Shown here: piece after piece, positions 1 to 64,000 of the stretch
How the letters are laid out: each line of letters starts with the position of its first letter
Numbering within the stretch: the stretch's first letter is position 1
NCBI GenBank assembly: GCA_023475025.1
Contig: JAMCWB010000004.1
Span: 186,001 to 250,000, forward strand
Direction of reading: 5' to 3'
DNA: 64,000 bases
Source of the DNA: Gammaproteobacteria bacterium
GTDB taxonomy: Bacteria; Pseudomonadota; Gammaproteobacteria; Pseudomonadales; Pseudomonadaceae
Position numbers and translations under genes: made by a program
The notes under the pieces: generated by a model
Databases searched by the model: none
What the model was told of the DNA's origin: nothing
What the model saw: the letters and a program-made list of their open reading frames with translations, nothing else

Positions 1-453
1 GGCGTCCCGGAACGACTTGAAGTCGCCAAGCGACTGGGTGCTGATATCACCATCAACTTCAAGGACGAAGACCCGGTAGCGAAAATACAACAACTGACCA
101 ATGGTCAAGGCGTTGATGTCGCTATTGAAGCCCTCGGTACCCAGCAAACCTTTGAGGCCTGCCTGCGCGCCCTCAAGCCCGGCGGCACCCTGTCCAGTCT
201 TGGCGTCTACTCAGGCAAACTGTCACTACCCCTGGACGCCATGGCAGCCGGCCTGGGTGATCACAAGATTGTCACCACCCTCTGCCCCGGCGGCAAGGAG
301 CGCATGCGCCGACTGATGGAAGTGGTGGCCTCTGGCCGTATTGACCTGACGCCGATGGTCACCCACCGCTTCAAGCTGGATGACATCGTTGCCGCTTACG
401 ATCTATTCAGCCACCAGCGTGATGGCGTGCTCAAGATTGCCATTACACCCTGA
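1..453 (+). CDS. Zinc-dependent NAD(P) alcohol dehydrogenase, C-terminal part
   Basis: The reading frame is open from base 1 to a TGA at 451-453 and gives 150 residues; the N-terminal catalytic zinc domain lies outside the window. What remains is the second half of a medium-chain dehydrogenase. It has the end of the Rossmann nucleotide-binding fold (GVDVAIEALGTQQTFE, then LKPGGTLSSLGVYSG) and the closing helix region (GRIDLTPMVTHRFKLDDI) typical of zinc alcohol dehydrogenases that oxidise or reduce short alcohols in the cytosol. The CPGGKERMRRLM stretch resembles secondary-alcohol and isopropanol dehydrogenases, but the substrate cannot be read from this fragment. It converges on pyrF with only 16 bases between the stops, and no terminator hairpin is seen there. 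Confidence 0.85.
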   Translation, partial: GVPERLEVAKRLGADITINFKDEDPVAKIQQLTNGQGVDVAIEALGTQQTFEACLRALKPGGTLSSLGVYSGKLSLPLDAMAAGLGDHKIVTTLCPGGKERMRRLMEVVASGRIDLTPMVTHRFKLDDIVAAYDLFSHQRDGVLKIAITP

Positions 454-469
454 GCAGCCACCAGACCAA

Positions 470-1168
470 TCAGCCCAGAGTAGCTAGTATGCTGCTCAGG
501 GCTGAAGCCGGATTTTCAGCGCGCGTGATCGGCCGACCAATCACCAGATAGCTGCTGCCATTCTCCAGCGCCTGCACCGGAGTGACAATACGCTTCTGGT
601 CATCGGCGCTGGCATCCTCCGGACGAATACCGGGTGTTACCAGCAGAAAGTCATCATTCAGTGCGCCACGCAGTGCCTTGGCTTCTCGCGCAGAACACAC
701 TACGCCATCAAGGCCGCAGTCCTGGGTCAATCGGGCCAGGCGCTGTACCTGCACCATGGGCTCGATATCCACGCCGACCTCCAGCAAATCTTCCTGCTCC
801 AGGCTGGTCAGCACCGTCACTGCGGTAAGCAGCGGGCGCGATCCGCTGCGCCGGTCAAGCACCTCCCGGCAGGCCTCGAGCATGCGCCGACCACCGCCAG
901 CATGCACATTGAGCATCCAGACACCAAGCTCGGCAGCCGCACGCACGGCACCGGCAGCGGTATTGGGAATATCATGAAATTTAAGATCAAGAAAAACCTC
1001 GAACCCCAGTGCCTGTAACTGCTCTACCACCTGCGGACCGCTGGCAGTAAACAACTCCTTGCCGACCTTGAGGCGGCACTGTCGGGGGTCAAGCTGTCCG
1101 GCGAGAGCGATCGCAGCGGCAGCATCAGGGAAGTCCAAAGCAACAATTACGGGTGTCGTGCAGGTCAT
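470..1168 (-). CDS. pyrF: Orotidine 5'-phosphate decarboxylase
   Basis: Decarboxylates OMP to UMP, the last step of de novo pyrimidine synthesis, in the cytosol. The 232-residue product is the usual bacterial length. It shows the N-terminal VIVALDFPD strand, the catalytic Lys/Asp segment [10 protein letters not shown], the phosphate-binding [17 protein letters not shown] loop and the closing [13 protein letters not shown]. The frame is open for 94 more codons upstream, but these overlap the lapB end. The ATG at 1168 is preceded by AGGA about eight bases away and begins the conserved protein, so it was chosen. It is the last gene of the rpsA-side block, 79 bases after lapB, as in other pseudomonads. 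Confidence 0.96.
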
Positions 1169-1247
1169 GCATACGTCCTGTTGTGAAAACGCGTCTTGCG
1201 GTGTGATTGATCGCCTGACAGGGTCTTGTTCAGCGCATGCCCCGTTC

Positions 1248-2435
1248 TCAGTTTCCTGGGTTGGATCGGCCCGGTTCCGGCAAGCGCCTGTCCGGTTCAG
1301 GGCGCAAGCTTGACCATTGATGGCAGGTCGGGCATTGCCAGTGCAGCTCGCGCGCGGCAAAGCCACACGAGTGACAGCGATAGGCATACTTGCTGGCCAC
1401 CAGATCAGCAACAATTTGCTGCTCCAGGGCACGCGCCCCAGCCCCTGCATCCGGCAAGGTCATCAGGTAGCGTAGTAGCGGCAGTGAAGGCTGGCGTCGA
1501 GCGACATCCTGCACATAACGCAACGCCAGCCCCTCGTCGCGCCGGCGCAACTCTGCGGCCTTGGCCAATACCACAGCAACCGACGGGGTAGCCGATGCGG
1601 CCAGCACACGCTCCAGATAAGCCGGCAAATCCAGGCTGCCATTATCCTTGCACCAGTAGGCCAAGGACAAGGCTTGCGGGACGAAATCAACACCTTCGGC
1701 GACCAGCCGCTGCAACCACTTGGCACACTCAACCGGTCGCCCCGCTTGCTGCTCCAGTTCTGCCAGCAGAATAATCGCGCGCGCGCAGCGAGGATCCGTT
1801 TTCAGTGCTTGCCGCAAGAGCTGGCGCACCAGCGGCCATTCGGCTCGCTGTAAAGGGCCACGCGCCTGCTCACAATGGTAATGTGCCAGTGGCGTAGCAA
1901 ACTCAGGCTGCTCACGCACCAGAAGCCGACCAATAGCTATTGCCTGCTCCCAATCATGCTCGCGTTCATGCACCTTGACCATCTCAGTCATGGCATCGGC
2001 ACGCAAGGGGGAGCTGCCGCTGACCAGTTCCTGCAACAGGCGCTCAGCACGCTGGTCCAGACCGACCGCAAGGTAATCACGCGCCAGCTCAAGCTGTACG
2101 CTATCAGCCTGCTGACGAGAGAGATTAGGCCGTGCCAACAGATTCTGGTGCACCTTGATGGCCCGCTCGACGTCACCGCGCTGACAAAACAACTTGCCTA
2201 TGGCGATATGGGTTTCTACGGTTTCAGGATTGACTTCAAGGGCACGGATGAAGGTTTCAATTGCCTCATCCGGCTGCTCATTGAGCAGGTAGTTAAGGCC
2301 AATAAAATACTGCTTGTCGACCGCGCTGCCATGGGGTTGCAACATAACCCCGACCTTGATCGCCTCACGACGACCAAGATACCAGCCAATCATCAAGGCC
2401 AGCAGGAACAGCCCAAGGAACAGCAACTGCTGCAT
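1248..2435 (-). CDS. lapB: LPS assembly protein B (TPR protein with rubredoxin-type zinc ribbon)
   Basis: LapB (YciM) is an inner-membrane adaptor that, with FtsH, controls LpxC turnover and so the balance of lipopolysaccharide and phospholipid synthesis. The 395-residue product has one N-terminal membrane anchor (about residues 3-20, ending GWYLGRRE), a long array of tetratricopeptide repeats facing the cytosol, and a C-terminal rubredoxin-like metal site with CHSCGF and CPTCHQW. Three start codons lie close together: TTG 2444, ATG 2441 (overlapping the lapA stop as TGATG) and ATG 2435. ATG 2435 has the best spacing to the AAGG upstream and matches the N-terminus of E. coli LapB. It is translationally coupled to lapA. 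Confidence 0.93.
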
Positions 2436-2440
2436 TGTCA

Positions 2441-2740
2441 TCAACCCTTGATGGCCTGGGTACGCAGCTTGTCTATTTCCTTACGGTGACGGTTGAGTTC
2501 ATTACTTTGCAACATTAACTGCAAACGCAGCCGGGCCGTAATCATCCAGCCAAGAAAAACGCCCAGCAAACCGCCGAGGACAAAGGCTACAATCACGTAG
2601 AGGGATAAGGGCAAGGCAGGTGATTGCAGTTCAAGAAACTGCAAAGTGACGTTTTGCCGATTTTCCAGCATGAAGTCGAGCGTGGCCAGGGCGACCAGCA
2701 AGAGAACTATAATCAGCAAGGCACGCTTGAGCCATCGCAT
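2441..2740 (-). CDS. lapA: LapA-domain inner membrane protein
   Basis: Small inner-membrane protein (99 residues) usually paired with LapB and thought to help LapB and FtsH in lipopolysaccharide homeostasis. It has two membrane segments, about residues 8-22 and 44-66, joined by the ENRQNVTLQFL linker. The cytoplasmic tail (LNRHRKEIDKLRTQ) looks like a short coiled coil. The ATG at 2740 is chosen because GGAG lies eight bases before it; an upstream in-frame start would add 22 residues with no conserved character. It follows ihfB by 66 bases and overlaps the lapB start region, so lapA and lapB are probably co-translated. Confidence 0.9.
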   Translation of the reverse strand: MRWLKRALLIIVLLLVALATLDFMLENRQNVTLQFLELQSPALPLSLYVIVAFVLGGLLGVFLGWMITARLRLQLMLQSNELNRHRKEIDKLRTQAIKG

Positions 2741-2806
2741 GGCAGACACTCCATTCCATTCGCACAGCCCGGAGTATAGCTCAGAGGGGGTTGCGGCAGA
2801 TACCAC

Positions 2807-3100
2807 CTAGGCCATTTCCAGCGACTCGTTGACCCGGTCACGTAACTCCTTGCCCGGCTTGAAGTGCGGCACAAACTTGCCATCCAGCTCTACCGCATCG
2901 CCGGTCTTGGGATTGCGGCCAACCCGCGGCGCACGATAATGCAGCGAAAAGCTGCCAAAGCCACGGATCTCTATGCGTTCACCGGTAGATAAGGCTTGCG
3001 ACATATGTTCCAACATGGTCTTGATTGCCAACTCTACATCCTTGGCCGAGAGTTGCCCCTGCTTCTCGACAATGCGCTCTATCAGCTCCGACTTGGTCAT
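2807..3100 (-). CDS. ihfB: Integration host factor subunit beta
   Basis: DNA-bending architectural protein that pairs with IhfA and shapes promoters, replication origins and recombination sites. The 97-residue product starts [10 protein letters not shown] and has the HU/IHF fold: two N-terminal helices, the strand segment [14 protein letters not shown], and the DNA-gripping arm with the tip sequence RVGRNPKTG followed by [11 protein letters not shown]. The ATG at 3100 has AAGGA six bases upstream; the frame extends 14 codons further but without conservation. It lies downstream of rpsA but beyond a strong terminator, so it probably uses its own promoter. Confidence 0.97.
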
Positions 3101-3132
3101 GGATTTTCCTTTTTTTTCAAGCGGCTGCAACG

Positions 3133-3161
3133 GTTGTACCACGCTCCAGCGTCAGCTACAA
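3133..3161 (-). promoter_or_regulatory. Candidate sigma-70 promoter for ihfB
   Basis: On the minus strand TTGTAG (3156-3161) and TACAAC (3133-3138) are 17 bases apart. They sit between the rpsA terminator and the ihfB start codon. Matches to consensus are moderate (three and four of six), so this is a candidate only. The position fits the need for a separate ihfB promoter. Confidence 0.4.
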
Positions 3162-3196
3162 GCGGCAAGACGCACGCATAAAAAGGATCAGGCATG

Positions 3197-3225
3197 AAAA
3201 AGGGCGACCGAAGTCGCCCTTTTTT
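3197..3225 (-). terminator. Rho-independent terminator of rpsA
   Basis: An eight-base-pair stem AGGGCGAC / GTCGCCCT (3201-3220) closes on a C(TTCG)G tetraloop on the minus strand and is flanked by A and T runs on both sides. It begins about 19 bases after the rpsA stop. The flanking A/T tracts make it potentially bidirectional. Confidence 0.9.
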
Positions 3226-3243
3226 ACAGCTGGAAAACTGAAC

Positions 3244-4923
3244 TCAGTTCTTGCCTTCCATCTGCTGCTTGATCAGATCACCAATGGTGGTCGGACCAGC
3301 GGCCAGCATTTCCTGCTTACGCAGGTCCTGCATGGCGTCTTTCTCGTCGGCAACGTCTTTCGCCTTGATCGACAGGCTGATGACGCGGCTCTTGCGGTCA
3401 ACACTGATGATCTTGGCTTCAACTTCATCGCCTTCGTTCAGCACGTTACGCGCATCTTCAACGCGGTCACGGCTGATTTCAGAGGCTTTCAGTGTGCCTT
3501 CAACTTCTTCGGACAGCAGAATGATGGCGCCCTTGGCGTCAACTTCCTTCACGGTACCGTTAACGATGGTGCCTTTCTCGTTCAGCGAAACAAAGCTGGA
3601 GAAGGGATCGTCTTCCAGTTGCTTGACGCCCAGCGAGATACGCTCACGCTCAGGATCAACCGACAGGATAACGGTTTCGATCTCGTCACCCTTCTTGAAA
3701 CGACGCACAGCTTCTTCGCCAGTTTCGTTCCAGGAGATGTCGGACAGGTGAACCAGGCCGTCGATGCCGCCTTCCAGACCAATGAAGATACCGAAATCGG
3801 TGATCGACTTGATGGAACCGGAAATCTTGTCACCCTTGTTGAACTTGCTGGAGAACTCTTCCCATGGGTTCATCTTGCACTGCTTGATGCCCAGAGAGAT
3901 ACGACGACGATCTTCGTCGATATCCAGAACCATGACTTCCACATCGTCGCCCACCTGGACAACCTTGGAAGGATGGATGTTCTTGTTGGTCCAATCCATT
4001 TCAGAAACGTGTACCAGACCTTCAACGCCTTCTTCCAGCTCAGCAAAGCAGCCGTAGTCAGTCAGGTTGGTGACCTTGGCATTGACGCGCGTACCTTCCG
4101 GATAACGACCGGTGATGGCAACCCACGGATCTTCGCCCAGCTGCTTCAGACCCAGGGAGACGCGGTTACGCTCGCGGTCAAACTTCAGCACTTTAACGTC
4201 AATCTCGTCGCCAACATTGACGATCTCAGATGGGTGCTTGATGCGCTTCCAGGCCATGTCGGTGATGTGCAGCAGGCCGTCTACGCCGCCCAGATCGACG
4301 AATGCGCCGTAATCGGTGAGGTTCTTGACGATACCCTTGACCACTTGACCTTCCTGCAGGGTTTCCAGCAGGGCTTCACGCTCGGCACTGTTCTCGGCTT
4401 CGAGGACGGCACGGCGGGAAACAACAACGTTGTTGCGCTTCTGGTCGAGCTTGATGACCTTGAATTCGAGTTCCTTGTTTTCCAGGTGCGTGGTGTCACG
4501 TACAGGACGGACATCAACCAGCGAACCAGGCAGGAAGGCACGAATGGTATTGACGTCAACGGTGAAACCACCCTTGACCTTACCATTGATGATACCTTTA
4601 ACGATTTCTTCGGCGGCGAAAGCTGCCTCGAGAACCTTCCAGGATTCGGCACGCTTGGCCTTCTCACGGGAAAGTTTGGTTTCACCGAAGCCGTCTTCTA
4701 CGGCGTCCAGTGCAACGTGCACCTCATCACCCACAGCGATGGTCAGTTCACCCTGCTCGTCAAGGAACTGCTCACGCGGGATAACACCCTCGGATTTCAG
4801 ACCGGCGTGGACGGTGACCCAATCAGAGTCAATATCAACCACGATACCGGTGATGATGGAGCCTGGCTCCATATCGAGAGTTTTCAGGCTTTCTTCAAAA
4901 AGTTCGGCAAAGCTTTCGCTCAT
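3244..4923 (-). CDS. rpsA: 30S ribosomal protein S1
   Basis: Largest ribosomal protein; it captures mRNA and helps unfold it on the 30S subunit. The 559-residue product has six S1 (OB-fold) domains in tandem, seen as recurring modules such as [37 protein letters not shown] and [19 protein letters not shown]. The first two domains, which bind the ribosome, begin with [13 protein letters not shown]. The ATG at 4923 has AGGAA six bases upstream; extension to 4992 would run into an unconserved leader. It is 155 bases after cmk, the classic cmk-rpsA-ihfB order, and ends at a clear terminator. Confidence 0.98.
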
Positions 4924-5078
4924 TTGGATTCCTGTCAATGTCTGTAAAGGCGGCAACCGCCGGACCGCGAAAGTCGCGCGTCTTGCAGTCACACACCCGC
5001 CACGCCATCAGCTTGCGTGGGTTGGTTAGTTAAAGCCCGCAGCAGTGGCGCTGATTACCTGCTGCAAACCCGTCCTGA

Positions 5079-5774
5079 TCAGTTCAACAGATCGCGCTTG
5101 CGCGCCTCTGTCATCACTGTTTCAAGTACTTCTTCAATCGAAAGACTGGTTGAATCAATCTGCAGGGCATCTACGGCCGGAACCAGTGGAGCCACGCTAC
5201 GATTCATATCGCGCTCATCACGCGCAACAATCTCATCGAGAAGACTCGCCAGATTAGCATTTTCACCCTTCTCCAGCAACTGTCGATAACGACGGCTGGC
5301 ACGCTCAGTGGCGCTGGCGGTCAAAAACACTTTTAACGGTGCATCGGTAAATACCACGGTCCCCATATCGCGGCCGTCGGCAACCAGACCGGGGGCTTCA
5401 CGAAAGGCGCGCTGACGCTCCAGCAGTGCATCACGCACAGCAGGAATGGCCGCCACCACGGAAGCGCCGGCGCCTACCCGCTCATTGCGAATGGAGCGAC
5501 TGACATCCTCTCCCTCGAGAATGACGCGCTGCTCCTGGTTATCATTGGCCGGAACGAACTGCACATCCAGATAGGTTGCCAGGCGAACCAGCGCGGGCTG
5601 ATTATCCAGTTCAACGCCATGATTCTCGGCGGCGAAGGCCAACAGGCGGTAGAGGGCGCCGGAATCCAGCAGGTTCCAACCCAGGCGATCGGCCAGCAAG
5701 CCTGCAATAGTGCCCTTGCCTGAGCCTCCGGGACCGTCAATGGTAATCACCGGGGTCAATTCAGAATCCGTCAC
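5079..5774 (-). CDS. cmk: Cytidylate kinase
   Basis: Phosphorylates CMP and dCMP with ATP, feeding CTP and dCTP pools. The 231-residue product has the P-loop GPGGSGKGT near the N-terminus, the substrate-binding DSGALYR and GRDMGTVVF segments, and the LID arginines in [10 protein letters not shown]. The start is GTG at 5774, overlapping the stop of the upstream aroA domain gene by four bases (GTGA), so translation is probably coupled. It joins the aromatic amino acid block to rpsA, as in other pseudomonads. Confidence 0.96.
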
Positions 5775-8002
5775 GCCGTTTCCTCGACCTGTAGTTGCAT
5801 GCCTACCGACTGGGCCAGTTCGACAAAACCGGGGAAGGAGGTTGCGACATTGGCGCAGTTGCGGATGCGAATCTCGCCTTCGGCACGCAGCGCAGCGACA
5901 CTGAAAGACATGGCGATACGGTGATCATCATGGCTTTCCACCTCACCGCCCTGTATCGGGCCGCCCTGAATGACAATGCCATCCGGCGTTGGCTCGGCGC
6001 TGACGCCCAGCGCCTGCAAACCGTCCGCCATGACCTGAATGCGGTCAGACTCTTTTACCCGCAACTCTTCAGCGCCGCGCAAGATGGTTTCACCCTCGGC
6101 GCAGGCCGCAGCAACAAAGAGCACGGGGAACTCATCGATTGCCAGTGGCACCTGGTCAATCGGGATATCGATACCCTTGAGCGCAGCATGCCGCACGCGA
6201 ATGTCAGCAACCGGCTCACCACCGACTTCACGCTCATTCAACAGCTCAAGATCACCACCCATGGCGCGCAGGATGTTGATAACGCCTATGCGGGTCGGAT
6301 TGATGCCGACATGCTCCAGCGTCAAGTCAGCACCCGGTGTGATGCTGGCCGCCACCATGAAAAAGGCTGCAGATGAGATATCTGCCGGCACATCGATCTT
6401 GCAGGCCTGCAGCTTGTGCCCCGGCTCAATGGTGACCCGCGAACCCTTGACCTCTACCGGGTAGCCGAAGCCCTTGAGCATGCGCTCGGTATGATCACGG
6501 GTTGGCGCCGGCTCGGTGACCGAGGTATTGCCACGGGCATACAGACCGGCCAGCAACAGGCAGGACTTTACCTGCGCACTGGCCATCGGCATGTCATAGT
6601 CCATGCCCATCAGCATGCTGTCGCCAGTGATACGCAGTGGTGGCCGCCCTTCATTGGCGGTCTCGATCTGCGCGCCCATCTCACGCAAGGGCTTGGCTAC
6701 CCGCGCCATCGGACGCTTGGACAACGAGGCATCACCGGTCAGCACAGTGTCAAACGCCTGGCCCGCCAACAAGCCAGCCAGCAGCCGCATGGAAGTGCCC
6801 GAGTTGCCCACATACAGGGGTCCTGGCGGCGCCTGCAGGCCATGCAGGCCGACCCCGTTAATGGTCACGCGGCCATGGTGCGGGCCTTCAATCACCACCC
6901 CCATGTCACGGAAAGCCTGCAGGGTTGCCAGGCTGTCCTCGCCCTCAAGAAAGCCCTCAACCTGGGTCACACCCTCGGCCAGCGAGCCAAGCATGATGGA
7001 GCGATGGGAAATAGACTTGTCGCCAGGTACCCGGGCGCGGCCAACAACCTGGCCACCGGGACGGGCAATAAAATTGATCATTTGAGTTTGCATAGGATCC
7101 ATATACGCCCTGCGGGCCAGAATGGTACTGAAATGTTCACGGGCTGATTTAGCCCGGGTAAAAACACCAAGCAAGGTTTTCGCATCGCCTTCATCGACGG
7201 CGGTGCGTAAACGTGCCAAATCACGGGTAAAGGCATCCAGGCTGCGCAATACCGCATCCCGATTGGCCAGAAAGACATCACGCCACATCACCGGGTCACT
7301 GGCAGCAATACGGGTAAAATCGCGAAATCCGCCTGCCGCATAGCGAAAGATCTCCAGATTCTCACTGCGCCCGGCCAGAGTATCCACCAGAGAAAAAGCC
7401 AGCAGGTGGGGCAAATGGCTGGTCGCGGCCAATACCTCGTCATGATCGGCCAGGGGCATACTTTCAACATCGGCACCCACCGCACGCCACATCCGCTGAA
7501 CTAATTCCACCGCCTGCTCGCTGGTATCTTCCAACGGCGTCAGTATCACCTTGTGGCGATAAAACAGATCGGCGCGGGCGGCTTCAACGCCACTCTTTTC
7601 CGACCCGGCAATCGGGTGCCCGGGAACGAAGCGACTGGGGATCTGACCAAAGGCCTTTTCCACCGCAGCTACCACGGCACCCTTGGTGCTGCCGACATCA
7701 GTCAACACGGCCTGCCCCAGATCCAGCACCACCAGCTCATCCAGCACCCGTTGCATGGCCAGTACCGGCACGGCCAGTACAATCACATCAGCACCTTGCA
7801 CCGCCTCGGCCAGGCTGTCAGTCACCCGATCGACCACCCCTAGCGGAATCGCCATACGGCGTGCGGTCGCATCCGGATCACAACCCACGACATCACCAAA
7901 CAACCCTGACTCACGGGCGCCCTTGGCCAAGGAACCGCCAATCAGACCCAGACCGATTACTGCAAGGCGACCCATTGTCGGCTGCCCGGATGACACCGGC
8001 AT
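5771..8002 (-). CDS. Bifunctional prephenate dehydrogenase / EPSP synthase (TyrA-AroA fusion)
   Basis: One polypeptide with two enzymes of aromatic amino acid synthesis. The N-terminal part (about residues 1-300) is a prephenate dehydrogenase (TyrA) with the NAD-binding [12 protein letters not shown], the [10 protein letters not shown] segment and the [11 protein letters not shown] active-site helix. A short linker with MDPMQTQM leads to 3-phosphoshikimate 1-carboxyvinyltransferase (AroA, about 310-743), with [21 protein letters not shown] and RVKESDR. AroA makes EPSP before the chorismate branch, while TyrA works after it towards tyrosine. The fusion is known in Pseudomonas. ATG 8002, five bases after the hisC stop, gives 743 residues; ATG 7975 is a possible shorter start. 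A GTGA overlap couples it to cmk. Confidence 0.93.
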
Positions 8003-8006
8003 GACA

Positions 8007-9119
8007 TTACTCACCCGACAGCACCTGTTCCAGGGCTTGCAGGAAGCGCTGGTTTTCTTCCGCCAGACCAATGGACACGCGCAAGTGTTGCGGCATGCCA
8101 TAGCCCGCTACCGGGCGCACGATGACACCAGCACGCAACAAGGCCTGGTACACCGGTCCGGCATCACGCCCCAGATCGACGGCGATAAAGTTACCACGCG
8201 AGGGAATCCAGCTCAGACCCAGCTTCTCCAGGCCCGCTTCCAGCTGCGCCATACCCTGTTGATTGATGCTGCGACTGGTACGCAGATAATCGGCATCACC
8301 CAATGCTGCCGTCGCGGCGGCCAGCGCCAGGCTGTTGGCATTGAAAGGCTGACGGACGCGATTGAGAACATCGGCAATCACCGGCTGACAAACGGCAAAA
8401 CCGATACGCAGAGCCGCCAGGCCATAGGCCTTGGAGAAAGTGCGCGACACCAGCACGTTGGGGTACTGAGGCAGATAATTCAGCCCGTTGGGGAAATCTG
8501 CATCGGTCACATACTCGGTATACGCCTCGTCCAGCACTACCAGCACCTGTTCAGGCACCTGGGCCAGGAAAGCCTCCAGCTCGTCACGCTCAACCCAGGT
8601 ACCCGTCGGGTTATTGGGGTTGGCGATAAAGATCAGCTTGGTGGCCGGTGTAATGGCCGCCGCCATGGCGTTCAGATCATGCCCCCAGTCAGCTGCCGGC
8701 ACAACGACCGGCCTGGCGCCAATTGCCTGGGTTACCAGCGGGTAGACAGCAAAGGCATGGGCACTGAATAGCACCTCGTCCTGCGGGGTAACAAAAGCCC
8801 GCGCGATCAGTTCGAGAATATCGTTGGAACCGTTACCCAGCACCAGCATGGCAGTGTCGACGCCATAATGTGCGGCCAGGGCCTGCTTGAGCACAAAACC
8901 ATTGCCATCAGGATAGCGGGTCAACTCAGGTAAAGCCGCCTGAATCGCCTCCAATGCTGCCGGGCTGGGCCCGAGGGGGTTCTCGTTACTGGCCAGTTTG
9001 ACGATATCCGCCGCACGCAAACCCAACTCGCGCGCCAGCTCCTCAACCGGCTTGCCCGGCACATAGGGCGACAATTTCTGTACGCCCGGCAAGGCCAGGG
9101 AAAGATAATCACAGGTCAT
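8007..9119 (-). CDS. hisC: Histidinol-phosphate / aromatic aminotransferase
   Basis: PLP-dependent class I/II aminotransferase of 370 residues. The PLP lysine is Lys230 in SRTFSKAYGLAALR; other fold I marks are SNENPLGPSP, NPNNPTGTW and LDEAYTEY. HisC converts imidazole-acetol phosphate to histidinol phosphate, and members of this subgroup also aminate aromatic keto acids. Its place between pheA and tyrA-aroA suggests that its main work here is the aromatic pathway (the hisC2/hisHb position of Pseudomonas). The ATG at 9119 has GGAG seven bases upstream. It is 33 bases after pheA and its stop lies just before the tyrA-aroA start. Confidence 0.93.
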   Translation of the reverse strand: MTCDYLSLALPGVQKLSPYVPGKPVEELARELGLRAADIVKLASNENPLGPSPAALEAIQAALPELTRYPDGNGFVLKQALAAHYGVDTAMLVLGNGSNDILELIARAFVTPQDEVLFSAHAFAVYPLVTQAIGARPVVVPAADWGHDLNAMAAAITPATKLIFIANPNNPTGTWVERDELEAFLAQVPEQVLVVLDEAYTEYVTDADFPNGLNYLPQYPNVLVSRTFSKAYGLAALRIGFAVCQPVIADVLNRVRQPFNANSLALAAATAALGDADYLRTSRSINQQGMAQLEAGLEKLGLSWIPSRGNFIAVDLGRDAGPVYQALLRAGVIVRPVAGYGMPQHLRVSIGLAEENQRFLQALEQVLSGE

Positions 9120-9152
9120 AGCTGCTCCGCACTGGCCGACGCAGTCGGCCGC

Positions 9153-10250
9153 TTATAAAACTGCCTTCGGGTAAGATCCCAGCACTTTGAGCGCTACCGA
9201 TTCGTCGCTGATCTTTTCCAGTACATCCTTGATCAGTGGGTCCGAATGGTGGCCGCAAAAATCGATAAAGAACACATAGGTCCATTTGCCGCTGCGTGAT
9301 GGCCGGGTTTCAATGCGGGTCAGGTCGATGCCATTGCTGTGGAAAGGCTCAAGCAAGTGATGCAAGGCACCCGGCTTGTTGCGCATGGAGACAATGATCG
9401 AGGTCTTGTCATCGCCGGTTGGCGGTACCGCCTGATTGCCGATAATCAGAAACCGGGTGGAGTTATCCGGACGGTCTTCAATCTTTTCAGCAATACGGGT
9501 CAGACCATAGAGCTCTGCCGCCATATCGCCGGCGATGGCCGCGGAGTTCCATTCATTCTTTACGCGTTTGGCTGCATCGGCATTGCTGGACACGGCAACG
9601 CGTTCAACATTCGGGTAATGCGCATCCAGCCACTTGCGACACTGGGCCAGGGACTGAGCGTGGGAGTAGACGCGGGAAATCTTGTCGGTCCGGGTACTGT
9701 CGCCAATCAGCAAATGATGATGAATGCGCAGCTCGACCTCGCCACAGATCACCAGGTCATGCTCAAGGAAGCTGTCCAGGGTGTGGTTGACTGCACCTTC
9801 CGTGGAATTCTCGACTGGCACCACGCCAAACTGCATGGCACCGGCAGCAACTTCACGGAAAATCTCGTCAATGGCAGCCATCGGCACACTGATCACCGAG
9901 TGCCCGAAGTGTTTGATAGCGGCCGCCTGGGTAAAGGTGCCTTCCGGCCCCAGATAAGCCACCTGTAGCGGCTGTTCCAATGCCAGGCAGGCGGACATGA
10001 TCTCGCGGAACAGGCGGGCCATCTCTTCGTTATCCAGCGGCCCCTTGTTCTGCTGCATGATGTGCTTGAGCACCCACGCCTCACGTTCGGGCCGGTAGAA
10101 AACCGGGGCCTGGCCGGCAGGTAATGATTTCTGTTTGACCTGGGCAACCGTTTGCGCACACTGGGCACGCTCACTGATCAACTCAAGAATCTTTTCATCG
10201 ATGGCGTCTATGCGCTTGCGCAGGGCCTGAAGTTGGGTTTCATCGGACAT
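9153..10250 (-). CDS. pheA: Bifunctional chorismate mutase / prephenate dehydratase (P-protein)
   Basis: Converts chorismate to prephenate and then to phenylpyruvate, committing flux to phenylalanine. The 365 residues divide into an AroQ chorismate mutase (about 1-90, LRKRIDAIDEKILELISERA), a prephenate dehydratase domain (about 95-275, starting VAYLGPEGTFTQAAA and carrying ENSTEGAVNHTLD and DNSTRFLIIG) and a C-terminal ACT domain (about 285-365, GALHHLLEPF and IETRPS) for feedback inhibition by phenylalanine. The start is ATG 10250, six bases after the serC stop, so the two genes share a transcript. No strong ribosome binding site is seen, which suggests coupling to serC. Confidence 0.96.
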   Translation of the reverse strand: MSDETQLQALRKRIDAIDEKILELISERAQCAQTVAQVKQKSLPAGQAPVFYRPEREAWVLKHIMQQNKGPLDNEEMARLFREIMSACLALEQPLQVAYLGPEGTFTQAAAIKHFGHSVISVPMAAIDEIFREVAAGAMQFGVVPVENSTEGAVNHTLDSFLEHDLVICGEVELRIHHHLLIGDSTRTDKISRVYSHAQSLAQCRKWLDAHYPNVERVAVSSNADAAKRVKNEWNSAAIAGDMAAELYGLTRIAEKIEDRPDNSTRFLIIGNQAVPPTGDDKTSIIVSMRNKPGALHHLLEPFHSNGIDLTRIETRPSRSGKWTYVFFIDFCGHHSDPLIKDVLEKISDESVALKVLGSYPKAVL

Positions 10251-10256
10251 GGGGCA

Positions 10257-11342
10257 TCAACCGTGTTGCTGCTCGAATTCAGCCATATAGGCCACCAGGG
10301 CATCCACCGCCGCCTGCGGCACGGCGTTATAGATGGAGGCACGCATACCACCGACCGAGCGATGGCCTTTCAGGTTCAGCAGACCGCGCTCCTCGGCACC
10401 CGCCAGAAAAGGCTTGTCGAGGCGATCATCGGCGAGGCGGAATGGAATATTCATCCACGAACGGTCAGACGGATTGATCGGGTTGCTATACAGCTCGCTG
10501 GCATCAATGGCGCTATACAGCGTCTGCTGCTTGCGCTCGTTGATGCGCTGCATCGCCTCCAGCCCGCCCTGCTGCTTGAGCCACTGGAAAATCAGACCCG
10601 ACAGGTACCAGGCGAAGGTTGGCGGGGTGTTGTACATGGAAGCGTTTTTCGCTGCCACGCTGTAATCCAGCATGGTCGGGCAGCTGGCACGTGCCTGTCC
10701 CAGCAAGTCTTCACGGACAATGACCACTACCAGGCCACTGGGACCGATATTCTTCTGCGCACCGGCGTAGAGCATACCGAAACGGCTGACATCCAGCGGG
10801 CGCGAAAGAATGGTCGAGGACATATCAGCTATCAGCGGTGTGTCGCCGACATCCGGAATCCAGTTGAACTCCAGCCCTCCGATGGTCTCATTCGGCGTGT
10901 AGTGCAGATAGGCCGCATCTGCCGAGCGCTGCCAATCGTTCTGACCAGGAATGGCAAAGTAGTCATGCCCCTTGGCGCTGGCGGCCACATGGACATTACC
11001 GAAGCGGCTGGCTTCCTCGATGGCTTTGGCTGACCAGATACCGGTATCGATATAGTCCGCCTTGCCGCCCTCAGACAGGAAATTCAAGGGGATCTGGGCA
11101 AATTGCTGGCTGGCACCACCCTGCAGGAAGAGCACCTTGTAGTTGTCCGGAATCGCCAGCAGGTCACGCAGGTCCTGCTCGGCCGTTTCCGCCACGCTGA
11201 CAAACTCATCGCTGCGGTGACTCATCTCCATCACCGACAGGCCCTTGCCCTGCCAGTCCAGCAGCTCCTGTTGGGCCTGCTGCAGTACTGCCTCCGGCAA
11301 GGCTGCCGGCCCGGCACAAAAATTGAACAGACGTTTGCTCAC
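10257..11342 (-). CDS. serC: Phosphoserine aminotransferase
   Basis: PLP enzyme that makes O-phosphoserine from 3-phosphohydroxypyruvate, and also serves pyridoxal phosphate synthesis. The product has the family opening FNFCAGPAALP, the PLP lysine in GAQKNIGPSG and the C-terminal GHRSVGGMRASIYNA. The start is taken as GTG 11342, which gives 361 residues (the family length), places AGGAG ten bases upstream and leaves an eight-base gap after the gyrA stop. An ATG at 11363 would overlap gyrA and add seven unconserved residues. It is co-transcribed with gyrA upstream and pheA downstream. Confidence 0.95.
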   Translation of the reverse strand: MSKRLFNFCAGPAALPEAVLQQAQQELLDWQGKGLSVMEMSHRSDEFVSVAETAEQDLRDLLAIPDNYKVLFLQGGASQQFAQIPLNFLSEGGKADYIDTGIWSAKAIEEASRFGNVHVAASAKGHDYFAIPGQNDWQRSADAAYLHYTPNETIGGLEFNWIPDVGDTPLIADMSSTILSRPLDVSRFGMLYAGAQKNIGPSGLVVVIVREDLLGQARASCPTMLDYSVAAKNASMYNTPPTFAWYLSGLIFQWLKQQGGLEAMQRINERKQQTLYSAIDASELYSNPINPSDRSWMNIPFRLADDRLDKPFLAGAEERGLLNLKGHRSVGGMRASIYNAVPQAAVDALVAYMAEFEQQHG

Positions 11343-11349
11343 GCTCAGC

Positions 11350-13983
11350 TTACTCCTGCTCATCCGCGGGGCCTGATGCAGCCTCGCCGTTATCGTCTAC
11401 CACCGAATCGACATCTGTCAGCTCGGCATCGTCAGCGTCAAGCCCGTCATCTTCCGGCTCCTGTACCCGCTCGACACCCACCAGCTTCTCGCCATTACCC
11501 AGCTTGATCAGGGTTACGCCCTGCGTGTTGCGCGACAGACGCGAGACTTCACTGATACGGGTGCGAACCAGGGTGCCCTGATCAGAGATCAGCATGACCT
11601 CATCACCTTCAACTACCTGAACCGCACGGACCAGCGGACCATTACGCTCGTTGGTCACCATGGCGATCACACCCTGGCCACCGCGCTTGTACTGCGGGAA
11701 ATCTTCCACCGCCGTGCGCTTGCCAAAACCACGCTCGGAAGCGGTAAGAATGTCACAGCCTGGCTCGGCTATCAGCATGGAAATCAGGTTCTGGCCCTCA
11801 GCCAGGCGCATACCGCGAACACCGCGCGCGGTGCGCCCCATGGCGCGCACATCAGTTTCCTTGAAGCGGGTCACCTTGCCACCATCCGAGAACAGCATGA
11901 CTTCACGCTCGCCGTTGGTCAGCGCAGCGGCAATCAGGCGATCACCCTCATCCAGATCCAGCGCAATCAAGCCCACGCTGCGCTGACGACTGAACTGTTC
12001 CAGCGGGGTTTTCTTCACGGTGCCCTTGGCAGTGGCCATAAAGATGAACCAGCCTTCGGTGTACTCATCCACCGGCAGCATGGCACTGATGTACTCACCC
12101 TCTTCCAGTGGCAGCAGGTTGACCAGTGGTCGCCCACGGGCAGTGCGCGAGGCTTCCGGAATTTCGTAGGTTTTCAGCCAGTAGACCTTGCCGCGACTGG
12201 AGAACAGCAACAAGGTGGTATGACTGTGGGCCACCAGCAGATGTTCGACATAGTCCTCGTCTTTCACCCCGGTAGCGGCCTTGCCGCGCCCACCACGACG
12301 CTGGGCCTGGTAATCGGCCAACGGCTGGCTCTTGGCATAGCCACCATGGGAGATGGTAACCACCCGGTCTTCTTCGGTAATCAGGTCCGCCAGGGTCAGG
12401 TCGAGGCGCGAAGCGACGATCTCGGTACGGCGCTCATCACCGAAGTTGGCCTTGATCTCTTCCAGCTCTTCGACGATGACTTCCATCAGTCGCTGCTGGC
12501 TATTAAGGATACGCAGCAACTCACCGATCTGTTGCAGTATCTCCTGATACTCGCTGAGCAACTTCTCATGCTCAAGGCCGGTCAGGCGGTGCAAGCGCAA
12601 CTCCAGGATCGCCTGGGCCTGTTCAGGTGACAGGTAATACTTACCCTCACGCAGGCCATAGGCCTCATCCAGACCCTCCGGACGACAGGATTCAGCACCG
12701 GCGCGCTCGACCATCTCAACCACCGAACCCGGCTCCCAGGCAGTAGCGATCAGGCGCTCCCTGGCTTCCGCCGGTGACGGCGAGGCCTTGATCAAGGCAA
12801 TGACCGGGTCGATATTCGACAGGGCCACTGCCTGACCTTCGAGGATGTGCCCACGCTCACGCGCCTTGCGCAGTTCATACACAGTACGACGGGTGACAAC
12901 TTCACGGCGATGACGAATGAAGGCTTCGAGCAGTTCTTTCAGGTTCAGGATACGCGGCTGGCCATCCAGCAAGCCAACGATATTGATACCGAATACGCCC
13001 TGCATCTGGGTCTGGGCATAGAGGTTATTCAGCACCACCTCGGCAACTTCACCCCGACGCAACTCGATAACCACGCGGATACCATCCTTGTCGGATTCAT
13101 CGCGCAGCTCGGAAATACCCTCGATTTTCTTTTCCTTGACCAGCTCGGCGATCTTTTCGATCAAGCGCGCCTTGTTCAGCTGGTAAGGCAGCTCGGAAAT
13201 GATGATCTGCTGACGCCCACCCACCTTGTCGATATCCTCGATCTCACAGCGGGCACGCACGTATATACGTCCGCGGCCGGTGCGGTAGGCTTCAACAATA
13301 CCGGCGCGGCCGTTGATGATAGCTGCGGTCGGGAAGTCAGGTCCGGGGATGTACTCCATCAACTGGTCAATATCCAGCTCGGGATTGGCGATCAGCGCCA
13401 GACAGCCGTTGATCACTTCGGTCAGGTTGTGCGGCGGAATATTGGTCGCCATACCCACGGCAATACCGCTGGAGCCATTGATCAGCAGGTTGGGTATCCG
13501 CGTCGGCATGACTTCGGGAATCTGCTCGGTGCCGTCATAGTTGGGCACCCAGTCAACCGTTTCCTTGTCCAGGTCAGCCAGCAACTCGTGCGCCAGCTTG
13601 GACATACGCACTTCGGTATAACGCATGGCGGCTGCATTGTCGCCGTCCACGGAACCGAAATTACCCTGACCATCCACCAGCAGGTAACGCAGGGAGAACG
13701 GCTGCGCCATACGCACGATGGTGTCATATACCGCTGAATCACCGTGCGGGTGATACTTACCGATGACATCACCCACCACACGCGCCGACTTCTTGTAGGG
13801 CTTGTTCCAGTCGTTTTTCAATTCGCTCATGGCGAACAGCACGCGGCGATGCACCGGCTTGAGGCCGTCCCGCACATCCGGCAGGGCCCGACCGACAATC
13901 ACGCTCATGGCGTAATCGAGATAGGACTGCTTGAGTTCGTCTTCAATATTGACGGGAAGGATTTCTTTGGCCAGTTCACCCAT
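11350..13983 (-). CDS. gyrA: DNA gyrase subunit A
   Basis: The DNA-breaking and rejoining subunit of gyrase, which introduces negative supercoils. The 877-residue product has the N-terminal winged-helix and tower region with catalytic Tyr122 (MRYTEVRM) and the C-terminal beta-pinwheel with the GyrA box region ([12 protein letters not shown]). It ends in an acidic tail. The quinolone-resistance region reads [13 protein letters not shown] with Ser83 and Asp87. ATG 13983 opens [17 protein letters not shown]. It is the first gene of the gyrA-serC-pheA-hisC-tyrA/aroA-cmk run, and mtnA precedes it by 172 bases. Confidence 0.98.
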
Positions 13984-14063
13984 GAAACGGCATTCCTTTT
14001 ATAGTCGGCATTCGGTAGCTGCCAGATAGCCTTGGTTCGCGCTGAAGAGGGCTTGCAGAGTCA

Positions 14064-14082
14064 CTGTCAGCAAGGCTGACAG
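14064..14082. repeat. Inverted repeat in the gyrA-mtnA gap
   Basis: A perfect eight-base inverted repeat, CTGTCAGC and GCTGACAG, is separated by three bases. It lies 73 bases past the mtnA stop and 80 bases before the gyrA start, so it can act as a hairpin ending mtnA transcripts or as an element of the gyrA leader. No T run follows on either side, so a classic terminator is unlikely. The rest of this 172-base gap shows no convincing promoter by eye. Confidence 0.6.
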
Positions 14083-14155
14083 GGCATCCCGGCAGGGCCC
14101 GATCAAAGCCCAGCAGCATACCACAATGGATACAAAGAGGCAGCCGCCGGGGCAA

Positions 14156-15232
14156 TCAATGTAGCCGTTGGCGACTCATCAGATCAGCCAGCTTGCGCGC
14201 ATCCGGCCGTTCAATAATGCCTTTCTCGGTGACAATCACATCGATCAGGTCTGCCGGGGTGACATCAAACACCGGATTGAATACCTCGGCACCGGTATCC
14301 AGCTGGCGATTACCCACAATCAGCAGCTCATCCGCATCACGCTCTTCCAGTGGAATCAGGTCACCGTTTTCCAGCTGCATATCAATGGTCGAGCTCGGCG
14401 CAACCACCATAAAGCGAATACCATGATGCATGGCCAATACCGCCAGGGCGTAGGTACCGATCTTGTTAGCCACATCGCCATTGGCAGCAATACGGTCGGC
14501 GCCAACAATAACCCAGGAAATGGCCCGCTCCTTCATCAGGTGCCCCACCGCCAGATCTGCCTGCAAGCTGACCGGAATCCCTTCACGCACCAACTCCCAG
14601 GCGGTCAACCGGGAACCCTGGAGCCAGGGGCGGGTTTCATTGGCATGAACCTGCTTGATCAGCCCGGCGGCATGGGCAGTGCGGATGACGCCCAGCGCCG
14701 TACCATATCCACCGGTCGCCAGCGCGCCAGCATTGCAGTGCGTAATCACGTGCTGCGCCCGTTTGTCATATTTGCGCATCTGCCGTGCACCCAGCCGGCC
14801 CATAGTCAGATTGGCTTCGCGATCACTGTCATGGATCTGCTGCGCCATTGCCAGCAGCTCCGCGGGCACATCAGCTCCCCTGGGTGAGCGCTGAATCTGC
14901 TGTTGCAGCATACGCAGCGCCCAGGCCAGGTTGACGGCAGTCGGCCGGGTGCCTTCCAGCAAGGCAAAGCTCGGCGCCAATGCCGCTGCCCAGTCATCGC
15001 TCGCGCCCAGCTCCCGCGCTGCCAGGGCAATGCCGTAGGCAGCGGCAATACCGATAGCGGGAGCCCCGCGCACGCTCATATTGATAATCGCTGCAGCCAC
15101 ATCCTCGGCGCTGCGACAAAGCAGATAGGTTTCACTGCCCGGCAATTGCCGCTGATCGAGCAGCCGCAAACCCTCTGCAGACCATGCCAGGGCCTGAAAC
15201 TGCTCGCGCAAGACTGCCTGCTCAACTGCCAT
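14156..15232 (-). CDS. mtnA: S-methyl-5-thioribose-1-phosphate isomerase
   Basis: Isomerises methylthioribose 1-phosphate to methylthioribulose 1-phosphate in methionine salvage. The 358-residue protein belongs to the eIF2B-like fold and shows the catalytic cysteine in [16 protein letters not shown] and the catalytic aspartate in [22 protein letters not shown] 15232 has AGGAG seven bases upstream; the open frame continues 28 codons further through the promoter region, so the longer form is rejected. It faces mtaD across a 161-base divergent region. MtaD makes methylthioinosine, whose phosphorolysis gives the MtnA substrate, so the two genes belong to one pathway. Confidence 0.95.
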
Positions 15233-15277
15233 ACACCACTCCTGAACCGCGCCTGCCAGACAGGCGCAAAGCCGCCT

Positions 15278-15307
15278 AGTATAACGTGCCAGGGCGCAAA
15301 CTGTCCG
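15278..15307 (-). promoter_or_regulatory. Candidate promoter for mtnA
   Basis: On the minus strand CGGACA (15302-15307) and TATACT (15278-15283) are separated by 18 bases, with matches of four and five of six to sigma-70 consensus. A perfect seven-base hairpin (GCGCCTG / CAGGCGC, 15249-15267) lies in the predicted mtnA leader. On the plus strand TATACT at 15360-15365 could be the -10 box for mtaD, but no good -35 partner is seen. Confidence 0.5.
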
Positions 15308-15393
15308 TTTTGCCATACGCTGACATTATTAATGCGCTGCACCGGCTCAAGGCTGCGGTTATACTGCCGCGCATGATACAGAATGAACTGCCC

Positions 15394-16734
15394 ATGACCG
15401 CACTACCCGAACAGCCGGACCTGATCATCGAGGCGCGCTGGATAGCGCCCGTGGTGCCAGCCGGCCAGCTACTTGAGCAGCATGCCCTGGTGATTCACGG
15501 CGGCCGGATTCTGGCCCTGATCACACAGGCGCAAAGCCAGCAGCTGCAGCCGCGGCAACGCCGCCAGCTGCCCGATCATCTGCTGATTCCCGGCCTGGTG
15601 AATGCGCACGGGCATGCCGCCATGACGCTGTTCCGCGGCTTGGCAGACGACCTGCCACTGATGACCTGGCTGCAGGACCACATCTGGCCCGCCGAAGCTC
15701 GCTGGGTCACCCCGGATTTCGTGCGCTGCGGCAGCCGACTGGCGATCGCCGAAATGCTGCTCGGTGGCACCACCTGCTTTGCTGACATGTATTTTTATCC
15801 GGAAGTCACTGCCGAGGTCGCCCTGACCGCTGGCATGCGCGCGCAGGTAGCATTTCCGGTAATCGACAACCCGATACCTGGCGCAGCCAACAGTGACGAG
15901 TCCATCCATAAGGGCCTCAAGCTACGTGACGACATGCGCCACAACCCGTTGATTACCGTCGCTTTTGGCCCGCATGCGCCCTATACCGTAGGCGATGATG
16001 CACTGACCCGGGTCTGCACCCTGGCCGATGAACTGGATATGCCGATTCATATGCACATCCATGAAACCGCCGGCGAGGTCAGCGATGCGCTTCAGGCCAA
16101 CGGCCAGAGGCCCTTGCAGCGCCTGGCAGATCTCGGTCTGCTCGGACCTCGACTGCAAGCCGTGCACATGACCCAGATTGATGACGCTGATCTGGCGCTA
16201 CTGCAAGCCCATGCGGTGCAGGTCATCCACTGCCCGGAATCCAACCTCAAACTGGCCAGTGGCTTCTGCCCGGTACAGCGGCTGCTGGACGCCGGCATCA
16301 ATGTTGCCCTGGGTACCGACGGTGCGGCCAGTAACAACGACCTTGACATGCTGGGCGAGCTGCGCACAGCGGCTTTGCTGGCCAAGGCCTGCAGCGGCCA
16401 ACCAACAGCCCTGGGGGCTGATGCAGCCTTGCATATGGCGACACTGGCCGGTGCTCAGGCCCTTGGATTAGCCGACGAGATCGGCTCACTGGAGCCTGGC
16501 AAGGCAGCAGATATCGTCGCAGTTGATCTTTCCAGGGTAGCGCAACAGCCCGTCTATCACCCGGTTTCACAACTGCTTTATACCGGTTCCGCCGCACTGG
16601 TATCCGATGTCTGGATTGCCGGCCAGGAAAAGGTCCGCGAACGCCAATTGACCGCCTTACCGCTGGAGCGCGTACTCGCCGAAGCAGCCGCCTGGGCCCC
16701 ACAGATTTTGCAGGGAGATACTCATGAGTCTTAA
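15394..16734 (+). CDS. mtaD: 5'-methylthioadenosine deaminase (TRZ/ATZ amidohydrolase family)
   Basis: Zinc-dependent amidohydrolase that deaminates methylthioadenosine to methylthioinosine; relatives also act on S-adenosylhomocysteine. The 446-residue product has the metal histidines in [19 protein letters not shown] and [10 protein letters not shown] and the catalytic aspartate in [16 protein letters not shown], with the C-terminal EPGKAADIV strand typical of the family. P. aeruginosa, from memory, uses this enzyme in place of an MTA phosphorylase. The start could be ATG 15373 or 15394; the second is chosen because a -10-like TATACT at 15360 would place the transcript start near the first. 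Neither has a clear ribosome binding site. Its end overlaps ubiG by 11 bases. Confidence 0.9.
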
Positions 16735-17425
16735 TGTTGATCGTGCTGAAATTGCCAAATTCGAAGCCCTGGCCAGTCGCTGGTGGGACCGCAACAGCGA
16801 GTTTCGCCCCTTGCATGAAATCAACCCGTTGCGTTGCAACTGGATTGACGAACGCGTCGGCTTGGCGGGAAAGCGTGTTCTGGATGTCGGCTGCGGCGGC
16901 GGCATCCTGGCTGAGGCCATGGCCCAGCGTGGCGCCAGCGTAACCGGCATTGATATGGGTGAGGCGCCACTGGCCGTGGCCCGCCTGCATCAACTGGAGT
17001 CCGGTGTTGAAGTGGATTACCAGCAAATCACCGCGGAAGAGCTGGCCGAAGAGCAGCCTGAAAGCTTCGATGTGGTTACCTGCCTGGAAATGCTCGAGCA
17101 CGTTCCCGACCCTTCCTCGGTGATCGCCGCCTGCGCCCGACTGGTCAAGCCCGGTGGTCAGGTCTTTTTCTCGACCATCAACCGCAACCCGAAATCCTTT
17201 GTCTTTGCGATTGTCGGCGCCGAATACATCCTGCGCCTGCTACCCCGAGGCACCCATGAGTTTGCCAAATTCATTCGCCCCGCCGAACTGGGCAACTGGG
17301 CACGCGAAGCCAGACTCGATCTGCAGGACATTACCGGCCTGACTTATAACCCGCTGACCAAGGTGTACAAGCTCGAAGCCAACGTCGACGTCAACTACAT
17401 GATGCATTTCCAGCGGAGCCTGTGA
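16724..17425 (+). CDS. ubiG: Ubiquinone biosynthesis O-methyltransferase
   Basis: SAM-dependent enzyme that performs both O-methylations in ubiquinone synthesis, at the inner face of the membrane. The 233 residues include the opening [25 protein letters not shown], the SAM-binding [16 protein letters not shown], the post-I acidic TGIDMG and the characteristic [11 protein letters not shown]. Family length and motifs are complete. It starts inside the mtaD end and its stop overlaps the mupP start (TGATG), so mtaD, ubiG, mupP and yciK form a tightly packed unit. Confidence 0.97.
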
Positions 17426-18105
17426 TGCAACGCGGTGTACTTTTTGACCTTGACGGCACTCTGCTCGATACCGTGGAAGACTTCTACCGCATCATCGAGC
17501 AGATGCGCAGTGAACGCAAAGCAGCCGAGGTACCGGCACAGCTGATTCGCCAGCAGGTTTCCAACGGCTCCGTTGGCATGCTCTGTGCCGCTTTCTCAAC
17601 GCGGCCTGATGCACCCGGATTCGACGAGCTGCGCGACGATTTTCTGCAGCGTTATGACCGCCAACTGGCTGTGCATACCCGCCCCTTCCCCGGGATCCCG
17701 GAACTACTTGACTGGCTGGACACTGAACAGATCCCCTGGGGCGTAGTCACCAACAAACTCAGCCGCTTCAGCACCCCCCTGCTGGCGGCCATTGGTTGGT
17801 CCGAGCGCTGCGCCGCCCTGGTCTGTCCCGACCAGGTCAGCCAACCGAAACCGCATCCTGAACCCCTGCTCAAGGCCTGCCAGCAGATGGCTATTGACCC
17901 TGCTGCAAGCTTGTATGTTGGCGACCATCAGCGCGATATTGATGCTGGCCGCGCTGCCGGCATGCAGACCATCGCCGCCCTGTACGGCTATCTGCCGGTG
18001 GGCGATGATCCCGCCCGCTGGCAGGCTGATCACAGTATTGCTAACGCTGCCGAATTACGCCCCTGGCTAAGCCGCCAGTGGCAACTGGAGGTAACTCATG
18101 TTTGA
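17425..18105 (+). CDS. mupP: N-acetylmuramic acid 6-phosphate phosphatase (HAD family)
   Basis: HAD-superfamily phosphatase of 226 residues. In pseudomonads the protein in this position removes phosphate from MurNAc 6-phosphate in the peptidoglycan recycling route that bypasses de novo MurNAc synthesis. It was long annotated as phosphoglycolate phosphatase (gph). HAD motif I is FDLDGTLLDT (Asp8 and Asp10), motif II WGVVTNK, motif III with Lys in SQPKPHPEP and motif IV VGDHQRDIDAGRAAG. ATG 17425 overlaps the ubiG stop as TGATG and has GGAG about eight bases upstream. The assignment as MupP rests on position and family, since sequence motifs alone cannot separate it from Gph. Confidence 0.85.
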   Translation: MQRGVLFDLDGTLLDTVEDFYRIIEQMRSERKAAEVPAQLIRQQVSNGSVGMLCAAFSTRPDAPGFDELRDDFLQRYDRQLAVHTRPFPGIPELLDWLDTEQIPWGVVTNKLSRFSTPLLAAIGWSERCAALVCPDQVSQPKPHPEPLLKACQQMAIDPAASLYVGDHQRDIDAGRAAGMQTIAALYGYLPVGDDPARWQADHSIANAAELRPWLSRQWQLEVTHV

Positions 18106-18838
18106 CTACAAAGCCCCTGCCGACCTGTTGCGCGACAAGGTAATTCTGGTTACCGGTGCCGGTGATGGCATCGGTAAGGCCTGTGCTCTGAGCTGTGCGG
18201 CCCATGGCGCCACTGTTGTGCTGGTTGGCCGCACGCTGAGTAAACTCGAAGCGGTCTATGACGCTATTGAAGCGGCCGGCCACCCGCAGCCCGGGCTGTG
18301 CGTACTGGACCTGCTGACAGCCACCGAAAAGGACTATGACGACCTGGCTGACCAGTTGTTCGATACCTTTGGCAAGCTCGACGGCCTGGTACATAACGCC
18401 GGCGTTTTAGGCCCCCGCACGCTGATGGACCAGGTAAAGCCTGAAGCCTGGCTGCAAGTCATGCAGATCAACCTGAACGCGCCCTTCATGCTGACCCGGG
18501 CCATGATGCCGTTGCTGCGTGCAGCCGAAACAGCCTCGGTGGTTTGTGTATCTTCCAGCGTTGGCCGCACGGGCCGCGCCTACTGGGGGCCTTATGCCGT
18601 CAGCAAATTTGCGCTCGAAGGCTTTATGCAGGTTATCGCCGATGAGCAGGATGGCACCAGCAAGATTCGCGTCAACAGCCTCAACCCTGGCGCCACCCGC
18701 ACCGCCATGCGCGCTGCAGCCTATCCCAGTGAAGAGCCCACCAAACTGCCGGAGCCCAAGGAAATCATGCCGGCCTTTCTCTATCTACTGGGTGAGGACA
18801 GCCTGACAGTCAACGGTCAGGCCATCGACGCACAATAG
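18098..18838 (+). CDS. yciK: Short-chain dehydrogenase YciK
   Basis: NAD(P)-dependent oxidoreductase of the classical SDR family, 246 residues, substrate unknown. It has the Rossmann glycine motif TGAGDGIGKA, the NAG structural motif (HNAGVLGPR), the catalytic Ser in VCVSSSVGRTG and the Tyr/Lys pair in YAVSKFALEGF. The C-terminus SLTVNGQAIDAQ is typical of the YciK subgroup. It overlaps the mupP end by eight bases and closes the mtaD-ubiG-mupP-yciK run, as in P. aeruginosa. Confidence 0.93.
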   Translation: MFDYKAPADLLRDKVILVTGAGDGIGKACALSCAAHGATVVLVGRTLSKLEAVYDAIEAAGHPQPGLCVLDLLTATEKDYDDLADQLFDTFGKLDGLVHNAGVLGPRTLMDQVKPEAWLQVMQINLNAPFMLTRAMMPLLRAAETASVVCVSSSVGRTGRAYWGPYAVSKFALEGFMQVIADEQDGTSKIRVNSLNPGATRTAMRAAAYPSEEPTKLPEPKEIMPAFLYLLGEDSLTVNGQAIDAQ

Positions 18839-18846
18839 CCAATTCT

Positions 18847-18877
18847 CTGACAGCCGTTACCAGCTAGCGGCTGTCAG
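18847..18877 (+). terminator. Hairpin after yciK, probable transcript end
   Basis: A perfect ten-base-pair stem, CTGACAGCCG and CGGCTGTCAG, with an 11-base loop begins eight bases after the yciK stop. Only a weak T-containing tail (TCTGCC) follows, so termination is likely but not certain. It shares the CTGACAG/CTGTCAG theme with other gene-end hairpins in this window. Confidence 0.5.
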
Positions 18878-19021
18878 TCTGCCATCAGGCGGCAAAAAGC
18901 TGCCGCCCGACCAGCCTCTATCGACAAAAATAAACTTAACCAACTGATATACATAGACAAATAATATCTGGCACAGATCCTGCTTTTATCCTGGTCAATC
19001 GCAACCTTGACGGGGTAACTG

Positions 19022-19954
19022 ATGAACTCCACTTCCGACAACACCATCGACTTTGACAGCGCCAGACTGAAAATAAAGTCGGCCAGTGCTCGAGCCAGCA
19101 CATCGGTCAACAGCTCTGCCCAGCCGTCAAACGGACAAATACAGCAAAGCCTGAGCCAGTTGTTGCAAACCTCGTTGGAACTGGACAAGATTCTGGGCTT
19201 GTTCTTTGCCACCCTGCAGCAGGCCATGGAGCTCGACAGCATGGAGTATCGCCATGAGGCCAGAGCGCTGCAGTTCGATTTCGGTCATCCGGCACTGCAT
19301 CGCTGCAGTTACCGCCTGACGCATATGGGTGACTTTCTTGGCGAGTTGCGCTTCAGCCGCAGCAAGCGGTTTACCGAAGCGCAGCTACAGGGGCTGGAAA
19401 GCCTGCTTGGCAGCTTGCTGTATCCATTGCGTAACGCCCTGCTCTACCAGGAAGCCATTACCTGCGCCCTGATCGACCCCTTGACCGGCTGCGGTAATCG
19501 TCTGGCGATGGATCAGGCCCTCAGCCGTGACATCAAGCATGCCATCCGCAAGCGTACCGAGCTGTGCATGCTGGTCATCGATATCGATCACTTCAAGAAT
19601 ATTAACGATACCTACGGCCATGCCTTTGGCGATGAGGCATTAAAGGCCACAGTCAGCGCCTGCCAAAGCTGCCTGCGCGACGTGGACGGACTGTTTCGCC
19701 TGGGTGGGGAAGAATTCGTCGTAGTACTCAGTGACACCAACCTCACTGATGCACGCATGATTGCAGAGCGAATCCGTAACGCCATTGCCACTATGCAATT
19801 TGAACTCGATGGCGAAGCAATCCCGCTGACAGTCAGTATTGGTGTTGCCCGCCGCCGCAGTGACGAAAATCAACAGGGATTATACGAGCGCTGCGATCAA
19901 CAGATGTACAAAGCCAAACGTGCTGGCCGCAATCGGGTCATCGCTGAAGGTTGA
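19022..19954 (+). CDS. Diguanylate cyclase (GGDEF domain)
   Basis: Makes cyclic di-GMP from two GTP. The 310-residue protein is soluble: an N-terminal sensory part of about 150 residues with no recognised fold or membrane segment, then a GGDEF domain (about 150-310) opening with DPLTGCGNRLAM. The active-site loop is GGEEF at 228-232, a catalytically competent variant. An inhibitory I-site RxxD (RDVD, 219-222) lies five residues upstream, so product feedback is likely. It matches the position of PA3177 in P. aeruginosa. Its neighbour on the far side is the large adhesin operon, and c-di-GMP commonly promotes adhesion, but any link is inference. A hairpin follows directly. Confidence 0.9.
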   Translation: MNSTSDNTIDFDSARLKIKSASARASTSVNSSAQPSNGQIQQSLSQLLQTSLELDKILGLFFATLQQAMELDSMEYRHEARALQFDFGHPALHRCSYRLTHMGDFLGELRFSRSKRFTEAQLQGLESLLGSLLYPLRNALLYQEAITCALIDPLTGCGNRLAMDQALSRDIKHAIRKRTELCMLVIDIDHFKNINDTYGHAFGDEALKATVSACQSCLRDVDGLFRLGGEEFVVVLSDTNLTDARMIAERIRNAIATMQFELDGEAIPLTVSIGVARRRSDENQQGLYERCDQQMYKAKRAGRNRVIAEG

Positions 19955-19973
19955 AGCCCCTGTAAAGGGGCTT
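19954..19973. terminator. Bidirectional hairpin between convergent diguanylate cyclase and sapC genes
   Basis: AAGCCCCT and AGGGGCTT form an eight-base-pair stem with a four-base GTAA loop. It starts at the diguanylate cyclase stop and sits eight bases past the stop of the minus-strand sapC. There is no long T run, so strength is uncertain, but symmetry and place fit a shared terminator. Confidence 0.6.
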
Positions 19974-19981
19974 GCACAGGT

Positions 19982-20722
19982 TCAATGAGTCGTACCTGAG
20001 ACCTTGCGGTGCGCCAGGTAATGCTCGAACAGAGCGTTGGCATTGCCCAGTGACATCAGGTGAGCGTATACCCAACCCAGGAAACCTTCTTTGTTGAGGC
20101 TAAGTACCTGCTCATCCTCGAGCTTGAGAAACTTGTCTTCATCCACCGCCATGAAGTCACGCAAGACAAAATTTTCTCCACTGGTGTGAGTCAACTTCAA
20201 GGTACGCGGGACCAGCAACTCCAGCTCCTGTAGCCGTGCCACGAAAGCCCGGGTCCGCTGCATTTCAACAGTGAAATTCTGCATGAACTGGATCATCTCG
20301 TTCAGGTAGTCACTGTTTTCACCCTCAGCGGTAAATAGTTCGCGCCCTTCTTGCTGATTCCAGCCGGTGTAGGCCTCGTCCAGGCAAACAGTGAAGCTAT
20401 CGTTATCACCTTGCGCGAGAACAAAAGGATAGCGACGGATAAAGGCGGGAACGTAGGTATTGGCGCGCCATTGCATATCGTCCTGCAAGTAGCTGTTCTG
20501 GCCTTCTAGCAGGCCAAGCAAGGCAATCGGGCTAATGCTTTCGCCTTCACCAATAAAGACAATCGGGTAACTGCGTGCAGCCTGGAAGAACTCCAGACCC
20601 GCCAGCGGAACCAGGTGAGTGTCAGCAGCGAAGGCACAGTCGCCACTGCTCTTGAGTTTCAATCCCTTGTGCTCATCACGGTTCAGCGCCTTGATGTCTT
20701 TATACAGCAACAGTGTTGGCAT
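19982..20722 (-). CDS. SapC family protein linked to two-partner secretion
   Basis: The 246-residue product matches the SapC family, named for a gene of the Campylobacter S-layer locus and of unproven biochemical function. Recognisable are the N-terminal LLLYKDIKALNRDEHKGLKLK, the SYPIVFIGEGE strand and the AFIRRYPFVLAQGDND segment. It has no signal peptide or membrane segment, so it should be cytosolic. ATG 20722 has AGGA six bases upstream; ATG 20728 is possible. It follows tpsB by 44 bases on the same strand with no terminator between, so it is the third gene of the adhesin operon. A helper role for the exoprotein before export is plausible but not shown. Confidence 0.8.
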   Translation of the reverse strand: MPTLLLYKDIKALNRDEHKGLKLKSSGDCAFAADTHLVPLAGLEFFQAARSYPIVFIGEGESISPIALLGLLEGQNSYLQDDMQWRANTYVPAFIRRYPFVLAQGDNDSFTVCLDEAYTGWNQQEGRELFTAEGENSDYLNEMIQFMQNFTVEMQRTRAFVARLQELELLVPRTLKLTHTSGENFVLRDFMAVDEDKFLKLEDEQVLSLNKEGFLGWVYAHLMSLGNANALFEHYLAHRKVSGTTH

Positions 20723-20766
20723 CTGCATTCCTCTCCATTTTCTTTGGTTTAGTTATTACTGACGAT

Positions 20767-22437
20767 TCAACGTATCACGATTTGCAGCAGCAACTGACTA
20801 CTGTCCTGATCCGGCACTACAGTATCAAGCGCCGAAGCCACCGTCAGGTTGGCCGAAACGCGCTTACCGAAGCGAGCATTCACGCCTACACCGACACTCG
20901 ACAGATCTTCATCACCCAGCCCCAGTTCCATCGCCCGACCGTAGTCAAGGAAGGCATAGGGACGCCAGCGCTCGTTTAGACGCCAGTGTCCTTCCAGACT
21001 CAGGTTGATGCCTTGTGGGGAGGCAATAATGCCCGGATCATAGCCACGAATATTGGTCGGCCCACCAAACTGTTTGAGCAGTGAGGAGCTTAGTTCCTCT
21101 GGCTTGGTCGTGTATTGCCAGCCCAGCTTGCCAACCATCTCAACGCGCTCGCTGACTTCGCGGGCGGCATAAAGATCACCGTTGAGCAGCGTAAAACTGC
21201 CGCTATCCCCGGTGACCTTGTTATCCGTTCGGGCCTGGCGCAGACGTTGCTCGTAACGGATATACCAGGGCTGATCACGGAATTCGAACTGCGCACGCAG
21301 CGTAACTTCCTGGGTATCAATGTCACTCAGGTCAAAGTTTTCAATGGTCGACTCCGAGTTCTGCCAGCTGTAACTGCCGCCAAACAACCACAACCAGCGG
21401 GCCGACTGCCACCAGGGCTGATCAATGCCAAGCGCGACGGTGGTTGACTCACCTTCAATGCCAAGATCGCGAAGCGGGCCCTTCTTGATCTCCAGATCAT
21501 TGCGGCCAGCCTCGATCCAGGCGACACCATGGCGCCGGGTAACCGGACGACTGTAACGCAGGTTGAAGTACTGGCTACCGCTGGTGGCCACCACCACTGC
21601 CGCCAGATTGTCAGCAACGCCGGTGGGGGCAAACCAGTTCAGGGTGCCACCGATTTGCTCGCGCCCGGTACTTTCACTGCCATAGTTATTGGCAAAGACC
21701 GACCAGGCCCAAGGGTCAGGCTCAAAAGTCTCCAGCTCGATCCGGGTCGTGCCAAACCGCTCGCCAGGCGCAAGACCGGCGCTGATCTGCGGGCCGGGAG
21801 TCGTCGCATTGAAACGGCGGATATTCTCGATCATCAGCGGGCTGTCAAGGATGTCGTCCGGCACCACACCAATCTGCTCACGGTAGAAGTGCGCGCGAAC
21901 CCGAGGCTGGCCCTGCACGTCTACGCGATCCACTTTGGCTTCTACCAGGGCAACCCTTAACTGACCGTCATCCAGCGACTGCGGCGGAATGACTGCCCGC
22001 GCCGTCAACTGACCCAGTGCGGCATAGCGTGCATTGATGGCGCGCAACAAACGATTGAGATCGGCAAAGGTAATGGTCACCCCAACGAAGGGTTCAGCCA
22101 AGGCCTGTAACTCATCATCCGTAAGGAATACGGAACTATTAAAGGAAATCCCCTGCAGAACAAAGGCGGGGCTGTCATCCGGTAGCCCATCCTCTGCATC
22201 CGCATCATCGCCCTGCAATGGTGGCACCTCGATACGCCGCGCACGCTCCTCGATGGCTTGTTGACGCTGCTGCTCACGCAACTGATCACGCAAGAGGTCC
22301 GGCGCAAACAGACCCGGACTGGTACCTTGCGGTATCGCCTGCGCCTGCACCCACGCCGGGGCGGCTGCCAAAGCAGCCAGCACCAGACTCGATCTCAACC
22401 AATGACTGGCAGCCAATCCGTTGCTCAGATGTCCCAC
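20767..22437 (-). CDS. TpsB outer-membrane transporter (ShlB/FhaC/HecB family)
   Basis: Pore of a type Vb two-partner secretion system that should export the giant adhesin encoded just upstream. The 556-residue protein has a signal peptide (hydrophobic core LVLAALAAAPAWVQAQA), a charged helix-like linker (LLRDQLREQQRQQAIEERA) and two POTRA domains (about 90-170 and 170-245). A C-terminal beta-barrel follows, with the loop-6 motif IRGYDPG that marks the Omp85/TpsB superfamily. The last strand ends LLLQIVIR rather than in the usual aromatic residue. The start is GTG 22437, inside the tpsA end (13-base overlap) with GAGGGGG upstream, which indicates coupled translation. Confidence 0.93.
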   Translation of the reverse strand: MGHLSNGLAASHWLRSSLVLAALAAAPAWVQAQAIPQGTSPGLFAPDLLRDQLREQQRQQAIEERARRIEVPPLQGDDADAEDGLPDDSPAFVLQGISFNSSVFLTDDELQALAEPFVGVTITFADLNRLLRAINARYAALGQLTARAVIPPQSLDDGQLRVALVEAKVDRVDVQGQPRVRAHFYREQIGVVPDDILDSPLMIENIRRFNATTPGPQISAGLAPGERFGTTRIELETFEPDPWAWSVFANNYGSESTGREQIGGTLNWFAPTGVADNLAAVVVATSGSQYFNLRYSRPVTRRHGVAWIEAGRNDLEIKKGPLRDLGIEGESTTVALGIDQPWWQSARWLWLFGGSYSWQNSESTIENFDLSDIDTQEVTLRAQFEFRDQPWYIRYEQRLRQARTDNKVTGDSGSFTLLNGDLYAAREVSERVEMVGKLGWQYTTKPEELSSSLLKQFGGPTNIRGYDPGIIASPQGINLSLEGHWRLNERWRPYAFLDYGRAMELGLGDEDLSSVGVGVNARFGKRVSANLTVASALDTVVPDQDSSQLLLQIVIR

Positions 22438-25400
22438 TGATCCCCCTCATTTTCTGTCGGATTGGCCCACTCAATGTTGACCGGTTCACCCTGCACAGGC
22501 ACGCTGATCTGAACGCCGCTGGCGGGAACAAAGAAGGCATTGCGGTCCATCAGCTCACCCAGCCGCAGCAGCGCATTGCGACCACTGCTCATGATGGTGG
22601 CATGATCCGATGACGTAATGGTCTGATAATCGACGTTGCTGTCCTGATGGCCTTCTGCAAAGTTCGGCACCAGAATCTGGTGGGTAAAGTTGCGATGCAG
22701 CACATAGGCGTTGGTGTAACTGGTCCGCCCGGTCTGACGCAACCAGAAAGCCTTGTCCAACTCATACAGCTGCACATTGGCCTCACTGCGGAATTGCGGG
22801 CTGAGATTGTCGGCAATCACGCGCGCCTGGGGTGTTTGCAGGTTGAACCAGTCAGCCCGCTCAATAGCCTCGAAATCAGCCAGCAGCGCGGTCGTCAGGA
22901 AATCGGTGGACACCATATCGAGCCATTCGGTGTGCACCTCGCGAGCATCCAGAATAGTATGGAACCTATCACCGGCAGCCGCATTGTTGTTCAGGCCATT
23001 CACGCGCAAGCGCAGCGCATCTGTCCCGGTATGATCGCCATAGAGATAGACCTGCTGAGCGGCCAGCTCGGCCCATTCGCCGATACGCGCGCCACCTTGA
23101 TCTGCCTGACCAACCCGAATCAAGGCACCTGACCAGAGTTGCAGGGTCGGCGTCACCGCTTGTTCCAGGGTCAGCTGGGCCGGGGTGGCCACACCGCCAC
23201 GCCAACCCGCGCGGCCTTGAATGCCGTGCTCGGCAACAATGCGTTGGCCTTCGGTATCCAGCAAGCTGTCGAGTACGGCCTGACCACGGGTCAGCAGCTG
23301 ACCAAAGCGGATGTCTTCCTCTGCCAGCCAGTTCTGGTCACCCTGGCTATCCGCCGTTCCGGCGAGATGAATATGGGCTCCAGAGCGCAAGTCAATGGTG
23401 TCCCCGGCCTGCATATTACCCAGCGACATGCCATTGCTCTGCGCGTCAATCAAGCCACCGGCTTGCGTCTGCGTCGAGCTGAACAAGCTACCGGCCTGCA
23501 GATTGATCGAGCCGCCCGCACGCAACAACGCACTGGCACTGGCGTTACCCGCCACCTGCATCGCTACATTGCCAGCCACATCGCTCAGTACCGTGGTCAG
23601 GTTACCCGCGCTGATCAGGTCCAGATTGCCACTGTCAGTGCGCAGGCTGTGATAGGTAATATCGCCAGCTGCCTCCCAGCGCTGAGCCCCCGTACTGAAG
23701 GCCAGACCATCCAGCTGGATACCGGCAGTGGACTCAAGAGTGATGTACTGACCGGGATTCAATATTCCGCGCGCTGACAAGGCATTGAGTTCAGGCAGCT
23801 CCAGCGCCGCGAACGGCCAGCGTTGTCTGGCACCCTCTTGCTCATAGTCCAGCCCACCCAGGCCAACGCCCGCATACAACTGATCACCGAACTGCATGCC
23901 TCCTGCTCGGGCATTGATGCTGCCACCCGCAATGGTCAAGGGACTGCGCAACAGCTCGCCCGCATCGATATCAATATTGCCACCGGCGCGCAGCAAGCGG
24001 CCGATGGTCACGCCCTGATCGGCCAGAATACTGATACTGCCACCCGCTTCGATGGTTTCATCGATATTCACCAAACCGGGTGTACGCAGCGTGATATCCC
24101 GGCCGGCACGCAGGCCCAGCAGATCAATACCGCCGCCTATATCAAAGACAATATCGCGACCTGCTTCGGCGTAACCTTCGACATCCAGGGTGCCACCCAG
24201 GCCGATGATCAAGTCACGCCCGGCAGTCAGCGACAAGCGCTGCGCCTCATAACCCTGCATGCGCAAGCTGCCACCGGCGATGATACCGATATCGCGGAAG
24301 GCACGGACAAAACGGGCATCGATATCATCCTGCGCACGTAGCTGAACATCCCCGGTGATGCTCTCGGCTCTGCCAAAGTCAAGGTTTCGACCGCTGATAA
24401 AGACCTCGCCGTAGGCCGCAGCATTGCCGCCAAACACATCGCCATCCGCCGCGATCAACAGATCCTCACCACTGTACAGATGGTTAACTGTCATCAACTG
24501 CTCAAGATCGACGCTCGGCTCACCAAAGCGGATGCTACCCAACGACCCCTCGCTCGTACGCAAGGTCATGTTCTCGCCGCTGGTGCCGGTAAAGATACTC
24601 AGGTCACCCTGGGTCAATGCATTCAGCGTCAGGGCAGCGGAGACGTTGCCCAATGCCGCGCTACCGGACTGCAGATCAATCCACTGTTGACGGCCATGCA
24701 GTTCATGCGCGGCAAAGTGACGATCGGCTTGCAACTTGAGGGTACCCTGAGCCGTTTCCAACCGGCCTAGCTCGGCAGAACCCAGCTGCATTGAAACGTC
24801 ACCCTCAACCAGTGTCAGGTCGCCCTGCCAGTGCCCTGGGCCTTGCATACGCAGGCGCTCGCCAACACGCAGCTCACCCCACGTGAGGCGGTCACCCACC
24901 GCCCCGCTGTGGGTGACCTGAACCGTGCCAGTAACATCGGCAGTGCCTAAGGTCAGCCCATTGATCACGTCAATATCGGCATCGCCACCCGCGAGCAACT
25001 GCCCGACGAAGAGGCTGCCGCCATCAAAGCGGAAATCATCTGCTGCCGTTATCTGTTCATAACGGATATGACTGGGCGTATTGCGGATGTACACATGCCC
25101 GTTAGTCGCGCGTACCAGATCACCGCTGAGATCACTGAGCGTGTGCAGGAACACATTTCCCTGCAATGCTTCCAGCGCCGTCAACTCGGGCATGTCAACG
25201 CTGAGCCAGTTGCTGTTGCTGCCGATATGCTGACCAGCCACCACTAAAGCGCGACCGTCTCGATCAGCCCGCAGGTTGGTTTGCCCGTCACCATTACCCA
25301 GTATGCTGCCACCCGCCTGCATGGCAAACAGTGTACCTGCGAGATTACCCCGACGATGCAACTGACCCAGCAACATATCACCCTGTGTCGCCAGGGTCAG

Positions 25401-28400
25401 GGTGCCATTGGCACGCACAGCCGCATCACTGGCCATACGGAAACTGTCCGCCAGCACAGTGAAATGGCTGCCCGTATCAGCCTGACCACCCAGGCTGAGT
25501 TGATCAATCGCCTCCAACATAATGGCATCCGTCGCCGAGATATCACCCAGCACAAGCTGGCCGCCAGCTGTAACCTGTAAACCACCCGCCGTGGCATGCA
25601 GCTGGGTTGCATTGATATCCACCTGACCATCCAGCTGCAGGTCGCCGTGGGCCACTATACTGCCAACCCGCAGGCTACGTGGGCTGCTGAAACGGGCGTC
25701 ACCGCCCGCCAGGGCGTTCAACTCACCCTCAACCGCAGACTCCAACTCTATCTGCAGGGCCTCACCGGCAGAGCCAAGAATGCTCCCACTGGCGTTGATA
25801 GCAATATTGCGCGCACCCACCGCCAGACCATCAAATTGGCCCAGTACACTGCCATCGACAGCATCCAGAAAGACGTCACCGACAGCAAAAATCCGACCGA
25901 TGCGGAAATCATCGCGCAACCAACGCAGGGCAACATCCTGCCCCGCAGATGCCGACAGCAAACGACCACCAACATCCAACGTCAACAACTCATCATCACT
26001 GCGTCTATGACCCAGGTCGCCGGTACCCGCGAGCAGCGTCAGATCATCGGCGATCGTGAAGTTACCGCCGGCATCACTCGCCGCCAGAATGCTGTTGGCG
26101 GCCGCCAGACGGGCGTTACCACCCACGCTGATATTGCCCACACGCAGGTCACCGGCAGATTGCAGGTACAGGGACCCGGTCACATCAGCATCAAACTGCT
26201 CACTGGCAAAGACGTAGAAAGGTAACGTCTGGTTGACCGACAAGCTGCGAATAGCCCCGCCGGCATCCCGATTAAGTACGACATCACCTGGCGCATTGGC
26301 AATCGCCAGGGCTGCAGCTTCAGAGGGCGTGAGGTTACCGGCTTGCAGGGCGGCAAAGTCAATCTCCAGACTCTCAGCCAGACGGCCGGTATCACCATTG
26401 ACCTTGATGCTGACCTGACGGCCACTGAGGTTCGGATCGGCAGCGCCAACCGGCGTACTGGCTGCACTGCCCAGCGCCGCGGAATCGACGGCATAACGCA
26501 ACTCACCTTCAGTCCAGATGGCATTCTCGGTTAACGCCAGCACCTGCTCTGCCGAGGCCTGATAGGCAAAGTCCTGCTGGTAGGTGTTAAACGGCGTCTG
26601 GGTGCTCCAGTCATCACCCACAGCCTCAGCAAAGAAGGCCTGCAATTCAAGCATGCGTGCCTGTGCCAGGCTGTTAACCTGCGCATCACTCAGGCCCGTC
26701 TCACCACTTTGCAACTCGGCCAGTGGCCGGTAAAAGTCGATGCGGCTGGCGTCGACCACAAAGTCGTCGCCAACAAAGGCGCCCAGCTCCAGCAAGCGCC
26801 AATATTCCCGATAATGCGCCGTAACACGATCTTCAAAGGGCTTGACCGTGGACTGATAGATATTCGCTTCGGCCCCATACTCAGACGTCAGGCTCAATTG
26901 CTCCCAGATACTCTGACGCTGCTCTTCATCCAGCGTATCGGAGGCCAGGCGACGCCCGGCGTCATACAGCGATCCCTGATCAACCTGCACAAAAACATTG
27001 CCGTTATCGGAAATGATCTTGCCTGCCCAGGTATCGCCGCTGATTTCGCGCAGGAATATATCCTGCTGCGCAGCAACATTGACCACGCCATCGCTAGTGC
27101 CTCCACTGGCCGTGGCCACTTCCTGGGCAATAATCTGCAACGGATTGCTGAGGGTCCCTACAGCGCCCGTGGACTGCACATCGATATTGCGTGCATGGAC
27201 ATGGGGAGTCCCCGCAGCCAGGTGGTCAACCCCGGTCAAGGAACCATTCAGGTTCATCACCAGATTGCCGCTGCCATCACCCGCATTCAACGCCCGAATA
27301 ACGGCACCGGAACTCAGATTGAGGTGCATCCCCGCTTTGCCTGACTGTGCACCCAGGGTGCCGCCACCCGCCATACCAATCTGAATCGGGCGGGCCTGGT
27401 TACCGACAAATCCGGCAGCCTGCATCTCCAGCGTCTGGGTAAAGATACTGCCATTGCTACCATTGATAATATTATCTTCGGCGTGCAACCGGGTCAGGCC
27501 ACCCGGGTTGTTCAGGCGGCCAGCAATAATCAGGTTGTTGTTCGTGGTCACATCAATCAGACCCGCCGAATTGCCTACAAAGGCGATCGCAAAGGGATTA
27601 TCCGCTTTTACCGAATGATTGATGGTGATGCGCGCATTTTGCGGCATCAGGTAGTTCCAGCCTGAATAGTATTCACCTGCCCGCTCATGCCCGCTGGGAT
27701 AAACGCCACTGGCTCTGAAGTTCCAATTACAGCTCGAGCCGATACTGTTACCACAGCCGTGATAGTTCACACCCTGATTGTAGAAATTCCACAAGCTGCC
27801 ACTGGTTGTCTGCTCATAGACATTCGCGCTGGCACGCACATTCACCTGGCCGGCAGTAACATTCCAGGGGTCATTGGCATCGTTGCTCGCCGGGTACACC
27901 CAATTCCAGTTACTGGATGAAATCGCATTGTCGGTTCGGGTGATGGTGCGGCTCAGATCAGCGCTTTGCGACCATTCGAAACGCTGATTCGCGCGCGGAT
28001 TATAGGTGGCGTTGGCACCCGATGAATTACTGACCAGATAGGCATTACTCAGGGAAGTGGCCCCATTGCGATTGTCAAAGATGCTCAGCCCGGTATTCTG
28101 ATCATGGACATACCATACGGTGGCATCCTGATTGTTCACACGGGGCTTGAAGGTATCAACAATCTGCACGATACCCACTGAACCCACGCCGGTATCGATG
28201 TTGCCCAATTGCAGCTCATGGCTGGAATTGTTGTTGATCACCACCTCTCCAAAGCCGTTATTGACCTCAATGCGACCCGAAGGATTGGTACTGATGATGC
28301 CACCGCGCATATAGATAAAGCCGCCACCGGACGCGTTGACATCGTCCATGACAATACGCTGATTGATGAAGTCATACCGACCACCAATAGGCGTACCCGT

Positions 28401-31400
28401 GGCCGCAGTCAATAGATGGGTCGGCAAATCAACCGCTTCAACACAGATAGCGCTGCTGCAATAGTGGTTGGCAATCCAGCTGTCCAGGTCGGCACTCACC
28501 GTCACCGTCCGGTTGGTCGCCTGCCCACTGCTGATGGTGCCATTGACATCAATAAAGCGGGCCTGAATACCCACCTGCCCACCCACAATGCGACGACCAT
28601 CGCCTCCAGCACCAAGATTCGCCGACTCGTAGCTCTGCGTTGATCTGCTTAGCGGCCTGGCCGTAAACAAGGGCATCCAGGAAGGCGTATTGGTCATGCC
28701 GTTGAACTGGGTGGCTGACCCCGTAAAGGATCGCGCCGTGGCTTCAGTACAGTTACCGGCAGCACTGGTAGAGGCCGGCAAACAGGCACCATACAAGACA
28801 ACACTGGAACCAGATCCACCACTGGCACGGGTCGTCGGCCGGAACAGCATATTGTTGTTGGTGCCGTAGACATCCGTCGCTATGACCTGGATGGTGAAGT
28901 TTGCCGACCCGCTGACACTGGCGAAGGATCGCCACTCGGACATCGGGTTGCTGTTAATCGACCAGTAACTGTTCGGGGTAAATACCGTCATTGAGCCTTC
29001 CGGTACTTCCACCAACACCTGCTGACCAAAGGTACTGCCGAACTGGCCGAGTGAGCCTTTGGCGTTGGCAATACGGATCAGGCCACCCTGATTGTAGATG
29101 TCACCGGTGAGGAAAATTGCCGGCCCATAACTGACGTTACCTGATGTACCACCCCAGCTGTTGTTGATACGAATTTCCGGTCGACGATCAGCACCCAGTT
29201 CATTCAGCGTGCCGTTGAACAGTGAACGCCCCGCGCCGCCGGTGAACAACACCCGTCCGCCCGGCTGATCCGGTATCAGTGCATCCCCGATCAACAGATA
29301 ATATGCACTCTGGTTATGGATATCGATCAGCGGCCCACCTTGCGCAGTCAACTGACCATTGCCGCTCAGCGTATCCGCATGCACGGTCACCGTGCCGCCG
29401 GCGGCAAGCAGATTATTCAGCTCATAGGCACCCGTGGGTGAACTGGACACGGTACCCTCGATCACCGCACGCGTGACCTCATCCATATCGACGAAACTGT
29501 CCAGGAAGGCACGGGGGTTAAAGTCAGCATTGAACAGCGCCGGGACTGCCAGCCCCTTGGTCTGGTTGAAGTTGCCGTCGGCATCAATAGTGATAATCAG
29601 CTCATTGAAGCGGCCGGCCAGCAGTTCGCCCTGGATAGCTGCCGCACTGGTTCGCGCAACATTGGAATGGCTGTTTCTATTGGTAACCGGAATAAACCCG
29701 AGCTGATAGCCACGGGCTTCACCATCTGCGTTGGCGACATTCAGACCGTTATAGCTGCCGATTACCACATTGCGGGCAGCCAGTGCCCGACTACTGGCGC
29801 CAAATTGCGTGTTGCTATGGTTGGTAATATTGGCATCTGCACGGGCGAAGGGCACTGCGATAATGCCGCGTACATTGCTGTGCGCCAGCGAGTCCAGCTG
29901 CAAGCTGGTATTGTACAGACCCTCAGGATCGTCGCCGGCGGTCAGGCGAATATTCGCCAGGGCTTCAAGCAAGACATCACTGGCAATGTTCAGATTCTGC
30001 GTCGAGGTCAGAGCAACATCTGAGGACGCATCAGCCACACCGGCTGCTCCCCAGGTACTGGCCAATGCTCGGGTGGCCGATGCGGCCCGTGTATAGGTTC
30101 CCAGGCCCAGATTGCCGGATGAATACATATAGACATTGTCGGCGACATTGACATTGTTGGTCAGATTGCTGCGCTGATAGATCGCTGCACCGCCGCCAGC
30201 AATGGCACCTCCCGTGCTGAGCCTGACCGTCTCCACCGCCTCATGCTGCTGGAAAGCTCGCAATACCAGACGCGCGCTGTACCCCTGAGCACTCAGACCG
30301 GCCATCAGCACACTGGCATTGCCAACATTGACATCCGCCGCACCGGTAATGCGCGTATCGTTAGCCACCGCCTGACCGCTGATCACCCCGCCACCGGCAC
30401 CCGAAGCCGCCTCACCCAGATGGCGACTGAATACATTGTTATTGGCCGTGACCAGAATATTCTGGCCGGCGTACAGCTCACTGCTGCTACCGATGTTGGC
30501 CGTCGCTTGCCCATTGACCCGGTTAACCGAATTAGCGCCACTGGCACCGGCCAGGGACGCATTGACAGAATTGGCATGGGTACCGAACAAGGCGGTATAT
30601 TCCGCGCTCAGCGCCAGGTTGCGCACCGCCAGATTGACGTTATCGCCAATCTCCGCAGTGGCTTTGCCACGCGTATCCGTGCTGGCCAGCGACGCATTGC
30701 CCGAGATAACACCTCCGCTGCCGGCAACCGTCTTCGCCTGATTGATATCCTCTGCCGTCGCATTAACCACCAGATCAGCAATGGCGGCGTCGCCATTACG
30801 ATCATTGGCACCATTACCGAGCCGCGCCAGGGTTTCGCTATTGGATTCGGCTTTGGCGACAGAAGCGCCCACCGCCAACCCGCCAACCGCCACGCCCAGG
30901 GAATCGGCATACTGGTGACTGCGACTATCTGCCGTGACGGTGACCTGACCGGACGGCAGACGCAGGCCTGTGCCCGTTACCGCAGTCACATTGGCAGTAT
31001 TGTAGGCTTCGGCAATGGTCGCATTGGCGCTCAGGAACACGCCGCCACTGCCCGCTACTGACGTGGCCCGCACATTGGCCAGCTGAGGATCAATCGTGGT
31101 GCCATTGCGGTTGTATTTCAGCGCTGAGCGCACTTCCAGACCGCCCGTCCCGCGAACATCAAGGTTATCGCCCAGGCTGGCATTGACCGTATTGGCCGTC
31201 TCAGCCCGTGAGAAGGAAGCACCGACAGCAGCGCCACCTGCGACCGTGGCCCCCAAGGCATCGGCCAGCAAATCGGGCAGCGCGCTGGCAGTCACCTTGA
31301 CGCCATTGCTGCCGCCATCGAGGACAACATGGTGACCCACCTGGCTACTGACCCGTGTGCTATCCAGCGCCACTGAGGCTACTGCGGTACCTGCGCCAAA

Positions 31401-34400
31401 CAAGCCACCTGCTGCGGCCAGGCTGTTTACCTGAACCCCCCCGGTGCCTTCGGCATCCAGGTTGATGGCCGATCCCGCCAACTGACTGTTCTCCGCGACA
31501 TCGACCTCCACGTCGCTGTCGCGCTTGCCGGTGCCGACCACAACACCGACAGCTGCAGCGCCAGCCGCTGCACCTATTGCTTCAATAGTCAGCGACAGCC
31601 CATCGCGGGCCAACGCCGAAAAGGCACCCGTTGCGCTATGTTGCCCATTGATATGGCTGCTCACCCAATTGTTCATGACACCCACAGCGACAGCCGCGCC
31701 CAGACCGACGCCAAAACCCACCGCGCCGGTATAGGCTTCGACATTCACCGCACTGCCCGCATCTTTGAGCTGGCCCGCATCGGCGACAATATCGATACTG
31801 CCGGCCTGAGTACTGCCACCCGTCAGTTCTGCGGTCACCCGCGCGTTGGATAAGGTATAAGCGACGGCTCCGCCCACGGCAGCAAGGCCGGACGCCTGGG
31901 CTGAACCCGCCAGGTTGCGACTGTGCAGCAGATCCTGTGCTTCGATACTGACGCTGCCATTGGCCCGCAGGGTGCTATCACTGACCCGTGCCAGGGTTTC
32001 ATGCACATAGACCGGGTTATTCTGCAGGCGCTCACGCGTATCACCGGGCTTCCCGGTACTGTTGATGGTCTGCATATCCTGGCTGTTACTGACCGCGTGC
32101 AGCTCGTATTCGCCGGTGGCTTCGTTATACACCGCAGTCTGGTATTGCTGGTCATCCATTTCAAAGGCGGCAAAGCCATTGACCAGTGTCAGGGTGCCAT
32201 TGTCCTTGTTCAGCTCATCCATGGGATCGGCATCATCGACCTGAGTCGCACCCGAACCGAGCATCAGCAACCCGAGACTGCCACCCAGCGCCACACTGCC
32301 GCCAACCCCGCCAGTAACCGTATAGAGTTCGACATCACTGTTACGCTCAGCCAGCACATCAATGGTACCGGAGGAGTAAACCGTGCTGTCCAGCAGCTGG
32401 GCGCGGGTCGCATTGTTGGCAATCAACACATTGGCACTGGCGCCCAGCGAGGTTCCACCAACCGCAGCCGAACCGGCATTGCTCAGCGCCACCAGGCTGT
32501 CCGTCGCGGACACCTGCAGGCTGGCGGCTCGGTTACCTGAAGCACCGATATCGGTACCGGCAACCCCCGCCTCAGTCACATTTTCAATCAGCGCAACGTT
32601 GACCGAACCGGCAGCAGCAAAGCCGCCGCCAGACCCACTGATACTGTTCACCAGCAGATGGGTATTGGACTGGGCATCTACCAGCACACTACCCGCTGTC
32701 GTCACCTGTGTGCGCGGCTGAGTCTGGCCTGGTTGGGCACCCAACCAGGCCCGTACGGTACTGCTGTTGGTGGCAAAGGCTACCCCGGCCCCGGCCCCTA
32801 CCGCACCGACGGCCAGCGATCCCGAATTGGGTGACAAGCGATTGTTCGCCTGCGCCTTGATCGCCAAACTACCAACACTGAGCGTGCTGCCATCATCGAC
32901 CAGCGCTTCGGTATCCCCTTCAACCACGATAATACTGGCGCTGCCATTCAAACCGACGACGCCACCGGCCAGGCCGGCAACAATACTGCTGGCCGCACGG
33001 CTGGCCTGAGCAATGACCTCAGTACCCGCGCGGCTAGCAAGGTGCGCACCGCGCACTACCGCTCGCGTATCACGCGCGATGACGCCACTATCGACCGTTG
33101 CCGCGCCGGAGCCGCCCAGAGAAATAGCCGCATTGAACAGCCCCCCGAAAGAATAGGTATGACTGTATGCCCCTACACTGAGCGCCTGCTGCGCATGCGC
33201 ACCCAGGTTGTCCTGATTGATGAGCGCCTGGTCAATTTCAGCCAAAGTCGCACCCGACAGCACGCTGGCATTATTCACCCCTGACACGGCACCGCTGCCC
33301 AGCGGCACCAGCGCAACAGCTGCACTGGCGCTGATCTGCCCAACCTGCTGCAAGGTGGTAGCCCTGACAGCAACCCCATGGACCGTTTCCGTACCGGTTT
33401 GCAGATCCAGCACCGGCTTGAACATGTCCGCATCAATGTCGTTGTCGTTATCCGGCGCATCCGCAACCAGATCGTCCGGATCAGGTGCATTGGTCAGCTG
33501 ACCGTTATCCACCTGCAATCCTGCACCATTGGCCAGCGCAGTCACGCGGGTCGTGCTACCTGAAATACGACCTATGGTCTCGCTTTCCACCAGATTGACG
33601 GTCACCGCCCCTGCCGCAGCCGCATTACCACTGCCCGCGACTACGCCGGCGAAGGAGTTGATGACATCACTGTTCCACGCCTGAAGCGCAACATTGCGCT
33701 CGGCCATGATATCGGCGCCGTTCGTGATGGCCGCCAAGGTGTTGGTATTGAGCATGCTCACAGCAGAGCCAACATTGATCGCTGCGGTACCGGATACGCC
33801 TGCAGAAATCGAGGCTGTGCGGATGACCGCCGTGGACCGGGCACCAACCTGCAGGTTGCGCAGATTCAGGCGATCACCGTTGAGCGTTCCACTGACCAGC
33901 CCCTGAATATCATTACCTATGCGGTTGACCGCTACGGCCGCACCAATAGCCACGGACCCGGCACCAGCGGCACCACCAGCCAGAGAATTGATGGTGGATT
34001 TATCCGCTGCCGCAACGCTGACATCACCCGCCTGGCCGCTGACATTGACCAGTTTGGCATAGGTGCGCGCATCAATATTGTTGGTGGTATTGGAAACCAC
34101 GGCTGCCACGGTGCCCGCGCCAGCGCCACTGAGCGCCAAGGTATCAATACGTGCTTCGGTGTTGGCCAGGACATCAACCTTACTGCTGGCCGAGAGGGCC
34201 AGAGAGGTATTTTCAATCAGCGCCTGACGCACCTGGGTAACCACGCTGACCGCCACCGCCCCCGCACCAGCACCCGTTCCCGCGCCTTGCACATTACCGG
34301 CCAGGGTTTTGATGTCGGCTTCGCCGTCGACCACCAGCACCTCAACATCGCCGTCATTCTCGATGGCAGCATTGCGAATACGCGCGGTTTCTTCGCCATC

Positions 34401-37400
34401 GATCACATTGACGGCTACCGAAGCACCCACTGCCGCCGTGCCTGCGCCGCCGCCGCCAACAGCCGCAGAGCGGATCAGGGCATCACCCCCGCTTTTCAGG
34501 GATAGCTGGCCATCCAGTGCGTAATCGCCACCATCAATTTCGGCAATGCGTTTGGCCAGAATGATCGCGTTCACATTGGCCGCGCCAACCGCGACCGTGC
34601 CAGCGCCATTGGCAACGCCACCCAGCCCCCAGATCACACGATCACCTTCCGCCGCTGACAGACTCAGGCCACCCGCGGTTATGTTGCTGCCAACCACAGC
34701 AGCACGTTCGGTGCCTTGCAACAGGTTGGTTGTCGTGGCGCCGTTGACCGCCACCGTACCGGCACCACCGCCGGCAATCGCGATGGCGTAGATAGCCTGA
34801 TCCACACCCGCTTTCAGATCGATGTCAGCAAAACCGCTGAGAGTCGCATTATTGATCAGGGCTTCGCGGTCAGCGGCAATCCGGTTGAAGGAGGCGGCCA
34901 AACCCACAGCCGCCGTGCCGCCACCAGTAATCGAACCCGCCAGGGAGGCAATCTTAAGCCCTTGACCGGCGCTGGCATCCAGGCTCAGGACCTGACTATC
35001 GGACTCGGCAATAATAGTGGAATCACTGATACTGACCTCATCCTTGCCATTGATATTGTTGGCCGCAAAGGAACCGCCAACGCCAGCAGTGCCACCCCCT
35101 GCCGCATCAATGCCCAGACTCCAGATTTCACCATCCAGCGCCGAGCTCATCCGCAAATCACCCGTCAGGTTGATGGTACTGTCAGCCACCAGCGCACTGC
35201 GCTCTGCATCAACCAGATTCACGGCCACGCCGGCACCTACCCCCGCCGAGCCGCCGCCGGCCGCCAGGTTGAAGGCCAGTGACCAGATACTGGCACCCAG
35301 GTTGGGCTGACTGGCGGTCACAGTCAGGTTATTCACTGACATCGCCGCATTACTGAGCAGGGCCTTGGTGGTATCAGCTATACGGTTATAGGTAAACGCA
35401 GCACCTACGGCACTGCCGCCAGCGGACACGGCACCCGATAGCGCGGCGGTAATGATGCGGCTCTGCTGCGCAGCGCTGAGCACGGCATCGCCCTGCAGCA
35501 CATAGTTGCCACCATCAATAGTGGCCGTCGCGCTTTGTTCCAGATCACTGATGCTGAAGGCACCGCCCACGGCGGCCGTATTGCTGCTGGCGGCAATATT
35601 ACCGGCCAGCGAATACATGCCACCGGTTTTCAGCGCCTGTACCACCAGATCATTGGCATGCAGGGTACGGCCCGTCATATCCAGATTGGCGGCTACCGAA
35701 CCGCGCCCAATCAAGGCCGTGGCTGAGCCGCTGACCGCTGTATTTGAAGCACCCGCCACACCGATGGCCGCCGCCAGCACGTCGGTTTCATTACGCGCGA
35801 CCAGGTCCAGGTCGCCCGTCAAGTCAAGCGCCGTATTGGCAATGGAGGCCCTGTAGTCACTGCCGTTGTAGACCACCCCAAAGGCACCGGCCACGCCCGC
35901 CTTGCCACCCGAAGCACCCAGACTGCCAGCAATACCCAACACGGCTTCGCCGGCAATGGACCCGCTATCAAACAGGTTATGCGTGGTGGTATCCGCTACC
36001 GCCTCGCTATCGTCGGCACTGTCATCAAAGCCGCCCTCTTCAAACAGACCGTCTTCGGTGCCTGCCTGAACCTCAATGCCTGCCGCTGTTGCATTACCGT
36101 CCAGGTCCAGGTCACTGGCGGCCAGGGTCTGCGCTGCGGCGGCATCATGCTTGAACACATCGGACAAGGCATTCAGGCCCGGTACACTGGCCGCACGCAC
36201 CACCACATCACCGCCTGTCAGGCTGGCATCCCGGGTCGCCGAGGCATCCACCCGTGCGGTCACCTGGTTATCGAGGATCACCGCAAACAACGAACCAGCG
36301 CCGGCACCACTACTGGACCCGGTACTGACTGCAACAGCCAGGGCACCAGTCAACAAGCGGGTTGCACTATTGGCGGCGACGGTAAAACTGTCAAAATCCG
36401 CAGCGGTGCTGCCCAGCCATTCGGCTGTCAGGCTGTTCTGCACGATCGCCAGCACCAGCGAACCACCACCGCTGCCGCCTTTATCGGTACTCACAGCAAA
36501 AGCTCCGCCACCCAGCAAACTCCGGGTGCGGTCGTAGGCATTGACAGCAATCGAGCCTGGCGCCGCTTCGCGCTGATAGACCTCGGCATCAACCACCGCC
36601 GCACGGGTTTCACTGTCAAAAACACCCACTGAACCGGACAGGGCCACCGCCACATTGGTGTCACCGCCACTGGCCACGGACAGCCCCAGTCCCATACCGA
36701 TCTGGTCACCACTGCTGGCCGCCGTGACAGCCAGTTCATCATTGGCGTTAAACTGCACATCACTGACCAGGGCTTCGGTTTGATTGGCAATCTGGTTGAA
36801 GGCAACAGCCCCAGACAAGGCCGCACTGAACTTGCTCTTGTCACCACCGGCCAGGGTCAGAGCACCGGCCCCTGAACCACTGATCTGATGGGTCTGATTC
36901 AGCGACAGCACATTGACCGTACTGCCTTCGGCATCCCGCGGATCAAGCACTATATTGCCCAGATGCGCCCGATTCTTCTGTTTTGATATGTTGATACTGC
37001 TGGAAGCTGCCAGCGCCAGGCTGAATCCCTCAGAGTCACCACCAGAGCTGTCACCAGAACCGCCAGAGGACGTACCACTGGTCATCGACTTCACTTTGTC
37101 GAAAGCCTCAGTGATTTTTTCCAAGGCGCCTTCACCGCCTTCAATGACATTGGCGGCCTTGTCACCCAAATCATCACTGATCAGATTCAGGCCACTGGTA
37201 ATAATGGTTTTCAGCGCATCGCCAAGCCCCGACGATTTTTCTTCCGCACCCTTATCAGCACCGCCATCCTGGGCGGCCGTCTGATCCTGCGCCTGCTGTT
37301 CTTCTTCGGAGCGTGCCAGGGCGCCAGCAATGGCAAAGGCACCACTCTGGCCGGAGCTCTGTGCCAGCAGGGACAGCTCATTCACTTGCCAGCTGCCGGT

Positions 37401-40400
37401 CACAGCACTATCGCTGCCCGCACCCATCTGCCCCGGGCGCCACAGATTGCGGCCATTGCGCTGAGCACTGTTGTCGCCGATCAGCGCATAGACATCCGTA
37501 TTGACCACATTGACCGCAACACCGCCAGCAAGCCCGACATTCTCGGAAGCGGCTAGCGCACCCACCGCCGTCCAGAGACCCAGCTCATGCTCTGCCTGCA
37601 GATTGACGCGGTCGGCCGTGACATCCGTGCTGCTGTGAATTGAAGCATGTGAGGTGCTGTCTACCACACTGACCGCAACCGAGGCATTACCTGCCACGCT
37701 GGGCCCTTTGCCGGCAGACGGACTCACCCCGATAAACAATTCGTCCTGGCGAGCGCTGACGTTGACCGCTTCGGCAACGACGCTGCCACCGGCACCCATA
37801 CCGGCAATACTGCGGTTATCGGTAATCTGGATGTTGACCGCAGCCCCCACCGCGCCGCCATCAGAGGCTTCAGTACCGAACAGCATGTCAAAATTGCCGG
37901 CCACCGCCAGCTGTTGAACCGACGTTGAGGCCTGAACACTGAGCGGCTCGGCCCATTGGGTTTCCCGCGCCAGCAGTGCCTCGCGGTCCTCATCCTCATC
38001 AATGGTCTGCAGCAGCCCGAACGGCGTGTTTGTCCACTCACCGGCGTCCGTGGCGGTAGCGGTCAGGGTTACATTATCCCCCACCCAGGCCACAGCCTGA
38101 TTACGGCCCACGGCCACCGAGAGTGAACCGGCCATGCTGAGTTTTTCCGCCTCACCCTGTGAGTTGGCGTACTGGGTGGCAAATTCGGCGACGATACCCT
38201 GCTTCTTGTCTTTCAGCTGTGCCAGGTTGTCATAGACGGCTTCAAGCGAACTCCAACGGTCCAGACCGAGTAGATCCAGCGTCTGGCTATTGTGCGCCGC
38301 GACCCCCATGCGGACAGCGGTGACCTCGCTGCCATCGCCAATGATGGCCTGGGTGATTTGATCCAGTTGTCCGTATACCGCGGCGACACTCAAACTGACG
38401 TCGGCATCATCAGTACTGTCGTCATTGCGCTTGGCTGAACTGCTGACGGTACTCTCCGCGACATTGCGCAGCTTGCTCTGCTCCTGCAAGGCCTGCAGAC
38501 TCAAGTCGCCACTCAGATCCAGTGTCGGTGCATCACTGCCCGAGCCAATGACGGCCTCGACCTCATGGCCAGCGATACTGATACCCAACGCGGAAGCCAG
38601 ACGGAACTTGCTGTCCGTGGGCGTGCCAATACTGCCATCCGGCTTGTCGCCCGTCTCACCCCCAGCCTCTTCACCCGTACCGCCAGTACTGGCATTTTCT
38701 TCACGGGTCTCGCGATCTTCCGGGGTAAAGCCAAACAAGCCTTTTACGGTGTCCGCCAGATAATCAGTAACCCCCTTGGACTCCTTCTCGTCGGCTTTTT
38801 CCTTGATCCGATCCGCTTCGCTCTTGGTCGCTCCCGCTTCCACGGTGACCCGGCTTACCTGCTCATGCATCAGGTTGGCGGCGGTGACATTCAGGTTGCG
38901 CGCACCCTGGAGATCGGCGCTGAACTCAGCACGGGTATTGCTGTTGAGCAAAGACAAGGCAACCGCTGGCCCACCACTGGCACCATCACCACTGGCCTTG
39001 AAGCTGACCGTGTTATTGATGGTTTGCTCCGTCAACGCCAGAAGGTCGACATCGCGGCCCACAGTGACCTGCGCACCTTGCGCCACCTTGACCTCGGTGT
39101 TCAGGTCGGTCATTGCCATGCCAAAGGACAAGCCCATGGTTTTCAGCGCATTGCCGTCACCATCATTGCTGTTTTCTGCTTCTGCGGTCACCGACAGGCT
39201 GTTCACGCTGTGTGCCAGCAGGCTCAGATCCTGGCCCGCATTCAAGGTCGCGCCCTGCTCGACCGCTATGCGCGTATCGCCACTCAACTGACCATAGGCG
39301 GCACTGAAACCGAAGGGGATTTTTTCCCCGATGCTGTCCAGCGTCCAGGTTGAGCTATCAACCGTGCGCTTACTCTCAGCGCGCAACGCAATATCACCCG
39401 CCGCCAGCAATTGAGCAGCCGTACCAATGCGCACTTCGGCATCGGCATGTGCCAGATAGGCGGAAAGATTGGGAATCAGCAAAGTGAGTTCGGAAAAATT
39501 CTCCGGCGTCTGTAAAAAAGCATCCCGATCAAAGGCGTTGGCATATTGCTGGATAGGCTCATACAGGGTATCCAGCACATTGGCCCAGGTTTCTTCCTCA
39601 CTCCAGCCCTCAGCAGTCGCGAGCTGTTGAATATCGTCCTTGAGCTGGTCCTGGTTGAGTATCGATCCCAGAACATCGCGGGCTACCTGCGCTTTGCTCG
39701 CGGCACTGATAGCAATATCCCCGGCAATCAGGCTGCCTTCCACCTCAATCAAGGCGCTAGCTTTGGCATAACCCGCCAACTGACGGTTGGTGGCCAGCGC
39801 GTCCAGCGTTATGGAGCCCGCCTGAGCCGCCTCGTCATGGCCCGCATCCAGCACGACCTGCTCACCGATATGAATGCTGGCCTGGCCCAGGTCAGCAGCG
39901 AGCCATGGATTGGCCTGGTCATCAATGCCTTCTTTCAACTCATCCAGCGTCGCCGCTTCGGCACTCTCGTCGCAGAAAGAACAGCCAAGGTCACTGAAGG
40001 CATTCAGGGTAATGTCACCTGATGTTCCGTCACCTTCAGTGCGCACACTGATGCGAGCGTTGCCCGCCAGCGTCAGCGCTGGCGCCTCAAGGGTGACCTC
40101 ACCTCCGTCAGCGTGGTTGGCACCCTCTGCAATCAGTTGGGCGTCACCGTCTATAGTGACCGACTTACCGGCACCCACCTGAATCCGCGCGCCACTGTCA
40201 TCCGCCATCAGCGCTGCCAGCTCACCCGCTATTTCCACATCATCAGCGGCAACAATACGGATGCCGCCATCTTCCCGCGCGGCGGCCGTGCCTATGCTCA
40301 GACCATGGGTGTTGACAGTGGAAACAAAGAGATCCCGCGCGGTATCAGTACCGGCATTCAAGCGGGCACTGGCCTCGAGCAATACAGAGGCACCGTGCAG

Positions 40401-41066
40401 ATTGATTGAACCGTTACTGTTGACCAGACCCTGGATAACAATGGCGTTGCTGCCATCGGCTGCCAGTGGCGCCTGGGCCAGACGCCCTTCCAGCAACTGG
40501 TCAATCAGTGCATTGGCCTCTTCAGCGGAAGCGCCGGCGTTTTCAGCCAAGTTACGCAGGCGGCCCATTTCGGTCATGTTAGGCGTACTGACCGTGAGGC
40601 TGCCCACATTGACCACACCACTGCTGCCAACCACAAAACCATGCGGATCAGCAAAAATGACATGCCCACCAATATTGCCGTTCTTGACGCTGTTCAGGGT
40701 GCCATTGATGAAGGTACGCGAGTCATGTACCAGATTGACCAGATGGGTGGCCGCACCGGGCAAGTGCAGGTTGACGACATTGCCTTCGGAGACCTGAAAG
40801 TGATGGAAGGAGTTGAAACCGGCGCGACCGCGCTGAGTATTGGTATGGATATCTGTGAGATTGCCGTCAGTATTGATAACGGTATCGGTTGAACCATCTG
40901 TCTCGATGGTATTGGCAAAGCTCCAGCCGGGCAGCATGCCCGAGGCCAACATCAGTGCCGTCAGGGGATGCCTGGCCAGAGTGCTTTTGCCTGCTGTGTG
41001 TTTCTGCTTGCCCTTGTTCGCGTGATTGCTTGAAGATTTTTTTGATGCCGAACGACGGGGATGCAT
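22425..41066 (-). CDS. Giant TpsA exoprotein, LktA-like filamentous adhesin (6213 residues)
   Basis: Predicted secreted surface protein of more than 600 kDa. An extended, Lys/Arg-rich signal peptide of about 50 residues ends near WSFA. The TPS (haemagglutination activity) domain follows, about 52-330, with HVIFADPHGFVVGSSGVVNVGS, a variant of the usual NPNG box. Residues about 550-3800 are Gly/Ala/Ser-rich tandem repeats of roughly 50 residues with cores such as AGAGTVAVGAAVAVN. These resemble the repeats of Fusobacterium leukotoxin LktA and are probably beta-helical. A non-repeat region, about 3800-4650, holds three of the four cysteine pairs. About 4695-4900 looks helical, and a second helix-like stretch with AGGDIDI themes runs to about 5950. 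No C-terminal toxin domain is seen. ATG 41066 has GAGG seven bases upstream. Export should use the TpsB encoded downstream. Confidence 0.92.
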   Translation of the reverse strand: MHPRRSASKKSSSNHANKGKQKHTAGKSTLARHPLTALMLASGMLPGWSFANTIETDGSTDTVINTDGNLTDIHTNTQRGRAGFNSFHHFQVSEGNVVNLHLPGAATHLVNLVHDSRTFINGTLNSVKNGNIGGHVIFADPHGFVVGSSGVVNVGSLTVSTPNMTEMGRLRNLAENAGASAEEANALIDQLLEGRLAQAPLAADGSNAIVIQGLVNSNGSINLHGASVLLEASARLNAGTDTARDLFVSTVNTHGLSIGTAAAREDGGIRIVAADDVEIAGELAALMADDSGARIQVGAGKSVTIDGDAQLIAEGANHADGGEVTLEAPALTLAGNARISVRTEGDGTSGDITLNAFSDLGCSFCDESAEAATLDELKEGIDDQANPWLAADLGQASIHIGEQVVLDAGHDEAAQAGSITLDALATNRQLAGYAKASALIEVEGSLIAGDIAISAASKAQVARDVLGSILNQDQLKDDIQQLATAEGWSEEETWANVLDTLYEPIQQYANAFDRDAFLQTPENFSELTLLIPNLSAYLAHADAEVRIGTAAQLLAAGDIALRAESKRTVDSSTWTLDSIGEKIPFGFSAAYGQLSGDTRIAVEQGATLNAGQDLSLLAHSVNSLSVTAEAENSNDGDGNALKTMGLSFGMAMTDLNTEVKVAQGAQVTVGRDVDLLALTEQTINNTVSFKASGDGASGGPAVALSLLNSNTRAEFSADLQGARNLNVTAANLMHEQVSRVTVEAGATKSEADRIKEKADEKESKGVTDYLADTVKGLFGFTPEDRETREENASTGGTGEEAGGETGDKPDGSIGTPTDSKFRLASALGISIAGHEVEAVIGSGSDAPTLDLSGDLSLQALQEQSKLRNVAESTVSSSAKRNDDSTDDADVSLSVAAVYGQLDQITQAIIGDGSEVTAVRMGVAAHNSQTLDLLGLDRWSSLEAVYDNLAQLKDKKQGIVAEFATQYANSQGEAEKLSMAGSLSVAVGRNQAVAWVGDNVTLTATATDAGEWTNTPFGLLQTIDEDEDREALLARETQWAEPLSVQASTSVQQLAVAGNFDMLFGTEASDGGAVGAAVNIQITDNRSIAGMGAGGSVVAEAVNVSARQDELFIGVSPSAGKGPSVAGNASVAVSVVDSTSHASIHSSTDVTADRVNLQAEHELGLWTAVGALAASENVGLAGGVAVNVVNTDVYALIGDNSAQRNGRNLWRPGQMGAGSDSAVTGSWQVNELSLLAQSSGQSGAFAIAGALARSEEEQQAQDQTAAQDGGADKGAEEKSSGLGDALKTIITSGLNLISDDLGDKAANVIEGGEGALEKITEAFDKVKSMTSGTSSGGSGDSSGGDSEGFSLALAASSSINISKQKNRAHLGNIVLDPRDAEGSTVNVLSLNQTHQISGSGAGALTLAGGDKSKFSAALSGAVAFNQIANQTEALVSDVQFNANDELAVTAASSGDQIGMGLGLSVASGGDTNVAVALSGSVGVFDSETRAAVVDAEVYQREAAPGSIAVNAYDRTRSLLGGGAFAVSTDKGGSGGGSLVLAIVQNSLTAEWLGSTAADFDSFTVAANSATRLLTGALAVAVSTGSSSGAGAGSLFAVILDNQVTARVDASATRDASLTGGDVVVRAASVPGLNALSDVFKHDAAAAQTLAASDLDLDGNATAAGIEVQAGTEDGLFEEGGFDDSADDSEAVADTTTHNLFDSGSIAGEAVLGIAGSLGASGGKAGVAGAFGVVYNGSDYRASIANTALDLTGDLDLVARNETDVLAAAIGVAGASNTAVSGSATALIGRGSVAANLDMTGRTLHANDLVVQALKTGGMYSLAGNIAASSNTAAVGGAFSISDLEQSATATIDGGNYVLQGDAVLSAAQQSRIITAALSGAVSAGGSAVGAAFTYNRIADTTKALLSNAAMSVNNLTVTASQPNLGASIWSLAFNLAAGGGSAGVGAGVAVNLVDAERSALVADSTINLTGDLRMSSALDGEIWSLGIDAAGGGTAGVGGSFAANNINGKDEVSISDSTIIAESDSQVLSLDASAGQGLKIASLAGSITGGGTAAVGLAASFNRIAADREALINNATLSGFADIDLKAGVDQAIYAIAIAGGGAGTVAVNGATTTNLLQGTERAAVVGSNITAGGLSLSAAEGDRVIWGLGGVANGAGTVAVGAANVNAIILAKRIAEIDGGDYALDGQLSLKSGGDALIRSAAVGGGGAGTAAVGASVAVNVIDGEETARIRNAAIENDGDVEVLVVDGEADIKTLAGNVQGAGTGAGAGAVAVSVVTQVRQALIENTSLALSASSKVDVLANTEARIDTLALSGAGAGTVAAVVSNTTNNIDARTYAKLVNVSGQAGDVSVAAADKSTINSLAGGAAGAGSVAIGAAVAVNRIGNDIQGLVSGTLNGDRLNLRNLQVGARSTAVIRTASISAGVSGTAAINVGSAVSMLNTNTLAAITNGADIMAERNVALQAWNSDVINSFAGVVAGSGNAAAAGAVTVNLVESETIGRISGSTTRVTALANGAGLQVDNGQLTNAPDPDDLVADAPDNDNDIDADMFKPVLDLQTGTETVHGVAVRATTLQQVGQISASAAVALVPLGSGAVSGVNNASVLSGATLAEIDQALINQDNLGAHAQQALSVGAYSHTYSFGGLFNAAISLGGSGAATVDSGVIARDTRAVVRGAHLASRAGTEVIAQASRAASSIVAGLAGGVVGLNGSASIIVVEGDTEALVDDGSTLSVGSLAIKAQANNRLSPNSGSLAVGAVGAGAGVAFATNSSTVRAWLGAQPGQTQPRTQVTTAGSVLVDAQSNTHLLVNSISGSGGGFAAAGSVNVALIENVTEAGVAGTDIGASGNRAASLQVSATDSLVALSNAGSAAVGGTSLGASANVLIANNATRAQLLDSTVYSSGTIDVLAERNSDVELYTVTGGVGGSVALGGSLGLLMLGSGATQVDDADPMDELNKDNGTLTLVNGFAAFEMDDQQYQTAVYNEATGEYELHAVSNSQDMQTINSTGKPGDTRERLQNNPVYVHETLARVSDSTLRANGSVSIEAQDLLHSRNLAGSAQASGLAAVGGAVAYTLSNARVTAELTGGSTQAGSIDIVADAGQLKDAGSAVNVEAYTGAVGFGVGLGAAVAVGVMNNWVSSHINGQHSATGAFSALARDGLSLTIEAIGAAAGAAAVGVVVGTGKRDSDVEVDVAENSQLAGSAINLDAEGTGGVQVNSLAAAGGLFGAGTAVASVALDSTRVSSQVGHHVVLDGGSNGVKVTASALPDLLADALGATVAGGAAVGASFSRAETANTVNASLGDNLDVRGTGGLEVRSALKYNRNGTTIDPQLANVRATSVAGSGGVFLSANATIAEAYNTANVTAVTGTGLRLPSGQVTVTADSRSHQYADSLGVAVGGLAVGASVAKAESNSETLARLGNGANDRNGDAAIADLVVNATAEDINQAKTVAGSGGVISGNASLASTDTRGKATAEIGDNVNLAVRNLALSAEYTALFGTHANSVNASLAGASGANSVNRVNGQATANIGSSSELYAGQNILVTANNNVFSRHLGEAASGAGGGVISGQAVANDTRITGAADVNVGNASVLMAGLSAQGYSARLVLRAFQQHEAVETVRLSTGGAIAGGGAAIYQRSNLTNNVNVADNVYMYSSGNLGLGTYTRAASATRALASTWGAAGVADASSDVALTSTQNLNIASDVLLEALANIRLTAGDDPEGLYNTSLQLDSLAHSNVRGIIAVPFARADANITNHSNTQFGASSRALAARNVVIGSYNGLNVANADGEARGYQLGFIPVTNRNSHSNVARTSAAAIQGELLAGRFNELIITIDADGNFNQTKGLAVPALFNADFNPRAFLDSFVDMDEVTRAVIEGTVSSSPTGAYELNNLLAAGGTVTVHADTLSGNGQLTAQGGPLIDIHNQSAYYLLIGDALIPDQPGGRVLFTGGAGRSLFNGTLNELGADRRPEIRINNSWGGTSGNVSYGPAIFLTGDIYNQGGLIRIANAKGSLGQFGSTFGQQVLVEVPEGSMTVFTPNSYWSINSNPMSEWRSFASVSGSANFTIQVIATDVYGTNNNMLFRPTTRASGGSGSSVVLYGACLPASTSAAGNCTEATARSFTGSATQFNGMTNTPSWMPLFTARPLSRSTQSYESANLGAGGDGRRIVGGQVGIQARFIDVNGTISSGQATNRTVTVSADLDSWIANHYCSSAICVEAVDLPTHLLTAATGTPIGGRYDFINQRIVMDDVNASGGGFIYMRGGIISTNPSGRIEVNNGFGEVVINNNSSHELQLGNIDTGVGSVGIVQIVDTFKPRVNNQDATVWYVHDQNTGLSIFDNRNGATSLSNAYLVSNSSGANATYNPRANQRFEWSQSADLSRTITRTDNAISSSNWNWVYPASNDANDPWNVTAGQVNVRASANVYEQTTSGSLWNFYNQGVNYHGCGNSIGSSCNWNFRASGVYPSGHERAGEYYSGWNYLMPQNARITINHSVKADNPFAIAFVGNSAGLIDVTTNNNLIIAGRLNNPGGLTRLHAEDNIINGSNGSIFTQTLEMQAAGFVGNQARPIQIGMAGGGTLGAQSGKAGMHLNLSSGAVIRALNAGDGSGNLVMNLNGSLTGVDHLAAGTPHVHARNIDVQSTGAVGTLSNPLQIIAQEVATASGGTSDGVVNVAAQQDIFLREISGDTWAGKIISDNGNVFVQVDQGSLYDAGRRLASDTLDEEQRQSIWEQLSLTSEYGAEANIYQSTVKPFEDRVTAHYREYWRLLELGAFVGDDFVVDASRIDFYRPLAELQSGETGLSDAQVNSLAQARMLELQAFFAEAVGDDWSTQTPFNTYQQDFAYQASAEQVLALTENAIWTEGELRYAVDSAALGSAASTPVGAADPNLSGRQVSIKVNGDTGRLAESLEIDFAALQAGNLTPSEAAALAIANAPGDVVLNRDAGGAIRSLSVNQTLPFYVFASEQFDADVTGSLYLQSAGDLRVGNISVGGNARLAAANSILAASDAGGNFTIADDLTLLAGTGDLGHRRSDDELLTLDVGGRLLSASAGQDVALRWLRDDFRIGRIFAVGDVFLDAVDGSVLGQFDGLAVGARNIAINASGSILGSAGEALQIELESAVEGELNALAGGDARFSSPRSLRVGSIVAHGDLQLDGQVDINATQLHATAGGLQVTAGGQLVLGDISATDAIMLEAIDQLSLGGQADTGSHFTVLADSFRMASDAAVRANGTLTLATQGDMLLGQLHRRGNLAGTLFAMQAGGSILGNGDGQTNLRADRDGRALVVAGQHIGSNSNWLSVDMPELTALEALQGNVFLHTLSDLSGDLVRATNGHVYIRNTPSHIRYEQITAADDFRFDGGSLFVGQLLAGGDADIDVINGLTLGTADVTGTVQVTHSGAVGDRLTWGELRVGERLRMQGPGHWQGDLTLVEGDVSMQLGSAELGRLETAQGTLKLQADRHFAAHELHGRQQWIDLQSGSAALGNVSAALTLNALTQGDLSIFTGTSGENMTLRTSEGSLGSIRFGEPSVDLEQLMTVNHLYSGEDLLIAADGDVFGGNAAAYGEVFISGRNLDFGRAESITGDVQLRAQDDIDARFVRAFRDIGIIAGGSLRMQGYEAQRLSLTAGRDLIIGLGGTLDVEGYAEAGRDIVFDIGGGIDLLGLRAGRDITLRTPGLVNIDETIEAGGSISILADQGVTIGRLLRAGGNIDIDAGELLRSPLTIAGGSINARAGGMQFGDQLYAGVGLGGLDYEQEGARQRWPFAALELPELNALSARGILNPGQYITLESTAGIQLDGLAFSTGAQRWEAAGDITYHSLRTDSGNLDLISAGNLTTVLSDVAGNVAMQVAGNASASALLRAGGSINLQAGSLFSSTQTQAGGLIDAQSNGMSLGNMQAGDTIDLRSGAHIHLAGTADSQGDQNWLAEEDIRFGQLLTRGQAVLDSLLDTEGQRIVAEHGIQGRAGWRGGVATPAQLTLEQAVTPTLQLWSGALIRVGQADQGGARIGEWAELAAQQVYLYGDHTGTDALRLRVNGLNNNAAAGDRFHTILDAREVHTEWLDMVSTDFLTTALLADFEAIERADWFNLQTPQARVIADNLSPQFRSEANVQLYELDKAFWLRQTGRTSYTNAYVLHRNFTHQILVPNFAEGHQDSNVDYQTITSSDHATIMSSGRNALLRLGELMDRNAFFVPASGVQISVPVQGEPVNIEWANPTENEGDQWDI

Positions 41067-41088
41067 GTCAACCTCACTGTCAACCGAA

Positions 41089-41133
41089 TGTATACAATCG
41101 TGTAACAGTAAAGTGCCATGGTTGCAGTTTCAA
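41089..41133 (-). promoter_or_regulatory. Candidate promoter and operator region of the adhesin operon
   Basis: On the minus strand TTGAAA (41128-41133) and TACTGT (41105-41110) are 17 bases apart; the -10 match is weak. A perfect eight-base palindrome TGTATACA (41089-41096) falls at the expected transcription start, about 23 bases before the tpsA start codon, and could be a regulator site. Both assignments are by eye. Confidence 0.3.
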
Positions 41134-41165
41134 GCCGCTGAAACATTTTTTTTGACAGGCAACCC

Positions 41166-41186
41166 AAAAAAGCCAATTTACCGGCT
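41166..41186 (-). terminator. Probable terminator downstream of rluB
   Basis: On the minus strand a six-base-pair stem (AGCCGG with TTGGCT, two G-T pairs) with a TAAA loop is followed by a run of six T. It lies about 63 bases past the rluB stop and before the adhesin operon promoter, so it would separate the core operon from the adhesin genes. An imperfect inverted repeat (41189-41197 with 41216-41224) lies between it and rluB. Confidence 0.55.
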
Positions 41187-41248
41187 ACAACCGTCAGTTT
41201 TTTAACGCCTTGATGCTGACAGTTATAGCAGAAAATCAGCCTGATTGA

Positions 41249-42130
41249 TCAGCGTTGCGGCCTTACCTTGGTCCGCCGAACAGGACGTGGCGCATGCAAG
41301 GAAGGCTTGCGTGCCTGACGCTTGCGCTTCTCTTTCTCCTGCTGGCTGACGCCGGGCAGCGCAATCGGCTGCAGCTCGACTTCGGCACTCAGGGTGTCCA
41401 GTTCATGTTGACCCATTTCCCGCCAACGACCGACAGGCAATTCCGGACCGAGAAAAACCGGACCAAAACGTACCCGCTTGAGGCGGTTGACACGGACGCC
41501 CTGGGATTCCCACAGGCGGCGCACTTCACGGTTACGCCCTTCCAGTAGACAGACGTGGAACCAGCGGTTGATACCTTCCCCGCCAGCAGTCACGATATCG
41601 GTAAAACGTGCCGGGCCATCTTCCAGCATAACGCCAGCCGTCAACCGCTCGAGCATGGCTTCATCGACCTCGCCCATGACGCGCACGGCGTATTCGCGAT
41701 CCATCTGCCAGGACGGGTGCATCAACCGGTTGGCCAGCTCACCATCGGTGGTGAACAGCAGTAAACCCGTGGTGTTGATATCCAGACGACCGATATTGAT
41801 CCAGCGGCCCTGTTTCAGGCGCGGCAGGCGATCAAACACGGTAGGGCGACCTTCGGGGTCATCACGGGTACAGACTTCACCTTCGGGCTTGTTGTAGATA
41901 ATCACCCGACGAACCACTTCGGTATTCAAATCGCGCTTGAGCGGGCGACCATCGAGGGTAATCTGGTCCAGGCTGTCAACGCGGCAGCCAAGCACCGCTT
42001 GCTCGCCGTTGACCAGGACGCGGCCGGCAGCAATCCAGGCTTCCACCTCACGGCGGGAACCCAGACCCATTCGGGCAAGGACTTTCTGGAGTTTTTCACC
42101 ACTGACTGGTGGTTGGGGTGTTTCGCGCAT
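41249..42130 (-). CDS. rluB: 23S rRNA pseudouridine synthase B
   Basis: Makes pseudouridine at position 2605 of 23S rRNA (E. coli numbering). The 293-residue product has an N-terminal S4 RNA-binding domain ([21 protein letters not shown]) and the RsuA/RluB catalytic domain with the aspartate motif [17 protein letters not shown]. It ends in a basic tail ([15 protein letters not shown]), common in this subgroup. ATG 42130 has GGAGG eight bases upstream; GTG 42139 is a weaker alternative. It follows scpB by 48 bases, the usual scpA-scpB-rluB arrangement. Confidence 0.95.
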
Positions 42131-42178
42131 AATGGGCACCTCCCGGTGGCTGGCGGAAATATCAGGACTGCGAGAATA

Positions 42179-42937
42179 TCACTCGCCGGGCGGCGCGTCA
42201 TCTGTTGGCTCGGTTCGCGCCGGCAAGTCGCTAAAATCGGTCTTGATGCGCTCTTCCATGTCACGCAGCTCATCGAGCAGCGCATGAAAGTCCTCTTCCG
42301 CCGCTTCGGTATCCAGCGGCTGCAAGGGCGCCACCGGCATCCAGGGCGTGGTCGGCGCCTGGGTTTCGGCATCACTGCCCTCGTCCTGCAAATCCAGCTC
42401 GGGCTCGGCATCCAGGTCACGAATGGTCGCCAGGGGTGGCAATTCATTGAGGCTGCTCAAGCTGAAGTAATCAAGAAATTGCCGCGTGGTCGCATACATG
42501 GCCGGCCGGCCCGGTACATCACGGTGCCCGACCACCCGCACCCATTCGCGATCCACCAGGGTACGGATAATCTGACTGCTCACGGCAACACCGCGAATAT
42601 CTTCGATCTCACCACGGGTAATCGGCTGCCGATAGGCCACCAGTGCCAGGGTTTCCAGCAAAGCGCGCGAGTAGCGCTGCGGGCGCTCTTCCCATAGACG
42701 GCTGACCCAGGGCATATAGTCATTGCGCACCTGCAAGCGCCAGCCGCTGGCCACCTCGACCAATTGCATGGCGGAGTCCGCATAGCTGTCAGCCAGTTCG
42801 GCCAGGGCCTCCCGCAAGGCATCATTGCCAGGCAATTGCTCGGGCTCGAACAGGTCCTTGATGCGTTCAAGATTCAGCGGTTTGTTGCTCGACAGCAACG
42901 CCGCTTCAAGAATCCGTGTCAGCGGTGGTTGGCTCAT
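42179..42937 (-). CDS. scpB: Segregation and condensation protein B
   Basis: Winged-helix kleisin-binding partner that works with ScpA and an SMC protein in chromosome organisation. The 252-residue product has two winged-helix domains (about 1-80 and 90-165, with LLETLALVAYRQPITRGEIEDIRGV) and an acidic C-terminal extension of about 80 residues that is longer than in Firmicutes proteins. The start overlaps the scpA end by 32 bases, which points to coupled translation. Confidence 0.95.
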   Translation of the reverse strand: MSQPPLTRILEAALLSSNKPLNLERIKDLFEPEQLPGNDALREALAELADSYADSAMQLVEVASGWRLQVRNDYMPWVSRLWEERPQRYSRALLETLALVAYRQPITRGEIEDIRGVAVSSQIIRTLVDREWVRVVGHRDVPGRPAMYATTRQFLDYFSLSSLNELPPLATIRDLDAEPELDLQDEGSDAETQAPTTPWMPVAPLQPLDTEAAEEDFHALLDELRDMEERIKTDFSDLPARTEPTDDAPPGE

Positions 42938-43784
42938 CAGCGCGTACCTTGACGTGAATGGGAGCCAGGGGCTCCGTTTGGACCAATTCGATCAGCTGCT
43001 CTTTGACCAGCTCCAGCACCGCCATAAAGGTCACCACAACACCCAGGCGGCCTTCACCGACAGTAAACAGGCTGACAAAAGGCACAAAGGCGCGGCCCTG
43101 CAAACGGTCAAGCACCTGTGCCATGCGCTCGCGAGTGGATAACACTTCCCGGCTCACCTGGTGACTTTCGAACATATCCGCCCGGCGCAAGACATCAGCG
43201 AGCGCCAGCATCAATTCCTGCAGATTGACCTCTGGCGCCTGGGTGCGTTGCGGCAAGGCCGGCACCTCCGCAGCCGCCAGAACCAGATCCCGGCCCAGCC
43301 GCGGCAAAGTGTCGATGTCCTCGGCCGCCTGCTTGAAACGCTCATACTCCTGCAAGCGACGAATCAGCTCGGCACGCGGATCACCTTCCTCTTCCTCGAT
43401 CTCTTCATGACGCGGCAATAACAGGCGGGACTTGATTTCAGCCAGCATCGCGGCCATCACCAGATACTCGGCAGCCAACTCCAGGCGAATCGCCTTCATC
43501 AGCTCGACATAACTCATGTACTGGCGGGTAATCTCGGCCACCGGAATATCCAGAATGTCGATGTTCTGCCGGCGAATCAGATACAGCAGCAAATCCAGCG
43601 GGCCCTCAAAGGCCTCAAGAAAGACTTCCAGCGCCTCGGGGGGAATATACAGATCCTGGGGCAGCTGGGTCACGGCCTGGCCATAAACCATGGCAAAGGG
43701 TAGCTCCTGCTGCTGCATCATAGGCGCAGCAGCAGGAGTGGCCGACGCAGTCGAGGCGGACTCGGTATCCGTCGGCTCATGCAT
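42906..43784 (-). CDS. scpA: Segregation and condensation protein A
   Basis: Kleisin subunit that bridges SMC heads with ScpB. The 292-residue protein starts with a low-complexity Ala/Thr/Ser segment of about 25 residues, then the kleisin core LEAFEGPLDLLLYLIRRQNIDILDIPVAEIT. The central LAAEYLVMAAMLAEIKSRLLLP helix follows, with a C-terminal winged helix after an acidic linker. ATG 43784 lies just three bases after the trpS stop and has no clear ribosome binding site, so coupling to trpS is likely. An internal ATG at residue 22 is possible. Confidence 0.94.
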   Translation of the reverse strand: MHEPTDTESASTASATPAAAPMMQQQELPFAMVYGQAVTQLPQDLYIPPEALEVFLEAFEGPLDLLLYLIRRQNIDILDIPVAEITRQYMSYVELMKAIRLELAAEYLVMAAMLAEIKSRLLLPRHEEIEEEEGDPRAELIRRLQEYERFKQAAEDIDTLPRLGRDLVLAAAEVPALPQRTQAPEVNLQELMLALADVLRRADMFESHQVSREVLSTRERMAQVLDRLQGRAFVPFVSLFTVGEGRLGVVVTFMAVLELVKEQLIELVQTEPLAPIHVKVRADEPTTADTDS

Positions 43785-43787
43785 GAG

Positions 43788-45005
43788 TTAGGGCCGGTAA
43801 TGCAGGCCCATGACCTGCCGTACTTCAGCCAGGGTATCGCGGGCGGCTTCACGTGCACGCTCGGTACCCTCTGCCAGAATTACCCGCACCGCATCCGGGC
43901 TGGCTTCGTAATCCTTGGCGCGCTGCTGCATCGGCGCCAGCTCGGCACTGATCGCATCAATCACCGGCTTCTTGCAGTCGATGCAACCAATACCTGCGCT
44001 GCGGCAACCTTCCTGGACCCAGTCATGGGTGGCCTTATCGGTGTACACCTGGTGCAACTGGTATACCGGGCACTTGGCCGGGTCACCCGGATCGGTGCGA
44101 CGCACCCGCGCCGGATCGGTCGGCATCCGCCGCACCTTCTCGTTCACCTCATCGGTGGTGTCACGCAAGGTGATGGTATTGCCATAGGACTTGGACATTT
44201 TCTGTCCGTCCAGACCCGGCATTTTCGAGTCCGGCGTCAACAGCGCCTGCGGCTCGGGCAGAATCACCTTGCCACCGCCCTCCAGGTAACCGAACAAGCG
44301 TTCCTTGTCACCCAGGGTAATATTCTGCTGTTCCTGCAGCAGCGCCCGCGCTGTATTCAACGCCTCGCTGTCACCCTGCTCCTGATAGGTCTTGCGCAGA
44401 TTGCTATACAGCTTGGCGGCTTTTTTGCCCATCTTGCGCACAGCCGCTTCGGCCTTCTCTTCAAAGCCGATTTCCTTGCCGTACAGATGATTGAAACGGC
44501 GGGCAACTTCGCGGGTGATTTCCACGTGCGCCACCTGGTCAGCACCCACAGGTACCTGACCGGCGCGATAGACCAGAATGTCGGCACTTTGCAGCAAGGG
44601 ATAACCAAGAAAACCGTAGGTCGCCAGGTCCAGGTCCTTGAGCTTTTCCTGCTGATCCTTGTAGGTCGGCACCCGCTCCAGCCAGCTGACCGGCGTGATC
44701 ATCGACAGCAACAGGTGCAGTTCTGCATGCTCAGGCACTTGCGACTGGATAAACAGGGTCGCCGCATTGCCACTGACCCCCGCCGCCAACCAGTCAACCA
44801 GCATGTCCCAGACACTCTGCTCGATATCCTGCGGATTCTCGTAATGGGTGGTCAACGCATGCCAGTCAGCCGCGAAGAAAAAGCAGTCGTATTCATGCTG
44901 CAGTTTTACCCAGTTCTTCAACACGCCGTGATAATGACCCAGATGCAAACGGCCAGTCGGGCGCATGCCGGACAGAATCCTGCGCTGTGAATCTACGGAA
45001 CTCAA
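43788..45005 (-). CDS. trpS: Tryptophanyl-tRNA synthetase (long form)
   Basis: Charges tRNA-Trp. The class Ic signatures are HLGH (21-24, in GRLHLGHYHGVLKNW) and KMSKS (GLDGQKMSKSYGN). At 405 residues it is longer than E. coli TrpRS and carries an insert with a four-cysteine pattern (AKCPVYQLHQ, then GCRSAGIGCIDCKK) that may bind zinc; this long form is usual in Pseudomonas. The start is TTG 45005, supported by AGGAG about seven bases upstream and by the absence of another start before the conserved MRPTGRLHLG. Confidence 0.95.
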   Translation of the reverse strand: MSSVDSQRRILSGMRPTGRLHLGHYHGVLKNWVKLQHEYDCFFFAADWHALTTHYENPQDIEQSVWDMLVDWLAAGVSGNAATLFIQSQVPEHAELHLLLSMITPVSWLERVPTYKDQQEKLKDLDLATYGFLGYPLLQSADILVYRAGQVPVGADQVAHVEITREVARRFNHLYGKEIGFEEKAEAAVRKMGKKAAKLYSNLRKTYQEQGDSEALNTARALLQEQQNITLGDKERLFGYLEGGGKVILPEPQALLTPDSKMPGLDGQKMSKSYGNTITLRDTTDEVNEKVRRMPTDPARVRRTDPGDPAKCPVYQLHQVYTDKATHDWVQEGCRSAGIGCIDCKKPVIDAISAELAPMQQRAKDYEASPDAVRVILAEGTERAREAARDTLAEVRQVMGLHYRP

Positions 45006-45063
45006 GTGTCACTCCTGACGCTATCAACAGAGAAAAGCCATGGAAGCATGGCGGAAAGTGCGC

Positions 45064-45094
45064 AGTATACCTGCAAGTGGCTGCCCTCGGGCAA
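45064..45094 (-). promoter_or_regulatory. Candidate promoter for trpS
   Basis: TATACT (45064-45069) and TTGCCC (45089-45094) on the minus strand are separated by 19 bases, a slightly long spacing. The palindrome TGCCCTCGGGCA (45082-45093) overlaps the -35 box and could be an operator. It lies between the structured repeat and trpS. Confidence 0.4.
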
Positions 45095-45144
45095 ACCCGA
45101 AACCAATAACAATGACTGTTCTGCAGCAACACTGAAACTCGCAA

Positions 45145-45252
45145 GCGGCGTTGCCAGCCAGCGGTCCCAGACCGTCGATGCATAGGGATATGCATCGTCG
45201 AGTCCCAGGGACGGCTGGTAGCGTGTCTGGGACCGCTGGCTGGCAAAGCCGC
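45145..45252. repeat. Structured repeat, copy 1
   Basis: Two 28-base arms (45145-45172 and 45225-45252) form an inverted repeat with 27 of 28 positions paired. They enclose a 52-base asymmetric core (45173-45224). In the core, GATGCATA and TATGCATC form a perfect eight-base-pair hairpin with a GGGA loop, followed by a small stem AGTC / GGCT. Copy 2 at 58596-58703 has the same orientation and a core differing at eight of 52 positions. The copy lies between yciO and trpS. It resembles REP-type elements in scale but I do not recognise the family. Confidence 0.85.
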
Positions 45253-45287
45253 AGAACACCGAACTGCGCCAAAACTGACGCGTTTAA

Positions 45288-45911
45288 TTACCCACCAAAA
45301 GGTGTTGGGTCACCCAGGCCGACCCGGGTTACTTCAACAGTATCATCCAGCATACTGACCACCGTCGTCGGCTCGACTTCGCAAGCGCCACCATCAATGA
45401 TCAGATCAAGCTGCTTGCCAATCCGGTCACGGATCATCTCCGGATCAGTAATCGGCAGATCATCCCCCGGCAGCATCAGGGTCACACTCATCAAGGGCTC
45501 ACCCAGCGCCTCCAGCAAATCCAGGGTAATCTGATGATCCGGAATACGCAGCCCAATAGTGCGGCGCTTCGGGTGCAGCAAGCGCCGCGGCACTTCACTG
45601 GTGGCATTCAGAATAAAGGTATAGGGCCCCGGGGTATGCGCCTTGAGCAAGCGAAAGGTGGTGTTATCCACCTTGGCATAGACGCCCAGCTCGGACAGGT
45701 CACGACAGACCAGGGTAAAGTTGTGGTTCTTGTCCAGATCACGCAGGCGCCGAATCCGCTCCAGCGCATTCTTGTCACCCAGATGACAACCCAGCGCATA
45801 GGCTGAATCGGTCGGATAGGCGATCACACCACCCTGTCGAATGATATCAACCGCCTGGCGAATCAACCGGGGTTGCGGATTATCCGGATGGATCTGAAAA
45901 AACTGGCTCAC
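45288..45911 (-). CDS. yciO: YciO-family threonylcarbamoyladenylate synthase-like protein
   Basis: Member of the YrdC/Sua5 fold, closest to E. coli YciO (207 residues here). Shared marks are SQFFQIHPDNPQPRLIRQAV, the YPTDSAYALGC nucleotide pocket and the KNHNFTLVCRDLSEL and TPGPYTFIL segments. YciO binds RNA or nucleotides, but its role in t6A tRNA modification is weaker and less certain than that of TsaC. The GTG at 45911 is the start: it has AGGAA seven bases upstream and begins the conserved protein. A longer frame to 45947 would overlap rnm. It is 10 bases after rnm. Confidence 0.9.
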   Translation of the reverse strand: MSQFFQIHPDNPQPRLIRQAVDIIRQGGVIAYPTDSAYALGCHLGDKNALERIRRLRDLDKNHNFTLVCRDLSELGVYAKVDNTTFRLLKAHTPGPYTFILNATSEVPRRLLHPKRRTIGLRIPDHQITLDLLEALGEPLMSVTLMLPGDDLPITDPEMIRDRIGKQLDLIIDGGACEVEPTTVVSMLDDTVEVTRVGLGDPTPFGG

Positions 45912-45921
45912 ACTGAATTCC

Positions 45922-46794
45922 TCATCCACAACGGCCTGGCGCCGCATTGAAGGCTTCGTCCTGCCACAGAGGCTGGCACTCTGGCGGCAGCGCCGTCATT
46001 TGTCCTAATGCCATCCAGGGCGAATCCGGGTTATGAAAATCGCTGCCGCAACTAACCAGAAAACCGAGCTCGCGGCTCAGCTTGCCCAGATAGGCTACCT
46101 GCTCCACCGGCTGCTTGCCATTGACCACTTCAATGCCACGACCACCCGCCTCGGCAAAGGCACGCAACAGCTTGCGCAGCTGGCTACGGCTGAAACCGTA
46201 TTGCCAGGGGTGGGCAATCACCGCCATGCCACCGGCGGCACGAATCTGCCCAACTACCGTATCCAGCGTTGGCCAATGCTGGCGAATATCACCCAGCTTG
46301 CCGGCGCCCAGCCATTTCTGAAAGGCGGCAGCACGGTCGGATACATACCCCGAAGCGACCAGCCAATCGGCAAAGTGGGGACGCGCCGGCGGACTGTCTT
46401 CATCGGCGCCGGCCAGGCGTTGCTGCTCAATGGCGCCCTCAAGCGCACCCGGCATATTTTTCTGGGCCAGCTTGTCAGCAATCTGCTCGGCACGACGCCA
46501 ACGTCCGTTGCGCACTTCGCTGAGCGCCTGCTGGAAGTCAACATCCTCTGGGTCGAAGCCATAGCCGAGGATATGCAGGGTGCGTGATTGCCACTGGGCC
46601 GACAGCTCAACGCCACTGACCCAACCCATGCCAGCGGCCAAGGCCGCGGTGCGCGACAGTTCGAGACCATCGATACAATCATGATCGGTCAGGGCAATCA
46701 GCTCGACACCCGCCGCTGCGGCCCGGTGCATGAGTTCGTCAGGGGGCAGCACGCCATCGGAAGCGGTACTGTGCATATGCAAGTCAGCGCGCAC
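45922..46794 (-). CDS. rnm: PHP-domain exoribonuclease / 3',5'-nucleoside bisphosphate phosphatase (RNase AM)
   Basis: Polymerase-and-histidinol-phosphatase family enzyme of 290 residues (YciV, also called TrpH). E. coli RNase AM trims the 5' ends of rRNA and clears 3',5'-bisphosphorylated nucleotides. Metal-binding motifs are DLHMHSTASDG, LTDHDCIDG, GVELSAQW, VIAHPWQY and GSDFHNPDSPW. The GTG at 46794 is chosen because AGGAG lies five bases upstream and the conserved DLHMHS follows at once; the frame continues 23 codons upstream without similarity. It is followed closely by yciO. Confidence 0.9.
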   Translation of the reverse strand: MRADLHMHSTASDGVLPPDELMHRAAAAGVELIALTDHDCIDGLELSRTAALAAGMGWVSGVELSAQWQSRTLHILGYGFDPEDVDFQQALSEVRNGRWRRAEQIADKLAQKNMPGALEGAIEQQRLAGADEDSPPARPHFADWLVASGYVSDRAAAFQKWLGAGKLGDIRQHWPTLDTVVGQIRAAGGMAVIAHPWQYGFSRSQLRKLLRAFAEAGGRGIEVVNGKQPVEQVAYLGKLSRELGFLVSCGSDFHNPDSPWMALGQMTALPPECQPLWQDEAFNAAPGRCG

Positions 46795-46971
46795 AGGATC
46801 TCCTGTATAGGGAATTTCCCCTATTATGCCTTGTCTACGCCAAGTGCGCTTTACCCGATACACTTGTAAGCTAATGATAGATCAAGACAACAAATCTCAT
46901 AGTTGCAAGCGGTGCTAGGCAATGCCGCAACACACAACAATGCCTGAGCGCTTAAGGATCAAGGACAACCG

Positions 46972-47280
46972 ATGTACTACGCCATCATGGCCACCGATTA
47001 CCCCGACACCCTCGACGCCCGCCTGCAGGCGCGGCCGGATCATCTGGCGCGTCTACATGCACTGCAGGATGCGGGCCGCCTGCTACTGGCTGGCCCGCAT
47101 CCCGCGGTTGACAGCAACGAGCCTGGCAGTGCCGGCTTTACCGGTAGCCTGGTGGTTGCGGAATTTGCCAGCCTGGCTGATGCCGAAGCCTGGGCTGCAA
47201 CTGACCCATACGTCGCTGCGGGGGTTTACCAGGATGTGCGCGTCAAACCCTTCAAGGCCGTGCTGCCCGCACAGCGCTGA
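46972..47280 (+). CDS. YciI-like protein
   Basis: Small (102 residues) dimeric alpha/beta-barrel protein of the YciI family, whose biochemical role is not settled. It has the family opening [19 protein letters not shown] and the conserved His/Asp region [24 protein letters not shown] (residues 22-45). AAGGA lies about eight bases before the ATG. It is divergent from rnm across 177 bases. That gap holds a palindromic ATAGGG-AATTT-CCCCTAT near 46812-46830 but no clear promoter. It precedes the response regulator by 27 bases. Confidence 0.88.
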
Positions 47281-47307
47281 GCTGATCCACAATCAAGAGA
47301 CAAGCCC

Positions 47308-47997
47308 GTGACCACTGCCAGCGTATTGATGATTGATGATGACCAGGAACTCTGCGCCTTGCTCAGCGACTGGCTGGGCAGCGAAGGCTTTCAGCTCGAC
47401 TGTGTGCATGATGGCGAGCAAGGACTGGCACGCGCGCTGACCGGCGAACATGAAGCCATCATTCTCGACCTGATGCTGCCCGGCATCAATGGCCTGGACT
47501 TGTTGCGCAGCTTGCGACAGCAGGCCCAGGTTCCGGTGCTCATGCTCAGTGCCCGTGGTGAGCCGGTCGATCGCATTCTCGGGCTGGAACTGGGTGCCGA
47601 CGACTACCTGGCCAAACCCTGTGACCCGCGCGAACTGGTCGCCCGCCTGCGCGCCCTGCTGCGCCGCAGCCAGCAACAGGACAGCGCCAATGATGCCAGC
47701 CTGCTGGAGGTCGGCGACTTGCGCCTGGACCCGGTCAACCTGGTCGCCTGGCGGAATGACGAAATGCTCGGGCTGACCCAGACCGAAGCCCAGATACTGG
47801 CGGTGCTCCTGCGCCAGAGTGGTCAAGTCGTTGACCGCCAGACCCTGTCCCGTGAAGTGCTGGGCAAGTCCCTGGGGCCCTACGATCGCAGCCTGGATAT
47901 GCACATCAGCAACCTGCGGCGCAAACTCGGACCGCACGCCGAAGAGCGTCCGCGCATCCAGGCCCTGCGCGGGCGCGGCTATATCTATGCGGAATGA
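47308..47997 (+). CDS. cpxR: OmpR/PhoB-type response regulator, CpxR-like
   Basis: Two-component regulator of 229 residues. The receiver domain has the acidic pocket IDDDQE, phosphoacceptor Asp54 (IILDLMLPG), Ser81 and Lys103 (LAKPCDP). The C-terminal winged helix carries SLDMHISNLRRKLG and the final RGRGYIYAE. Order and spacing with a Spy-like gene and a sensor kinase match the Cpx system of P. aeruginosa (PA3204-PA3206), which answers envelope stress. The start is GTG 47308, 27 bases after the YciI gene. A CpxR-type box follows its stop directly, in front of the Spy-like gene. Confidence 0.9.
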   Translation: MTTASVLMIDDDQELCALLSDWLGSEGFQLDCVHDGEQGLARALTGEHEAIILDLMLPGINGLDLLRSLRQQAQVPVLMLSARGEPVDRILGLELGADDYLAKPCDPRELVARLRALLRRSQQQDSANDASLLEVGDLRLDPVNLVAWRNDEMLGLTQTEAQILAVLLRQSGQVVDRQTLSREVLGKSLGPYDRSLDMHISNLRRKLGPHAEERPRIQALRGRGYIYAE

Positions 47998-47999
47998 GC

Positions 48000-48015
48000 T
48001 TTACACAACCTTTAC
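48000..48015. promoter_or_regulatory. Candidate CpxR box upstream of the spy-like gene
   Basis: TTTAC (48000-48004), six bases, TTTAC (48011-48015); on the minus strand this reads GTAAA-N6-GTAAA, the CpxR recognition pattern. It sits about 92 bases before the spy-like start, next to the likely CpxR and CpxS genes. A weak TAGACT (48048-48053) downstream could be the -10 box of an activator-dependent promoter. Confidence 0.5.
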
Positions 48016-48106
48016 CGCCAGGCCACCCAGCTTGACACTGGCACCCCTAGACTGAGCATCAAGGGTCAAACGTGGCCCTCTATCGAATGACCAACAGGAG
48101 TCAACC

Positions 48107-48463
48107 ATGAACAAGACCTTGATCGCCAGTGTAATGATGTTGGGTATTGGCCTGAGCAGCTTCACCTTTGCCGGCCACCACAACGGTGCGCATGATCGCT
48201 CCGAACGCCATCTGGAGCGCATGACCGAACAGCTCGAACTGAGCAGTGAACAGCAAGAGCAAATGCGTGAAATCCATAAGCAACAACGTGAAGCCTACCG
48301 CGAACTGCATGCACAAACCCGCGAACAGGTTGCCGAGGTACTGACCGAGGAACAGCAGGAAAAAATGCAGGCACTGCGTGAAGAGCGCAAGGAAAAGATG
48401 CAGCAGCGCTACCAGCAACGTGGCGAATCTGGCGAGCGTCGTCAGCGTAGCCAGAACTACTGA
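48107..48463 (+). CDS. Spy/CpxP-like periplasmic protein
   Basis: The 118-residue precursor has a clear signal peptide (about 1-22, ending FTFA). The mature part is almost entirely helical and charged, rich in Glu, Gln, Arg and His (LERMTEQLELSSEQQEQMRE, then EEQQEKMQALREERKEKMQQ). This is the pattern of Spy and CpxP: small periplasmic chaperones or Cpx inhibitors, with the LTxxQ motif here as LTEEQ and a near-match LSSEQ. AGGAG lies six bases before the ATG. It sits between the CpxR-like and CpxS-like genes, five bases before the kinase, which supports a feedback role on the sensor. Confidence 0.88.
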   Translation: MNKTLIASVMMLGIGLSSFTFAGHHNGAHDRSERHLERMTEQLELSSEQQEQMREIHKQQREAYRELHAQTREQVAEVLTEEQQEKMQALREERKEKMQQRYQQRGESGERRQRSQNY

Positions 48464-48468
48464 TCCGC

Positions 48469-49815
48469 ATGCGCCTGTTCTGGAAAGTCTTTGCCGTACT
48501 CTGGCTGGCAACCCTGCTGGTTGGTGGCTCAGGCTTTCTGGTCAGTCGCGCCCTGCAACAGGACTGGATGCTGCTGCAATTTCACCCGCAATTGCGTGAT
48601 TTTGCCAGTCAGCTGGTCGCTGAATACGAACAACAGGGCCCCGAACAAGCGCAGGACTGGCTGGAGCAACAGCTCTCCGACCATCGCTTGCGGGCGCGCC
48701 TGTTCAACGCCAACGGCGAGCCCTTGCTCGCCGGCACCCTGTGGCCGACAGCCCGTCAGCATCTGATTAACGAAGCAGAGAACAGCTCCAGCCGCAACCG
48801 CTACGGCCGGCGCTTTCACCTGGTCTGGAGCGGGGACCTGGCCAGCTACCAACTCAGCCTGCATGTGCCCACGCCCGAGCTGTTTCGCTGGCAGCGTACG
48901 CCCTTTGCCCTGATCGCCAATATCAGCCTGGCCATGGCCTTACTGGCACTGCTCAGCCTGTTACTCAGCCGCTACCTGACCAACCCCTTGCGGCGCCTCG
49001 GTCAGGCCGCGCAAACGCTTGGCGACGGCCACTACGAGCCGGATAGTCTGCAACCCAGCCTGCGCCGGCGCGACGAAATCGGCGACTTGTCACGTCAGTT
49101 CCAGCATATGGCTATCCGCTTGCAGACCCTGCTCGACAGCCAGCAACAACTGATGCGCGATATTTCCCATGAGCTGCGCTCTCCGCTGGCCCGGCTACGG
49201 ATTGGCCTGGCCCTCGCCAACCGCCAACCGCTGGCGGCAGACGATCCCCTGTGGCAACGCCTGGACCACGAATGCAGCCGGCTGGATGGCTTGATTGGCG
49301 ATATTCTGACGCTAAGTCGCCTGGACAGTCATGATCAGGCAGATGAAGTGTTCGACCTCGACCAGATCGTCAGCGAGACGGTCGATGATGCCAACTTCAG
49401 CGCTGAAGATCAGCGCATCGTGCTGCAAGGTGAAACACACAGCCAGTTACTGGGTTGGCCCCAACAGATTGCCAGCGCGCTGGATAACCTGCTGCGCAAC
49501 GCATTGCGCTTTACGCCGGACGACGGTGAGATACGCATCCAGCTGTCCCGGCACGGGACGCAAGCCATGATCTGTATTGAAGATAGCGGCCCGGGCGTTC
49601 CGGATGAATGGCTGAAGCGGCTCGGCGAACCCTTTGCCCGTCTACCCGGCCAGGCGGCCGATAGCGGACATGGCCTGGGGCTGGCCATCGCCCGACGGGC
49701 CATTGATCGCCATCAGGGTCAGCTCAGCTTCGATCGCAGCCCGCAATTGGGCGGCTTGCGCGCCGTCATCAGCCTGCCGCTGGACCGGACCAGGGCGAGA
49801 AAAAATCTGCCGTAG
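48469..49815 (+). CDS. cpxS: Sensor histidine kinase, CpxA/CpxS-like
   Basis: Inner-membrane kinase of 448 residues. It has two membrane segments (about 5-25 and 146-168) around a periplasmic sensor of about 120 residues, then a HAMP linker (169-222) and a HisKA domain with His234 in RDISHELRSPLARLR. The ATPase domain has the N box LDNLLRNALRF, G1 DSGPGVP and G2 GHGLGLAIARRA. It should phosphorylate the regulator encoded at 47308-47997. Its last 47 bases overlap the convergent nitroreductase gene. Confidence 0.92.
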   Translation: MRLFWKVFAVLWLATLLVGGSGFLVSRALQQDWMLLQFHPQLRDFASQLVAEYEQQGPEQAQDWLEQQLSDHRLRARLFNANGEPLLAGTLWPTARQHLINEAENSSSRNRYGRRFHLVWSGDLASYQLSLHVPTPELFRWQRTPFALIANISLAMALLALLSLLLSRYLTNPLRRLGQAAQTLGDGHYEPDSLQPSLRRRDEIGDLSRQFQHMAIRLQTLLDSQQQLMRDISHELRSPLARLRIGLALANRQPLAADDPLWQRLDHECSRLDGLIGDILTLSRLDSHDQADEVFDLDQIVSETVDDANFSAEDQRIVLQGETHSQLLGWPQQIASALDNLLRNALRFTPDDGEIRIQLSRHGTQAMICIEDSGPGVPDEWLKRLGEPFARLPGQAADSGHGLGLAIARRAIDRHQGQLSFDRSPQLGGLRAVISLPLDRTRARKNLP

Positions 49816-50341
49816 CCAGCTGCGGCAAATTCTTGCGTTCGCCCTGACACTGCCCCAGATACAAAAAGGCAATGAGCTGCTCGTTCGCAGCCAGGCCAAG
49901 GCCATCACGCACCAGCGGATGGTAAGCCATTTCCCCGGTACGCCAGACCGCCCCCAGCCCCAGCGCATGGGCAGCCACCAACATGTTGCTTACCGCCGCA
50001 CCACAGGCCAGGTCCTGCTCTGCTGCCGGCACCTTGGGGTGCGACTGACGGCAGCTGATGGCCACAATCATCATGGGGGCGCGCAAGGGCTGCTGGCGCA
50101 GTTTGTTTTCGCGGATTTCAGACAGCTCGGGGTCATCGCTGCGCCCCGCCTGCACAAACAACTCACCGAGTTGCTCCAGCCCCGGCTGCTCCAGCACCAG
50201 AAAGCGCCAGGGGCGCAGCCACGCATGATCCGGAGCACGCAGCGCAGCCTTGAACAGCTGCTCGCATTGCTCAGCAGTGGGTGCAGGGCCGGTCAGACGC
50301 GGAGCCGACACGCGCTCATGCAGGGCTTGCAATGCATCCAT
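49769..50341 (-). CDS. Nitroreductase family protein, YdjA-like
   Basis: FMN-binding oxidoreductase of 190 residues, one of the smallest nitroreductase-fold types. It follows E. coli YdjA closely: MDALQALHERVSAPRL, the ALRAPDHAWLRPWRFLVLE flavin-binding region, APMMIVAI and GAVWRTGEMAYHPLVR. The natural substrate is unknown. The ATG at 50341 overlaps the stop of the AraC-type gene (TGATG), so the two are co-translated. Its 3' end overlaps the sensor kinase gene by 47 bases on the opposite strand. Confidence 0.9.
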   Translation of the reverse strand: MDALQALHERVSAPRLTGPAPTAEQCEQLFKAALRAPDHAWLRPWRFLVLEQPGLEQLGELFVQAGRSDDPELSEIRENKLRQQPLRAPMMIVAISCRQSHPKVPAAEQDLACGAAVSNMLVAAHALGLGAVWRTGEMAYHPLVRDGLGLAANEQLIAFLYLGQCQGERKNLPQLATADFFSPWSGPAAG

Positions 50342-51381
50342 CAGGCCTCCTTGAAGTTAGCAGCCGGTGAGTTCAGGTGTTGCTCCCGGTATTGCCCGGG
50401 GGGCACAGCATACCAGCGCCGGAAGGCGCGAAAAAAATTGCTGGGGTCAGCAAAACCCAATAGATAGGCAATTTCCAGCAGAGTGAGTTCCGGTTCGGCC
50501 AGATACTGCAGGGCCAGCTCACGCCGGGTGTCATCGAGCAATTGCTGAAAGCTGGTACCCTCTTCCTGCAAGCGTCGCTGCAGAGTACGCGTGCTGACCC
50601 GCATCGCCTCAGCGACCACATCGCGTTTGGGCTCGCCCTGTGGCAGCAGACGGCAGAGGGTTTGTCGGGCCTGGTGGGTGACCCGGTTCTGGGCAAACTG
50701 GGCCAGATACTCACTGGCCATATGATCATGCATCTGCGCCAGCCGGTCATTGCCGGTGGACAACTGCTTATTGACCTCGGCACGATCAAAGACCAACGCA
50801 TACTCACTACTGGCGAAGGCCAGCGGACAGCCGAACAGCGCCGCATAGGGTGCCGGATCAACCGGGGCCGGTGCGGCAAAGCGGGCCTGTTGCGGCACCA
50901 GTTCGCGACCGGTCATCCAGCGACAGAAGCCCATCAGGTACGCCATGGCGGCATCATGCACCTGGCTGGGCACCGGCAGTTCGTCACCATGAAAAGCCAA
51001 TACCAGCACCACCTTCTGCGGCTCCAGGCGCAAGTCCAGATCTGCCGATTCACCCATGATGCGCTGAAAGCGCACAATGCGCTTGAAAGCTTCAAGCAGA
51101 CTCGGGCTGGACATCATGGCATAGCCAACCAGATTGAAATACGCCGGGCGCACCACTTGAGCAAGATTCAACCCCAGCGCCGGGTTGCCGCTGCGCTGGA
51201 CTGCCAGGTGCCACAGACGCGTCATCATATCCTGCTCAAAGCGGGATTCCGGCTCGCGCAGCAAACTGCGGTCCAGCCCGACATCTGCGCACAACTGGGC
51301 AACATCCAGACCCTCAAGGCGCATAGCCTCAAGCACGGCGCTGGCCCAGCTGGATGACGTGGTCCGCAGGTAGGCAGTCAT
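50341..51381 (-). CDS. AraC-family transcriptional regulator
   Basis: Regulator of 346 residues with an N-terminal ligand-binding domain of the OruR/ArgR type (Arabinose_bd-like, about 15-195, with RPAYFNLVGYAMMSSPSLLEAF split by variable parts). A C-terminal pair of helix-turn-helix motifs follows (RVSTRTLQRRLQEEGTSFQQ and LLEIAYLLGFADPSNFFRAF). The frame is open 104 codons upstream, but ATG 51381 begins the family domain; its nearest AGGAG is 14 bases away, so initiation is not textbook. The co-translated nitroreductase gene downstream is a likely target or partner. The Mpo1-like gene is divergent. Confidence 0.88.
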   Translation of the reverse strand: MTAYLRTTSSSWASAVLEAMRLEGLDVAQLCADVGLDRSLLREPESRFEQDMMTRLWHLAVQRSGNPALGLNLAQVVRPAYFNLVGYAMMSSPSLLEAFKRIVRFQRIMGESADLDLRLEPQKVVLVLAFHGDELPVPSQVHDAAMAYLMGFCRWMTGRELVPQQARFAAPAPVDPAPYAALFGCPLAFASSEYALVFDRAEVNKQLSTGNDRLAQMHDHMASEYLAQFAQNRVTHQARQTLCRLLPQGEPKRDVVAEAMRVSTRTLQRRLQEEGTSFQQLLDDTRRELALQYLAEPELTLLEIAYLLGFADPSNFFRAFRRWYAVPPGQYREQHLNSPAANFKEA

Positions 51382-51579
51382 GATGTTGACAGGTTCTCCT
51401 TCGAGCCATCTACTGGATGACTCAGCCAAAAGGTGTTGCCAAGCATAGAGCAAAGCCGGCCACGGCAAAACCCGGCCCACAAAGTCAGTTGGCTGGCACG
51501 CAAAGTCAGTGCAGGCCGCCAAAAATTGGCTATGGTGCGTTTCTGGACTCATCTGATCCACAGCAAAAGGGAGTTTTTC

Positions 51580-51915
51580 ATGTCCGATACCAGCACTCAA
51601 GCCGCCAGTGAATTGCCAACATTCAACTCCTTTGCCGAGTTTTACCCCTATTACCTGAGCGAGCACAGTAACGACACCAGCCGCCGCCTTCATTATCTAG
51701 GCAGTAGCCTGGTGCTGCTGGTCCTTGCATGGGCCCTGCTGACCCAGAACTTCTGGTGGCTGCTGGCGCTGCCGGTACTCGGTTATGGCTTTGCCTGGGT
51801 TGGCCATTTCTTCTTCGAGAAAAACAAGCCGGCCACCTTCAAGTATCCGCTGTACAGCTTTATAGGTGATTGGGTCATGTTGCGTGACGCCTTGACCGGG
51901 CGCATCCGTTTCTGA
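51580..51915 (+). CDS. Mpo1/DUF962-family membrane protein
   Basis: Small (111-residue) membrane protein of the Mpo1-like (DUF962) family. The yeast relative is an iron-dependent dioxygenase of 2-hydroxy fatty acids; bacterial function is not established. Conserved parts are FNSFAEFYPYYLSEHSND, the histidines in RRLHYLGS and FAWVGHFFFEKNKPATF, and YPLYSFIGDWVML. Two membrane segments lie about 45-60 and 63-78. ATG 51580 has GGGAG eight bases upstream. It is divergent from the AraC gene across 198 bases, and a strong hairpin follows the stop. Confidence 0.88.
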   Translation: MSDTSTQAASELPTFNSFAEFYPYYLSEHSNDTSRRLHYLGSSLVLLVLAWALLTQNFWWLLALPVLGYGFAWVGHFFFEKNKPATFKYPLYSFIGDWVMLRDALTGRIRF

Positions 51916-51921
51916 CGGCAT

Positions 51922-51951
51922 GGGCGATTGTCAGCCCGCTGACAGTCGCCC
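51922..51951 (+). terminator. Hairpin terminator after the Mpo1-like gene
   Basis: GGGCGATTGTCAGC (51922-51935) and GCTGACAGTCGCCC (51938-51951) form a 14-base-pair stem with one G-T pair; the tip opens to a small loop. The following TCCTGTTGCTC is only moderately T-rich. It begins six bases after the stop codon. Confidence 0.65.
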
Positions 51952-52009
51952 TCCTGTTGCTCAGCTAGACTCTATCCTGCTCTGATAAAAACCCCCGCAG
52001 GAGACAACC

Positions 52010-52594
52010 ATGGGCAAGCACGAACAGGCCACCTTTACCGCCATGCAGGAAGGTACCGCCGAGGACTGGCAGATCATTTCCACGCACTTCCGGGAATTTG
52101 CCCGCGAACTGCCGGACCGCATTCTCAGCCACCTGAAATTACTCGATGGTGACTTTGGCGGCTTCCCGATTGACCGTCTGGAGCATTCGCTGCAAACCGC
52201 GACCCGCGCCCACCGCGATGGCCGGGATGAAGAATATGTTGTCTGCGCCCTGCTACACGACATAGGCGACACCCTGGGCTCCTACAACCACCCAGAAGTC
52301 GCTGCCGCCATCCTCAAGCCCTTCGTCAGTGAAGAGAACCTGTGGATGGTCGAAAAGCATGGCGTGTTCCAGGGGTATTATTTCTTCCATCACCTGGGTA
52401 TGGATCGCCACCTGCGCGACCAGTTCAAGGATCACCCCTTGTATGCCTACACCGCGGAATTCTGCGCCAAGTATGACGCTACCGCTTTTGACCCGGATTA
52501 CGTCTCTGAGCCGCTGGAGTTCTTCGAGCCCATGCTGCGCCGGGTGTTTGCCCGCCCACGTAATTCCATGTATGCCAAAGCCACCGCGGAATAG
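52010..52594 (+). CDS. HD-domain protein resembling mixed-valent diiron oxygenases
   Basis: The 194-residue product has an HD fold with likely metal ligands His59 (LEHSLQ), His83-Asp84 (LLHDIGD), His94, His117 and Asp156. Around the first ligand it resembles PhnZ and TmpB, HD-type diiron oxygenases that cleave phosphonates. However, the Tyr/Glu pair that guards the iron in PhnZ is replaced by Phe (DFGGFPIDRLEHSLQ), and the phosphonate-binding lysine position is Gln121. It may be a diiron oxygenase for another substrate or a plain HD hydrolase; the alignment is from memory. AGGAG lies seven bases before the ATG. It is separated from cyaB by 95 bases. Confidence 0.75.
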   Translation: MGKHEQATFTAMQEGTAEDWQIISTHFREFARELPDRILSHLKLLDGDFGGFPIDRLEHSLQTATRAHRDGRDEEYVVCALLHDIGDTLGSYNHPEVAAAILKPFVSEENLWMVEKHGVFQGYYFFHHLGMDRHLRDQFKDHPLYAYTAEFCAKYDATAFDPDYVSEPLEFFEPMLRRVFARPRNSMYAKATAE

Positions 52595-52602
52595 CACAGC
52601 CC

Positions 52603-52650
52603 TTTACTTTCCGCCCTGACATATTATGATCGCCCGAGGATACCTCGGGC
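52603..52650 (+). promoter_or_regulatory. Candidate promoter and leader hairpin of cyaB
   Basis: TTTACT (52603-52608), 16 bases, TATGAT (52625-52630) is a fair sigma-70 pair. Directly after it an eight-base-pair hairpin GCCCGAGG / CCTCGGGC with a three-base loop (52632-52650) covers the expected transcription start. The hairpin could be an operator, an attenuator or the end of the HD gene transcript. Confidence 0.5.
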
Positions 52651-52689
52651 CCTTGGTGGCCCTGCCCATGGCTCGGGAACCACATAATA

Positions 52690-54069
52690 ATGTCAATGAA
52701 TCGCCGCCCTCACCCGGTCAAACCACCGATGGAGGGCTATCACTCCCGCACGCTGGCTTACCTTTGTGTTGCCCTCACCTTTACCGCACTGGGCATTCAG
52801 CGTGGCTTTGACCTGCAACACCTGATTGTCATCGGCTATTGCCTGACGTTCCCACACCTGGTTCGCCTGACTCTGAGTCGTTTCAATGCCGCCAACCAAC
52901 GCCAGGGTGGTCTTGTTGCACTGGCCCTGGACGCCTTTCAGACCGGCGTCCTGATTACCCTCAGCCTGTACAACCTGATACCCAGCCTGATGTTCCTGCT
53001 GCTGATCAGCTTTGCCAGCAGCGTGATTGGCGGCCCACTGTATCTGGTCATTGCCTGGTTACTGGCCCTGCTCGGACTCCTCGTCTCCAGCCTGGTGTTA
53101 ATGCCGACGCCGCAAATCGAAAGCAGCCTGCTGGTCATGCTGACCTGCCTGATCAGTGCCAGTGTATTTATCGTGATTGTTGCCAGCTATGTGTACCAGC
53201 AAGGCCGCAGTCTGGAAAAAGCACGCCGAGCGATCAGCGCCGAGCAGGAACGTACAGCACGCCTGGCCAGCAACCTGTCGCGCTACCTGTCGCCCCAGGT
53301 CTGGGAATCGATTTTTTCCGGCGAGCGCACGGTGACGCTGGAAACCCGGCGCAAGAAAATGACCGTCTTCTTTTCTGATATTCGTGGTTTTACCGAGCTG
53401 GCCGAGGAGATGGAAGCAGAAGCCCTGACCGACCTGCTTAACCACTACCTCAACGAGATGGCAAAAATCGCGCTTGAGTACGGCGGTACCATCGATAAAT
53501 TCATCGGTGATTGCGTGATGATTTTCTTTGGTGACCCGGTCAGCAAGGGCGCCAAGGAAGATGCCGAGGCAGCCGTTGCCATGGCCATTGCCATGCGCAA
53601 GCACATGAAAGTACTGCGCCAGCAATGGCGTACACGCGGCATTACCCGGCCGCTGGAAATCCGTATGGGCTTGAGTACCGGTTATTGTACGGTGGGTAAT
53701 TTCGGTGCCAATACACGCATGGATTACACCATTATCGGGCGCGAGGTAAACCTGGCCAGCCGCCTGGAAAATGCAGCCGACTCTGGTGAAATCCTGATCT
53801 CTCACCAGACCTGGTCATTGGTCAAGGACCGTGTCATGTGCCGCGACAAGGGAGAAATCAGTGTCAAGGGCTTCTCCCGCCCGGTGCAGGTCTATCAGGT
53901 TGTTGGTCTGCGCAGTGAACTGGGCGCCACCCCCAGTTACCTGGAAGAGGAAAGGCCCGGCTTTTCCATGTATCTGGATACCAACAACATCCGTAATTAT
54001 GACAAGGATGAGATTGTCAAAGCTCTGGAACAAGCGGCGCGGAAACTGCGTGACAAGGTTATTATCTGA
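52690..54069 (+). CDS. cyaB: Class III adenylate cyclase CyaB with MASE2 membrane sensor
   Basis: Makes cyclic AMP. The 459-residue protein has an N-terminal MASE2 membrane domain of about six segments (20-170), a short coiled linker (KARRAISAEQERTARLAS) and a class III catalytic domain. Metal ligands are Asp230 (FFSDIRGFTEL) and Asp274 (FIGDCVM), with adenine-specifying Lys270 (TIDKFIGD). The later NFGANTRMDYTIIGREVNLASRLE stretch holds the transition-state Asn/Arg helix. It matches P. aeruginosa CyaB, the main cyclase for Vfr-dependent virulence and surface responses there. ATG 52690 lacks a clear ribosome binding site; an in-frame ATG six bases later is equivalent. Confidence 0.93.
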   Translation: MSMNRRPHPVKPPMEGYHSRTLAYLCVALTFTALGIQRGFDLQHLIVIGYCLTFPHLVRLTLSRFNAANQRQGGLVALALDAFQTGVLITLSLYNLIPSLMFLLLISFASSVIGGPLYLVIAWLLALLGLLVSSLVLMPTPQIESSLLVMLTCLISASVFIVIVASYVYQQGRSLEKARRAISAEQERTARLASNLSRYLSPQVWESIFSGERTVTLETRRKKMTVFFSDIRGFTELAEEMEAEALTDLLNHYLNEMAKIALEYGGTIDKFIGDCVMIFFGDPVSKGAKEDAEAAVAMAIAMRKHMKVLRQQWRTRGITRPLEIRMGLSTGYCTVGNFGANTRMDYTIIGREVNLASRLENAADSGEILISHQTWSLVKDRVMCRDKGEISVKGFSRPVQVYQVVGLRSELGATPSYLEEERPGFSMYLDTNNIRNYDKDEIVKALEQAARKLRDKVII

Positions 54070-54070
54070 A

Positions 54071-54096
54071 CACCCGCAAGACGGGTGGCTGATTTT
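54071..54096 (+). terminator. Weak terminator-like hairpin after cyaB
   Basis: CACCCG and CGGGTG form a six-base-pair stem with a five-base loop, starting two bases after the cyaB stop. A TTTT run lies five bases past the stem. The distance makes it an imperfect rho-independent signal. Confidence 0.4.
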
Positions 54097-54124
54097 GTCC
54101 TGTGCCAGCACAGGCTCGTATACA
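54095..54124 (+). promoter_or_regulatory. Candidate promoter of the patatin autotransporter gene with a dyad in the spacer
   Basis: TTGTCC (54095-54100), 18 bases, TATACA (54119-54124), each four of six to consensus. The dyad CCTGTGCCAGCACAGG (54099-54114) lies between the boxes, where a bound regulator would block or realign RNA polymerase. Its TGTG/CACA half sites recall Vfr/CRP sites but with a four-base rather than six-base gap. Confidence 0.35.
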
Positions 54125-54161
54125 ATCGCTGCTAATTCTGATGTTTTTCCACGGTTCAATC

Positions 54162-56342
54162 ATGTTCAAACGTTTGCTCTGTTTACTGCTTGTTTGCGCA
54201 CCGCTGGCAGCCACTGCCGAAGAATTGCGTACCGGGCTGGTGCTCTCTGGCGGGGGTGCTCGCGGCATGGCGCATATTGGTGTGCTCAAGCAACTGGAAG
54301 CGCTGAATATTCCCATTCATGCAATTGCCGGCACCAGCATGGGTGCGGTGGTTGGCGGTCTCTATGCCGCTGGCTATAGTGCAGACGAGCTGGAGCAGAT
54401 CGCTCTGGAACTGGACTGGCAAAACACCCTCAGCGACACTCCCCGTCGAGAAGATATTCCCTTTCGGCGCAAACAGGACGATCGCGACTTCCTGGTCAAA
54501 TACCGCCTGACCTTTGATCAGGGGCGGCTCAGCCTGCCGCGTGGGCTACTACAGGGGCAGAACCTGAGCCTGGCCCTGGAAACCCTGCTGGTTCACACCA
54601 ATGAGGTAGATGATTTCGACCGCCTGCCGATCCCCTTCCGCGCCATCGCAACGGATATCGCAACTGGCGACGAGGTCATTTTCAAGCGCGGCCACCTGCC
54701 GCAAGCCATTCGTGCCAGTATCGCCCTGCCCGGTTTTTTTGCGCCTGTTCAGGTGGATGGCCGCTTGCTGGTCGACGGTGTACTGAGTAATAACGCACCC
54801 ATTGATGTCGCGCGCGCCATGGGCGTTGATCGTGTAATCGTGGTGGATACCGGCACCCCGCTGAAATCTGCCGAAGACCTCAAGTCCATTATCGACATCA
54901 TGGACCAGACCACTACCCTGCTGACCCGTGCCAATACCGAGCGCCAGCTGGCAACGCTGGATGCGGATGATCTTTTGCTGCAACCACAACTCGGCGAGCT
55001 TGGGTTCAGCAGCTTCAATGACATCGACCAGGCGATTGCCGCTGGCGAGCAGAGCGTGCTGGGCAGTCACTGGCAAGCCTTTGCCGAACCCTTGGTACCC
55101 GGTGAGGCTGGTGGCAGCCTGGCGGTTGAGCGGCCTCAGCGCCAGCCGGTTATCGATCGCATTGAAGTGCGTAATAGCGGCAAGGTCGATGATCGGGTGG
55201 TGCGTGCCCTGGTACGACAGGAAATCGGTGAACCGCTCAACCTGAGCAGACTGGAAACCGATATGGGGACCATCTACGGCACCGATTATTTCAGCCGGGT
55301 CAATTACGAAATACTGCATGACGACATTAACGGCAACACCTTGCTGATCCGTACCCGTGGCCGCGAAACCGGCACCGATTATCTGCGCCTGGGCCTTAGT
55401 CTGGCAGATGATTTCCGTGGCGGCAGCCAGTTCAGCATTGGTGCCAGCTACCGTATGAACGGGGTTAACCGCCTGGGTGCCGAGTGGTTCAATCGCCTGC
55501 AGCTGGGCAGTAATCAATTGATCTACAGCGAGTTCTACCAGCCACTGGATTATGGCTCACGCTATTTTGTGGCCCCCTTTCTGGATGCCGAAGCGCGTAA
55601 TGTCGAAGTCATCGTGAATAACGACCCGGTCGTGGACTACCGCCAGTTGCGCTATGGCAGCGGCTTCAACCTGGGCCGTCAGATCGCCAACAATGGTGAA
55701 GTTCGCCTGGGAGTTTCCCGCTATCGCGGCGAGGCCAAGGTCCGTTTGGGCGACCCGGACCTGCCCTCGTTCAATTTCGATGAAGCCTTTTACACCCTGC
55801 AGATCGACCGCGACACCCTGGACAATATCAATTTTCCGACCCGTGGCGACGAGGCACGCCTGACGCTACGCCAGTCCGAGCCCGACCTGGGCGCGGATGA
55901 CCGCTACCGTCAGAGCGAATTGTCGCTACGCCGGGTTTATTCCTTCGGGCAAAACAGCTTTCAACTGGGGGGCGGGATCGGCCGCACCGAGAATGAAGTG
56001 GATGTCGCCCAGAGCAGCTTTTTACTCGGTGGCCCGGCGCGCTTCTCAGGTTACCGGGAGAACAGCCTGGCCGGGCAGAACTACAACCTGGCCCGCCTGG
56101 TCTACTTCCGGCGCCTGAGCAGCAATAGTTACGCGCCCCTGGGTATGCCCCTGTATTTGGGTACCAGCCTGGAATATGGCCGCGTCTACAATAAGGGTGA
56201 GGATGCCTTTGATACCGGTTACATCAGCGCCGGCAGCATAATGATCGGTGCCGATACCTTCCTGGGCCCCCTCTTCTTCGGGTTAGGCGCCAGTCAGGAA
56301 GGGGGTCGGGCGCTCTATATGAAGCTGGGGCAAACCTTTTAA
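54162..56342 (+). CDS. plpD: Patatin-like phospholipase autotransporter (PlpD type, type Vd secretion)
   Basis: Self-exported lipase of 726 residues. A signal peptide (about 1-18, ending AATA) is followed by a patatin domain with the oxyanion loop GGGARG (30-35), nucleophile Ser59 in GTSMG and catalytic Asp205 in VDGVLSNNAP. A single POTRA domain (about 350-420, IDRIEVRNSGKVDDRVVRAL) and an Omp85-type beta-barrel ending in Phe complete the PlpD layout. PlpD of P. aeruginosa is a phospholipase A1 released or displayed at the surface. The ATG at 54162 precedes the signal peptide; the frame is open 20 codons further up. Its stop overlaps the convergent recQ stop by four bases. Confidence 0.92.
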   Translation: MFKRLLCLLLVCAPLAATAEELRTGLVLSGGGARGMAHIGVLKQLEALNIPIHAIAGTSMGAVVGGLYAAGYSADELEQIALELDWQNTLSDTPRREDIPFRRKQDDRDFLVKYRLTFDQGRLSLPRGLLQGQNLSLALETLLVHTNEVDDFDRLPIPFRAIATDIATGDEVIFKRGHLPQAIRASIALPGFFAPVQVDGRLLVDGVLSNNAPIDVARAMGVDRVIVVDTGTPLKSAEDLKSIIDIMDQTTTLLTRANTERQLATLDADDLLLQPQLGELGFSSFNDIDQAIAAGEQSVLGSHWQAFAEPLVPGEAGGSLAVERPQRQPVIDRIEVRNSGKVDDRVVRALVRQEIGEPLNLSRLETDMGTIYGTDYFSRVNYEILHDDINGNTLLIRTRGRETGTDYLRLGLSLADDFRGGSQFSIGASYRMNGVNRLGAEWFNRLQLGSNQLIYSEFYQPLDYGSRYFVAPFLDAEARNVEVIVNNDPVVDYRQLRYGSGFNLGRQIANNGEVRLGVSRYRGEAKVRLGDPDLPSFNFDEAFYTLQIDRDTLDNINFPTRGDEARLTLRQSEPDLGADDRYRQSELSLRRVYSFGQNSFQLGGGIGRTENEVDVAQSSFLLGGPARFSGYRENSLAGQNYNLARLVYFRRLSSNSYAPLGMPLYLGTSLEYGRVYNKGEDAFDTGYISAGSIMIGADTFLGPLFFGLGASQEGGRALYMKLGQTF

Positions 56343-58480
56343 CCCGCTATTTCCAGCTCCAGTGCCGCGCGGATGCACAACAGCTCGCCTTCCTGCAAAG
56401 CGAGGCCATCACGTCCGGGCAGATTGCGCACGCCGGGCAAGTGCTCCTCGCCTGCTGCGAGGAAAAGGTCCTGCGCCTCATCGATAACCTCCTGGGGCGC
56501 CTCGATAACCTGCTCCAGTTGCAGGTCACCCTGACGCACCAAGCGCGCCAGCTCATGCCAGGTCTCCTTGCTGCTCAAACCCAACTGACGACTGATCTGC
56601 TCCGCGCCCATACCGGCCAGTGCCAATGTCTGCACTTCCTGCCTCCGGGCCAGGCGGGACTCATCCTGCGCACTGGCCGCCGCGCCACTGCCGTCCAGCA
56701 GCACTTGAAGAAAATCAGCACCATAACGCTCAAGCTTGTGCGCACCGACACCACTGACATGACCCATATCCTGCAAGCTGCCCGGTCGCTGGCGCAGCAT
56801 ATCCACCAGGGTCGAATCCGGAAAAATCACATAGGGCGGCACCCCATGTTCGTCGGCCAGGCGCTTGCGTAGCCCGCGCAGGGCTTCCCACAAGGGCTTG
56901 TCCGCATCAGCCACCAGCGCGCGCTCACTGCCACGGCTCGGCAAGGGTGCCGAGCGCGCCACATCCTTGCGCAAGGCCAATGTCTCTTCACCGCGCAGCA
57001 AGGGTCGACAGGACTCATCCAGCCGCAGACTGCCATAACCATCCAGATCCATCTCAACCAGCCGGCGGGCAATCAACTGACGGAATACCGAACGCCACTC
57101 GATCTCGTTGAACTGCTTGCCGATGCCATAGGTCGAGAGATGCTGGTGCCCGGCACTGCGGATCTTTTCGTTATCCCGCCCGAGCAGAATATCCACCAGA
57201 TGCCCCACCCCATAGCGCTGACCACTGCGGTAGATGGTGGAAAGCGCCATACGCGCCGCCTCACTGCCATCCCAGGTCGCCACCGGCTCACGGCAATTGT
57301 CGCAATAGCCGCAAGGCTCCGGCATGTCGTCACCAAAATAACTCAGCAGCGACTGCCGGCGACAACTGGTCAGCTCACACAGAGCCAGCATGGCATCCAG
57401 CTTGTGCCGCTCGATACGCTTGTGCCGCTCATCACCCTCGGAGTTGGCCATGATCTGATTGAGCATCAGCACATCCTGCAGGCCGTAAGCCATCCAGGCA
57501 TCCGCCGGCAAGCCATCACGTCCGGCGCGGCCGGTTTCCTGGTAATAGGCTTCCACGCTTTTCGGCAAATCCAGATGCGCCACAAAACGCACATTGGACT
57601 TGTCGATACCCATGCCAAAGGCAATGGTCGCCACCATGATCAGCCCTTCCTCATTGAGAAAGCGCTTCTGGTGCAGCGCCCGCAATTCAGACGACAGGCC
57701 GGCATGGTAAGGCAGCGCAGGCCAGCCCTGTTGCGACAGCCACTGGGCGGTATCTTCCACCTTCTTGCGCGACAGGCAGTAGACGATGCCGGCATTACCC
57801 TTGTGCTGGCCAAGAAACTGCTGCAGCTGCTGGCGCGGCTTATCCTTGGGCACAATGCGATAGAAGATATTCGGCCGATCAAAACCGGAAACAAAGCAGG
57901 CCGCCTGCTGCAAATGCAGGCGCTGGATGATTTCCTCACGGGTGCGCTCATCGGCAGTCGCCGTCAGCGCCATGCGCGGCACCTGCGGGAACAGGCTATC
58001 CAGTTGCCCCAGTTGCAAGTATTCCGGACGGAAATCATGTCCCCACTGGGACACACAGTGCGCCTCATCAATGGCAAACAAAGCAATATTCAGGCTCTGC
58101 AGGAAATTCAGGGTGCGAGGTTTCAACAAGCGCTCAGGGGCAAGATAGAGAAAATCCAGTTCGCCCTGGCGCATTGCCCGGGCGATCTCGCGCTGGGCCT
58201 GCTCATCCAGGGTGGAATTCAGCGCCGCCGCACGCAAACCCAGTTCGTTCAGGGTGGCTACCTGATCATCCATCAGGGCAATCAAGGGCGACACTACCAC
58301 GCACAGACCGTCGCGCAACAAACCGGGAATCTGGTAACACAAGGACTTGCCACCACCAGTCGGCATCAACACCAGGGCATCGCCGCCACTGGCTACCTGA
58401 TCGATGATGTCTGCCTGCTGACCACGAAAGGCGTCGTAGCCAAAAATCGCCTGCAGTTTGTCCAATGCTTGCGCGCGCAT
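56339..58480 (-). CDS. recQ: ATP-dependent DNA helicase RecQ
   Basis: 3'-to-5' helicase for recombination and fork repair. The 713-residue protein has helicase motif I TGGGKS (41-46), motif II DEAHCVSQWGHDFRPEY and motif VI QETGRAGRDG. A zinc-binding RQC region follows (CELTSCRRQSLLSYFGDD, then CGYCDNC), then an HRDC domain (about 520-600, LWEALRGLRKRLADEHGVPP). A C-terminal extension of about 110 residues with a helix-turn-helix look (GMGAEQISRQLGLS) is typical of pseudomonad RecQ. ATG 58480 has GGGAG close upstream and begins the conserved protein; ATG 58507 is less likely. Confidence 0.95.
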   Translation of the reverse strand: MRAQALDKLQAIFGYDAFRGQQADIIDQVASGGDALVLMPTGGGKSLCYQIPGLLRDGLCVVVSPLIALMDDQVATLNELGLRAAALNSTLDEQAQREIARAMRQGELDFLYLAPERLLKPRTLNFLQSLNIALFAIDEAHCVSQWGHDFRPEYLQLGQLDSLFPQVPRMALTATADERTREEIIQRLHLQQAACFVSGFDRPNIFYRIVPKDKPRQQLQQFLGQHKGNAGIVYCLSRKKVEDTAQWLSQQGWPALPYHAGLSSELRALHQKRFLNEEGLIMVATIAFGMGIDKSNVRFVAHLDLPKSVEAYYQETGRAGRDGLPADAWMAYGLQDVLMLNQIMANSEGDERHKRIERHKLDAMLALCELTSCRRQSLLSYFGDDMPEPCGYCDNCREPVATWDGSEAARMALSTIYRSGQRYGVGHLVDILLGRDNEKIRSAGHQHLSTYGIGKQFNEIEWRSVFRQLIARRLVEMDLDGYGSLRLDESCRPLLRGEETLALRKDVARSAPLPSRGSERALVADADKPLWEALRGLRKRLADEHGVPPYVIFPDSTLVDMLRQRPGSLQDMGHVSGVGAHKLERYGADFLQVLLDGSGAAASAQDESRLARRQEVQTLALAGMGAEQISRQLGLSSKETWHELARLVRQGDLQLEQVIEAPQEVIDEAQDLFLAAGEEHLPGVRNLPGRDGLALQEGELLCIRAALELEIAG

Positions 58481-58595
58481 GCCGCTCCCGGAATCATATT
58501 GAATCAAGCTAACAAGTATACCAGCCTGTCCCCAACGACCCAGTGAAAAGGGTCTATAGTTGCTGAGAATCTACTGTTTCTGCACACTGCTTAAA

Positions 58596-58703
58596 GCGGC
58601 ATTGCCTACCACCTGTTGCAGACCGTCGATGCACATGGACGTGCATCGACGAGCCCCAGGGATGGCTCGTAGCGTGTCTGCAACAGGTGGTAGGCAATGC
58701 CGC
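58596..58703. repeat. Structured repeat, copy 2
   Basis: Arms 58596-58623 and 58676-58703 are a perfect 28-base inverted repeat around a 52-base core (58624-58675). The core starts with an 11-base-pair hairpin, CGTCGATGCAC with GTGCATCGACG. Against copy 1 the outer arm part (GCGGCrTTGCC) and inner CAGAC/GTCTG are kept. The intervening 12 bases are TACCACCTGTTG here and AGCCAGCGGTCC in copy 1; the opposite arm changes to match. A shared ACTCGCAAGC lies just outside one arm of each copy (58707-58716 here, 45137-45146 in copy 1). Confidence 0.88.
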
Positions 58704-58735
58704 TCCACTCGCAAGCAATAAAACCATAGTTTTCG

Positions 58736-58764
58736 ATGTCAAAGTGTCACTCGCCAGTTACAAT
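58736..58764 (+). promoter_or_regulatory. Candidate promoter of the YecA-like gene
   Basis: ATGTCA (58736-58741), 17 bases, TACAAT (58759-58764) match sigma-70 consensus at four and five of six positions with ideal spacing. The start codon follows 30 bases later. Confidence 0.55.
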
Positions 58765-58794
58765 GGCGACCATTGTCACAGTCGAGGTATACCC

Positions 58795-59382
58795 ATGTCG
58801 TTCGCCAGCCAACTTGCCCAGCTAGAGCAGTTTCTTGATGCCGATGATCTGCACGATGAAGCGCTTGATTATATGGCAGGTCATGGTTACCTGACCGCGC
58901 TGGCCATCAGCCCGGTTGAAGTGCCGGATGACGAATGGCTGGAAGAGCTGTTTGCCGAGCAACCCAACTACCAGGACGCCGAGCAGCAGGCACTGATCGA
59001 AGGCACCCTGCGCGAACTGAAAAGCCGCCTCGGCAGCGAGCTGGCCAGCGACGAAGCCCTGGATATGCCCTGCGATCTCTACCTGGGTGACGAGCCCGAC
59101 CTGTCGGATATCCGCAGCTGGTGTGTCGGCTTTATGGAAGGCGTTTTCATGCGCGAAGAAGACTGGTTCGCCCATGACGAAGAAACCGTCAGCGAATTAC
59201 TGCTGCCAATCATGGTCGGCTCCGGCCTGTTCGACGACCAACCCGAGTTTGTCGACATTAACCAGGATGCCGATATGGTCGATGACATGCTCGAACATAT
59301 CCCCGACGTCCTCACCCAGCTATTCCTGCTATTTCATGCACCGGAAGACAAACCCAAGCCGGCGTTGCTGTCACGGCGCTGA
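58795..59382 (+). CDS. YecA/UPF0149 family protein
   Basis: Acidic cytosolic protein of 195 residues of the YgfB/YecA (UPF0149) family. It shows the helical opening LAQLEQFLDADDLHDEALDYMAGHGYLTAL, the central WCVGFMEGVFMREEDWF and the LLPIMVGSGLFDD segment. The C-terminal SEC-C zinc motif found in E. coli YecA is absent, as in the shorter members. Function is not established. ATG 58795 has GAGG about seven bases upstream; 36 further upstream codons would run through the promoter and the repeat arm and are rejected. Confidence 0.87.
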   Translation: MSFASQLAQLEQFLDADDLHDEALDYMAGHGYLTALAISPVEVPDDEWLEELFAEQPNYQDAEQQALIEGTLRELKSRLGSELASDEALDMPCDLYLGDEPDLSDIRSWCVGFMEGVFMREEDWFAHDEETVSELLLPIMVGSGLFDDQPEFVDINQDADMVDDMLEHIPDVLTQLFLLFHAPEDKPKPALLSRR

Positions 59383-59387
59383 AACGA

Positions 59388-59427
59388 TGAAGCCGTCAGC
59401 AGAGGCGACGCCTTGCTGACGGCTTCA
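59388..59427. terminator. Bidirectional hairpin between convergent yecA-like and phnE genes
   Basis: TGAAGCCGTCAGC (59388-59400) and GCTGACGGCTTCA (59415-59427) form a 13-base-pair perfect stem around a 14-base loop that can itself pair (AGGCG with CGCCT). It starts six bases after the plus-strand stop and lies 56 bases past the minus-strand phnE stop. No T run follows. Confidence 0.65.
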
Positions 59428-59482
59428 GCATTACCGCAACAGAGCTTTCCCGCGTTAACGACCCGGCGGCACCCTCCCCTGC

Positions 59483-60313
59483 CTACTTGAAGCGCTTGCG
59501 CAACAGCCCGCTGATACCGTCAACCACAGTGACCATGGCCAGGATCACCAGCAGAATCGCCATGACCTGGGCGTAATCCATAATGCGCAGCGAAGACATC
59601 AGCTCAAAGCCTATGCCGCCAGCACCCACCATACCCATCACCGTGGAAGCGCGGAAGTTGTATTCCCAGCGGTAGATCGACACATCAGCGAATTTGGGCA
59701 GCACCTGCGGGAGTATGCCGTGCGCCATCACCTGCAGCGGACTGCAGCCGACAGCGCGGGTGGCTTCTACCGGAGCGTTGTCGACATGTTCAATCGACTC
59801 GGCAAAGAACTTGCCCACCATACCGATGGAATGCAGGCCCAACGCCAACACACCGGGCAAGATCCCGAAGCCCACAGCCGCAACGAAGATAATCCCCATG
59901 ATCAGTTCCGGAATCGCGCGCAGGCCATTCAGCAATATGCGCGTCAGGTAAAAAATCACCGGATGCGGCGCCGTATTGCGGGCGGCCAGAAACGCTAATG
60001 GCACCGAGAACACCACGGCAATCGCAGTCCCGGCAATACTCATGGCCAGAGTATCGATGAGCGGCTTGACCCACTGCGGCGCCCGCGAGAAATCCGGCGG
60101 TATCGACTCCATGAACAGTTGGCCCAATGCCGGCAACCCATTGATCATCACCGCCGGATCAAGAATCCCTGAATACCAGCAGGTCGCCAGCACAATGGCC
60201 AACACCACGGCCACTTGCAGACTGATGGCGCGCCAGCGCCTCATATAGCCACTGATCACCTGACGGCGGACTGCATCCGCCGCACTCGGATGATCTTGAT
60301 CAGGGATGGGCAT
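59483..60313 (-). CDS. phnE: Phosphonate-type ABC transporter permease
   Basis: Inner-membrane permease of 276 residues with about six membrane segments and the ABC-coupling EAA-type loop (EATRAVGCSPLQVMAHGILPQ). The segments LRAIPELIMGIIFVAAVGFG and VMGMVGAGGIGFEL are typical of PhnE. It should pair with PhnC and PhnD to import phosphonates or a related oxyanion such as phosphite. ATG 60313 has AAGGA nine bases upstream. It follows phnD by 25 bases and ends the operon. Confidence 0.92.
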   Translation of the reverse strand: MPIPDQDHPSAADAVRRQVISGYMRRWRAISLQVAVVLAIVLATCWYSGILDPAVMINGLPALGQLFMESIPPDFSRAPQWVKPLIDTLAMSIAGTAIAVVFSVPLAFLAARNTAPHPVIFYLTRILLNGLRAIPELIMGIIFVAAVGFGILPGVLALGLHSIGMVGKFFAESIEHVDNAPVEATRAVGCSPLQVMAHGILPQVLPKFADVSIYRWEYNFRASTVMGMVGAGGIGFELMSSLRIMDYAQVMAILLVILAMVTVVDGISGLLRKRFK

Positions 60314-60338
60314 AACCAGGGTTCCTTGTCCGCACGCC

Positions 60339-61199
60339 TCAGATATCGGCCAGATTGATGCCGAGTATCCGGCCCATCTGGCGATACACGTCATAGTCCT
60401 CGTCCGTCACCGCAGAGAAGCCTTCAGCCTTGAAGTTGCCCAGAATCTCCGCATCATCGAGATTCAGAAAGGCCGACCGGATAGCCTCACGCAACTCCGG
60501 GGCCAGATCGGTCTGCATCGCCCAGGGATATTGTGGGTAGTAGGGTGTATAGGCAATGACCTGGACGCGGCTCTGGTCAACCCGTCCGGAGTCCAGCATG
60601 TACTGCCAGATATGCTCGCCCATACCACCGGCCACCGCATGGCCGTTATGCACCGCGGTTACCACGGCATCATGCGCGCCCGTGTAGTGCGCGCGGTAAT
60701 CCTTGCCCGCCTCCAGCCCTTGCTCCAGCAGCTCGGCACGTGGCATCAGATGACTGGAGGTGGATGCCTGATCGCCATAGGCGACATCCTTGCCGCGAAT
60801 ATCGTCGAGCTGATTGATGCCCTGGGCCACATTGCCAATGATCACTGCGCGATAGCTGCTGCGTCCATTCACCACCAGACCGGCAAAAGGCTCGATCTCG
60901 CTGCGGCTTTTGGCCAACACATAGGAGACCGGGCCAAAGTAGGCAATGTCGATACGACCAAAACGCATGGCCTCGATCATCGAGGAGTAGTCCGTGGTTA
61001 CGACCAACTCGATACGCTTGCCCAGCCTGCCTTCCAGGTAATCCGCCAAGGGCTTGTTTCTCTGGATCAACAGGGAAACGTTTTCATCCGGCAGCAGCGC
61101 CACTTTCAGGGTGTCCGGATTACGCTCAGCTGCGGTTGCCATGGTCGCGTACAACGTCAGCGTGAGAGCCAGCAGGAGGCCAGTAAAAAGGGGTTTCAC
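60339..61199 (-). CDS. phnD: Phosphonate-type ABC transporter substrate-binding protein
   Basis: Periplasmic binding protein of 286 residues with a signal peptide (about 1-23, ending ATA). Family marks are VALLPDENVS, the ligand-loop TTDYSSMIEAMRFGRIDIAYFGPVSYV and DVAYGDQASTSSHLMPR, whose Ser/Thr/His residues usually hold the phosphonate group. Ligand identity cannot be read from sequence. The start is GTG 61199, overlapping the phnC stop by four bases, with AGGAA eight bases upstream. Confidence 0.92.
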   Translation of the reverse strand: MKPLFTGLLLALTLTLYATMATAAERNPDTLKVALLPDENVSLLIQRNKPLADYLEGRLGKRIELVVTTDYSSMIEAMRFGRIDIAYFGPVSYVLAKSRSEIEPFAGLVVNGRSSYRAVIIGNVAQGINQLDDIRGKDVAYGDQASTSSHLMPRAELLEQGLEAGKDYRAHYTGAHDAVVTAVHNGHAVAGGMGEHIWQYMLDSGRVDQSRVQVIAYTPYYPQYPWAMQTDLAPELREAIRSAFLNLDDAEILGNFKAEGFSAVTDEDYDVYRQMGRILGINLADI

Positions 61200-62047
61200 G
61201 ATTGATGTTCCTGTAAGGGTGGACGAGAAGAAGATGCAGCCAGGCCTGACTGGTCTGGCTCAGGATGCTGCTGCGCAGATGCTGCATCAGCAGCCCGCCT
61301 ATCATAGATAATACCCAGTACCTGCGTCGTGAGTGCGGACGGCGGCCCGTCAAACACCACCTCACCCTGAGCGAGACCGATAATCCGGTCTGCAAAGCGC
61401 GTAGCAAGCTCTACCTGATGCAAGCTGACCACTGCGGTAATGGCGTCTTCCTGACACACGCGCCGCAGCAGGCTCAGTACCTTGTCCGCCGTGGCCGGGT
61501 CCAGGCTGGCGACCGGCTCATCAGCCAGCAGGGTATCCGGCTGCTGGGCCAGCGCCCGAGCCACACCCACACGCTGCATTTGACCGCCACTGAGATTATC
61601 CACCCGGGTCAGCGCCTTGTCAGCCAGGCCAACCCGCTCCAGGCAATCAAAGGCCAGCGCAATATCGGCCTGGGGCAGCGGCAGCAGACTGCGCAGCGTG
61701 CCGTGATGGCCAAGGCGGCCGGTCAGTACATTGTGTAGCGCGCTAAAGCGTGGCAGCAGCTGATGGTGTTGAAAGATCATCGCCGTGCGACGGCGATGTG
61801 CCCGAATGCGTGCCTTGCGTTCAAGCAGCCCGACGACAGAGGAAATGATTGCACCACCAGTCGGCTTCTGCAGCAGATTCATGCAGCGCAACAGACTGGT
61901 CTTCCCCGCCCCGGACAGCCCCAGCACCACCGTGAACTCACCCTGGTAAAACTCAAGCGTGGCTCCATTCAGCGCGCGGGTGCCGTTCGGGTAGGTCAGC
62001 TCTACACCATCAAGGCGGAGTAGCGGCTGCACAGCGGTGGAAGTCAT
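61196..62047 (-). CDS. phnC: Phosphonate-type ABC transporter ATP-binding protein
   Basis: ATPase of 283 residues. Walker A is GLSGAGKTS, the Q loop is in FQHHQLLPRFS, the signature LSGGQMQRVGVARAL, Walker B LLADEPVASLD, and the switch histidine is in VSLHQVELA. The RTAMIFQHHQLLPRFSALHN segment and the following LTGRLG are typical of PhnC. It has a C-terminal extension of about 30 residues rich in Ala, Gln and Ser. ATG 62047 has no clear ribosome binding site. Three tandem copies of a seven-base unit lie 15-36 bases upstream. First gene of phnCDE. Confidence 0.92.
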   Translation of the reverse strand: MTSTAVQPLLRLDGVELTYPNGTRALNGATLEFYQGEFTVVLGLSGAGKTSLLRCMNLLQKPTGGAIISSVVGLLERKARIRAHRRRTAMIFQHHQLLPRFSALHNVLTGRLGHHGTLRSLLPLPQADIALAFDCLERVGLADKALTRVDNLSGGQMQRVGVARALAQQPDTLLADEPVASLDPATADKVLSLLRRVCQEDAITAVVSLHQVELATRFADRIIGLAQGEVVFDGPPSALTTQVLGIIYDRRAADAASAQQHPEPDQSGLAASSSRPPLQEHQS

Positions 62048-62062
62048 ATTGATAGTCTATTC

Positions 62063-62083
62063 GCAGATGGCAGATGGCAGATG
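62063..62083. repeat. Triple seven-base tandem repeat in the phnC leader
   Basis: Three perfect contiguous copies of GCAGATG (plus strand; CATCTGC on the transcribed sense) lie at 62063-62069, 62070-62076 and 62077-62083. They do not match the spaced Pho-box repeat. Their place just before phnC suggests a slippage-prone leader or a multimer protein site. Nearby, ACTGGGGGCG (62085-62094) and CGCCCCCAGT (62169-62178) form a ten-base inverted repeat spanning 94 bases. Confidence 0.7.
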
Positions 62084-62230
62084 AACTGGGGGCGTAGCCT
62101 AACCTACCACCAAGCGTGAAGCTTGTAACAAGGCTGTATTCCACAGAATTAAAAATAACACCATTGATCGCCCCCAGTATCAGCCTGATTGTCCAGTTGG
62201 GGATGCCTTTATTGCTTGGGCTGTGCGCAT

Positions 62231-62557
62231 TCAGAACGGCGGAAAACCCGCCATACGCCAACAATCGCTGGCATCCACTACCATATGGATGACCAACCCA
62301 AGGCCGATCAGGCGGGTTGGGCGCCAGGTGCACATCAGGATATAGATACCGATGGCCGGATAGCTGTGCAGGGGGTGAAAACCGATGGAACAGCGGTCGG
62401 GGGAGAAGATGGGAGTGGCGAGCAGGTGGTCGAGGTCGACCAGCATGGTCGCCATCATGATCAACCAGGCTTTGAGCCAGATGGTGCGGTAACCGAACCA
62501 AGCGACCAGTCCGGGCACCAGGGCATGCAGCAATAAATGAAATGCGGTAGTCAGCAT
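62231..62557 (-). CDS. DUF6122 family membrane protein
   Basis: Short (108 residues) hydrophobic protein with about three membrane segments. It has a His/Asp pattern that recalls YdjM-type membrane metal hydrolases: LLLHALVPGLVAWFG, MLVDLDHLLATP, FHPLHSYPAIGIY and VIHMVVDASDC. The family has no proven role. The ATG overlaps the stop of the DsbA-like gene (TGATG), so the two are co-translated. Between its stop and phnC are 183 bases with two repeats and no gene. Confidence 0.8.
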   Translation of the reverse strand: MLTTAFHLLLHALVPGLVAWFGYRTIWLKAWLIMMATMLVDLDHLLATPIFSPDRCSIGFHPLHSYPAIGIYILMCTWRPTRLIGLGLVIHMVVDASDCWRMAGFPPF

Positions 62558-63186
62558 CAGACGGCCTGTTGCGCTCCGGCGGCCAGCCAGCGCCCGAGCA
62601 GCGATTGCGCGGCGTCGGGTGTCTGGTAACCATTGGCCAACAGGGCCAAGAGGCCGTCACGTTCTGCCAGCAGGGTCGGAAAACCGCTGATGCCCAGGTC
62701 TCTGACCCAACTGATATCGCTAGCCAGGCCGGCGAGGCTCTCTTCGGCGTCATAGGCGGCAGCAAAGCGGTTTGCCTTGTAGCCTACGGACTCTGCCAGG
62801 GCTACCAGGGTGCTGGTATCGGTGATGTCTTCGGCGCGGGTGTAAAAGGCTGCTTGCATGGCCTGCACCAGCGGCCAGGCCTTGTTCGCATCCAGGCCGC
62901 GTGCGGTGACCAGTGCACGGCAGGCCGGGGTAGTGGTGTAACAGAAGTCTGCCGGCAAGGCGTCTACCGAGGTAAACGGCTGACCGGAAGCATCGGCGAC
63001 GGCGGTCCAGTGTTCATGCAATGCGGCGCGGGCTGAGTTGTCCAGTGGGTCACGCGCTGCGCGCAGACCACCGGCAACCAAATGCACAGGCACGTCATTG
63101 GCTTGCACAATCTGTTCGATCACCGGCGCAAAGCCCCAGCACCAGGAACACATCGGGTCCATTACATAGATCAGGCGCTGGGGCAT
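62557..63186 (-). CDS. DsbA-family thioredoxin-fold protein (FrnE-like)
   Basis: Cytosolic (no signal peptide) DsbA-superfamily protein of 209 residues. The redox motif C13-S-W-C16 sits in VMDPMCSWCWGFAPV, the cis-Pro loop is GISGFPTLL, and a helical insert lies between, as in DsbA/FrnE proteins. Members act as disulfide isomerase-like or glutathione-dependent isomerase-like enzymes; the substrate here is unknown. It is nine bases downstream of trhO and co-translated with the DUF6122 gene. Confidence 0.88.
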   Translation of the reverse strand: MPQRLIYVMDPMCSWCWGFAPVIEQIVQANDVPVHLVAGGLRAARDPLDNSARAALHEHWTAVADASGQPFTSVDALPADFCYTTTPACRALVTARGLDANKAWPLVQAMQAAFYTRAEDITDTSTLVALAESVGYKANRFAAAYDAEESLAGLASDISWVRDLGISGFPTLLAERDGLLALLANGYQTPDAAQSLLGRWLAAGAQQAV

Positions 63187-63195
63187 GGGCTTTCC

Positions 63196-64000
63196 TCAGT
63201 CCGGGTTCTGGTTGGGTGACGCCAATTGCTGGGGCAAGCCAATCGGGTGCGGCTGGTTGCGCTGCCGGGCCAGTCGAATCTGCCGCTGACGTTCTTCTGC
63301 CCGCTTGCGGGTCTTTTCCGGCAGGCTGGCGTAGCAATGCGGGCAGCTGACACCCTCCTCATACTGCTCGGAGGCCATATCGGCGGCTGAAATCGGGTGG
63401 CGGCAGGCGTGGCACTGGTCGTACTCGCCCGGTGCCAGGTCATGCCCTACGGTCACCCGATTATCAAACACAAAGCACTCGCCCTGCCATTTGCTCTGCT
63501 CGGCAGGCACTTCTTCCAGGTATTTCAGGATGCCGCCCTTGAGGTGATACACCTCGTCAAAGCCCTGTTTGAGCATAAAGCTGGAGGCTTTTTCGCAGCG
63601 GATGCCGCCGGTACAGAACATGGCGACCTTCTTGTGTCTGGCCGGATCGAAGTGCTCCTCGATATACTCGGGAAACTCACGAAAGGTTTTGGTTTTCGGG
63701 TCTATTGCGCCTTCAAAGGTACCAATGGACACCTCGTAATCATTACGCGTGTCAATCAACAGCACCTCAGGGTCACTGATCAGCGCATTCCAGTCCTGCG
63801 CCTCGACATAGGTACCGACCCGCTCATTCGGGCTGACACCCGGCACACCAAGGGTCACGATTTCCTTTTTCAGCTTGACCTTGGTGCGATAGAAGGGCAT
63901 CTCGTCACAGACCGAGACCTTGTAATCCAGATCGGCCAGGCGCGGGTCACTGCGCAGCCAGTCGAGTACCCGCGCCATGCCTTTTGGCTCTCCTGCAATG
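63196..64000 (-). CDS. trhO: tRNA uridine(34) hydroxylase TrhO, C-terminal part
   Basis: Rhodanese-like enzyme that hydroxylates U34 of tRNA in an oxygen-dependent way, a step to 5-carboxymethoxyuridine. The frame stays open through the window edge, so the N-terminal domain and start are missing; Met at 63978 is internal. The rhodanese domain has [11 protein letters not shown] and the active-site loop [13 protein letters not shown]. The C-terminal tail carries two CxxC pairs (QCHACRHP and SCPHCYA), a probable zinc ribbon, before a basic helix. First gene of a likely trhO, DsbA-like, DUF6122 unit. Confidence 0.93.

Follow-up and report, generated by a model that had tools for sequence, protein, structure and literature searches.

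The window, a 64-kb stretch of contig JAMCWB010000004.1, contains two copies of a palindromic element, which are given with their parts in Table 1. Copy 1 is flanked by a gene of the Sua5/YciO/YrdC family and a class I tRNA synthetase gene. Both neighbors lie on the minus strand, and the strand of copy 1 with GGA in its hairpin loops (the GGA strand) is therefore antisense to both. Copy 2 sits between two divergent genes, a recQ-like gene on the minus strand and a UPF0149-family gene on the plus strand. The initial annotation had reported 28-base arms paired at 27 of 28 positions in copy 1, as well as a partner element whose core differed at 8 of 52 positions. Both descriptions hold, as the 27 pairs of copy 1 are Watson-Crick, copy 2 is paired at 28 of 28 positions, and the 52-base cores give the same count of differences. 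The arm changes that it had described as mirrored were also recovered: between the copies, positions 6, 12, 13, 17, 19, 22, and 23 are changed, alike in both arms. Six of these seven positions fall within one 12-base stretch, and position 6 is the sole mismatch of copy 1. The exchange of T-A for C-G that had been placed in a core hairpin is present at the loop-closing pair, which in hairpin 1 of copy 1 is T-A and not the usual C-G. The plus strands of the two copies fold with z scores of −10.9 and −13.0 relative to 200 dinucleotide shuffles, none of which equals them, and the minus strands behave likewise. A search of the window with the covariance models R1 and R2 (described below) returned these two copies as the only well-scoring matches; the other five R1 matches are the reverse strands of the two copies and three matches at 13 to 17 bits.

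Table 1. Positions in the 64-kb window of the two element copies and their parts (+, strand with the GGA loops)
Feature	Position	Strand	Description
Element, copy 1	45145..45252	+	R1, 121.5 bits; R2, 68.6 bits
Copy 1, outer stem, 5' arm	45145..45172	+	27/28 paired with 45225-45252
Copy 1, hairpin 1	45176..45197	+	8-bp stem; hexaloop AGGGAT at 45184-45189
Copy 1, hairpin 2	45199..45218	+	Loop AGGGAC at 45207-45212; C-G closing pair; bulged bases beneath
Copy 1, outer stem, 3' arm	45225..45252	+	Partner of 45145..45172
Element, copy 2	58596..58703	+	R1, 130 bits; R2, 72.2 bits
Copy 2, outer stem, 5' arm	58596..58623	+	28/28 paired with 58676-58703
Copy 2, hairpin 1	58627..58648	+	8-bp stem; hexaloop ATGGAC at 58635-58640; C-G closing pair (canonical)
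Copy 2, hairpin 2	58650..58669	+	Loop AGGGAT at 58658-58663; C-G closing pair in CsrA register
Copy 2, outer stem, 3' arm	58676..58703	+	Partner of 58596..58623

The source genome contains at least 69 distinct copies of this element, identified by BLAST and then by R1, a covariance model of the 24 source-genome copies found by BLAST. The 103 R1 matches on 57 loci correspond to 69 places after removal of 34 weaker matches to the opposite strand at the same place. A second model, R2, covers the core and is built from 48 rows, of which 35 are copies from other genera matched by the pattern CCANGGANGGGTTNACNGCGTGTC and 13 are source-genome copies; the E values of both models are rough. Full-length copies are longer than 108 bp and reach about 175 bp or more. 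The anatomy reads, from one end to the other, outer stem, GAC, hairpin 1 (with a variable stem), AG, hairpin 2, YAC.GCGT, GTC, and outer stem, where the variable outer stem of approximately 28 bp closes a three-way junction with two small hairpins. Seven source-genome copies (L025, L027, L030, L108, L115, L116, and L019:520) are extended by an insert of 48 to 52 bp in hairpin 1, which forms two more hairpins with the GGA-bearing loops CANGGANG and GCAGGAGC.

The fold is supported by strong covariation. Where the initial annotation had allowed that further copies might be missing or might have unpaired arms, the genome provides the places counted above, and in the 24 aligned copies 97.8% of 1,005 cells are paired, with 26 of 42 pairs changed on both sides; none of 500 shuffles scored as high on any measure. 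Among the 48 R2 rows, 92.0% of the cells are paired, doubly changed cells number 439 versus 144 in shuffles, and the covariation score is 0.706 versus 0.167, a value that no shuffle out of 500 reached. The observed count of double-change pairs was reached by 4 of 500 shuffles and that of pair types by 1 of 500, the remaining measures being reached by none. Divergence is about twofold faster in the arms than in the junction (mean pairwise difference of 0.266 versus 0.135, and 0.414 for the most variable arm segment), and the arms are still paired.

The stem mismatches reveal which strand is folded. G-T mismatches outnumber A-C mismatches by 104 to 19 in the source genome (68 of 69 copies), by 138 to 42 in copies from named records (89 of 121 copies, among the matches listed), and by 112 to 14 in the class-wide set (69 distinct rows), with 33 of 190 copies left out of the counts because their arms could not be anchored (1 from the source genome and 32 from named records). 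Given that a G-T on one strand is an A-C on the opposite one, this indicates that the strand with the GGA loops is the strand kept folded. The excess on this strand is independent of the orientation of the neighboring genes, and the pairs of hairpin 2 show G-U/G-C exchanges, which are possible on the GGA strand only. The fold is thus under selection, and on the GGA strand only. Of the two explanations initially offered for the paired changes, selection of the fold and renewal of one arm from the other, selection is supported by the covariation and by the G-T excess. This excess is not expected from arm copying, which disfavors copying as a substitute for selection; copying is not needed to account for the data and may sometimes occur.

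The loops of both hairpins are conserved. In the class-wide set, whose 69 distinct rows derive from 74 matches at 52 loci in 47 genomes, both loops read C-ANGGAN-G in 62 rows. The fixed positions C, A, G, G, A, and G are kept in 69, 68, 68, 68, 69, and 69 rows for hairpin 1 and in 69, 68, 69, 68, 69, and 68 rows for hairpin 2. The A, G, G, and A of the loops are thus 99 to 100% conserved, whereas both N positions vary, with G or T as N in 118 cases out of 138, and the two commonest loops of the family are of the ATGGA and AGGGA types. Of 66 rows, 58 have a gap of 20 nt between one GGA and the other, and all 66 have 19 to 21 nt. Since the search pattern behind R2 partly fixed hairpin 2, but not hairpin 1, in its training rows, the unbiased evidence is that of hairpin 1 and of the source-genome copies. 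These pattern-free copies contain at least two ANGGA motifs in the junction in 61 of 68 cases, versus 3.4% of shuffled cores, and the seven remaining copies have a loop 1 that is shortened or mutated. In the minimum-energy fold of copy 2, hairpin 2 adopts a shifted register and not the CsrA register; in that of copy 1, the predicted junction differs. The family, its fold, the selected strand, the conservation of the loops, and their spacing are established by computation.

The family is widespread in the class of the window. Carriers make up 70 of 369 genomes and 63 of 272 genera in a class-wide gammaproteobacterial sample (E ≤ 1e-5), and a family of this extent, with a very clear covariation signal, is yet apparently nameless. 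In a phylum-wide sample, all 31 carriers among 398 genomes belong to the class of the window or closer. Copy numbers from these two scans are floors, given their strict filters and a ceiling of 11 (class) and 10 (phylum) candidates scored per genome. At E ≤ 0.001, matches are present in 28 of 37 genomes of the same genus, the source included, and in 4 of 21 genomes from the rest of the order. Within the genus the R1 matches are all or none: nine of the 37 genomes (G002, G006, G010, G013, G017, G022, G032, G033, and G034) have no match, and the others have 6 to 62. The core pattern occurs, among the matches listed, in Stenotrophomonas, Xanthomonas, Marinobacter, Microbulbifer, Shewanella, Oceanisphaera, Rheinheimera, Halomonas, Alcanivorax, and Halopseudomonas. 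It also occurs in a record titled Bacillus subtilis SK7B5 (L182, JAHREJ010000009.1). This record is the only one among the matches listed that is neither gammaproteobacterial nor from an unclassified proteobacterium, and it is therefore probably a mislabeled or contaminated assembly.

The initial annotation did not recognize the family, and neither database searches nor the literature supplied a name. The Rfam scan of the window gave no match at the gathering score. A scan of 16 element loci at E ≤ 1 gave six matches, all below the gathering score and none to Csr or Rsm families: mir-B6 (two), mir-431 (one), and Ysr224 (three), which were dismissed as chance matches of long hairpins. The CsrB and RsmZ families, in particular, were not matched at the gathering score in the window or at these loci. 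A full-length copy used as query found no match in plasmid and phage collections. No description of the repeat was found in the open-licence literature, where the words of its core sequence occur once, in an unrelated Streptomyces paper. The family appears to be undescribed, without a name, an Rfam entry, or an assigned function.

The initial annotation had left a REP-like unit, a structured RNA, and a folded single strand as alternatives, and loops of the ANGGAN type placed 20 nt apart now point to a more specific reading, in which the partner is CsrA/RsmA. The SELEX consensus of CsrA is RUACARGGAUGU with an ANGGAN hexaloop, and a CsrA dimer bridges sites separated by 10 to 63 nt, best at more than 18 nt, as stated in the available text of PMC7652899. 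The high-affinity site is described as an ANGGAX hexaloop that sits immediately on top of a stem, and in the solved complex the loop is closed by C-G (PMC4005645, in part), and RsmE is reported to bind effectively only ATGGA and AGGGA hairpins (PMC9928087, in part). As far as these excerpts go, the loops and the 20-nt gap of the repeat equal the published CsrA/RsmE high-affinity site and bridging distance and are close to them in every respect visible in sequence. The stems, in contrast, are unlike those of the SELEX ligands, which mostly have four or fewer base pairs (PMC7652899, in part), and this suggests that CsrA may bind poorly to stems of high stability. On the grounds of loops, spacing, and base preferences, the loops of the GGA strand are probably recognized by CsrA/RsmA.

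The source genome has a single csrA gene, whose product contains L4 and R44, residues whose role in CsrA is treated in PMC7652899 (available text). Among good-quality genomes, csrA is found in 57 of 58 carriers versus 280 of 314 genomes overall (one-sided Fisher test, p = 0.006), and among all genomes in 65 of 70 carriers versus 313 of 369 (Fisher test, p = 0.023). These tests ignore phylogeny and genome size and are confounded by both, and the association lends weak support to a role of CsrA. The search of the 70 carriers found no csrA in 5 of them, including G253, which is 98% complete.

An RNA of the GGA strand would fold into a long stem, a three-way junction, and two hairpins, and if this strand is transcribed, its two ANGGAN hexaloops 20 nt apart would offer a platform for one CsrA/RsmA dimer. 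The likeliest effect of dozens of scattered sites would be titration of CsrA, and sense copies could act locally on the transcripts that contain them. On balance, the element is taken to be a dispersed palindromic repeat of high turnover whose RNA would present a platform for a CsrA/RsmA dimer and would likely titrate CsrA. A further proposal, more tentative and less likely than not, is that the repeats are mobile CsrA decoys, selfish or domesticated, which would disperse dimer-binding platforms over gammaproteobacterial genomes class-wide and whose copy number would, together with scattered intergenic transcription, set the level of free CsrA. CsrA might also bind the folded single-stranded DNA of the repeat during its spread, by analogy with RsmQ, which bound AnGGA on DNA hairpins, and with Rsm proteins more generally, which bind such DNA hairpins in vitro (PMC9928087, in part).

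The placement of the copies bears on the source of such an RNA. Inspection of the element flanks by eye revealed no promoter. By simple scripted gene calls, as opposed to a standard gene finder, 214 placed copies comprise 54 in sense and 72 in antisense tandem position, 64 between convergent genes, and 24 between divergent genes; a further 13 lie inside a called gene and 33 at the edge of a locus. There is no sense bias relative to neighboring genes, the tandem counts leaning the other way with p = 0.13. Within 100 nt behind a stop codon, copies of the named and class-wide sets are 26 sense versus 63 antisense (p = 1e-4, with a stricter gene threshold), a bias that is absent from the source genome (23:25) and from the two subsets of named records that run to L210 (1:5 and 15:19). 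Purifying selection against CsrA sites at 3' ends, or an insertion preference, would give such an antisense excess, which is taken to speak against simple read-through transcription. Sense and antisense copies retain the G-T excess and the loops equally well, which argues that the transcripts of neighboring genes do not maintain them. Read-through from the preceding gene is not supported as the selected transcript on these two grounds, the missing sense bias and the equal integrity of sense and antisense copies. Among 22 pairs of neighboring copies less than 200 bp apart, 10 are in the order "− +" and 4 in the order "+ −".

The repeats turn over rapidly. None of the 24 same-genus relatives with matching flanks has either window copy at the orthologous place. 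The nearest relative (G015) lacks both copies and is shorter by 174 bp where copy 1 lies and by about 116 bp where copy 2 lies, not cleanly; its intergenic sequence is rearranged, and clean empty sites were not found. In this relative only 16 bp (TGCAGGCAAAGTCTGC; G015:C10, L253 at approximately 1800 to 1816) separate the flanks of copy 1, possibly a deletion scar. Some full-length copies in the source genome and its relatives have outer inverted repeats, GGAA(A/G)CACTGATTAA, which are absent from both window copies and of which a part is found in 16 of the 69 source-genome copies. In other genera the outer repeats differ, and such lineage-specific ends suggest passive mobilization of the kind known for miniature transposons, by which the copies may have spread. 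At the examined loci, no insertion sequence with these ends was found within 2.5 kb, and no target duplication was found. Pairing between the flanks of a source-genome copy is slightly stronger than pairing with swapped partners (mean of −20.8 versus −19.0 kcal/mol, p = 0.007). Three loci of G022 and G017 (L315, L329, and L333) contain another palindromic element, of 250 to 278 bp, with the same GGAAGCACTGATTAA ends, and R1 finds no copy in these two same-genus genomes.

These features can be read in other ways. The repeat could be a mobile palindrome active in the form of folded single-stranded DNA. As in systems of the REP/IS200 type, the GGA strand would be the transposition intermediate, and an enzyme, HUH/Y1-like or of another kind, would read its two hairpin loops and its junction; the resemblance to CsrA sites would then be a coincidence or a hijacking of CsrA. 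The selection of one strand irrespective of the neighboring genes, the missing sense bias, the absence of the window copies from the orthologous places of all 24 relatives, and the frequency of close inverted neighbors, as in BIMEs, all agree with this explanation, which is nevertheless judged unlikely. The occurrence of the family does not follow that of Y1 transposase genes: G023, a complete genome in 20 contigs, has 31 element matches and no match to PF01797, whereas 7 of the 9 element-free genomes of the genus have one or more. As the driver, a Y1/RAYT transposase was therefore rejected in the sense of a general correlate, on the evidence of PF01797 among the same-genus genomes. Moreover, conservation is central and not at the ends that an enzyme would cut, and the explanation does not account for why both loops fit ANGGAN with a free N.

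Alternatively, the repeats could be MITEs, miniature derivatives of DDE transposons that are moved through their outer inverted repeats and carry the core as a passenger. The ends shared by full-length copies here and in relatives, and found again on the different element of G022 and G017, are what such derivatives would have, but these ends vary by lineage and are missing from the window copies and from most source-genome copies, whereas the core is conserved class-wide. A passenger core would not retain covarying stems and fixed loops, and with neither a target duplication nor an intact insertion sequence with these ends found, and with the sites of the nearest relative not being clean empty sites, this origin is considered very improbable. 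There is equally little probability that the repeat is a 3'-end element, that is, a hairpin that terminates or stabilizes the transcript of the preceding gene, mostly in the antisense (TCC-loop) orientation. The excess of convergent over divergent positions, and the mostly antisense copies close behind stop codons in the multi-genus set, would be accounted for, but the selected fold and the conserved loops are on the other strand, and the source genome has no orientation bias. Inspection by eye of a set of copies showed no T-run following the stem, and an intrinsic terminator was rejected.

The CsrA/RsmA reading invites comparison with sRNAs of the CsrB/CsrC and RsmX/Y/Z type, which, as described in part, likewise have several GGA hairpin loops per RNA with the loop and spacing preferred by the protein. 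Those are encoded by one or a few dedicated genes, whereas the repeat is multicopy and dispersed and differs from CsrB and RsmZ in having two sites per copy (three or more if extended), in its long closing stem, and in the lack of a known promoter. Integron attC sites have GTTRRRY and RYYYAAC boxes at the base of their fold, and none were seen by eye in the same set of copies. REP and BIME palindromes, which are tagged by GTAG or CGTC (PMC3733652, in part), are also dispersed, intergenic, and palindromic, often in inverted pairs, with a preference for gene 3' ends that the repeat shows in the wider set. According to the same excerpt, REPs measure 20 to 40 bp and have the unpaired tag at one end, whereas the repeat spans 108 to about 175 bp and combines a three-way junction with conserved loops; it has no constant end tag of this type, its ends being paired. 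The MITEs NEMIS, ERIC, and YPAL, named in the available text of PMC3733652, resemble the repeat in size and inverted repeats, and the full-length copies share their terminal repeats with another element, but the repeat is constant in its center and varies in arms and ends between copies and lineages. RsmU of Xanthomonas campestris and CsrR1/CsrR2 of Alcanivorax dieselolei are transcribed RNAs with several GGA motifs, RsmU being reported and CsrR1/CsrR2 proposed to bind CsrA/RsmA (PMC7694677 and PMC9788540, both in part). The genera of both also carry the repeat family, as judged by the core pattern among the matches listed, and these RNAs are set apart from the repeat by their descriptions as single loci.

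If the CsrA reading is true, mobile palindromic repeats would be linked to a global posttranscriptional regulator, and the old question of the role of dispersed bacterial palindromes would gain a specific protein partner. The repeats would also supply candidate antagonists of RsmA for genera with few known ones. In Xanthomonas, whose genomes contain the repeats (among the matches listed), database searches retrieved no homologue of the classical CsrA-sequestering sRNAs, according to the available text of PMC7694677. Should the copies act as decoys, the sponge would be distributed over many repeats in place of a dedicated sRNA gene.

A composite tandem array is present at L377:928-2154 (G599:C1:94427-95653), where six copies follow each other on one strand with a period of approximately 227 bp. 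Each unit of this array also contains GTAGGAGCGGCTTCAGCCGCGA, which resembles a REP of the GTAG type.
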